DNA of 32,081 nt. It comes from a virus. The translations under genes were made by a program, and so were the position numbers. Location of the stretch: positions 1 to 32,081 of IMG/VR virus record IMGVR_UViG_3300028388_000943. One strand, 5' to 3'. Positions within the stretch are counted from its first letter, which is position 1. Each line of letters opens with the position of its first letter. This document shows positions 1 through 32,081 of the stretch, piece by piece. A model generated the notes under the pieces. It ran no database searches. It had not been told where the DNA came from and worked only from the letters and a program-made list of their open reading frames with translations.

Positions 1-10
1 ACTCATAGCC

Positions 11-60
11 TATTAGATTATATATACATATAAATATATGTGAATATGGCAAACTGTTTT
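11..60. other. AT-rich tract beside left iteron array
   Basis: The tract is almost entirely A and T, with alternating TATATA-type runs, and stops just before the three iteron-like repeats at 65-116. The same order, AT-rich then iterons, recurs at 4241-4463. It could be a DNA-unwinding element of a replication origin or an AT-rich promoter region. I see no gene in 1-169. Confidence 0.5.
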
Positions 61-63
61 CGA

Positions 64-117
64 CCCTACGTAGGAAAATGAGTCCTACAGTGGAAATAGA
101 CCTACGTGGGAAATAGC
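64..117 (+). repeat. Left iteron-like array, three copies
   Basis: Three copies of a degenerate unit of about 18 bases have CCTAC cores at 65, 84 and 101. The first core, CCTACGTAGG, is a perfect 10-bp palindrome; the others are near-palindromes followed by GGAAAT. The unit matches the six-copy array at 4352-4463 in the same orientation. Regularly spaced near-palindromes beside AT-rich DNA are typical of binding sites for a replication initiator or transcription factor; which one applies here is inference. Confidence 0.75.
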
Positions 118-169
118 CGGTATGCCCACCTATGCTACTATACCTATACCCTGGACTAAACATAGGCAC

Positions 170-203
170 AAAAAAGGGGGACAGGCACATATACCCATCC
201 CCC
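170..203 (-). terminator. Rho-independent terminator of the leftward operon
   Basis: Read leftward, the hairpin has arms GGGGGA and TCCCCC (198-203 and 176-181) around a 16-base loop and is followed by six T residues (170-175). It lies 22 bases past the stop of the last leftward gene, as expected for an intrinsic terminator. Confidence 0.75.
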
Positions 204-224
204 AGTTTGATGGAAAATACCAGG

Positions 225-602
225 TTACTCTTTACGCAACTCGATGTAGTCGTCTGTATCGAACCTGTCTACCTTATTGTCAAGGTAGTTAATGAGATTG
301 TTGACTACCTCAACAGGAACATACGGGAAGACTGACCACCTATCGATATACCTGTCTTCTTTAGGTGCATACTTGAAAAGTAGCGGTGCATAGTGGTCTG
401 ACCCTATCAAAACCTCAACATGGGTATACGGAGGCTCTGCACTCTTAGGCAAACTGTAGTGGAAAGGACTGGCTTGGATACTAACAGCAACACCTGATCT
501 TGTAGCATACCATTCCCTTACTATGGCACCTCTACCTATACTGTACTGGGCCCTGATACTATCATTGACCCTCAACCAGATATTACAGTCGAACATGCTC
601 AT
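225..602 (-). CDS. Hypothetical phage protein, last gene of the left operon
   Basis: A 125-residue soluble protein that I do not recognise. I chose the ATG at 602 because AAGAGGAAA lies just upstream; the frame extends to a TTG at 638 with no ribosome binding site. The protein has no membrane segment and is rich in aromatic residues. Acidic and basic residues alternate near the C-terminus (around NKVDRFDTDDYIELRKE). It is the most downstream gene of the leftward operon, about 100 bases beyond a small membrane-protein gene, and is followed by the terminator at 170-203. Confidence 0.75.
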   Translation of the reverse strand: MSMFDCNIWLRVNDSIRAQYSIGRGAIVREWYATRSGVAVSIQASPFHYSLPKSAEPPYTHVEVLIGSDHYAPLLFKYAPKEDRYIDRWSVFPYVPVEVVNNLINYLDNKVDRFDTDDYIELRKE

Positions 603-624
603 TTTCCTCTTGTAGAGTTTATAG

Positions 625-680
625 GGGGGGTGATTCAATAGGGGGGTAACTAAAACCAGGGCCTATATGAATCACCACCC
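625..680. repeat. Inverted repeat, 13-base arms
   Basis: Arms GGGGGGTGATTCA (625-637) and TGAATCACCACCC (668-680) pair at 12 of 13 positions around a 30-base spacer. It sits in the 106-base gap between genes 709-786 and 225-602, on the leftward transcript. There is no T-tract after it on either strand, so it is more likely an operator, processing site or attenuator-like hairpin than a simple terminator. Confidence 0.5.
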
Positions 681-708
681 GTACTTTCTTCGTAGACCTT
701 ATGGGGGG

Positions 709-786
709 CTATTTACGATTGCCACCTACTACAAGCAGCCATGCAAAGACTCCCATCAGGATCAGAACCAGGATTGTCCACTCCAT
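709..786 (-). CDS. Small single-pass membrane protein (25 aa)
   Basis: A 25-residue ORF starts MEWTILVLILMGVFAW and ends in the basic GGNRK. Nearly the whole length is one hydrophobic helix with a basic C-terminus, so it should be a single-pass inner-membrane peptide. The start is supported by an excellent AGGAGGT ribosome binding site embedded in the last codons of the upstream gene (789-1028), which implies translational coupling. Function is unknown. Phage peptides of this type can be membrane regulators or lysis modulators, but nothing here decides between them. Confidence 0.65.
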   Translation of the reverse strand: MEWTILVLILMGVFAWLLVVGGNRK

Positions 787-788
787 CT

Positions 789-1028
789 TTATACCTCCTG
801 TTGGATAAGAAGAACCTTGTCAACGTAGAACGTCTTGTAAAGACCAGTCTCAGTCTCTTCAAGTACTCTATAGTTGACGGTGAATTTACCATCGGGGGGT
901 GGTACAAGTTTACCCGTTATCTTTCTCTGTTCACCATTCTTCTTTTCAAACACAACGGTGATCTCATTATCTTCCGCCATGTTGCAAACATGTACAACGT
1001 ACTGGGGGTCTTCATAAGTGTAGGCCAT
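789..1028 (-). CDS. Hypothetical protein (79 aa)
   Basis: A 79-residue protein beginning MAYTYEDPQYVVHVCN. The sequence alternates hydrophobic and charged residues (ITVVFEKKNGEQRKITGKL), suggesting a small all-beta domain. Its start codon overlaps the upstream stop as TAATG, with AAAGGAC as the likely ribosome binding site, and its final codons hold the ribosome binding site of the 25-residue membrane protein downstream. I do not recognise a family. Confidence 0.75.
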   Translation of the reverse strand: MAYTYEDPQYVVHVCNMAEDNEITVVFEKKNGEQRKITGKLVPPPDGKFTVNYRVLEETETGLYKTFYVDKVLLIQQEV

Positions 1029-1243
1029 TAGTCTTGTCCTTTCTTCCGGTTTTCCAGTAGAGTCTTGAACAACTCATGTACACTACTCTTACCATACAGG
1101 TTCAGCCTGGCTTTTGACCCATCCTCATTCTCGATAACAACTCGCCAGTGCAAACCATCGCCTTGTCGTGAAGTAGCCCAAGCAAGGCATTCGTCTTTGT
1201 GCCAAGCCTCGACAATCCAAGCAGGAAAATGATCCCTAATCAT
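1028..1243 (-). CDS. Hypothetical protein (71 aa)
   Basis: A 71-residue protein (MIRDHFPAWIVEAWHKDE...) with a predicted beta-rich core and a basic C-terminus ending ENRKKGQD. It overlaps the upstream peptidase gene by four bases (ATGA) and the downstream gene by one base (TAATG), so it belongs to a translationally coupled run. No recognisable family or motif; a cytoplasmic accessory protein is the most that can be said. Confidence 0.75.
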   Translation of the reverse strand: MIRDHFPAWIVEAWHKDECLAWATSRQGDGLHWRVVIENEDGSKARLNLYGKSSVHELFKTLLENRKKGQD

Positions 1244-2208
1244 CCGACCAATCTCCTATTTGCTACTACGGCAATCTCGGATTCACTCAGTTGCAACTCA
1301 TCAACAAGATCATCGAAAGACAGACCTTGATCTGACAACCAAGCCGCAACATCCTCGGGGTATGTCGTAACTAGGGCGTATACATCCATTTCATCGGAAA
1401 ACGAAGTACCCGGTCTGTATGTATCATACCCAGAATAATACGGTTTGCCATTAGTACCCCACCAGTACTTGTCGTCATACTCATTGATACTAGGATCACG
1501 GGCTACCGTAAGTTTGGACCAGTCGACTTTCTTGAGTGCCTCGATCAGTTGCACAAGATAGTCGGTATCTTGGGCCTCGGACTTTGTATGCTGATTGTAG
1601 TAACCAACAGACAGGTTTGTACACTCGGGGATGATATGGCGGTACTCATTCGAGTCTGTGTACGATCCACCATTATCGAGTTTGTGATACATGTCCAGTT
1701 GGTCAATCAGACTATTGCCAAATTCATCCGAACAAGTACGCGCACCCATTTGATGAGTGATAACAGACGTTGAACCTTTCCTGTCGAAAGATATGGCAAT
1801 GTCGGTATGTTCCAGCCACCCTGGATTGTCATCAACCAAGGCACTCGATCCCTTGCACCCAATTTCTTCAGCAGCATGAACAACGTAGGTGCCTTCTACC
1901 TTGGCTTCCATCATTTGCAACATGATGTAGATGCCAGTAGTACAGTCAGCACCTAGACAATTACTACCGGATTTAGGATGAACAGTTACTATGCCATCCG
2001 TTGTCATTTTGAGGTGTTGTTTTCCCTCGGTAGAATGGACAGTATCGTGATGGGACATGAAAGCTACACGCGGTTTGTCGCCTATAGTTTTCACGTAATT
2101 CCCATGACGATCAGGATTGCCGAAAACAGGCTTGAGAAACCTATTGCAGAATTTACGTTGTGTTCTGCTACCTTCCGGCCTACGATATTTGAGCATTTCA
2201 AGCAACAT
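1240..2208 (-). CDS. M42/M28/M20-like co-catalytic zinc peptidase
   Basis: A 322-residue metallopeptidase-fold protein. The metal-binding order of the family is visible: HxD in SHHDTVH (H53, D55), the bridging Asp in LGADCTTG (D88), the catalytic/ligand pair EE in HAAEEIGCKGS (E114, E115), Asp in FDRKG (D142) and a late His in YNQHTKSE (H207). The EEIGCKG block resembles M42 aminopeptidases most. By family it would hydrolyse a peptide or other amide using two zinc ions; the phage substrate is unknown. I chose ATG 2208, preceded by AGAGGAAA, over the in-frame GTG at 2238, which lacks a ribosome binding site. The C-terminal 100 residues (YDDKYWWGTNGKPYYSGYD onward) lie outside the peptidase core. 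It overlaps the upstream gene by 11 bases. Confidence 0.8.
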   Translation of the reverse strand: MLLEMLKYRRPEGSRTQRKFCNRFLKPVFGNPDRHGNYVKTIGDKPRVAFMSHHDTVHSTEGKQHLKMTTDGIVTVHPKSGSNCLGADCTTGIYIMLQMMEAKVEGTYVVHAAEEIGCKGSSALVDDNPGWLEHTDIAISFDRKGSTSVITHQMGARTCSDEFGNSLIDQLDMYHKLDNGGSYTDSNEYRHIIPECTNLSVGYYNQHTKSEAQDTDYLVQLIEALKKVDWSKLTVARDPSINEYDDKYWWGTNGKPYYSGYDTYRPGTSFSDEMDVYALVTTYPEDVAAWLSDQGLSFDDLVDELQLSESEIAVVANRRLVG

Positions 2209-3709
2209 TGGTATTTTCCTCTTCTTTTTCCCATTCACCAGTTTCTTGGTTTTCTACGTACCCTGGCTCATCCCTAGCTTCACTTTCACTCCAAAACTCT
2301 CTATTTTTACCTACGTTGACCACTACACGATCACACTCGGGGTGATACTCACCAGTAAGATCAGACTGGAAATACCCGCGAGTATTCCAGACAGGAATGT
2401 AGACATCTTCAGACTCTACAAAGATTGCATCATCAAAGTAGATGTAGTTGTCTACACTGTCGGAATGTACCGCATGATTTGTGCAGCAATACTCACACAG
2501 GGTATCATACCCAATATCAGTCTCTACCGTTTCCCTTACTGAATTGTGCGAGATTTCTTCACAATGCTCACAGTTGAAGTAGTGGTGTTCGTAGCAATCC
2601 TGACAGATAACTATACCATCAGCCGTTGTGCAATAATTACCACCACAACTATCTTCACAAGATTCACACATGGGGCCACTAGCTTGAGTCCCTTGGTAGC
2701 CAGACATCTCTACTTCACCATTATGACTGACCACAAGATAATCACCTTTTACCGTACAACGTCTGGGTTCAGGGTCCAGGTATGGTGCAATAAACTCACC
2801 ATCATTATTACGGTACTTGATGAGTAGCAGACGCGAACCAATCCACATGGTATCGTCACTACGGTAATTTGTACTTTGCATTTCCCTACCTTGGGCCGCA
2901 TAGAATTGTTGTGCGTCCGAAAGCACCAAGGTCATGCTTTTCTCGCAAATACCATAGACAGGGCCGCAAACAACTACTTCCCTGTCTTTACCCTGGATTT
3001 TTTCCGCAACAATCATCCTAGCGCCAAGACACCCGGAATTGTCTTCAGCCCAGAAGATACGAAAATCTCCCGAACCGTAAGCATAAACCGGATGATGAGT
3101 AAGATGGTCAAACTCATAACGCATACAGGAATTAGCCAGGCTTTTCCTGTCGGAGGTTGTGTATGGATTCTCATACTCCCCATGTTTAGTGGTGTATGCC
3201 TTGACAAAATCATCAGGCTCAATGCTGTTGTGAACCTTGTAGGTCCGAGCACTAAACTTGAGACGGAACGCATCTACCAGTATTTCCAACTGGGCATCCG
3301 ACAGCATGGGAAAAATACGCCGGAACATCCTTCCGGGTTTTCCACGCATTCTTTTCTTTTCGCCTTCCGCCATAGCGTCAAGACTAGGCCAAATTGCTAC
3401 TTGTTTCGGGTCATCAACAGCTATAGAGGGCTCAAACGCAGAAACAACCCTCTTAAGCAAGTTAAGGGTAGGATACTCAAACGTACCATTACTAGTAAAC
3501 TTGCCACTATGTTCTATAAGAGTATCCAGCAAGAATGTTTCCAGTGACCTTCTATCGCCTCTTTGCCAGTTATCACCAGCCTTATTCATTTTCTCACTGG
3601 ACTTATCCGACCAGAAAATAGGGAAATAGCACTCATCGCACTCACCTTCCCAGAAGTTTTCTGCGTGTTCCTTCAGGTTTTCTTTGGTAAACATGTTTGG
3701 TATCTCCAT
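2198..3709 (-). CDS. Large cysteine-rich, zinc-ribbon-containing phage protein
   Basis: A 503-residue protein, first gene of the leftward operon. The N-terminal two thirds has no motif I know. From about residue 345 there is a cluster of CxxC knuckles: MCESCEDSCGGNYC, ICQDCY, FNCEHCEE and LCEYCC, each followed by short beta-like stretches. These look like tandem treble-clef or zinc-ribbon modules and suggest metal-dependent nucleic-acid or protein binding. The C-terminus is highly acidic (EWEKEEENTNVA). Start ATG 3709 follows GGGGAAAA. It is co-transcribed and overlapping with the zinc peptidase gene. Function is unknown; a regulatory or host-takeover role is only a guess from position. Confidence 0.8.
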   Translation of the reverse strand: MEIPNMFTKENLKEHAENFWEGECDECYFPIFWSDKSSEKMNKAGDNWQRGDRRSLETFLLDTLIEHSGKFTSNGTFEYPTLNLLKRVVSAFEPSIAVDDPKQVAIWPSLDAMAEGEKKRMRGKPGRMFRRIFPMLSDAQLEILVDAFRLKFSARTYKVHNSIEPDDFVKAYTTKHGEYENPYTTSDRKSLANSCMRYEFDHLTHHPVYAYGSGDFRIFWAEDNSGCLGARMIVAEKIQGKDREVVVCGPVYGICEKSMTLVLSDAQQFYAAQGREMQSTNYRSDDTMWIGSRLLLIKYRNNDGEFIAPYLDPEPRRCTVKGDYLVVSHNGEVEMSGYQGTQASGPMCESCEDSCGGNYCTTADGIVICQDCYEHHYFNCEHCEEISHNSVRETVETDIGYDTLCEYCCTNHAVHSDSVDNYIYFDDAIFVESEDVYIPVWNTRGYFQSDLTGEYHPECDRVVVNVGKNREFWSESEARDEPGYVENQETGEWEKEEENTNVA

Positions 3710-3895
3710 CTAGTTTTCCCCGGTCCAATCCGGGAGTCCAGATTGCCCTATATTAAGCGGTGAGTCAATGCCTCTCGACAGGCTAGGAACGGCCCTACAG
3801 AGGCTCTAACGGATTCCAGGTGGGACCATAGCCGGATTCTGCTAGAGCCTGCCAGCGGGCCTCTCAGAGCCTCTCAGGTAGGTGCGACGTTTTGG

Positions 3896-3924
3896 TTGAC
3901 GTTAACGTAAAGCGCGGATAGATT
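3896..3924 (+). promoter_or_regulatory. Predicted sigma70-type promoter for rightward genes
   Basis: TTGACG (3896-3901), a 17-base spacer and TAGATT (3919-3924) fit a host sigma70-type promoter. The perfect 10-bp palindrome ACGTTAACGT (3899-3908) overlaps the -35 box and spacer, a natural operator position. It would drive the gene at 4008 onward and run through the iteron region. Confidence 0.5.
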
Positions 3925-3929
3925 GCGAA

Positions 3930-4004
3930 ATGTCAACGAGTGAAGAATCACCAGTAAAGAAACCTAGTCGAAAAACTCGATCGAGCATACCAATGGAGTG
4001 GTAA
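3930..4004 (+). CDS. Possible basic leader peptide (24 aa)
   Basis: ATG 3930 opens a 24-codon frame, MSTSEESPVKKPSRKTRSSIPMEW, that ends three bases before the gene at 4008. It is rich in Ser, Lys and Arg. No clear ribosome binding site precedes it, and the start lies only a few bases from the predicted -10 box, so translation would be nearly leaderless. It may be a leader peptide, or simply an open frame in the untranslated leader. Confidence 0.25.
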   Translation: MSTSEESPVKKPSRKTRSSIPMEW

Positions 4005-4007
4005 ACA

Positions 4008-4217
4008 ATGTCCGTGATTAAGTACAAAACCTACGTCTACATCCCTGGTTTTGGTGAAGCAACTATTAAAGGAGATGACAAGATACTTAACATGATCGAA
4101 GACATACTTATCTGTGCTGGGTTTGAGTATGATAACTACCTAGGTGAATACACACTTAGTTATGATATCGAGAATAAAGGTCAAAAAATCAAACATATCG
4201 AGGTAACAAAGAAATGA
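4008..4217 (+). CDS. Hypothetical early protein (69 aa)
   Basis: A 69-residue protein (MSVIKYKTYVYIPGFGEATIKG...) rich in Tyr, Ile and Lys, probably a small alpha/beta fold. ATG 4008 is preceded by GGAG at normal spacing. It is the first clear gene after the rightward promoter at 3896-3924, and its 3' end runs directly into the AT-rich repeat region. Codon use is more AT-rich than in the replication genes downstream. No family recognised. Confidence 0.65.
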   Translation: MSVIKYKTYVYIPGFGEATIKGDDKILNMIEDILICAGFEYDNYLGEYTLSYDIENKGQKIKHIEVTKK

Positions 4218-4240
4218 CTATGATAAGCCAGGCATATATA

Positions 4241-4357
4241 ATGAACCAAAGCAATAAACCTGGATATAATATTATAATAATGAACCAGGATAGTGAACCT
4301 AAATACAATACTAAAACAATGAACCAAAAAAATATACTAAAATATTATTTGACCCTA
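4241..4357 (+). repeat. Three 39-bp AT-rich tandem repeats
   Basis: ATGAACCA recurs at 4241, 4280 and 4319, exactly 39 bases apart, and the bases between align (for example AATAAACCTGGATATAAT with AGTGAACCTAAATACAAT). The third copy is the most diverged and runs into the first 19-bp iteron at 4352. Because 39 is a multiple of 3 the repeat keeps one frame open, encoding repeated MNQ...P.YN units. I think that is incidental and that the DNA itself, AT-rich and periodic, is the functional element. Confidence 0.7.
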
Positions 4358-4463
4358 CGTGGGAATTTAGACCCTACGGTGGAAAATGACCCCTACGTGG
4401 GAAATAGAGCCCTACAGTGGAAATAGAACCCTACGATGGAAATAGCCCTACGGTGGAAAACGA
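4352..4463 (+). repeat. Right iteron-like array, six copies
   Basis: CCTAC cores occur at 4354, 4373, 4392, 4411, 4430 and 4447, so the spacing is 19, 19, 19, 19 and 17 bases. The consensus is close to CCCTACGGTGGAAATAGA, with a near-palindromic core (CCTACGTGGG). The units are the same as the three at 65-116. Iterons beside AT-rich tandem repeats are the classic layout of an initiator-dependent origin. The last copy also supplies the GGTGGAAA that precedes the start codon at 4465. Confidence 0.8.
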
Positions 4464-4464
4464 C

Positions 4465-4686
4465 ATGAGCAGGTATACGACAACGATACTGGTTCCCTTG
4501 GACGACATGGTAGAAGTATGTAGGAGGAGGCGGGCCAAATACGTGGAACTCCGCGACCCAAGAGTGGTATTCATAGATAGGATAATCAATGAGGTCATGG
4601 CTTCATCAGGACGGAAGGACTATATGATGTTCAATATTACTATTAAGGATGGTAGGGCAATAAGTAGTAGTTCATATTTCATATAG
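4465..4686 (+). CDS. Hypothetical protein (73 aa) next to iterons
   Basis: A 73-residue protein, MSRYTTTILVPLDDMVEVC..., with an internal arginine run (CRRRRAKYVELRDPR) and a polar C-terminus. The frame extends upstream through the iterons, but ATG 4465 is the first start outside them and has GGTGGAAA, part of the last iteron, as its only ribosome-binding sequence. This could link binding at the iterons to expression of the gene. The basic patch could allow nucleic-acid binding, but no family is recognised. Confidence 0.6.
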   Translation: MSRYTTTILVPLDDMVEVCRRRRAKYVELRDPRVVFIDRIINEVMASSGRKDYMMFNITIKDGRAISSSSYFI

Positions 4687-4742
4687 TATGTAATGATTAA
4701 TAATCTAGAACCTCACAATCGGAGGGGACAATTGTTACATAG

Positions 4743-4781
4743 GAGGACAAGACCTGTTTTCAAGCAGACCCGTCCTCTTTT
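4743..4781 (+). terminator. Probable terminator before the replication operon
   Basis: Arms GAGGAC (4743-4748) and GTCCTC (4772-4777) pair perfectly, with a second short CTG/CAG stem inside, and are followed by TTTT. It would end transcription from the 3896 promoter before the new promoter at 4808. The internal mismatches make it weaker than the two main terminators. Confidence 0.45.
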
Positions 4782-4807
4782 CCTCTTCTGTGTCGTTTCT
4801 GCCACAG

Positions 4808-4836
4808 TTGAACCCAGCCCCAAGGATTCCTATATG
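4808..4836 (+). promoter_or_regulatory. Predicted promoter of the replication operon
   Basis: TTGAAC (4808-4813), a 17-base spacer and TATATG (4831-4836) precede the gene at 4862. The -10 box lies in CCTATATGTA, the same ten bases found in the predicted promoter at 10604-10631, so the two are likely used by the same polymerase holoenzyme. Confidence 0.5.
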
Positions 4837-4861
4837 TAAGGAGCCAATAGGAGGAAACTCG

Positions 4862-5113
4862 ATGGAACAGTTCTACTATTACCTTACAACAGACAAACTC
4901 CTTAAGGGTACCCGGGAGTACACTTGTGTGGGGGGTATCATTGAGGAGGGGGTAGTTCAAATGTACCCGTCTGGTCCAGCAGTGCTTACTGACCCTGAGT
5001 GGGAAATTAAGTGCTACGACGAGGAGGGGGGTATTGTAAATCTTCCTGGTTTTCTTGAGGAGAAGGTTGAGAAGGAACTGAACGAGATATACTGGATGGA
5101 TAGGGGGTGGTAA
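4862..5113 (+). CDS. Hypothetical protein (83 aa), first gene of replication operon
   Basis: An 83-residue acidic protein beginning MEQFYYYLTTDKLL. The frame is open from a GTG at 4790, but ATG 4862 has a near-perfect AGGAGGAAA ribosome binding site seven bases upstream and lies just after the predicted promoter. The middle has a TCVGGIIEEGVV stretch likely to be beta-strand, and the C-terminus is a charged helix (FLEEKVEKELNEIYW). No family is recognised. It precedes the primase-helicase gene by 48 bases. Confidence 0.75.
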   Translation: MEQFYYYLTTDKLLKGTREYTCVGGIIEEGVVQMYPSGPAVLTDPEWEIKCYDEEGGIVNLPGFLEEKVEKELNEIYWMDRGW

Positions 5114-5161
5114 AATGTACCTCCTATGTAATAGATGTTGTGAAAGAGAGGAATATTGTTC

Positions 5162-6751
5162 ATGTCAGAACAACCCCACCAGAGATGCCCACATCCTAAC
5201 TGTGACAGTAGCGATGCTTTTAGTTTCAATACCGCAGGATACGGTAAGTGCCATTCTTGCGGAAATCCTTACCCAAAGAGGGGGGTACAATACGAGGGTT
5301 GGGTAGCAGAAGCCTATCCGCTTCCTAATCCTGATCGTAGGCAACTCTACGAAGAGAAGGCTATCACCTATTCCCCTATCAAGGAAATCAAGTATGCCGA
5401 GTGCCGGGGTATCACGAAAGAGACCATGCAGAAGTACGACTGTAAGACCTACTTCGGTTACGATGGCGAGGCAGTAAAACAAGAGTACGTTTACGATGGT
5501 ATTCGTAAGTATCGTGTTTTCCCCAAAACCTTCTACATTGAAGGGGGGTCTATTACTAGTCTGTGGGGTATGGACAAGTTCAATGCTGGATCGGCTCGGT
5601 ACGTAACCGTTACTGAAGGTGAGTTGGACGCCATGTCAGCCTACCAGATGTTAGGTTCACAGTACCCTGTCGTTTCTCTTCCTAGTGCTACTCCGTCCCG
5701 TGCGTTCTGGGATCGTTGTAAACCTTGGCTGGACTCGTTTGAGAAGATATACCTGTCTGTCGATAACGATGATGCTGGGAATGAAGTCGCTAGGAAGATT
5801 TCCCAGATGTTTCCCAACAAGGTATACCGTATCCCTCACGACAAGTACAAGGACGCTAACGAGTTTCTTGTGGACGGTGCGTATAACCAGTTCCGTAACT
5901 CTTGGTTCTCTGCGAAGAAGTACACACCTTCCAACGTACTGAATACTTCGGATCAGTTCATCAAGTTGTTCAACGAAAGTCCTCAGTATTCCTACCTACC
6001 GACAGGTATTACTGAACTTGATTCGAAGATACGGGGGCTGATGCAAGGACACTACCACCTTATCAAGGCTCCTACAGGTATCGGTAAGACTGAGTTCCTG
6101 AGATACCTTGAGTATAACATCCTGTCTAACCATCCTGATGTACCTATTGCCATGTGGCATCTTGAGGAGACAAAGATACGGTCTATCCTAGGTCTTGCTT
6201 CCTATGAACTGAAGAAGAACGTGACTAGGAAAGACATCATTGAAGAGTACGGTATCAAGGATGAAGTAGAGGGGGCTATCAAGAAACTCACGGAAAGAGA
6301 GAACCTTTTCCAGTTCTACCTTCCTTCCACAAGAACGGTAGACGAGTTCATCGACCAGATCAGGTATTTTGCGGTTGGGTGTGGATGTAAGTACGTGTTC
6401 TTCGAGCCAATCCAAGATATCGTGACAGGAGTTGTTGAATCAGCTAAGGAGGCTCTTCTTTCTGACCTAGGTGTAAGGTTGTCTGACCTTGCTGCTGAAC
6501 TTGACATTGGTATCGTTACTATTGCTCATGAAAATGACAACGGTGATATCAAGTATTGCAGAACCCTAGGTCAGAAAGCATCTTTCATCATCCGATTGAT
6601 GAGAGACAAGTACGCTGAGGATGAGGACGAGAGGAATACTACTCAACTCTTTATTGAGAAGAACCGTCCCTGTAGTCTTGAAGGTAACGCTGGTACGCTT
6701 AGGTTTGACCTGGAAAGTTTCACACTGAGAGAGGAAAGTTTTGATGTCTAA
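5162..6751 (+). CDS. T7 gp4-like DNA primase-helicase
   Basis: A 529-residue bifunctional replication protein that would make RNA primers and unwind the fork as a ring. An N-terminal zinc-binding module has C9, C14, C30 and C33 (CPHPNC...KCHSCG). A TOPRIM domain follows with VTEGELDAM (E152) and DNDDAG (D201). The RecA-like helicase has Walker A APTGIGKT (K309) and a later conserved His segment (VTIAHEND). Length and domain order match T7 gp4 (566 aa). I chose ATG 5162 with AGAGGAA upstream over the in-frame TTG at 5156. It is followed, with an 8-base overlap, by a small gene and then thyX; the partner polymerase is at 8600. Confidence 0.93.
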   Translation: MSEQPHQRCPHPNCDSSDAFSFNTAGYGKCHSCGNPYPKRGVQYEGWVAEAYPLPNPDRRQLYEEKAITYSPIKEIKYAECRGITKETMQKYDCKTYFGYDGEAVKQEYVYDGIRKYRVFPKTFYIEGGSITSLWGMDKFNAGSARYVTVTEGELDAMSAYQMLGSQYPVVSLPSATPSRAFWDRCKPWLDSFEKIYLSVDNDDAGNEVARKISQMFPNKVYRIPHDKYKDANEFLVDGAYNQFRNSWFSAKKYTPSNVLNTSDQFIKLFNESPQYSYLPTGITELDSKIRGLMQGHYHLIKAPTGIGKTEFLRYLEYNILSNHPDVPIAMWHLEETKIRSILGLASYELKKNVTRKDIIEEYGIKDEVEGAIKKLTERENLFQFYLPSTRTVDEFIDQIRYFAVGCGCKYVFFEPIQDIVTGVVESAKEALLSDLGVRLSDLAAELDIGIVTIAHENDNGDIKYCRTLGQKASFIIRLMRDKYAEDEDERNTTQLFIEKNRPCSLEGNAGTLRFDLESFTLREESFDV

Positions 6752-6977
6752 GATGACTCAAGCAGATGCCAACCGTGTTCTGGAACATATGCCGGATACG
6801 CTTGGTGCCGATGATATGGTCACGTTCATAGTGTTCTTGATGGTGTCCTACAATATTGATCCTGATAAGGCTAAGGATGTTCTGGCCCGTGTATGGGGGG
6901 TATATCCAGCAGCATACAACGCCATTGTTATGGAGGTCATGGAAGAGATGCTTAGTGAAGAAAGGAAACTGCACTAA
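6744..6977 (+). CDS. Hypothetical helical protein (77 aa)
   Basis: A 77-residue, apparently all-helical acidic protein (MSKMTQADANRVLEHMPDT...). ATG 6744 has AGAGGAAAG upstream and overlaps the end of the primase-helicase gene by eight bases; its stop overlaps the thyX start by one base (TAATG). It sits between the helicase and a nucleotide-synthesis gene and may be a small replication accessory factor, but no family is recognised. Confidence 0.75.
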   Translation: MSKMTQADANRVLEHMPDTLGADDMVTFIVFLMVSYNIDPDKAKDVLARVWGVYPAAYNAIVMEVMEEMLSEERKLH

Positions 6978-7822
6978 TGGACGTAACTTACATAGATCAT
7001 TTTGGTTCAGATTTATCAGTTGTGAATGCCGCAAGGGTCTCCTTCGGTAAGAAGAGTAAGTGGGCAGAGAAACCTGTGTGGGGTATAAGTAACGAGACCG
7101 GCGAGCCGTACTGGATTTCTTCTGGTAAGGTATTTCCTAGGGACGCAAGCCTGATCCAGTACCTTGCCCGTGGGTGTACCAGTGGGGAGTGGGAGAAACT
7201 TTTGGAAGAAATCTTCTATAAAGGCGTGAGTTCAGCCCACGATGACTTCGCTATACACCCAGTGACCGAGGAAGAGGTTGAAGCAAACTACGCCGAAATG
7301 GCGGAACTTGTGCAGCATATCCGCCGTATGCCAACCCACTGGACACCCTTCGGTCACACCGCGATCACCCTGCACATCAAGGCCCCGATCTTTGTCGCAA
7401 GACAACTCGGGAAACATCAGGTTGGTATGGTGTGGAACGAGGTAAGCCGTAGGTATGTCACGGATGAACCTGAGTTCTATGTACCGGATGTGTGGAGGAA
7501 GGCTGCTGAGAACGTGAAGCAGGGGTCGAGTGATGAGGCAGTAGTCTCTGTTCATGGACCTTTAACTCAACATGCTGCCCTGAAAGCCTACAAGGGGTTG
7601 TTAAATGATGGTGTCTGCCCCGAGCAAGCCCGCATGGTCCTCCCACAGTCTATGTACACAGAATGGTACTGGACAGGAAACCTGTATGGCTTCGCTAACG
7701 TCTTCAATCTGAGGACCGACAGTCATACGCAGAAGGAAACCCAAGAGGTAGCCAAGCAGATCGGTGAGATTATTGCTCCTCTGTTTCCTGTTAGCTGGGA
7801 AGCACTGACCAATGGGACTTGA
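6977..7822 (+). CDS. thyX: Flavin-dependent thymidylate synthase ThyX
   Basis: A 281-residue enzyme that would methylate dUMP to dTMP using methylene-tetrahydrofolate, FAD and NAD(P)H. The family signature is recognisable as KHQVGMVWNEVSRRYV in the middle of the protein, where classical ThyX has RHR(x7-8)SxR; the SRR half is intact but the first triplet is KHQ. Upstream, HWTPFGHTAITLHIKAPIFVARQ is the usual dUMP/FAD-site helix, and downstream the QARMVLPQS...W and NLYGFANVFNLR blocks match the conserved C-terminal region. The start has AAAGGAAA and overlaps the preceding stop. It supplies dTMP for phage replication with the RNR and MazG genes of the same operon. Confidence 0.92.
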   Translation: MDVTYIDHFGSDLSVVNAARVSFGKKSKWAEKPVWGISNETGEPYWISSGKVFPRDASLIQYLARGCTSGEWEKLLEEIFYKGVSSAHDDFAIHPVTEEEVEANYAEMAELVQHIRRMPTHWTPFGHTAITLHIKAPIFVARQLGKHQVGMVWNEVSRRYVTDEPEFYVPDVWRKAAENVKQGSSDEAVVSVHGPLTQHAALKAYKGLLNDGVCPEQARMVLPQSMYTEWYWTGNLYGFANVFNLRTDSHTQKETQEVAKQIGEIIAPLFPVSWEALTNGT

Positions 7823-7913
7823 TGTAGCAATCCTGCTTCTACTTAGTTTTGCTGCCGGGACACTTTTCGGTGTTATCGTGGGGTATCTGTCATGTGGAAG
7901 AGACGATGAGTGA
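7812..7913 (+). CDS. Small membrane protein (33 aa)
   Basis: A 33-residue frame, MGLDVAILLLLSFAAGTLFG followed by VIVGYLSCGRDDE, has one strong transmembrane helix with small residues and a charged C-terminus. It starts inside the last codons of thyX (11-base overlap) and its stop overlaps the next small frame by eight bases, so it fits the tight overlap pattern of the operon. The ribosome binding site is weak. Function is unknown. Confidence 0.55.
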   Translation: MGLDVAILLLLSFAAGTLFGVIVGYLSCGRDDE

Positions 7914-7971
7914 CTTCGAGTTTATGTTAATGGTTGTCGTATTTCTTATTATCTGGATAATGAGAGGGTAA
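7906..7971 (+). CDS. Very small membrane peptide (21 aa)
   Basis: MSDFEFMLMVVVFLIIWIMRG is a 21-residue frame with a single hydrophobic helix and a terminal Arg. GGAAGAG precedes ATG 7906 at good spacing. It overlaps the 33-residue membrane gene and ends two bases before the next start. Two consecutive tiny membrane peptides in the only gap between thyX and the coiled-coil genes argue against chance, but neither has a known family. Confidence 0.5.
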   Translation: MSDFEFMLMVVVFLIIWIMRG

Positions 7972-7972
7972 A

Positions 7973-8233
7973 ATGACTAAGGAAAAACTTGACCTGAAGC
8001 AGAAACTACACCTATTTGCTAGTCCTGCGGCAGAGGCAATGGACGAAGGCGGTCGTATCACCGAAATGTGCAAGGCGTCTTGGGAGGCGATAGCCCGCAT
8101 CGAAGATCTTGAGGCCGAGAACAAAAGGTTGCGGGAGTCTCTGGAAGCCGCAGAGGAGGGGCTGACCGTTGCCTATCTGGCGGGATATGAGCGGGGGAAG
8201 GACGCCACACTGAAAGGAGACGACGATGGCTAA
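7973..8233 (+). CDS. Hypothetical coiled-coil protein (86 aa)
   Basis: An 86-residue protein whose central part (IARIEDLEAENKRLRESLEAAEEGL) has heptad spacing of a short dimeric coiled coil. The N-terminal half (MDEGGRITEMCKASWEAI) is amphipathic helix. ATG 7973 follows GAGAGGG. It overlaps the next coiled-coil gene by eight bases. Phages of several groups carry such small ED.EAEN.RLR proteins; their role is unknown. Confidence 0.75.
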   Translation: MTKEKLDLKQKLHLFASPAAEAMDEGGRITEMCKASWEAIARIEDLEAENKRLRESLEAAEEGLTVAYLAGYERGKDATLKGDDDG

Positions 8234-8471
8234 CGCGCCGAAAAAGATTTGGGCTAATGTAGCGGTTGCGGTAAACGGAGTGCCCGTGGCTGGGGAGTGG
8301 AGCCATCGTGACGTTGGAGGAGATGATGATATCGAATACGTCCGAGTCGACCTCTACGACAAGCTGGAGGAAGAGAACGATAGGCTGCGCTATAGGATGG
8401 AAAGCCTAGGGGTAGAGAACGAGCTGCTGAAAGGTAAACTACGTGAGGCTAGGAAGTATGGTGAAGACTGA
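8226..8471 (+). CDS. Hypothetical protein with beta domain and coiled coil (81 aa)
   Basis: An 81-residue protein. The first half (KIWANVAVAVNGVPVAGEW...DIEYVRVDLYDKL) is a small beta-rich module of the IEYVR.DL type seen in many phage early proteins. The second half (LEEENDRLRYRMESLGVENEL) is a short coiled coil resembling that of the preceding gene, so the two could form a heterodimer. AAAGGAG precedes the start. Function is unknown. Confidence 0.75.
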   Translation: MANAPKKIWANVAVAVNGVPVAGEWSHRDVGGDDDIEYVRVDLYDKLEEENDRLRYRMESLGVENELLKGKLREARKYGED

Positions 8472-8640
8472 AGAGAACGGACTCATACCTTTTGTATGCA
8501 CATACTATGTTAACAACAAACCTTACGGCATAACTATTTATGCAGAGAGTAGGGAAGACATCGAGAAACTGGTGGAAGTTAAAGTAGAGGGGGTTTTACA
8601 TGAGGTTCAAGAGTGGTCAGGGACGGACGGTATCCTGTGA
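8458..8640 (+). CDS. Hypothetical protein (60 aa)
   Basis: A 60-residue protein, MVKTEENGLIPFVCTYYVNN..., with an alternating beta pattern and an ITIYAESREDIEKLVE helix, typical of a small beta-alpha domain. ATG 8458 lies within the end of the previous gene (14-base overlap), and the 3' end overlaps the polymerase start by 41 bases. An in-frame GTG at 8443 is an alternative start. No family assigned. Confidence 0.65.
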   Translation: MVKTEENGLIPFVCTYYVNNKPYGITIYAESREDIEKLVEVKVEGVLHEVQEWSGTDGIL

Positions 8641-10579
8641 CATTGAAACCGATGATCTGGACGCTACTCGTATATGGGTGATTTGTGCTAAAGATGTGCA
8701 TACTGGTGAGTCCTGGACTTTTAGGCTTCCAGATCAACTAGAGAATGAAAGGAGAAGGTTCTATGAGTTTGCAAGAGATGTTGGCGTTTGGGTTTTTCAT
8801 AACGGTCTGGATTTTGATGTTCCTGTTATACATCGGCTCCTACTTGGGCATGAAGGATCGGAACTTGTCCCTTTCCGAAAAGTTCTTGACACACTTGTTC
8901 TTTCTCGTCTTGTTAACTATTCAATCGACGGGGGTCATTCTCTTGATGCTTGGGGAAAACGGCTAAACCTCTACAAGGGAGACTTCAAGGACTTCAAGAA
9001 TGGTCTTACCGTAAAGATGGTGGAGTACTGCCGGAATGACGTAGATATTACCACTAAACTCTACTGGCAGTTCTCCAACTATCTGAACGACAGTCAATGG
9101 GCAAAGTCTATTGAGTGTGAACACGACACTCAGATCGCTTTGACAGAGGCTAGAGAGACTGGTTTTCCGTTTGATCTGGCGAAGGCAACAAACCTACTTT
9201 CCTCAGTAAAACAACACATGGCTATGCTTGAGGATGAAATCCAGGAGGCTTTTCCGCCAGTATTAGAGGAAGTAAAGTCCTACAAATACAGGGAATACGT
9301 CAAAACTGGCGAGCCTGTAAAGATAGTCCAAGAGGCTATGGACACCTACCCTAGGTGGGAAATAACCGATGGAAAACTGGTATGTTACGACTACAAGAAA
9401 TTTAATCCGGGTAGTCCTAAAGACCGTATTGAAAGGCTTTGGGAGTCTGGATGGAAACCGTTTGACAGGACCAAGACACACCAACAATTCCTTAGACTAA
9501 AGCCTGGCGATTACTACAGCAAGACTTGCCCAGTGCTTACCGAAGAACTCTACGAGGAGAAGAAGAAGCACCTGGAATTCTACGGGTGGAAAACAAACGA
9601 AGACAATCTCCAGACCCTGCCAGAGGATGCTCCTGCTGGTGCAAGGGCCCTGTCTCAATGGATTACACTTGAGGCTAGGAGAAGTTCACTCGTCGAATGG
9701 ATCAACCAAGTCAAGGAAGACGGCAGGATACACGGAACTACCATCCATATTGGCGCTTGGACACACAGGGGATCACACAAGGCTCCCAACACTGCCAATA
9801 TCTCGTCGCCTTTCCACGGTGAACCGAGGACAGAAGTAGAGAAGATCAAGCACAAGTACGATCTTAGTATGAGGGCTAGTTGGTGTGTCGAGTCAGACAA
9901 CTGGATGGTAGGTACTGATGCAGAAGGTATACAACTGCGTATCCTAGGTGACTGGCTATGGCGACATTTTGACACAGACGAGTATGCCATGACTATTGTT
10001 AATGGCAGGAAAGAGGACGAGACTGATATCCACAACGTCAATAAGAGGGCACTAGGTCTTCCACACTTGACAAGGGATGATGCTAAAACCTTTATCTACT
10101 CATGGGTGCTGAATGCTGGAGTCCCTAAGACTGCTAGTATTCTTAGGACAACTGAGAGAATGGCAGCAGAAGCAAGAGATAGATTCGAGAGAAGTATCCC
10201 GGGGTTGAGCCAGTTCAAACGTAGACTGATCCCGTTTATTGCACGTAAAGGTGGTTTCACAGCGTATGACGGTAGATTCATACAGGTTCCTAACGAACAC
10301 AAAACACTGGCAGGAATCCTACAGGGCGGTGAAGCGATCATAATGAAACATGCAATGAACAGGTGGATTAGAAAAGCAAGGGAGGAGGGAATCAACTTTA
10401 ACCTTCTTGCTTGGGTCCACGATGAGTGGCAGACAAAATGTATTGGAACAAGAGAGGAGGCAGAAGCACTCGGACAAATCCAAAGAGAGAGTATTGTGGA
10501 AGTAGGCGTAGAACTGGGAGTCAAATGTCCTCTTGCTGGATCGACTGATATCGGTAAGAACTGGGCAGAGACCCATTAA
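8600..10579 (+). CDS. Family A (T7-like) DNA polymerase with 3'-5' exonuclease
   Basis: A 659-residue replicative polymerase. The exonuclease domain has DIET (D14, E16), FHNGLDFD and YCRNDVDIT. The polymerase domain has motif A GTDAEGIQLR (D440), motif B RDDAKTFIYSW (R492, K496, Y500) and motif C VHDEW (H607, D608, E609), so both metal-binding Asp residues are present. Compared with T7 polymerase (704 aa), motif B reads YSWVLNAG where T7 has YGFLYGAG, so the second Tyr is replaced by Leu. Start ATG 8600 has AGAGGGGG upstream. It should work with the primase-helicase at 5162 and the ssDNA-binding protein at 10779; no thioredoxin-binding insert is obvious. Confidence 0.95.
   Translation: MRFKSGQGRTVSCDIETDDLDATRIWVICAKDVHTGESWTFRLPDQLENERRRFYEFARDVGVWVFHNGLDFDVPVIHRLLLGHEGSELVPFRKVLDTLVLSRLVNYSIDGGHSLDAWGKRLNLYKGDFKDFKNGLTVKMVEYCRNDVDITTKLYWQFSNYLNDSQWAKSIECEHDTQIALTEARETGFPFDLAKATNLLSSVKQHMAMLEDEIQEAFPPVLEEVKSYKYREYVKTGEPVKIVQEAMDTYPRWEITDGKLVCYDYKKFNPGSPKDRIERLWESGWKPFDRTKTHQQFLRLKPGDYYSKTCPVLTEELYEEKKKHLEFYGWKTNEDNLQTLPEDAPAGARALSQWITLEARRSSLVEWINQVKEDGRIHGTTIHIGAWTHRGSHKAPNTANISSPFHGEPRTEVEKIKHKYDLSMRASWCVESDNWMVGTDAEGIQLRILGDWLWRHFDTDEYAMTIVNGRKEDETDIHNVNKRALGLPHLTRDDAKTFIYSWVLNAGVPKTASILRTTERMAAEARDRFERSIPGLSQFKRRLIPFIARKGGFTAYDGRFIQVPNEHKTLAGILQGGEAIIMKHAMNRWIRKAREEGINFNLLAWVHDEWQTKCIGTREEAEALGQIQRESIVEVGVELGVKCPLAGSTDIGKNWAETH
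8763..8966 (+). CDS. Candidate overprinted membrane protein inside the polymerase gene
   Basis: A 67-residue frame lies entirely inside the exonuclease part of the polymerase gene. It starts at ATG 8763 with an ideal AAAGGAG ribosome binding site eight bases upstream. The product has two long hydrophobic segments (AFGFFITVWILMFLLYIG and FLTHLFFLVLLTIQ) joined by a charged loop (MKDRNLSLSEK), the topology of a small two-helix membrane protein. Overlapping frames of real genes can look hydrophobic by chance, so this is a candidate only. Confidence 0.3.
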   Translation: MSLQEMLAFGFFITVWILMFLLYIGSYLGMKDRNLSLSEKFLTHLFFLVLLTIQSTGVILLMLGENG

Positions 10580-10603
10580 ATAAAAAATATTCACCCTGAC
10601 CCC

Positions 10604-10631
10604 TTGAAATCCGGCAGACGGTCCCTATATG
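10604..10631 (+). promoter_or_regulatory. Predicted internal promoter after the polymerase gene
   Basis: TTGAAA (10604-10609), a 16-base spacer and TATATG (10626-10631) lie in the 81-base gap between the polymerase and the next gene. The -10 box is within CCTATATGTAGG, which repeats the ten bases CCTATATGTA of the promoter at 4808-4836. It would give extra expression of the ssDNA-binding protein and later genes. Confidence 0.5.
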
Positions 10632-10660
10632 TAGGGGGTCATTGTGAACGGAGCGTTACT

Positions 10661-10795
10661 ATGGGCTTTAACAAGCACACTTGGGATGAAGATTTGTCAG
10701 ACAGGAAAGGACTGAAAGAACTGGTAAAAGAAGACTTGAGGAAGAAACGGAAGAAGAAGTCAGAAGAGGAAAAAGAGAATGGCCGGTCAGACTAA
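10661..10795 (+). CDS. Small highly charged protein (44 aa)
   Basis: A 44-residue protein, MGFNKHTWDEDLSDRKGLKE..., whose second half is almost wholly charged (LRKKRKKKSEEEKENGR). The frame is open from 10604, but the first 57 bases would include the predicted promoter, and ATG 10661 has GGAG upstream. It overlaps the ssDNA-binding protein gene by 17 bases. Lys-rich charged tails suggest nucleic-acid or protein contacts; no family recognised. Confidence 0.6.
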   Translation: MGFNKHTWDEDLSDRKGLKELVKEDLRKKRKKKSEEEKENGRSD

Positions 10796-11285
10796 ATACC
10801 GCACCTACGACTGCAAGATTAACTGGGCTAAGGTCTTTGAACACAACCGGGATATGGGTAGTGAAGATTATCCCCTGACTGAGATTGATGGTCAGTACTC
10901 TGTTGAGATGGAGGTTGACGACGAGACTAAAGCACAGATGATTGCAGATGGTATTCCCGAAGAGGCTCTTGGGTATCCCATGTTTAAACCTAGTGAGGAC
11001 GGGGGTTGGCTGTACCGCGCTAAACGTCCTCATATCGAGCCTAAGATGATCGACCAAGATACAGGCAAACCTGTTGTTATGGGACCGCCTAACGTGGTTG
11101 ATTGGAATAAAACACAAGAAGCTGGAGAGGCCGTTAAGTGGGACAGTGATGTTCTTATCGGTAATGGATCGGAGGGCAAGGTTAAACTCCGTATCTGGTC
11201 GAACGGTAAACGCCGTAAGATCACCCTTATGAGTGTCGCTGTCTCCAAACTTGTTGAGTATGAATCAGAAGGGATTAAGTGGTAA
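10779..11285 (+). CDS. Putative ssDNA-binding protein (T7 gp2.5-like)
   Basis: A 168-residue protein whose layout resembles phage OB-fold ssDNA-binding proteins. An N-terminal strand region (YDCKINWAKVF) is followed by GQYSVEMEVDD, a Lys/Arg-rich middle, and a C-terminal block DVLIGNGSEGKVKLRIW...KITLMSVAVSKLVEYE. That block parallels the T7 gp2.5 segment running from IGGGSKLKVKY to LESVMLVELA. It would coat single strands and coordinate helicase and polymerase. Unlike gp2.5 it lacks a long acidic tail; it ends ESEGIKW, keeping only a short acidic patch and a terminal aromatic residue. AGAGGA precedes ATG 10779. Position between polymerase and exonuclease supports the call; similarity is recognised by eye only. 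Confidence 0.65.
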   Translation: MAGQTKYRTYDCKINWAKVFEHNRDMGSEDYPLTEIDGQYSVEMEVDDETKAQMIADGIPEEALGYPMFKPSEDGGWLYRAKRPHIEPKMIDQDTGKPVVMGPPNVVDWNKTQEAGEAVKWDSDVLIGNGSEGKVKLRIWSNGKRRKITLMSVAVSKLVEYESEGIKW

Positions 11286-11485
11286 TGAAAGTAAGGTTTG
11301 AGTACGTCACCAACATGGAGGAGGACGGATACTCTGAACGCGGCCAGATTGAGAAAGATGGCGTTGAGTTTCTTGAAGACCTTCTCTACTTTTTCAAGAG
11401 TGCGTCAGTAGTGAGTGGCTTTAACTACGTGGACTCTATTACCGCCACTACTAACGGAGGTAACCAATTCCACGCTAAAGACTGA
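11285..11485 (+). CDS. Hypothetical protein (66 aa)
   Basis: A 66-residue protein (MKVRFEYVTNMEEDGYSERG...) with beta strands at the N-terminus and an aromatic helix (EFLEDLLYFFKSA). ATG 11285 overlaps the previous stop as TAATG, indicating coupling to the ssDNA-binding protein; an in-frame GTG lies six bases upstream. No family recognised. Confidence 0.7.
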   Translation: MKVRFEYVTNMEEDGYSERGQIEKDGVEFLEDLLYFFKSASVVSGFNYVDSITATTNGGNQFHAKD

Positions 11486-11495
11486 GGGATAACCC

Positions 11496-11639
11496 GTGGC
11501 TAAGAACAGGAAGCCAAATCCAATGGCTAAGGATGTGAGGCAACCTAAGTACAGGCCACGGGTTATTCGACTCAAAAACAAGGTTCTCAACAGGAAGAGA
11601 AAGCATAAGAAGGATGGTAGCCTACTACAACGAGATTGA
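11496..11639 (+). CDS. Small highly basic phage protein (47 aa)
   Basis: A 47-residue frame starts at GTG 11496 behind a good GAGGG ribosome binding site. The product begins (M)AKNRKPNPMAKDVRQPKYRP and continues with RVIRLKNKV and a KRKHKK cluster. This MAK..NPMAKD.R.PKY.PRV pattern is common to very small basic proteins of many tailed phages, so I think it is real although short. Its charge suggests RNA or DNA binding; no function is established to my knowledge. The 3' end overlaps the methyltransferase start by 26 bases. Confidence 0.75.
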   Translation: MAKNRKPNPMAKDVRQPKYRPRVIRLKNKVLNRKRKHKKDGSLLQRD

Positions 11640-12696
11640 TCCGTTTAAAGTAAACTGGCTAAGGAACTTAATTAAAGAGGGGTTGATTGCAGACGGTGTG
11701 GTAGACGACAGAGATATTAGGGACGTCACTCCACAAGAACTAACAGAATTTACCCAATGTCATTTTTTCGCAGGGATCGGTATCTGGTCCTACTCTCTCA
11801 GAAAAGCAGGATGGTCTGATGAAAAACCCGTCTGGACAGGAAGTTGCCCCTGTCAATCTTTCTCCACGGCTGGCAAAGGAAAAGGGTTTGATGACGAGCG
11901 GCACCTATGGCCCTACTGGCATTACCTCGTCAAAGAGTGCCGACCTAGCCACGTTTTTGGTGAGCAGGTTGCAACGCCGCTTGGACTCGACTGGTTCGAC
12001 CTTGTACAGACTGACATGGAAGGTGAGAACTACGCGATTGCAGCGTTCGATCTATGCGCTGCGGGCGTGGGTGCGCCGCACATCAGACAAAGACTTTTCT
12101 TCGTCGCCTACGATCTTGAACCTTCCCCAAGTAGGGTGGACAACAGCATCAGCAAGGGACCACAAGGATACACCGGGAATGGTTTCCAGGAGGAAGGACA
12201 ACAAGGGAAGACTGGACCAACTTCCGAGGCAAAGTTACCTAACTCACTGGCCAACACCCAACACGGTAAACAACGGGAAAGGGGAAGACTACCAAGCAAA
12301 AATAAAGAGAGGCATGAACCCGGGCTTGAACCCAGCGGATGCAGCACTACTGACACACTGGCCGACACCTCAAGCACAATCACCAAACTCACTGAGAGGA
12401 AAAGGGGGCGACCCGGTAAAAAGAAAGGAGCAGGGAAGACAAGTAAACTTAACCGATGCTGTGAACTATCTACCTCCAGAAACCCCTGCCCGACTAACGG
12501 CTACTGGAGAGATGCTGATTGGCTCTTCTGCCGGGATGGAAAATGGAGGCCAGTTAGACCCGGATCATCCCCGTTGGTTACTGGGGCTACCAAAAGAGTG
12601 GGGAAACTGCGCGGATATGGAGACGGAATAGTTGCACCATTGGCAACTGAATTTATCAGGAGTTATCTAGACTATGAAATCCTACAAAACAATTAA
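11614..12696 (+). CDS. DNA C5-cytosine methyltransferase
   Basis: A 360-residue enzyme that would transfer a methyl group from S-adenosylmethionine to C5 of cytosine. Motif I is CHFFAGIGIWSYSLRKAGW, the catalytic loop is GSCPCQSFS with nucleophile C80, the motif VI position reads VFGEQVA (E117; classical enzymes have ENV), and motif VIII is PHIRQRLFFVA. The C-terminal block NGYWRDADWLFCRDGKWRP and GYGDGIVAPLATEF is the form seen in phage Dcm-like enzymes. Residues 170-300, where the target-recognition region should lie, are polar and low in complexity, and exactly this stretch is overprinted by another long ORF. It likely protects phage DNA from restriction. It overlaps the genes on both sides. 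Confidence 0.92.
   Translation: MVAYYNEIDPFKVNWLRNLIKEGLIADGVVDDRDIRDVTPQELTEFTQCHFFAGIGIWSYSLRKAGWSDEKPVWTGSCPCQSFSTAGKGKGFDDERHLWPYWHYLVKECRPSHVFGEQVATPLGLDWFDLVQTDMEGENYAIAAFDLCAAGVGAPHIRQRLFFVAYDLEPSPSRVDNSISKGPQGYTGNGFQEEGQQGKTGPTSEAKLPNSLANTQHGKQRERGRLPSKNKERHEPGLEPSGCSTTDTLADTSSTITKLTERKRGRPGKKKGAGKTSKLNRCCELSTSRNPCPTNGYWRDADWLFCRDGKWRPVRPGSSPLVTGATKRVGKLRGYGDGIVAPLATEFIRSYLDYEILQNN
11819..12631 (+). CDS. Overprinted methyltransferase-associated protein, alternative frame
   Basis: A 270-residue frame lies entirely within the cytosine methyltransferase gene in another reading frame. It is not a random shadow in appearance. It contains GSTLYRLTWK, SIYALRAWVRRTSD, repeated LTHWPTPN and LTHWPTPQ segments, PARLTATGEMLIGSSAGMEN and a HPRWLLGLPKEW C-terminus. 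From memory these are hallmarks of a phage/prophage protein group often labelled DNA methylase-associated or hypothetical. There is no SAM-binding or catalytic motif. The start may be ATG 11819 (AGGATGG upstream) or ATG 11891 (AAAGGAAAAGGG upstream, giving 246 residues). Function is unknown; a partner or specificity subunit of the methyltransferase is one possibility. Confidence 0.6.
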   Translation: MKNPSGQEVAPVNLSPRLAKEKGLMTSGTYGPTGITSSKSADLATFLVSRLQRRLDSTGSTLYRLTWKVRTTRLQRSIYALRAWVRRTSDKDFSSSPTILNLPQVGWTTASARDHKDTPGMVSRRKDNKGRLDQLPRQSYLTHWPTPNTVNNGKGEDYQAKIKRGMNPGLNPADAALLTHWPTPQAQSPNSLRGKGGDPVKRKEQGRQVNLTDAVNYLPPETPARLTATGEMLIGSSAGMENGGQLDPDHPRWLLGLPKEWGNCADMETE

Positions 12697-13522
12697 GGAA
12701 GATGTGTACCATGTTCTCAGGACAGGCGAAGGATATACAGAAGAAATCGCAGAATGGGTCGCTCAGGACATTGCACAGTCGTTGCTCAGGCAACTTGTCC
12801 GATCCGATGATGACAAGCCCCGCCTACGCCTTAGTCAAATTGGAACTCCATGCGAAAGGAAACTTTGGTACTCAATCAATCGCCCAACTAGTTCTGAGCC
12901 TCTACCTGCCTCAGCAAAGAATAAGTTCATTTTTGGTGACCTTACAGAGTCTCACGTTCTCGGACTCTGTATGGCAGCAGGGCACATCGTCGGGGGAATG
13001 CAAGATACTGTGGACGTTGTGGGTGTATCAGGCAGTAGAGACTGCATTATCGACGGAATGCTCTTTGACGTTAAAAGTGCCTCCACAAGAGGGCTTGAAA
13101 AGTTTAAGGGAAACGGGCTACTGCGAGACGATCCTTTTGGATACCTCAGCCAACTGTCATCCTACCTCTATGGAAGTAGAAATGACCCTCTACTAGAGTA
13201 CAAGACAAAGGCAGGTTTCATCGCAGTAGACAAGCAGTTCGGCCATATCGAAGTTGATGTGTATGATCTTACTGAGTTCCTGGACAAGAAAGAAGAAGAA
13301 GTAAACGGCAAGAAGAAGGTAGTAAAGTCTAAAACTCCTCCTCCCCGTGCCTTTGGACCGGAACCTCATGGTAAGAGCGGCAACATGAAACTTTGTACCC
13401 AATGTTCCTACTGCGACCATAAGAGAGAGTGCTGGCCTAACCTTCGTACCTTCCTCTACAGTAATGGGCCTATCTATTTCACAGAGGTTGCAAAGGAACC
13501 AGAGGTTATGGAGATTAAGTGA
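12674..13522 (+). CDS. PD-(D/E)XK exonuclease with Fe-S cysteines (Cas4/RecB-like)
   Basis: A 282-residue nuclease. The core is DCIIDGMLFDVKSAS, giving the D...DxK metal site, preceded by GDLTESHVLGL with the upstream acidic residue and followed by a Gln/Tyr helix (YLSQLSSYLYG). C60 in GTPCERKLWY plus C241, C244, C247 and C253 (LCTQCSYCDHKREC) are arranged like the four-cysteine Fe-S cluster of Cas4/AddB-type nucleases. In phages such proteins act as recombination or degradation exonucleases in place of T7 gp6. CAGGAG precedes ATG 12674, which overlaps the methyltransferase gene by 23 bases. Confidence 0.88.
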   Translation: MKSYKTIKEDVYHVLRTGEGYTEEIAEWVAQDIAQSLLRQLVRSDDDKPRLRLSQIGTPCERKLWYSINRPTSSEPLPASAKNKFIFGDLTESHVLGLCMAAGHIVGGMQDTVDVVGVSGSRDCIIDGMLFDVKSASTRGLEKFKGNGLLRDDPFGYLSQLSSYLYGSRNDPLLEYKTKAGFIAVDKQFGHIEVDVYDLTEFLDKKEEEVNGKKKVVKSKTPPPRAFGPEPHGKSGNMKLCTQCSYCDHKRECWPNLRTFLYSNGPIYFTEVAKEPEVMEIK

Positions 13523-13534
13523 AGGATGATGACA

Positions 13535-14134
13535 ATGATACCTTATGAAGTTAGGAAGGTAAGTTCTCTTGAAGGTAGAGACTTCATAAAAGAACACCAT
13601 TACTCTAAAGGTTGTCACAATAGACCCTCACCTTGCTATGGATTGTTCGATAAAGAAGATATGATAGGTTGTTTAGTATTCTCTACACCTTGTTCAGAGG
13701 CAGTTAGATCGTCTATCTTCGGGCCTGATTACAAAAGCCATGTCACAGAATTGCATAGGCTTTTTGTTAAAGATGGTACACCTAAGAATACAGAATCTTG
13801 GTTTATTGGCAAATGCCTTAAACTACTTAAGAAAGAGAAGCCGAGTATATGGGCAGTTATAACATTCGCAGATTCTACAGAAGGCCACAAGGGAGTTATC
13901 TACAAAGCGACAAATGCAAAATTTTGTGGTATGACTTCTAAAGCAACTTTCTATTTGGATAGAGAAGGTAGGCTTAGACACCCAAGACAGAATGGTGTTA
14001 ATATAACAACGGACGAAGCTATAACTAGAGGTTGGTGCCCTGTTAAAAGATTCTCTAAGTATCGTTACCTGTACTTACTACCAGATTCTAAAAAGCACAA
14101 GAAACAATTAAGGGAGTTGTGCCGGTATTACTAA
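13535..14134 (+). CDS. Mom-like DNA adenine modification protein (GNAT fold)
   Basis: A 199-residue protein resembling phage Mu Mom and its relatives. Conserved features I recognise are KEHHYSKG near the N-terminus, CLVFSTPCSEAVRSSIFGP, VTELHRLFVKDGTPKNTESW, VITFADSTEGHKGVIYKATN, and TFYLDREGRLRHPRQNGVNI near the C-terminus. Mu Mom is a GNAT-related enzyme that converts adenine in DNA to a carbamoylmethyl derivative and blocks many restriction enzymes. The same chemistry is plausible here but unproved. I prefer ATG 13535, eight bases after AAGGA; ATG 13526 is the alternative. No com-like regulator is visible next to it. The gene is more AT-rich than its neighbours, which suggests separate acquisition. 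Confidence 0.85.
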   Translation: MIPYEVRKVSSLEGRDFIKEHHYSKGCHNRPSPCYGLFDKEDMIGCLVFSTPCSEAVRSSIFGPDYKSHVTELHRLFVKDGTPKNTESWFIGKCLKLLKKEKPSIWAVITFADSTEGHKGVIYKATNAKFCGMTSKATFYLDREGRLRHPRQNGVNITTDEAITRGWCPVKRFSKYRYLYLLPDSKKHKKQLRELCRYY

Positions 14135-14178
14135 AATCCCTATACACCGAGCGGAAGTAGTTTAAATGGAAGATGAGA

Positions 14179-14532
14179 ATGAAGACCCAGAGTGCAAAGG
14201 CTAAGGGACGTAGGTTACAGCAGTGGGTAAGGGATATACTTAGGCTGTATGGAAAGGAAGTTGGTCTTGAAGATGACGACATCAAGAGTACTTCTATGGG
14301 AGCATCGGGAGAAGATGTGCAACTATCTCCTAGGGCCAGGTCTTACTATCCTATCTCGATCGAGTGTAAGAGTAGAAAAGCCTTCGCAGTATACAAGGAC
14401 TACGACCAAGCGATCAGCAATGCTGGCCTAAACCAACCAGTACTTGTCATCAAGGCAGACAGGCGGAACGCCCTTTGTGTTGTAGATGCCGAGTATTTCT
14501 TTCAACTCCTAGCAGGAGAGTACAAACAGTGA
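14179..14532 (+). CDS. PD-(D/E)XK nuclease, probable Holliday-junction resolvase
   Basis: A 117-residue nuclease-fold protein. The basic N-terminal helix (KTQSAKAKGRRLQQWVRD) is followed by STSMGASGEDVQLSP with D46 and YPISIECKSR with E62 and K64, the acidic...ExK arrangement of the PD-(D/E)XK superfamily. A Tyr/Gln helix (YDQAISNAG) and VLVIKADRR strand complete the fold. Length and gene content of the operon suggest a junction-resolving or similar structure-specific nuclease that processes replication and recombination intermediates before packaging. I prefer ATG 14179 over 14173 because GGAAG is better placed. A VSR-like nicking role cannot be excluded. Confidence 0.7.
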   Translation: MKTQSAKAKGRRLQQWVRDILRLYGKEVGLEDDDIKSTSMGASGEDVQLSPRARSYYPISIECKSRKAFAVYKDYDQAISNAGLNQPVLVIKADRRNALCVVDAEYFFQLLAGEYKQ

Positions 14533-14765
14533 TTATTCATAAGATGGTCGAAGGGCCTTACCACTATTCAGAGGTTCCTGACGAAGACTTTCCAATGGAG
14601 GCCGAATACCATGCTGTAGTCCTTATTGAAGATGACGGAGAAGTAGCCTACGAGGACTGTTACTTCTACACTCTTGACGAGGCACTAAGCCTTAAGAACT
14701 TCCTAGAAAGCCCAGAAGGTTTTAAAGGTGTGAATGTAAACTCTGAGGGTATCTACGATGAGTAA
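14529..14765 (+). CDS. Hypothetical acidic protein (78 aa)
   Basis: A 78-residue acidic protein. I chose GTG 14529, which overlaps the preceding TGA as GTGA and has AGGAG ten bases upstream; ATG 14544 is the fallback. The sequence EYHAVVLIEDDGEVAYEDCYFYTLDEALSLKNFLES suggests a beta-hairpin followed by a helix, a common small phage fold. It overlaps the metallophosphoesterase gene by eight bases. No function known. Confidence 0.65.
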   Translation: MIIHKMVEGPYHYSEVPDEDFPMEAEYHAVVLIEDDGEVAYEDCYFYTLDEALSLKNFLESPEGFKGVNVNSEGIYDE

Positions 14766-15537
14766 AACTGCTGTAGTCTTCACCTGTGCCCATGCTGATC
14801 CTAGTGTCGATAACAGGCGGGCGGATTGGCTTGGTCACCTGATCTATGACCTTAAACCTGATTATGTCGTTGATCTTGGAGATACCATCGACCTAGCGAG
14901 CCTTAACTCTTATGACACTAGGTACCCGCAGGCTATTGTCACTCAGAACTACGAGAAGGATATCAATTCCTACCATGATTTTCAAGACAGGCTAAGGTAC
15001 AGGTTTGTAAAGAACAGGAAGAAGAAACCAGTCTTCATAGGATTTGAGGGGAACCATGAGAACCGTATTAAAAAAGCTATTGCGCATGATCCAAGGCTTG
15101 AGGGTTCACGATATGGTGTTTCGTTTTCGCATCTGGAAACAAACAGATACTACGACGAATATCACGAATACCTATATTCAGCCCCCTCTATCTCTAGTAT
15201 CGACGGTATCTCATACGCTCATTACGTTTCTTCTGGGAATTATGGCACTGCTATGTCTGGTGAGCATCATGCTTATAACCTCATCAAGAAGCGACACTGC
15301 TCTACTACTGTTGGTCATAGCCATAAACGTAGCTTTTATGCTAAGGACGATGCTTACCCTACGGCGTCTCTTGGATTGGTCGCAGGTTGCTTCAAAGGGA
15401 AAAAGGAACATTGGGCAGGTCAAGCCAATGGAGAGTGGTGGACTGGGGTAGTTATTAAACATAATATCCAGGACGGAGTTTACGACCCAGAGTTTGTAAG
15501 TATTGAACGGTTGGAGAAAGTCTATGGGCAAGCGTAG
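14758..15537 (+). CDS. Calcineurin-like metallophosphoesterase
   Basis: A 259-residue two-metal phosphoesterase. The motifs are VVDLGDTIDL (GD), GFEGNHENR (GNHE), a mid-protein HYVSSGNYG block and TVGHSHKRS (GHxH). The first motif, usually DxH, reads CAH (C10, H12) in TCAHADPS, so one metal ligand may be a cysteine or be supplied by D14. This CAHADP form is, as far as I recall, usual in a phage subgroup. Substrates could be DNA ends, cyclic nucleotides or nucleotides; position among nucleases and modification genes suggests nucleic-acid metabolism. The start overlaps the preceding gene by eight bases. Confidence 0.85.
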   Translation: MSKTAVVFTCAHADPSVDNRRADWLGHLIYDLKPDYVVDLGDTIDLASLNSYDTRYPQAIVTQNYEKDINSYHDFQDRLRYRFVKNRKKKPVFIGFEGNHENRIKKAIAHDPRLEGSRYGVSFSHLETNRYYDEYHEYLYSAPSISSIDGISYAHYVSSGNYGTAMSGEHHAYNLIKKRHCSTTVGHSHKRSFYAKDDAYPTASLGLVAGCFKGKKEHWAGQANGEWWTGVVIKHNIQDGVYDPEFVSIERLEKVYGQA

Positions 15538-16081
15538 CGAATTCGACAAGATCGACAAGGACAAGTACTACACTATTGATCCTAGGTCTATTGATCGTAT
15601 GGGCCCTTGGTTTGACAAAGTTAAGTACGTAGAACCTTGTGCAGGCGATGGTAGTCTTGTCAGGTTGATGAAACAACTCTACCCTGACTCACATGCTGTA
15701 CTAGCCTTTGACCAATACCCAGAAGGAGACTTGGATCATCCGTGCTACGTATTTAACGCACTAGACCTTAAGTTGGAACATATACCACATGAGGTTGACT
15801 GTATTATCACTAACCCTCCTTTCTCTTGGAATAAACTAAAACCTTTACTGGATCATCTGCCTGGCCTATTACCTACCTGGTTTCTTCTTCCTGCTGACCT
15901 TATGCATAACAAGCGTATGGGCCCTTACATGAAGAAGTGTAAGTCAGTTGTATCGGTAGGCAGACTGTACTGGTTTACTGACGACGATGGTAACTTCTCT
16001 AGGGGGTATGACAACTATGCTTGGTTTCTCTTTACTCACACTTGGTTCGGTAAATACGCGAGGTTTTACGGGCAATGGTGA
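15524..16081 (+). CDS. SAM-dependent DNA methyltransferase, NPPF type (probable N6-adenine)
   Basis: A 185-residue class I methyltransferase. YVEPCAGDGSLV is the SAM-binding motif I and CIITNPPFSW is the catalytic NPPF motif IV of amino-methyltransferases, most often N6-adenine. The Asp in LAFDQYPEG fits the motif II acidic residue. The protein is short, with little room for a target-recognition domain, so specificity may be relaxed or supplied by a partner. ATG 15524 has GGAG upstream and overlaps the phosphoesterase gene by 14 bases. With the cytosine methyltransferase and Mom homologue it makes a third predicted DNA-modification activity. Confidence 0.82.
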   Translation: MGKRSEFDKIDKDKYYTIDPRSIDRMGPWFDKVKYVEPCAGDGSLVRLMKQLYPDSHAVLAFDQYPEGDLDHPCYVFNALDLKLEHIPHEVDCIITNPPFSWNKLKPLLDHLPGLLPTWFLLPADLMHNKRMGPYMKKCKSVVSVGRLYWFTDDDGNFSRGYDNYAWFLFTHTWFGKYARFYGQW

Positions 16082-16230
16082 TGGAGACAAAAGACATCGA
16101 GGTTATTCTTGAGCGGTATGGCCTCGAAAGAATTCTGGAAGATAACCGAGTAACTCTTCTTGAAATTGTAGATATCCTTGAACAACTAGGATACATCAAC
16201 CTGGAAATGTACCAAGAAGACTGGGAGTAG
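16081..16230 (+). CDS. Small helical acidic protein (49 aa)
   Basis: A 49-residue frame, METKDIEVILERYGLERILE..., starts on the last base of the methyltransferase stop (TGATG) and ends directly before the MazG-like gene. It is made of amphipathic helices (VTLLEIVDILEQLGYI). The IEVILERYGLERILEDN...LLEIVDIL pattern resembles tiny proteins I have seen in other phages, often near replication genes. The ribosome binding site is poor, so expression probably depends on coupling. Function is unknown. Confidence 0.65.
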   Translation: METKDIEVILERYGLERILEDNRVTLLEIVDILEQLGYINLEMYQEDWE

Positions 16231-16662
16231 ATGATGATTAATGGAAACGACGAACTGAGCGACTACCTAGGCTATGAGTACTACGGACATATGGAAGAGA
16301 TTCACAAAGAAAAAGAGCGCCAGAATATGACGCCCTTGGACATGGTTAAAGAGTATCAACTGATTGCGGATCAACACCCTGATCCAGACTTGTACTCCTA
16401 CCTTATCTTTGAAGAGTTTAACGAGTGGTACTACGAATCTAAGACTGATGTAGAAGAACTCAAGGAACTAGCCGATCTGGTATACGTTATCTACGGCCTT
16501 GCCTACTCAAAAGGTTGGGACTTGAACGAGGCTGTTAGGCGTGTACATGAAAACAACATCGGACGTATGCGACAGCCAGACGGATCAATTAAACGTCGAG
16601 AAGACGGTAAGATCATAAAGAACAAGAACTACCCTAAAGTTAACCTAGATGACCTTGTGTAA
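16231..16662 (+). CDS. MazG-like nucleotide pyrophosphohydrolase
   Basis: A 143-residue all-alpha NTP pyrophosphatase of the MazG/PRA-PH type. The family signature is IFEEFNEWYYES (EExxE-like) followed by LKELADLVYVIYGLAYSKGW (the ExxD metal-binding helix), then VHENNIGRM, which contacts the nucleotide. It would hydrolyse dNTPs or alarmone-like nucleotides to monophosphates and so adjust nucleotide pools or host stress signalling. It lies directly upstream of the ribonucleotide reductase gene. ATG 16234 is an equally possible start. Confidence 0.87.
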   Translation: MMINGNDELSDYLGYEYYGHMEEIHKEKERQNMTPLDMVKEYQLIADQHPDPDLYSYLIFEEFNEWYYESKTDVEELKELADLVYVIYGLAYSKGWDLNEAVRRVHENNIGRMRQPDGSIKRREDGKIIKNKNYPKVNLDDLV

Positions 16663-16671
16663 GGAGGTAAT

Positions 16672-18591
16672 ATGACACCCTACATGCAATTTATTGCTAA
16701 AAGCCGATACGCTCGTTGGCTTGAGGATGAGAAGCGACGAGAAGACTGGAAGGAAACTGTACAGCGTTACGTTGACAACGTTGTAAAACCTGTTATTTCT
16801 GATGATACTATGGAGGAGGCCCAGTGGGATGTAGTTAAGGATATCGAGTCCGCTATTGAGAAACTTGAAGTAATGCCATCAATGAGAGCAATGATGACTG
16901 CTGGTCCTGCTCTTGAGCGGGATAACACCTGTGCCTACAACTGTAGTTACCTGCCTGTTGATGATCCTAAAGCCTTTGATGAGGCAATGTTCATTCTTCT
17001 GTGTGGTACAGGAGTTGGGTTCTCTGTTGAACGGCAGTACGTCCAAAAACTTCCAGAAGTCCCTGAGCAGATGTTCAAGAGCGACACCACTATTGTCGTC
17101 AAGGACAGTAAGGAAGGCTGGGCTAAGGCTCTGCGGCAACTTATCGCACTGCTCTACTCTGGTGAAGTTCCGCGATGGGACACTAGCAAGGTGCGTCCTG
17201 CTGGTGCGAAACTCAAGACGTTTGGTGGACGTGCCTCTGGTCCTGAGCCCCTGATTGAGTTGTTCAACTTTGTCGTCCACTCCTTCACCAATGCCAAGGG
17301 ACGTAAACTCTCCTCGATCGAGTGTCACGATATTATGTGTAAAATTGGAGAGGTCGTCGTTGTTGGCGGTGTTCGCCGTAGTGCCATGATTTCCCTGTCC
17401 AACCTCAGTGATGATCGTATGCGTCATGCTAAGTCTGGCCAATGGTGGGAGAACGAGGGTCAACGTGCCCTTGCCAATAACTCTACCTGCTACACTGAGA
17501 AGCCTGACATGGAAACCTTCATGCGGGAATGGCTTGCTCTTGTCGAATCCAAGAGTGGTGAACGTGGTATCTTTAACCGTGTCGCCAGTCAGAAGCAAGC
17601 CGCCAAGAATGGACGCAGGGACCATGAGTGGGACTTTGGCACCAACCCCTGTTCTGAGATTATTCTCCGTCCTTACCAGTTCTGTAACCTTACGGAGGTA
17701 GTCGTCCGTGCTGAAGATACTATGGAGACTCTGGAACGAAAGGTCGCCTTGGCTACTATTCTGGGGACTATCCAATCCACATACACTAAGTTCCCCTACC
17801 TGCGAAAGGTGTGGCAGAGAAATACAGAAGAAGAAAGACTGCTTGGTGTGTCGCTGACTGGTATCATGGATAACCCCATTACCAATGGTACTCTTGGTGG
17901 TGGTGTTAAACTTGGGGAAACCCTTGATCGGCTCAGGGAGGTAGCCGTAGAGACTAATGCTAAGTGGGCTAAACGTCTGGGTATCCCTGTCAGTGCTGCT
18001 GTTACTTGTGTTAAGCCTAGCGGTACTGTCAGTCAACTTGTAGATAGTGCTTCCGGTATTCACACTCGGTACAACAACTACTACATCCGTACTGTTCGTG
18101 GTGATAACAAAGACCCTATCACCCAGTTTATGAAGGATATTGGTATCCCTAACGAACCGTGTGTGATGAAGCCAGACACCACTACAGTCTTCTCTTTCCC
18201 CATGAAGGCTCCTGACGGTGCTATTACTCGTAATGACATGTCAGCTATTGAACAACTTGAGATGTGGCTTACATACCAGAGACATTGGTGTGAGCATAAG
18301 CCTTCGGTGACTATCAACGTCAAGGATAACGAGTGGATGGAAGTAGGGGCGTTTGTGTACCGACACTTCGATGAGATGTCTGGTGTGTCTTTCCTGCCTC
18401 ATAGCGACCATAGTTACCGACAGGCACCATACCAGGACTGCACAGAGGAGGAATACAATGAACTGAAAGCAAAGATGCCAGAGACTATCGATTGGACCCA
18501 GTTGCAGCAGTACGAGGATGAAGATGAAACCAAGGGCACCAGCACCTTTGCCTGTTCTGGTGACACCTGTGAAATTGTGGACTTGACCTAA
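16672..18591 (+). CDS. Class II (adenosylcobalamin-dependent) ribonucleotide reductase, monomeric type
   Basis: A 639-residue enzyme that would reduce ribonucleoside triphosphates to dNTPs. The radical site NPCSEIIL contains C327 and E329. Candidate active-site disulfide cysteines are C87 or C91 (NTCAYNCSY) and C338 (FCNLTEV). The C-terminus CSGDTCEIVDL has the C-x4-C pair (C628, C633) that shuttles electrons from thioredoxin-like donors. There is no ATP-cone, no tyrosyl-radical subunit and no glycyl-radical activase gene, which fits the monomeric B12-dependent type (Lactobacillus enzyme, 739 aa). The host must therefore make or import cobalamin. A very strong AGGAGGT ribosome binding site precedes ATG 16672, suggesting high expression. 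Confidence 0.93.
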   Translation: MTPYMQFIAKSRYARWLEDEKRREDWKETVQRYVDNVVKPVISDDTMEEAQWDVVKDIESAIEKLEVMPSMRAMMTAGPALERDNTCAYNCSYLPVDDPKAFDEAMFILLCGTGVGFSVERQYVQKLPEVPEQMFKSDTTIVVKDSKEGWAKALRQLIALLYSGEVPRWDTSKVRPAGAKLKTFGGRASGPEPLIELFNFVVHSFTNAKGRKLSSIECHDIMCKIGEVVVVGGVRRSAMISLSNLSDDRMRHAKSGQWWENEGQRALANNSTCYTEKPDMETFMREWLALVESKSGERGIFNRVASQKQAAKNGRRDHEWDFGTNPCSEIILRPYQFCNLTEVVVRAEDTMETLERKVALATILGTIQSTYTKFPYLRKVWQRNTEEERLLGVSLTGIMDNPITNGTLGGGVKLGETLDRLREVAVETNAKWAKRLGIPVSAAVTCVKPSGTVSQLVDSASGIHTRYNNYYIRTVRGDNKDPITQFMKDIGIPNEPCVMKPDTTTVFSFPMKAPDGAITRNDMSAIEQLEMWLTYQRHWCEHKPSVTINVKDNEWMEVGAFVYRHFDEMSGVSFLPHSDHSYRQAPYQDCTEEEYNELKAKMPETIDWTQLQQYEDEDETKGTSTFACSGDTCEIVDLT

Positions 18592-18848
18592 TGGAACATC
18601 GTAGTTTATTTAGAGAGAAGGCTATCAAAGAGGAGGACGTAGTAAACCAGCCATCACACTACAACAACGGCAACATCGAAGCCATCAAGTACATGCAGGA
18701 TAACATGCCCAGAGATGCTTTTATTGGGTATCTTGAAGGCTCAATCAAGAAATACCTACACCGATGGAGGTATAAGAATGGTGCAGAAGACTTGAAGAAG
18801 GCTCGATGGTACCTAAACTACCTTATCCAAGAACAAGACCGTAAATAA
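18591..18848 (+). CDS. DUF3310-domain protein (85 aa)
   Basis: An 85-residue protein with the DUF3310 pattern: VNQPSHYNNGNIEAIKYMQDN, then FIGYLEGSIKKYLHRWRYKNG and LKKARWYLNYLI. This family is widespread in phages, sometimes labelled nucleotide kinase-like, but I know of no firm function. It overlaps the RNR stop by one base (TAATG) and is the last gene of the rightward operon, ending just before the shared terminator. Confidence 0.88.
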   Translation: MEHRSLFREKAIKEEDVVNQPSHYNNGNIEAIKYMQDNMPRDAFIGYLEGSIKKYLHRWRYKNGAEDLKKARWYLNYLIQEQDRK

Positions 18849-18849
18849 G

Positions 18850-18891
18850 AAAAACCCCCTGACTCCTACGATTGGAATCAGGGGGTTTTTT
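18850..18891. terminator. Bidirectional rho-independent terminator
   Basis: AAAAACCCCCTGACTCC and GGAATCAGGGGGTTTTT form a long stem with a single C-A mismatch and a five-base loop. A-tract and T-tract flank both sides, so it can end transcription from the rightward replication operon and the leftward tail-lysis operon that converge here. Confidence 0.93.
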
Positions 18892-19109
18892 TATGCGCCT
18901 TTGCCAAAGTTCTTGCATTCAAGGTGTACGACATAAAGATCAATACCATTCTCTACAGAAGCCTTATCAATTCGTTCGATATAGTCCAACTGCAACTGGT
19001 GGCAAATCTCTTCAGTGGGTACCAGATCGGACATAACAGCACGACAGGTATTCATGGTTCCTGGAGTGTTAAGCGGAAGACCACACGTAAGGGCAATAGC
19101 AACCCACAT
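18891..19109 (-). CDS. Small protein with hydrophobic N-terminus (72 aa), last gene of lysis region
   Basis: A 72-residue protein starting MWVAIALTCGLPLNTPG, a short hydrophobic segment that could be a signal or membrane anchor, followed by a soluble part with three cysteines (C23, C37 and C66; a further Cys lies within the N-terminal segment). ATG 19109 overlaps the preceding stop as TGATG; a GTG one codon upstream is possible. It is the most distal gene of the leftward late operon, after the spanins. No family recognised; a periplasmic accessory of lysis is only a positional guess. Confidence 0.65.
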   Translation of the reverse strand: MWVAIALTCGLPLNTPGTMNTCRAVMSDLVPTEEICHQLQLDYIERIDKASVENGIDLYVVHLECKNFGKGA

Positions 19110-19195
19110 CACTTATCTTCCCTTTTCTTTACCCACCAGTAGACACCGTAGACTACTGCGACAAAAAGCCCGAGGGCAACAATATCTTGAATCAT
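19109..19195 (-). CDS. Small single-pass membrane protein (28 aa)
   Basis: MIQDIVALGLFVAVVYGVYW followed by WVKKREDK forms one transmembrane helix with a basic C-terminus, the positive-inside form expected for an N-out/C-in peptide. AAAGGA lies eight bases upstream of ATG 19195, which overlaps the outer-spanin stop by four bases, and its own stop overlaps the next start. Position inside the lysis cassette makes it a candidate pinholin, antiholin or lysis regulator. Confidence 0.6.
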   Translation of the reverse strand: MIQDIVALGLFVAVVYGVYWWVKKREDK

Positions 19196-19404
19196 CTGTG
19201 AATCCTTTCACATCCTGCATCGAAACCAGAGATAAGCCTGGCTCCAGTCATTATAGATTTAGGCCCACCGTCTTCGATAAGAGCCTGATTATGGTCGTAC
19301 ACCAGAGGGTCAAGGCCGGTGCAGATAGCCTCAGCGGAGGTCGTCCAAGCGTTTACGCAGCCAGTCAACGGCAGAATCAACGCTATCAGGAATAAACGAG
19401 TCAT
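19192..19404 (-). CDS. Rz1-like outer-membrane spanin (o-spanin) lipoprotein
   Basis: A 70-residue lipoprotein. The signal peptide MTRLFLIALILPLTGC ends in a lipobox (LTGC), so C16 would be lipidated. The mature part follows the Rz1-like pattern of C..LdP....D........TGa.L..FdagC. By family it spans from the outer membrane to the inner-membrane spanin and fuses the two membranes in the last step of lysis. The gene overlaps the i-spanin gene at 19331-19573 by 74 bases in another frame, a hallmark of Rz/Rz1 pairs. Confidence 0.75.
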   Translation of the reverse strand: MTRLFLIALILPLTGCVNAWTTSAEAICTGLDPLVYDHNQALIEDGGPKSIMTGARLISGFDAGCERIHR

Positions 19405-19573
19405 CTATTCTTTCCCTAGTTTCCTTGTATCCTTCCAAGTGATCCACCTTGTACTTCAGTCGTTCTGTATTTTGAATATACAGGATCATGGAGAACAAAA
19501 TCAAGATAACAACCAAAGCAATCCCCACAAGGCGTCCCACTTTTGACCCAACAAGCCAAAGTAGTATATTCAT
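19331..19573 (-). CDS. Rz-like inner-membrane spanin (i-spanin)
   Basis: An 80-residue protein with an N-terminal transmembrane helix (GIALVVILILFSMILYI) and a charged helical periplasmic domain (TERLKYKVDHLEGYKETRER, then VDWLRKRLDDLR) that could form a coiled coil. This is the usual i-spanin topology, shorter than lambda Rz. Its 3' part overlaps the o-spanin gene. It starts four bases inside the end of the upstream membrane-protein gene. A holin-accessory role is the alternative. Confidence 0.65.
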   Translation of the reverse strand: MNILLWLVGSKVGRLVGIALVVILILFSMILYIQNTERLKYKVDHLEGYKETRERIDDSFIPDSVDSAVDWLRKRLDDLR

Positions 19574-19749
19574 CGTTTTGCCTTCTCGATAATGTCATGT
19601 TTGTTTACCCAGTCCATTCCGTAAGCTGCGCCGATGAACAAAGTCCAGGGCCAGATAATAACTTTAAGTGCTTCTATGTCACCCCATACGGATAAATAGA
19701 CTGCGTGAGCAAACATCAAGAATGCCACTTCTCTTTTATACGTCTTCAT
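19570..19749 (-). CDS. Putative holin-like membrane protein (59 aa)
   Basis: A 59-residue frame, MKTYKREVAFLMFAHAVYLS..., with two hydrophobic segments (VAFLMFAHAVYLSVW and VIIWPWTLFIGAAYG) and a charged C-terminus (NKHDIIEKAKR). Two-helix proteins of this size beside endolysin and spanins are often class II holins that release the endolysin. ATG 19749 overlaps the end of the upstream gene by 14 bases and has only a weak GGA upstream, so it may be coupled. Its stop overlaps the i-spanin start (ATGA). Confidence 0.6.
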   Translation of the reverse strand: MKTYKREVAFLMFAHAVYLSVWGDIEALKVIIWPWTLFIGAAYGMDWVNKHDIIEKAKR

Positions 19750-19978
19750 TTTTTATATCCAGTAGTTTGGAGATAACGTTCTGCTGGTACTCTAAGGCAA
19801 GTTTGTTTTGGTTTTCTACGTTGTCTAACTTGTCTTTTAACTCTGCGTGGTTATGGTCCACCTTTTCCTCAAGTACATTGAGCCTGTTATTATTAGACAG
19901 AATAGTTTTACCAAACCAGGCGATAGCTGCGAGGACTGTTCCAATGAGACCTTTTATAATCGTGTCCTCAGTTACCAT
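19736..19978 (-). CDS. Membrane protein with coiled coil, lysis cassette (80 aa)
   Basis: An 80-residue protein with one N-terminal transmembrane helix (IIKGLIGTVLAAIAWFG) followed by a long coiled coil (RLNVLEEKVDHNHAELKDKL...). The topology resembles i-spanins, or XhlA-type holin accessories read in the opposite order. It lies directly after the endolysin gene, separated by two bases. It is either a holin or holin partner, or a second spanin-like protein. Confidence 0.65.
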   Translation of the reverse strand: MVTEDTIIKGLIGTVLAAIAWFGKTILSNNNRLNVLEEKVDHNHAELKDKLDNVENQNKLALEYQQNVISKLLDIKNEDV

Positions 19979-19980
19979 CT

Positions 19981-20454
19981 TTATAGTCCTCTAAATAACC
20001 TCGCTTCGTCTGCCCGTCTGTTCCTCAAACCTTTTATCACTCTACCGTTAGCGTAAATCCATTTGGAGAACTCGGAAGCAGCAGCATCAAAATCACCTTC
20101 GTTAAGTTTACGAAGAAGAGTTGATCGTTTAAAAGCACCAGCACCAACGTTGTAGGTAAACGACACCAGAGCATCAAACTCGTTTTGCTTGAGGTCTACC
20201 TTTACATTGTCAAGTACTGCTTCCTCTGCCCATTCCAGGTCTTTCTTGAGAAGTTCTTCCGCTTCCTTTTCAGTGATCTTCATACCGCTATGTGCTGTGC
20301 CAGTATGCCCGTAGCCGATAGTCCATACACCGGCTACGTCTCGATATGCGTCAAGGCTCAGTCCTTCCCACTTTTTAATAAAGTCGACGTCCAAAGCCTT
20401 GACAGGTTTTTTTCTAAACACCTTCCTTAAGAAGTATTTTAGCCACTCAAGCAT
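19981..20454 (-). CDS. Endolysin, GH24 lysozyme
   Basis: A 157-residue T4-type lysozyme that cleaves the glycan strands of peptidoglycan. The catalytic triad is E30 in KKWEGL, D39 in AYRDVAG and T45 in VWTIGYGHTG, with the same spacing as T4 lysozyme E11, D20 and T26. The downstream ALVSFTYNVGAGAF helix and RRADEARLF segment are family signatures. The N-terminal 18 residues are basic with some hydrophobic residues, but too short and charged for a clear signal-arrest-release anchor, so a holin is probably needed. ATG 20454 has AGAGGT upstream; GTG 20460 is the alternative. Confidence 0.93.
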   Translation of the reverse strand: MLEWLKYFLRKVFRKKPVKALDVDFIKKWEGLSLDAYRDVAGVWTIGYGHTGTAHSGMKITEKEAEELLKKDLEWAEEAVLDNVKVDLKQNEFDALVSFTYNVGAGAFKRSTLLRKLNEGDFDAAASEFSKWIYANGRVIKGLRNRRADEARLFRGL

Positions 20455-20463
20455 CTGCACCTC

Positions 20464-20817
20464 TTAGGTGATATCATCAATGGTAAGAGCAGCAAGTGCA
20501 GATTCATCGGCAGCATTAGCCACAGCATTAAAGTTGGGGGTAGCAAGACGACGATCACGACGCGCACGGGCAGCTTGAGCATCCGCAGGACGACCCTTAA
20601 GATCAGCCATGATGGCTTCTTTCTCAGCTTCCTCAGCGTCTTCCTTGGCTTCCATTGCCAGTTGCCATGCCTTGATTTCCTTGGCCTTCTCAAGGTCCAC
20701 GGTAATTACGTCACCTTCAAACTGCCAAGCATCGCGGAAGGCACGGCCAGTGACCGGAAGTTCCACACTGTCAGCGTTACGGGTTTCTCCGTTAATGTTG
20801 ATAAGAGTTTGAGCCAT
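20464..20817 (-). CDS. Hypothetical tail-region protein with RxFRxAW motif (117 aa)
   Basis: A 117-residue protein. The N-terminal part (MAQTLININGETRNADSVEL) is beta-rich, followed by GRAFRDAWQFEGDVI and a long Ala/Glu/Arg-rich helix (VDLEKAKEIKAWQLAMEAKE). The FRxAW motif also occurs at the end of the preceding protein (SDRSFRNAW). Similar sequences occur, as I recall, near tail fibres of other phages, perhaps as assembly or attachment proteins. AAAAGGAGG precedes ATG 20817, which overlaps the previous stop by one base. Confidence 0.7.
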   Translation of the reverse strand: MAQTLININGETRNADSVELPVTGRAFRDAWQFEGDVITVDLEKAKEIKAWQLAMEAKEDAEEAEKEAIMADLKGRPADAQAARARRDRRLATPNFNAVANAADESALAALTIDDIT

Positions 20818-21275
20818 TATGCGGCCTCCTTTTCCTGTTTGATATTCCAAGCGTTACGGAATGAACGGTCGGATGGGATAAGATGTCTAGGGACAATCTT
20901 CAAAATAGTCCTGTTGCCTTTATAGTCCTTCCAGACCCTCTCAGGGATATCCTTCTGGATCAAGTACTCCATAGCTTCCTCCTCGGTCATTGCCGGGATC
21001 GGAGGGGTCTCATGGAGCAGGTGCCCACGGGTGTGGCGTTTAAATCCCGGTTGAGCCTCGTCCTTTTTAAGTTCCCAGTAGACCCACACGGGCGGCAGAA
21101 GGCCACCGTGGAGGGCCATAGCGAGCCACTCAGGGGCAGGATTGGTGACCTTGCAGGGTGCATCAGGATCGTCGGGGTCTTCCCAGAGGATCGCGTATTT
21201 AGGCTCGACCCTCTCAAGGTTCTTATGTGCCCAAGCGATTCTCTCGTATAGCTTATACTGTTCAGCGTTTTTCAT
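20817..21275 (-). CDS. Hypothetical tail-region protein (152 aa)
   Basis: A 152-residue protein starting MKNAEQYKLYERIAWAHKNL and ending HLIPSDRSFRNAWNIKQEKE. The middle has several Pro/Trp-rich segments (PPVWVYWELKKDE, ETPPIPAMTEEEAMEYLIQKD). The C-terminal DRSFRNAW is shared with the next gene product. Its start overlaps the last of the five paralogous fibre-tip genes by four bases (ATGA), so it is part of the tail-tip transcript. Function is unknown; fibre assembly or capping is a positional guess. Confidence 0.7.
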   Translation of the reverse strand: MKNAEQYKLYERIAWAHKNLERVEPKYAILWEDPDDPDAPCKVTNPAPEWLAMALHGGLLPPVWVYWELKKDEAQPGFKRHTRGHLLHETPPIPAMTEEEAMEYLIQKDIPERVWKDYKGNRTILKIVPRHLIPSDRSFRNAWNIKQEKEAA

Positions 21276-21652
21276 GCGTACTCTCCATATGCTCCTACTC
21301 CACTACCACCTGCGGTTATTGCAGAACTCCCGATGTCATAGGTTCCGTAGGTGTTTGCTGTTGATAGTCCGTTGACCCCGGCACTAGATCGGTAACTAGG
21401 GCGGTCACCACTTCCACCCCACCCGTAATCCCCATAACCGTAGGTAGCCGCAGCAGCATTGATAAGGTTGAGCGTGTATACTGCTGTCCCAAGATCGGTA
21501 AACGAGGAGATATTGAACGCATCAAAATAACCCGCTGCGGTGGGATCGTCACTATCACAGTAAGTGTAGTACAGCTCTTGCCCACCGATTAGAAGATCAG
21601 CGGGAACCGTGTCTACACCGTCAGTTACTTCATCAAGTATTAGGCCGCTCAT
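21272..21652 (-). CDS. Fibre-tip paralogue 5 of the tandem array
   Basis: A 126-residue Gly/Ser/Tyr-rich protein, the most diverged of five consecutive related genes. The core NISSFTDLGTAVYTLNLINA aligns with NVSS.TD.GTG.Y...FSNA of the others, and it ends in the array's shared G-x-[LFY]-A form (GEYA). The C-terminal half is a Gly-rich region (GDYGWGGSGDRPSYRS) suited to a surface-exposed tip. It overlaps its neighbours by four bases on both sides. A receptor-contacting or decoration role is inferred from family resemblance and position. Confidence 0.7.
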   Translation of the reverse strand: MSGLILDEVTDGVDTVPADLLIGGQELYYTYCDSDDPTAAGYFDAFNISSFTDLGTAVYTLNLINAAAATYGYGDYGWGGSGDRPSYRSSAGVNGLSTANTYGTYDIGSSAITAGGSGVGAYGEYA

Positions 21653-22008
21653 GCTAAATCCCCCCTAACAAACAGGGCGTTGTCCTTATCGCCAAAAGAG
21701 ATGGTACTTACATCCCAAGTGAGACCTTCTTCGGAACTGGTGGTTGGAGTCCCGCCTCCCTTGAAGTTACAATCGTTAGCAATAGGAGCGCCAAAAATAT
21801 TGTAACCGGCTTCTGTCCTTGAGTTTGTGAAGTTTACTGTAAACTCCCCGGCAGCATCATCAGAAATGCTGGCGACGTTGTAACTCCCTTTTACTACGTT
21901 ACCACCGATTTGGTCGAAAAGAGCCCAGCATACGCCAGCAGACCGAATTGCCAGAGAAGTCTCAATAGCTGAGGAGCCATTCCTTATGGTTTTCATTGTT
22001 ACGGTCAT
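21649..22008 (-). CDS. Fibre-tip paralogue 4 of the tandem array
   Basis: A 119-residue beta-rich protein. CWALFDQIGGNVVKGSYNVA then SISDDAAGEFTVNFTNSRTE is clearly related to paralogue 3 (AWLWFDQSGGNIVRGSSNIS) and to the others. The C-terminus DKDNALFVRGDLA repeats the GDLA ending of paralogue 1. In marine phages this AW..F...G..V...YNVSS.TD.GTG.Y.V.F repeat is usually a domain of a longer tail fibre; here it is a stand-alone gene. ATGA overlaps join it to both neighbours. Confidence 0.72.
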   Translation of the reverse strand: MTVTMKTIRNGSSAIETSLAIRSAGVCWALFDQIGGNVVKGSYNVASISDDAAGEFTVNFTNSRTEAGYNIFGAPIANDCNFKGGGTPTTSSEEGLTWDVSTISFGDKDNALFVRGDLA

Positions 22009-22385
22009 GCAAATACCCCTCTAGCCGTACTTCCTACCTCTCTGTCTGTATATGACGCAGCACTATCGTCCCAAGTCAAAACCGTGTACTCAGTTGTCGT
22101 CGGGTCGCGACGGCCTCTAAGAGTGTCACCACCTTGGGATATAGCAGATTGCACTACAGAGGTTGCAGCTTCAGCGTTGCTCGTAAAGTTTCCATCGTGT
22201 TCCCCGGCAGTTACATCAGTGACAGAAGAGATGTTAGAACTACCCCTAACTATATTTCCACCGGACTGATCGAACCAGAGCCACGCGAGGCAAGCATTCC
22301 TGACCAGATGCTCCATCGAAATGGTTTTTCCGGGGTAATCGCCGTCCTCTGGTGCTTCGATATTAGAGGCGACTAGAGTGCTCAT
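22005..22385 (-). CDS. Fibre-tip paralogue 3 of the tandem array
   Basis: A 126-residue protein, MSTLVASNIEAPEDGDYPGK..., with an N-terminal adaptor-like segment, the conserved core (CLAWLWFDQSGGNIVRGSSN, ISSVTDVTAGEHDGNF) and a variable C-terminal half ending GVFA. The core is closest to paralogue 4. The N-terminal TLVASNIE... segment resembles short attachment segments that hold fibre domains to a base. It overlaps the flanking genes by four bases each. Confidence 0.72.
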   Translation of the reverse strand: MSTLVASNIEAPEDGDYPGKTISMEHLVRNACLAWLWFDQSGGNIVRGSSNISSVTDVTAGEHDGNFTSNAEAATSVVQSAISQGGDTLRGRRDPTTTEYTVLTWDDSAASYTDREVGSTARGVFA

Positions 22386-22762
22386 GCTAACGTCCCCCAG
22401 CCCTGCCCGTTGTTGGCGTCATAGTCCGTAGCGGTTGCCCCTGTGTTTCGAATAACGCACCCCCAACCGTCAGTGGCCTTGTTCTTGTTACCTCCAGAAG
22501 AGTGAGTATAAGCGGCATTGTTCGTAGTAGAGTCTCCACCTGTTACGCTGCTCGACCAATTACCATCGCTGAACGCATTAGTTAGAGTATAAGATAGAAT
22601 ACCGGTCCCAACATCAGTCACAGAGGTCACGTTGAGAGACCCGTCAACGGAGTCACCCGTCTGGTTGTAATCGTACCAAAACTTAGCGACTCCACCAGAG
22701 ACCGAATACTCCGTACCACCGGCAGAAGGCTTCGCGTTATCAAATGCAATCGTGCTGGTCAT
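22382..22762 (-). CDS. Fibre-tip paralogue 2 of the tandem array
   Basis: A 126-residue protein with the array core AKFWYDYNQTGDSVDGSLNV then TSVTDVGTGILSYTLTNAFS, followed by a Ser/Asn/Gly-rich variable region and the ending GWGTLA. It is closest to paralogue 1 in the VTD.GTG.Y motif. Variable loops on a fixed beta core are what receptor-binding tips usually show. Start and stop overlap neighbours as ATGA. Confidence 0.72.
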   Translation of the reverse strand: MTSTIAFDNAKPSAGGTEYSVSGGVAKFWYDYNQTGDSVDGSLNVTSVTDVGTGILSYTLTNAFSDGNWSSSVTGGDSTTNNAAYTHSSGGNKNKATDGWGCVIRNTGATATDYDANNGQGWGTLA

Positions 22763-23112
22763 GCGAGGTCTCCCATTACGGTATGGTTAGTATCCCTGTC
22801 TGTTGCTGCTGGGGTGGTAGACCAGACGCTTACTTCAACGACACTGGCGGATATAGTTTGGTTGGCAACTAGATCGGCGCTTGCCCCTCGCTCGCACGCG
22901 ACAGGGGCGTATAGGGTACCAGCCATAGCGTTAGAGAATGTATACTGGTAATCTCCAGTACCGTTGTCAGTACCGCTCGATACGTTATAACCGGCGGTTA
23001 CAACCGCTGCGCTGCTCAAATTTACCCAAGCCTTAGCAGCACTCTGCCCCGTGAGTTCCGTAGGCCCCGTCCCCGCTGCATCGGAGAGGGTAGTTGCTCT
23101 TAGTTCACTCAT
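22759..23112 (-). CDS. Fibre-tip paralogue 1 of the tandem array
   Basis: A 117-residue protein, first of five tandem paralogues after the fibre gene. AAKAWVNLSSAAVVTAGYNV then SSGTDNGTGDYQYTFSNAM matches very well the AWVNF.GT..V..SFNVSS.TDNGTGDY...FT.AM domain I know from many phage tail fibres. It ends GDLA. It starts 12 bases after the fibre stop with its own purine-rich site and overlaps the next paralogue by four bases. Confidence 0.75.
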   Translation of the reverse strand: MSELRATTLSDAAGTGPTELTGQSAAKAWVNLSSAAVVTAGYNVSSGTDNGTGDYQYTFSNAMAGTLYAPVACERGASADLVANQTISASVVEVSVWSTTPAATDRDTNHTVMGDLA

Positions 23113-23124
23113 AGCTTCTCTCCT

Positions 23125-23697
23125 TTACAGAATTACGAGGTTGCCGTTGACGGTCAGGGTGACACCCGAGGCCACCGTAAGAGGCCCTGCGGCATAAGCA
23201 TTCTCACCGGAGGGGATCGTCACGTCAGTATTGAGGGTGTCCTCGTGGCTACGGAAGATATCTCCTGCTTTACCAAAGGAACCATTCTCACCGTACCATT
23301 TTCCGCCACCTCCGACAGGATTCCACGAACTACCATCGTAGCCTTCGAAAGCGGTATCTGTAGTGTTGAAACGGATATAACCAGCAGAGGGCGACACATC
23401 CCTTTGGGCAGTAGTACCAGTAGGGAGAATTGCAGAACCATTCTGATCGGTAAACTTTACAAGCAGAGAAATATCATTACTCTGGTCAAACTCTGCTACA
23501 CTAATCCAGGCATCATCATCTGCATTCCTAAGTTTTAGGATGTTAGTCGTAGTGTCGTACCACCACTGGTAGGCAAAAGTAGTTGTTGGCTCGGTGCTAC
23601 CCGAAGAGTTGCTTGCCAAGGCTTGTAGAGCACTGTTCAAATCAGAACGAAAACTTGGAAAACCCTGGTTCGCAATAGTGAAGTCATTTTGTGACAT
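23125..23697 (-). CDS. Tail fibre protein (190 aa)
   Basis: A 190-residue fibre protein. The N-terminus (NDFTIANQGFPSFRSDLNSA, then STEPTTTFAYQWWYDTTTN and ILKLRNADDDAWI) is the conserved attachment module of many phage tail fibres. A middle segment, SPSAGYIRFNTTDTAFEGYD followed by GSSWNPVGGGG, is the common collagen-like/fibre shaft element, and the C-terminus is a short beta-helix (VTIPSGENAYAAGPLTVAS). It starts on the stop of the J-like gene (TAATG), so it is coupled to the tail hub and probably binds to it. Confidence 0.82.
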   Translation of the reverse strand: MSQNDFTIANQGFPSFRSDLNSALQALASNSSGSTEPTTTFAYQWWYDTTTNILKLRNADDDAWISVAEFDQSNDISLLVKFTDQNGSAILPTGTTAQRDVSPSAGYIRFNTTDTAFEGYDGSSWNPVGGGGKWYGENGSFGKAGDIFRSHEDTLNTDVTIPSGENAYAAGPLTVASGVTLTVNGNLVIL

Positions 23698-26600
23698 TAT
23701 GCGATTTCCCTTCCAAACCCTTTGGCAACATAATCAAGTTGCGTAGAGGTTGTTTTAAGTGTGTCAGTTGAGTCATATACGGAGATTGTGAAACCTGTGT
23801 TGTCTTTGCTTGTGATTTCGTAGTAATCTCCTGTTGCTAGTCCAGTGAGTGCAACACCAATCGACGGATTAGAGGTCGAGTAGAATGCACTTGGGAAGGA
23901 TACAGTTGTGCTGCCTGTAAAGTCAATATCATCCTGAGCCTCAATTCTGTCAGGCATATCTATGATTGACTTTAGGCCAGTGACTTTAGGTGCAAGAAGT
24001 TCACTACCACTGGTCATTACACAACGGAAGCGGAAGGCCCTAGCAGAAAAATTAGCCGCAACTACACTTTGCCAAGTTGACCATGTAGGGGTACCTGTAG
24101 GATCGTCGTCAGTATAAGATACTTGAACCTTCGCAGTAGTTGCGTCCAGTTCATCCGCTTCACCATCGAAGAGGCCCTCACTGTCGTCGAACAAGCCTAC
24201 AATATCATCGAACGATGTCGCATAGTTAAGGTGAGTAAAAGCGATTTCTGAGGCTATATAGACTGAGTACTTACTACCGAGGTCTAGGATATTCTCAAAA
24301 TCATACGTACCTTCTTCAGATACAAAACCATTACCACCGTCAAATAGTCCCCCTAGATCATCAAAATTGCCAACGGTATCATCAAACAATACAGACGTAT
24401 CTAGTGTTAGGTAAGGTGTTCCAACACTATCTAGAACACGTACAATATTCGTCTTGTTGCCGACAAAATCAGGGTCTTCCTGATACTCTTGTATAACGTT
24501 TAGTTGAAGTATATCTTCAAGGTTTACTACAACAACGTTAGTTGCTGCAGAGACTGATTTATTACCAAACTTGTCTACGGCCTTAATTAGGTAAGTGCCA
24601 GACCTTGCAGGAACGGTGACACTTGTGGCAGGACGTGCAACCCTATCAACTAGAACAACAGATTCAGCCCAAATCGCACCACTGAGAGTTGGCGTGTACC
24701 TAACTTCGTAGTGATCAATGTCTATGGTGTTAATACCTGTCCACGACAAGGTAGCATTACCACCGACCACATTGACAGAGAAATCGGTAACATCTTCAGG
24801 TGGTGTAGAGCCTGCAACAACAAAGACATTGTTAAGAGTAGCCCAAGGAGACACACCACCAGTAGAGTCAATGGTCCTAACCTGGATATCGTAAGTCTCT
24901 GCTGCAGTTACCGGCTCAAGCACAAGAAACTCTGTATCTACTTCCTCAACAGGAGTGTATACATAAAGTTCATCACTGCCTGCAATTCGGAAACGAGCCT
25001 GGTAATATTGTGCTGGAGTTGTGTAGGCATCGCCAACATTCTCTGGCACACCTACCTCCGGGTAAATCAAAATCCTCGGTTTCAACTCTCCCGAATCTGT
25101 TCTAAAGAGTGCAACCTCATCAGTAACGACATCATTAATGATAGGTGTAGCGGGACCAACAAAAGACGCAGCACGAAGGTCAGAAAGGTTACTTTCGTAG
25201 TCAGGTATTACGTCTGCTGCATTATAGATTTCTTCACTGTATGGAAGACAAGTAATTCGTGCTTCCAATTCGTCAAGGTATTCTATGTTTGATACAATTA
25301 CTTCAAGGCTTTCGTTATCACTGAGGCCAAACATAAAGAGGTCACCAGCAGACACAAGACTGGCGAGATTACCAACACTAAGCTGGTTAGTCGTTTCTGT
25401 AGAACTTGCCGTAAAAGTATACGTATTACTGTCGCCAGTGTTATCCCTAACCCTTATGGTGTAGGAAGTGCCTGCCACAAGATCGACAGTCTCATCCAAA
25501 GTTAGTACAGAACCAGAGATAGAAGTGATACGTCCACTAGCCTGGCCGATAATAGCCGCATCATGGGTAAGTCTGCAAATGTCTCCACGAGTAGCAACAA
25601 GGTGCTCTACGTCTACCTCAAAGGTAAATACTTCTGGACGAAGCCTTTGAGAGGCCAAGAAGTGCCTACCAAGCCTGTAAACATTATCGGAATCTGTCTG
25701 TCCAGGAAGATTTACAACTTGAAACAACTCAGCGTTATCTGCGTTGTAGCCATCATCGTATACAATACGCTCGTCTTCTAGGTAATCTTTATCCTTGTTG
25801 TTAAACCTGATACGAAGAGCGTCAGGTATCTCAGGATAGAGAAGAGCACTCTGGAAGTTGCGAGTGTTTCTTGGAGTAAAATGTTGGATGATTGTAGATT
25901 TAGGTCTATCGATGATAACAGTCCACTTATCATCTATGTAAGTTGGGGTTGCGAATCCTGCAGAGGCAATATTCTGCAGAAGATCTCGGAGAGGTATCCT
26001 TCCGTCAATCACGGCGTCGTACCTGTAGCCTTTTTCCTCGCAGTATTCATACCACTCGCCAAGACCATCATCATCAATGTTGGCAAGCGGAACAGGACGG
26101 GGGCAAGGCGCTCCAGTCAGTACATACCTAAAAATCGCAGCAGGGTTTGAACTAACCGAAGTAGTTTCAGTCCAAGCAGAGCCATTCCAAGTAGGAACCT
26201 TGGTTGCTACAACAGCATTAAGTTGGTCTACAACACCGTTAAGTTGGTCAGTCGCCCTAATGCGAATAGAACTCTTTGCAATTCCAGGGAGTTCTACTGG
26301 CTCAGAAGAGTTATCAAAAGACTTCAGAGCAGTCCATACTACCCTATCTCTTGCCCTACTTTTTGGCTCTCCCTCCCTTTGCTCATCAGTCCTGCGTACA
26401 CGCACATCGTATTGACCTTTCGGTACATTTATTGACTCGCCAACCCTAAAAAGACGCGCTGTTTTGTACTCTATATACTCATTATAAAAATTTGTCCAAG
26501 TAGAATCCCCTACTTTACGATAATCGGCTACAAGGCGAGTAGCTTCTCTTCTGGGATCTCCATCACTATCAAAGTCAATGAGACCACCTGGAAAAGTAAA

Positions 26601-27437
26601 AGTAATTTCAATACGGTCAGTGTCAACCGGAGTCCTTCTCTCATCATACTCCGTGTCAAGAGTGATGTTAAGGGACTCTTGGAAAGCATCTCTTGGATAC
26701 AGAGACATATTCGTTTGAGTGCCATCAAAGTCATGGTATACGTCTACCTCTTGGAAGTTTTCCAGAGGAGTGTTACCAATTCTGATCTGAGACACATCTA
26801 CAGGCCCGTAGCCCCAAACGACAATGAAGGTAAGGTACTGGCTTCTAAACCCGCGAATTGTATAAGGGGTGCCTCCATACGGGGGAGTAAACCTGTGTTG
26901 ACCAAGAACGACAGGCACAGAGCCATAGGGATTTGCCCTGTTCCTAGATTCTGTAAGGGAGTAAACTGGTCGCCTGTCAATATCTGCTGCCTCTGCTGGT
27001 TCGGGACCAAACAGTGCATTACCGATAGCAAGAACACCAAAAGCGACCGCAGCAGCAACAAGTTGGTAAGAAAGTGTCCCCATTGTAAGACCCAACACCG
27101 TCCCAGCAACCCAGTTACCTGCAAGTGGCGCAAGCATACTAATAACTGCATTAATTCCAGGGACAGGTTTAATAAAAAGAGTGGATTCTGCCTTGGGTTT
27201 TACCTTGGACCACCATGCAGGAGGTATATAGTCGCCATCTACAAAAGCACTCAGATGTTCATGTGCTTCAGGACTAACCTCTTCTACAAATACTTCTAGA
27301 ATTTCTTGGATAGTCTTGCCGACAGGGATACGGGCAACTGCCCTGTGGTCGTCGGAAAAAGGATTCATCACAGCAACTACATTAATATAGCCCTGCGGAA
27401 GAGTCTCTTTTTCTTCAAAGTTAGTCAAGTCGAACAC
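23697..27437 (-). CDS. J-like central tail hub / host-specificity protein
   Basis: A 1246-residue tail-tip protein. After an N-terminal domain there is a hydrophobic stretch (about residues 90-145, SYQLVAAAVAFGVLAIGNAL), then a conserved J core (YSLTESRNRANPYGSVPVVL). A mid region of phage-tail domains follows, then a fibronectin type III-like domain (EDVTDFSVNVVGGNATLSW to GTYLIKAVDKFGNKS) and a C-terminal beta-rich part. Near the C-terminus two related Asp/Phe/Gly segments occur (FDDTVGNFDDLGGLFDG and FDDIVGLFDDSEGLFDG). It would form the trimeric tip that contacts the host. I chose GTG 27437, preceded by GGAG and overlapping the NlpC gene by 17 bases; an upstream GTG at 27476 would overlap 56 bases. 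Confidence 0.9.
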   Translation of the reverse strand: MFDLTNFEEKETLPQGYINVVAVMNPFSDDHRAVARIPVGKTIQEILEVFVEEVSPEAHEHLSAFVDGDYIPPAWWSKVKPKAESTLFIKPVPGINAVISMLAPLAGNWVAGTVLGLTMGTLSYQLVAAAVAFGVLAIGNALFGPEPAEAADIDRRPVYSLTESRNRANPYGSVPVVLGQHRFTPPYGGTPYTIRGFRSQYLTFIVVWGYGPVDVSQIRIGNTPLENFQEVDVYHDFDGTQTNMSLYPRDAFQESLNITLDTEYDERRTPVDTDRIEITFTFPGGLIDFDSDGDPRREATRLVADYRKVGDSTWTNFYNEYIEYKTARLFRVGESINVPKGQYDVRVRRTDEQREGEPKSRARDRVVWTALKSFDNSSEPVELPGIAKSSIRIRATDQLNGVVDQLNAVVATKVPTWNGSAWTETTSVSSNPAAIFRYVLTGAPCPRPVPLANIDDDGLGEWYEYCEEKGYRYDAVIDGRIPLRDLLQNIASAGFATPTYIDDKWTVIIDRPKSTIIQHFTPRNTRNFQSALLYPEIPDALRIRFNNKDKDYLEDERIVYDDGYNADNAELFQVVNLPGQTDSDNVYRLGRHFLASQRLRPEVFTFEVDVEHLVATRGDICRLTHDAAIIGQASGRITSISGSVLTLDETVDLVAGTSYTIRVRDNTGDSNTYTFTASSTETTNQLSVGNLASLVSAGDLFMFGLSDNESLEVIVSNIEYLDELEARITCLPYSEEIYNAADVIPDYESNLSDLRAASFVGPATPIINDVVTDEVALFRTDSGELKPRILIYPEVGVPENVGDAYTTPAQYYQARFRIAGSDELYVYTPVEEVDTEFLVLEPVTAAETYDIQVRTIDSTGGVSPWATLNNVFVVAGSTPPEDVTDFSVNVVGGNATLSWTGINTIDIDHYEVRYTPTLSGAIWAESVVLVDRVARPATSVTVPARSGTYLIKAVDKFGNKSVSAATNVVVVNLEDILQLNVIQEYQEDPDFVGNKTNIVRVLDSVGTPYLTLDTSVLFDDTVGNFDDLGGLFDGGNGFVSEEGTYDFENILDLGSKYSVYIASEIAFTHLNYATSFDDIVGLFDDSEGLFDGEADELDATTAKVQVSYTDDDPTGTPTWSTWQSVVAANFSARAFRFRCVMTSGSELLAPKVTGLKSIIDMPDRIEAQDDIDFTGSTTVSFPSAFYSTSNPSIGVALTGLATGDYYEITSKDNTGFTISVYDSTDTLKTTSTQLDYVAKGFGREIA

Positions 27438-27864
27438 GGTATGCTCCAATAACTTTTTTCTTGTAGCGACTATCACTTAGATACTTTGAAATGATTACAC
27501 CTGTTCCTTCTTGAGAATGTAGAACCAGGCCTTTTTTGACAACTATACCACAGTGTAAAGGCTTAAGTTTTCCATTGTGAAGTCCCAGCATATGCAGGGC
27601 ATCCCCAGTTGTTTCTTGACCCATACGAAGGGGCTTCCAAATACTCCTGCTTACCCATGTTTTTTCGTCTGTCTCTTTACCTTGAGCGACAAGTTGTTCA
27701 TACTCATAATGTTTAGGCAAGTCTACTCCGTAGAGTTCTTTGTAAACCAAGACAAACAAACCCCAACAAGAAACCCCATTTTGATCGTAGCCATTCCACG
27801 CAAAAGGAATTCCAACATACTTATTAAAAGATTCCGGGGAAATTGTTGGGAGTAAAGCTGTCAC
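27421..27864 (-). CDS. NlpC/P60 tail-tip peptidase
   Basis: A 147-residue papain-like peptidase, equivalent to the NlpC/P60 part of lambda gpK. The catalytic Cys is C33 in NGVSCWGLFVLVY and the His is H104 in LKPLHCGIVV; LVLHSQEGTGV follows as the usual strand-loop. Lambda gpK also carries a JAB/MPN metallopeptidase domain, which is absent here. It likely opens or remodels peptidoglycan at the tail tip, or has a structural role. GTG 27864 has AAGGA nine bases upstream. It lies between the DUF1833 and J-like genes, the standard order. Confidence 0.88.
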   Translation of the reverse strand: MTALLPTISPESFNKYVGIPFAWNGYDQNGVSCWGLFVLVYKELYGVDLPKHYEYEQLVAQGKETDEKTWVSRSIWKPLRMGQETTGDALHMLGLHNGKLKPLHCGIVVKKGLVLHSQEGTGVIISKYLSDSRYKKKVIGAYRVRLD

Positions 27865-28303
27865 GGGGAAATCCTTCTGTCAAAAGGTTGTTGATTGTCG
27901 CCTCAAGATCAAGTCTGCCAGCCTCATACACGACATTCTCTATCTCAAGCCCAGAGACACTTTGTAGAATTGTGTCAGGGTCGCTTGCCGCTATAACCTC
28001 CAACTCAATTTTTATCCTCTCTCTACTGCCAGCAACAAACCTGAGATTATCAATAACCTCACGCTCTGCATCAAAGATAGAAATTTTGGCTGCAATCTTA
28101 AGGTCTTCTGAGTCAGGCGGCAGGATTACTGCAAAAGGAAAGGGTTGAAATACATTACCGTTAGAAGTAACTAACTCTGTGTTATTCACAACCCTTACAG
28201 GAGTAAAACTTGAATGAGTTGCCGTAAGCAGCACTAAGAATGCTTCGCTCGTTTGTTGAGCAAAGATGGCGTTTACAATAGTTGTAGGGAGTGTTCTAGG
28301 CAT
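27824..28303 (-). CDS. DUF1833-type minor tail protein
   Basis: A 159-residue protein with the DUF1833 pattern: an N-terminal helix (LPTTIVNAIFAQQTSEAFLV), VRVVNNTELVTSNGNVFQPF and PFAVILPPDSEDL, then beta strands (IKIELEVIAASDPDTI). This family is a small tail-tip protein encoded between the tape measure and the tail hub in many siphoviruses, in the place of lambda gpL. The start overlaps the previous stop by one base, and the end overlaps the NlpC gene by 41 bases. Confidence 0.85.
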   Translation of the reverse strand: MPRTLPTTIVNAIFAQQTSEAFLVLLTATHSSFTPVRVVNNTELVTSNGNVFQPFPFAVILPPDSEDLKIAAKISIFDAEREVIDNLRFVAGSRERIKIELEVIAASDPDTILQSVSGLEIENVVYEAGRLDLEATINNLLTEGFPRDSFTPNNFPGIF

Positions 28304-28668
28304 CAGTTTGGCAGCAGTTCAATTGATACGTTGGCTCGCCAGAGTTGGACACCATCTGTGCCACCAACCAGAGCAGAGTAACTTGGGGGTTGCATAAACC
28401 TAGCATTGACAGAGGTAGAGTTATCTACAGGGTCAGTATAGGTAAAGGTATCTGCACCATAAGATATAGTATCTTGATAAAATGTTTCAAGAGTTTCTTT
28501 TTGTGCTTTAGTCAAAAGCATTGTGCCAGAGAAATACCTGGAAACTGCAGTAAACCTTTTACGTTGTTTAGTCGGGCCACTATCCATAGGACTACGGATG
28601 AAACCCTGCTGTTGTGTCAGTTCTGCCCCTATCTCAAGACCGGGAAGGGAGGACGGAAAATCTGCCAT
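28303..28668 (-). CDS. Minor tail protein (gpM-like position)
   Basis: A 121-residue beta-rich protein. ADFPSSLPGLEIGAELTQQQ at the N-terminus and the FTYTDPVDNSTSVNARFMQP segment near the C-terminus are features I associate with small tail-tip proteins of siphoviruses. Its place directly after the tape measure and before DUF1833 matches lambda gpM. It likely forms part of the distal ring onto which the tail hub assembles. Function is assigned from position and overall look, not a firm motif. Confidence 0.72.
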   Translation of the reverse strand: MADFPSSLPGLEIGAELTQQQGFIRSPMDSGPTKQRKRFTAVSRYFSGTMLLTKAQKETLETFYQDTISYGADTFTYTDPVDNSTSVNARFMQPPSYSALVGGTDGVQLWRANVSIELLPN

Positions 28669-28670
28669 TA

Positions 28671-31286
28671 TTAACCTCTACCCGTTGTAGGTTGACGAAG
28701 ACCAAAAGTTTTTCTCATTGCCCTGTAGGTAGGACCACCATTCTGGATATCTCTAGAGATCACTTGGCCAATAACAACTTCCAAGTTTTGACCATTTTGT
28801 TTAACTTCGGCCTGTTCGTTGCTGTAGTTATTGATTACGACATTAACAGGAGATCCGCCGCCACTACTAGCAACACCGAGTTTACCATCAGAGCCGCGTT
28901 TAAGAGGAAGGATAGCCTCTGGACCAGCCTCACCCATCAAGCCTACACCTTTAGCCATAGGGAAGTAAGTAGGACTAGAAACAACGCCACCAGAAGCAAA
29001 GGGCTGAACTCTACCGTTTTCAAACACGTTGCCGTCTGCATTCTTTCCAACTGATGTAGCAAAACCAGAAAACGAACCTATCATAGGTTCCATCGCAGCG
29101 ACAAGTCTCTGGACGATAAGGATTCTAAAGAGTTCGTTGATAATCTCCTGAGCCATCCGTTTGAAAGCCTCGCCCATGCTTTCAGTGCCATCAACAATTG
29201 ACATAAGGCCAGACTCAAAACTACTCGAAATACTTTCGCTAAGATCGGCAACCTCTTCCTTGTTACGCTCAATCTCTTTAATCAGTTCCTTCTGGGCTAG
29301 GATAGCCTTGACAGTAGCACTATCAGCGATAGTACCCCACTGCTCCCAAGTAATACCGAGTTCCCTGATAATGTCTACTTCGTCTTCAGACAGGTCGAGG
29401 AGTTGTCGTTCCAGTTTGATCTGCTCGTAGAGTTTAGCAATCTTTTCATCAAGGGTTTCTTCCCTAGAGCCTCCACCTCTTGATCTCTTCGTATCTTCTG
29501 GTTCTTTCCAGGGGTTCTCACCGATAGGCATAGACATTACGGTGTCTTCTTGAGCCAACTGGACAATCATGGATGCATTGGCAAGACTGATCTTAAGATT
29601 TTCCGCAAGAAGTCTAGCCGCTTCAGCAGCAGTAGTAATACCAGAGTTAATGTCTACACCTGCCAGAGCAAGAGCAGCCCTGTAGGAGGAACCAAGTTCT
29701 TCTTGTAGTTTTTCGCCCTCTTCAACCTGTAGACGAAGTTGCTCTTCTACTTGGATGTTTCCGTTAAGGATTTCATTTGTAACATCCCTCACACCAATGT
29801 GAAGGTCTTTGGCACGTTTAATCAGATCAAGTTGTTCTTGACGTTTTTTAGCAGCCTCCTCTTCACGTTTATTTCTTTGTTCTTGATACCGAAGGTCTTG
29901 TTGGTGACGAAGTTCGTCAAGTTTTCTTTGTTCTTCGGCTGCTTTCCTTTCGTCTTCTTCTGCTTTTGCCCTAGCTGCTGCACGTTGCTGGATTTGTACC
30001 ATCACTTCGTTACTATAGTTCTGCAACTGCTCAGTACGTCTTTGGTAAGCAGCCTCAAGCCTAGCCGCTTCTTCTTCTTGACGAGCCTTGTCTTCTTCAG
30101 CCAAGCGTTCCTTTTCTTCTGCAAGTTCTCTTTCTTTTGCAGTAGCCATCCTAGCTGCTTCTTCTTGTGCAGCAGTTAGTCCAGCAATAAATTGGATGAG
30201 CTCTTCAGACAAATCTTCGTCTGGAGTAATCTCTGAGGTAAGTTTAGTAATAATCCTTTCGAAGTCTTTAGCCAGCCACTCGGCATCTTTATAGCCAATC
30301 CTAAACCAGCCGACAGCGAGATTAATACTTTCCTGCAAATTGGCTAGACGCTCTGGACTCCAGTCTTCTCCAAGATCGTCAAGGATAGGCTGCATAGCCC
30401 TCTCTTGATAGTCAGAGATACCGTTGGCATTGGGACCATAGTCAAAAGGATTTAAGAAGACTCCTAGATCGGAAAAACTGGCTTTAGTAAAATCCATGAT
30501 TTGGGCAAAAAACCCTTCTGGACGCCGTGGCATTATACCTTCGACAGCAGCCTCACTAACTTCAGCAAGTTCTCTCCTCAACTCTTCTAGTCTTATCCCT
30601 TCAACGGCTTTAGCAACATTCCTGATGCTTTCAGCAAGACGGCCAAAGTCTTCTTCTATTTCAGGAGTTGACGAATGTATCCTACCAAGAATTTTCTCGT
30701 ACTCGTCGAAGGCGTCATTTAGTTCCTGCATATTTTTTTCGACGTCTTCTGCTTTTTTAGACGCTTCGATCAAAGGAGCAATAAATGCAGTACCAATAGC
30801 AACACCAGCACCAGCGAGGGCACCGCCAGCACCAAAAATACCAAGAAGCTGGGACATCTGCTGACCGAACGCAACGGCTACGTTGGTACCACCCTGCATC
30901 TGAACAGCAAAGTCACCAACCTGGTAGCCTACCTGCTGAAGACCAACAGAAGCAAACCTTTTAGACCTCTGGGTAGCACCGTAGATAGCGTTGTTGTATC
31001 TAGCCAGTTGGTTACCACCATCGACAGCACCGTGTTTAAGAGCAGCTAGACTACGTTGAGCCTCGTCTACAGCAGCAGCAAATTGACGTTGTGTAAGTGA
31101 ACCCTCTTTTAGACCTTGCCGATAGCCTTTAATTCTTTTGTCGACGGCCAAAATTGCGTCAGCCATACCCATTTCAGAACGGATAATACCATCGGCAGAA
31201 CGTTGAACACGCTTTGCACCAGACATAAAAGCCTTGTCATCAAACATCAGTTTGATAGTGTAAACAAAATCACTTAGAGTTGGCAT
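28671..31286 (-). CDS. Tape measure protein
   Basis: An 871-residue protein that sets tail length and is ejected at infection. The N-terminal region is helical (FDDKAFMSGAKRVQRSADG). A hydrophobic Gly/Ala stretch at about residues 145-175 (LLGIFGAGGALAGAGVAIGT) is a likely membrane-inserting segment. A long Glu/Ala/Arg/Lys coiled coil (about 370-500) follows, then a Gly-rich C-terminus with the tape-measure ending LMGEAGPEAILPLKRGSDG. At roughly 0.15 nm per residue the tail would be about 130 nm long. It lies downstream of the G/GT chaperones with a 17-base overlap. Confidence 0.93.
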   Translation of the reverse strand: MPTLSDFVYTIKLMFDDKAFMSGAKRVQRSADGIIRSEMGMADAILAVDKRIKGYRQGLKEGSLTQRQFAAAVDEAQRSLAALKHGAVDGGNQLARYNNAIYGATQRSKRFASVGLQQVGYQVGDFAVQMQGGTNVAVAFGQQMSQLLGIFGAGGALAGAGVAIGTAFIAPLIEASKKAEDVEKNMQELNDAFDEYEKILGRIHSSTPEIEEDFGRLAESIRNVAKAVEGIRLEELRRELAEVSEAAVEGIMPRRPEGFFAQIMDFTKASFSDLGVFLNPFDYGPNANGISDYQERAMQPILDDLGEDWSPERLANLQESINLAVGWFRIGYKDAEWLAKDFERIITKLTSEITPDEDLSEELIQFIAGLTAAQEEAARMATAKERELAEEKERLAEEDKARQEEEAARLEAAYQRRTEQLQNYSNEVMVQIQQRAAARAKAEEDERKAAEEQRKLDELRHQQDLRYQEQRNKREEEAAKKRQEQLDLIKRAKDLHIGVRDVTNEILNGNIQVEEQLRLQVEEGEKLQEELGSSYRAALALAGVDINSGITTAAEAARLLAENLKISLANASMIVQLAQEDTVMSMPIGENPWKEPEDTKRSRGGGSREETLDEKIAKLYEQIKLERQLLDLSEDEVDIIRELGITWEQWGTIADSATVKAILAQKELIKEIERNKEEVADLSESISSSFESGLMSIVDGTESMGEAFKRMAQEIINELFRILIVQRLVAAMEPMIGSFSGFATSVGKNADGNVFENGRVQPFASGGVVSSPTYFPMAKGVGLMGEAGPEAILPLKRGSDGKLGVASSGGGSPVNVVINNYSNEQAEVKQNGQNLEVVIGQVISRDIQNGGPTYRAMRKTFGLRQPTTGRG

Positions 31287-31677
31287 GGTAAGTCCTTATG
31301 TAAGCGTTATCCAGCCTCTTGATAAGTTCAACATCAAAAGCCGACAATGGATTTTCTGTCAATTCTGACCAGTACTTTATTTCTACTAGCGAAATAGGGT
31401 TGGGTCCATTCATACCCACTGTGCGAAGGCTGTTCAAACTAAGAAAGGCAGACCAGATGTACTCCAAGAGGTACGGGAACTCAGGTCCATCCAACTCTTT
31501 AGGTCGTACACCAGTCTGCCTTTCAACCTGTTCTAAATGATCTCGTAGTGCAATACCATTCTGATCGACTTGATTGAGTTCAAACTCATGTTCAGCGAAC
31601 TCCACTAGACTGTCGATCAGTTCTTGGTAAAATCCGTGGCTTGTGCAAACGCCTCCTCGATCTGGTTCCTGATCCAA
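31270..31677 (-). CDS. Tail assembly chaperone T domain, probable -1 frameshift product
   Basis: This frame of 135 codons lies between the G-like chaperone and the tape measure. The only early start is a TTG at 31677 with no ribosome binding site, and the next plausible one is an internal GTG, also without one. The frame is offset by -1 from the G-like gene, overlaps it by 61 bases and opens just upstream of 31677. This is the layout of lambda G and GT. A slip at GAT TTT ACC (TTTT at 31629-31632) would give a fusion of about 248 residues. The T part (PYLLEYIWSAFLSLNSLRTV) is helical and would contact the tape measure. Confidence 0.75.
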   Translation of the reverse strand: MDQEPDRGGVCTSHGFYQELIDSLVEFAEHEFELNQVDQNGIALRDHLEQVERQTGVRPKELDGPEFPYLLEYIWSAFLSLNSLRTVGMNGPNPISLVEIKYWSELTENPLSAFDVELIKRLDNAYIRTYHANSK

Positions 31678-32015
31678 AAGATTTCAGTATAGAGTTCGAC
31701 CAGGGCAGGAACAGAACATTCAAGGGTTGTACCTTGGTAAGTAGCATTGACTTCCTTGGTAACTTTAGCCATGAGTTCGATAGCGTCTTTCTCGATTTCT
31801 TCGATATCGACGTCCATCTTACGTTTTTTCTGTGCCCTCTTCAGACGACGATTTTGCTGCTCATGCATAGCCTTCTTGTACTCCTTGGAGTAAGGTGCAT
31901 AGAGCGTAAGCGTCATAGGCGTTTTATCGTCATTGAACAGAGGTTCATACGTACCGGGATGGTAGAGTTCAACAACGACAACATCGGATTTAGGTTTAAG
32001 ATCATTAAGGTCCAT
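31617..32015 (-). CDS. Tail assembly chaperone (G-like)
   Basis: A 132-residue protein, MDLNDLKPKSDVVVVELYHP..., with a beta-rich N-terminus (TLTLYAPYSKEY), a basic helix (NRRLKRAQKKRKMD) and an acidic helical C-terminus (ALVELYTEIFWIRNQIEEAF). The layout fits the chaperones that coat the tape measure before the tail tube forms. AAAGGAAAT precedes ATG 32015. The downstream T frame is reached by a probable -1 ribosomal frameshift near its stop codon. The major tail protein should lie just beyond the window. Confidence 0.82.
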   Translation of the reverse strand: MDLNDLKPKSDVVVVELYHPGTYEPLFNDDKTPMTLTLYAPYSKEYKKAMHEQQNRRLKRAQKKRKMDVDIEEIEKDAIELMAKVTKEVNATYQGTTLECSVPALVELYTEIFWIRNQIEEAFAQATDFTKN

Positions 32016-32081
32016 CGGGATTTCCTTTCGGGTTTCGGGTACAAGGTAAAATGGGCGAGGATCACACCCGACAGTAACCCC
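32016..32081. other. Window edge upstream of chaperone gene
   Basis: These 66 bases contain the ribosome binding site of the chaperone gene. One leftward frame has a TGA at 32062-32064 and could be the last codons of the preceding gene (expected to be a major tail protein), but too little is present to decide. No promoter or terminator hairpin is evident. Confidence 0.3.

Follow-up and report, generated by a model that had tools for sequence, protein, structure and literature searches.

The virus DNA analysed here (the window, 32,081 nucleotides; its source record is a 32 kb virus fragment) very probably encodes a cytosine-5 DNA methyltransferase that is naturally split, a single stretch of sequence specifying both subunits in two overlapping frames. 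From the sequences we put this reading at about 0.88, and we infer from it that the subunits form a complex and that the complex is active. The first subunit is specified by a Dcm-frame gene (11614-12696; this and all other features of the locus lie on the + strand), which is open throughout, encodes 360 residues and contains the catalytic PCQ (motif IV, 11848-11856) and NGYWRDADW. The second is specified by an ORF of 270 residues (11819-12631) that starts with ATG and lies within the first in the +1 frame, each of its codons comprising positions 2 and 3 of a Dcm codon and position 1 of the next, and containing GSTLYRLTWK, two LTHWPTP segments (12239-12259 and 12350-12370, WPTP repeats being conserved in the alignments) and HPRWLLGLPKEW. 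In the assembly we propose, the Dcm-frame product (α) would contribute the AdoMet-binding and catalytic domain, with motifs I-VIII, and a helix bearing motif X; between them a flexible linker would occupy the usual place of the target-recognition (TRD) region. The nested product (β), presumably translated from its own start, would contribute a short N-terminal helix and hairpin, the TRD with its repeated W-P-T-P segments, and motif IX. Bound together, α and β would form one enzyme, predicted to methylate phage DNA at a site chosen by β.

Each translation matches phage protein families, which bears out the view of a first-pass annotation that both frames resemble real proteins. The Dcm translation matches phrog_363 (E 3e-77) and PF00145 (E 2.5e-13), the nested translation phrog_31772 (E 5.5e-28) and phrog_1008 (E 5.4e-26). 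The catalytic motifs of PF00145, among them PCQ, an ENV-like motif and RxR, are found in the Dcm frame, where PCQ, EQ and R.R are invariant in the alignment and the fold match is to M.HhaI, but the TRD and motif IX, which a C5-methyltransferase carries in the chain of motifs I-VIII, both sit in the +1 frame. Both nested-frame PHROGs are labelled 'DNA methyltransferase', a label that is silent on their other-frame origin and probably hides an overlapping gene. The nested translation has no match in Pfam or NCBIfam, a Pfam scan of 102 nested proteins gave scattered weak matches only, and neither the nested protein nor its profile had a sequence match in the PDB. The same annotation had placed the nested motifs in separate phage proteins, but none was found. 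In the loci examined the motifs either overlap a C5-methyltransferase gene in the nested frame or are joined to one in the same frame, save for a few frame-disrupted copies, and as far as found the supposed separate proteins are the same nested frame in other phages. A pattern search for stand-alone homologues (NPxWVEWLMG) gave matches of which nearly all lie in the +1 frame inside a distant Dcm gene, and the idea of stand-alone 'WPTP' proteins was rejected on that outcome.

Selection on the two frames can be read from mismatch rates at Dcm codon positions 1, 2 and 3 (d1/d2/d3) in pairs of related genes that are 70-96% identical. Upstream of the overlap the rates are 0.12/0.09/0.47. Between PCQ and motif VIII they become 0.20/0.12/0.28, and the TRD gives 0.37/0.11/0.05, with least variation at the third position and most at the first. 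The C-terminal overlap gives 0.15/0.10/0.13, and the Dcm sequence beyond the nested stop 0.02/0.04/0.21. As sequences recur in different pairs, these rates are not independent, but the contrast is far larger than that explains. Third-position mismatch drops from 0.55 to 0.28 at PCQ on a fine scale, which places the start of nested-frame selection about there, and at 10-codon resolution the shift begins at PCQ and stops about 20 codons before the nested stop. Since a nested codon is made of Dcm positions 2, 3 and the following 1, the mismatch pattern of the TRD is exactly the one expected if the nested frame is the coding one. The pattern recurs in more distant nested families and in the copies that bacterial genomes carry. 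One-frame actinophage genes, in which it is absent, provide a control, with d3/d1 ratios of 1.8 in the TRD and 6.7 in motif IX compared to 0.31 and 0.35 in distant nested genes. Both frames are under selection and dual coding of the locus is as good as certain. In the TRD stretch (12148-12471) the nested frame, not the Dcm frame, is the coding frame, and the Dcm residues are unconstrained. This accounts for the polar, low-complexity character that had been pointed out in the Dcm target-recognition region at the overlap, as the Dcm frame there evolves as if its residues were irrelevant. From PCQ on, synonymous sites of the Dcm frame have lost much of their freedom to vary. Along its length the locus switches from dual-coded to nested-only, back to dual-coded and finally to Dcm-only, and loci of this type are among the clearest cases of extended dual coding known from phages.

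The identity of the nested protein is indicated by actinophage C5-methyltransferases that are encoded in one frame, such as gp71 of Mycobacterium phage IrishSherpFalk, in which LLPTPTTQDG..LLPTPQGSDG..LLPTPSASDG..RLNPAFPEWMMGWPTGW..IIGNGVVPQQ is read from a single frame. These enzymes have a PTP-repeat TRD and an LNPxFxEWMMG motif IX in common with the nested family, and differ in carrying every motif in a single frame with a normal TRD codon-position signature. In hhalign comparisons the nested profile aligned to their TRD and motif IX (probability 94.8, E 4.8e-8, in a comparison where the low-complexity WPTP repeats can inflate profile scores) and the Dcm-frame profile to their motifs I-VIII only (E 1.3e-19). 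It is the C-terminal two thirds of the nested protein that align in this way, including a motif IX-like block, QLDPDHPRWLLGLPKEW (12551-12601), which pairs with LNPAFPEWMMGWPTGW of the one-frame enzymes; the N-terminal part has no counterpart in them and no PDB match. A regular expression for motif IX, applied to 385 loci, never found it in both frames (nested in 328, one-frame in 29, neither in 28). As far as sequence comparison goes, β is homologous to the TRD and motif IX of the one-frame enzymes, whose in-frame copies are nested-frame homologues outside any overlap.

Structure predictions are compatible with this division. In the AlphaFold model of the Dcm frame the catalytic part forms a HhaI-like domain, mostly at pLDDT 88-97, for which the best Foldseek matches are M.HhaI and M.HaeIII (E about 1e-7), and the conserved motif X (GYGDGIVAPLATEFI, 12613-12657) begins a C-terminal helix (residues 341-359, pLDDT about 95). 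Residues 179-286, at the TRD position, are modelled at pLDDT 34-45 as disordered and devoid of secondary structure. The nested protein modelled alone is weak (mean pLDDT 64) and matched no solved fold in Foldseek, save that it contains a better defined helix and hairpin around GSTLYRLTWK (residues 41-80, pLDDT 83-92). This element falls within a segment with alignment invariants and dual constraint (residues 38-85, 11930-12073) that is dual-coded with motifs IV-VIII. A poor model of β by itself fits a subunit that needs its partner, though it is no proof of one.

A separate start for β is suggested by the relatives, most of which have a nested ATG about 42 codons before PCQ. At this D-V site the sequence is GATG, giving the nested ATG, in 66 genes and GACG in 9, against a GAT:GAC count of 272:271 upstream of PCQ generally, and GGAG or similar precedes the ATG in most of the examples printed. 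The approximately 30 residues that follow this upstream ATG show no nested-frame constraint. The window has GACG at the usual site, with a stop codon behind it; lacking the start codon used by most of its relatives, it must begin the nested gene at the ATG at 11819 or elsewhere. The former position is also ATG in 34 of 107 relatives, and 7 bases 5' of it lies a possible ribosome-binding site, AGGA (11808-11811), which is partly dictated by the Dcm codons for A-G-W.

The same observations bear on whether the two frames yield one chain or two. A single chain could be made by recoding, if the ribosome shifted +1 after motif VIII to read the TRD and motif IX and then shifted back to read motif X, and the one-frame actinophage enzymes are examples of this TRD within a single chain. 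However, this scheme needs two shifts, and a frameshift would need neither the nested-frame selection that extends to PCQ, some 90 codons before the TRD, nor a preferred nested ATG with a GGAG-like sequence upstream. Moreover, the Dcm frame is kept open through the TRD, where no stops were seen and 142 would be expected were the nested frame alone to matter, in a test that required a long Dcm ORF and thereby removed 2 of 165 genes. We regard recoding as improbable. No better are the chances of a nested protein that is real but functionally separate, for instance an inhibitor or an anti-restriction factor, and not a methyltransferase subunit. Such a role could be imagined for the N-terminal part, unmatched as it is in the one-frame enzymes and the PDB, but not readily for the two thirds of the protein that align to a TRD and motif IX, the very elements that the Dcm frame lacks.

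Two further readings hold that one of the frames is not a working gene at all. The nested ORF might be a shadow cast by the Dcm sequence and its codon bias. Over PCQ-VIII the nested similarity is indeed in part such a shadow, as the median nested-frame score there is still 59 bits after synonymous shuffling, and frame +2 scores 143 compared to 202 for frame +1. Nevertheless, in held-out genes the observed scores exceed those of the shuffles, the lowest profile score of the nested N part being 100 bits where no shuffle scored above 96, and the median of the C part 178 compared to 31 for shuffles. When the TRD of the window is compared to its relatives, the Dcm frame scores at baseline (median 42, 35 when shuffled) and the nested frame above it (median 88, 32 when shuffled), and within the TRD it is the third Dcm position that is most conserved. 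Stops are absent as well: synonymous shuffles of the window's Dcm gene predict 8.5 in the nested stretch and left it open in 0 of 200, and in 107 non-redundant genes 4.3 nested-frame stops per gene are expected and none was seen in any of these relatives, a comparison made somewhat favourable by the nested stretch having been defined by its openness. The codon-position and shuffle tests together reject the shadow explanation, which is scarcely credible. Equally hard to believe is a dead Dcm frame with the nested frame alone in use, as although the Dcm TRD stretch is unconstrained, that frame is kept open, motifs I-VIII and X are strongly conserved and the codon-position signature outside the overlap is normal.

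The homology, the absence of stops and the lost synonymous freedom thus support what had been proposed from the window by itself, that the locus is dual-coding and conserved, and that the product of one frame may be a partner for that of the other. The arrangement is widespread. By tblastn, 212 phage records contain the nested frame and 400 the Dcm frame, the latter including ordinary methyltransferases. All 80 of the IMG/VR loci fetched by the Dcm protein, and so chosen independently of the nested frame, encode the nested protein, always in +1 and in most cases with an overlap of about 800-1100 bases. With loci from bacterial genomes and a profile scan added, the same register is seen in 298 of 303, the remainder being frame-disrupted copies. 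Most annotations inspected name a single gene, those of K1ind2 and PhiXhv-28 annotating both, and the arrangement is one that occurs, mostly unrecognised, in hundreds of phages. In six loci (L050, L220, L228, L230, L222 and L193) the TRD or motif X is interrupted or in a changed frame; these are probably frameshifted copies, some of them in insect symbionts. Two others (L324 and L337) have the same enzyme spread over three ORFs.

The surroundings of the gene in the window give some indication of its purpose. Genes for a primase/helicase, thymidylate synthase, DNA polymerase and ssDNA-binding protein are followed by the methyltransferase and then by a Cas4-type nuclease, a Mom-like DNA modification gene, RusA, MazG-like and ribonucleotide reductase genes, with the tail genes on the opposite strand to the methyltransferase. 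Because this is a replication and DNA-modification cluster with a Mom-like gene alongside, the methylation would most plausibly serve against host restriction. The Mom-like gene (13526-14134, + strand; phrog_1384, E 5e-54) lies close 3' of the methyltransferase and is preceded by the Cas4-type gene (12674-13522), and the one cluster holds two different DNA modification genes. Elsewhere in the window, five consecutive ORFs of 117-126 residues each run end to start on the - strand (21272-23112), two of them matching the tail-fibre family phrog_11355, and may be a tandem array of small paralogous tail genes. Beside the tape measure gene are two overlapping ORFs (31270-32015, - strand), probably the usual frameshifted pair of tail chaperones, since the downstream one has matches to families of tail assembly chaperones.

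In a tree of the catalytic part, built from a sample that was gathered by nested-type queries, had no conventional outgroup and gave unsettled bootstrap values, the one-frame actinophage clade falls among the nested forms, forking with two of them at 93/95 support. This placement suggests that the one-frame enzymes arose by secondary fusion. More broadly, and with somewhat less than even odds, nested two-subunit coding may be predominant in a large clade of phage cytosine methyltransferases, with the TRD in the overlapping frame, the TRD stretch of α a sequence-free tether that selection keeps open, and the single-chain actinophage enzymes secondary fusions of nested ancestors. Dual coding accounts for a puzzling low-complexity region in hundreds of annotated phage methyltransferases, and places the specificity determinant in a frame absent from most of the annotations inspected. 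Cloning or specificity prediction that considers only the Dcm frame would miss the probable target-reading subunit.

Split enzymes of this class are not without precedent. Lee, Kam and Shaw in 1995 reportedly found the small-subunit gene of M.EcoHK31I (YGGCCR) inside the large-subunit gene, in another frame. The first-pass annotation had thought that such an arrangement would be remarkable and little-described; M.EcoHK31I provides a parallel for it. A literature search, within the limited collection searched, found no paper on the phage nested arrangement. Naturally split C5-methyltransferases are known and active, as exemplified by M.EcoHK31I and M.AquI (PMC3404938, PMC3439449), the former having been used as a split enzyme (PMC3439449). 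The large subunit of M.EcoHK31I is reported to carry motifs I-VIII, motif X and the TRD, and the small subunit motif IX alone (PMC3404938). The phage locus likewise has motifs I-VIII and X in the large, Dcm-frame chain and motif IX in the small, nested one. It differs, as judged from the reported motif layout of M.EcoHK31I, in the TRD, which selection and homology place in the nested subunit. M.EcoHK31I is moreover a restriction-modification enzyme, whereas the gene described here belongs to a phage and no neighbouring endonuclease was found; plasmid searches for an EcoHK31I-like restriction system gave only prophage-like and distant matches. M.AquI (CYCGRG) is divided otherwise, with part of the TRD and motifs IX and X in its small subunit, while phage motif X stays with α. 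A layout like that of M.AquI occurs among the loci only in L336 (4838-5943, - strand), where a single ORF holds the TRD and motifs IX and X and the N-terminal part is separate. By analogy, then, the phage architecture would work like that of M.EcoHK31I, TRD assignment apart, and what is new is the assignment of the TRD to the nested frame, the evidence for dual coding, and the breadth of the arrangement.
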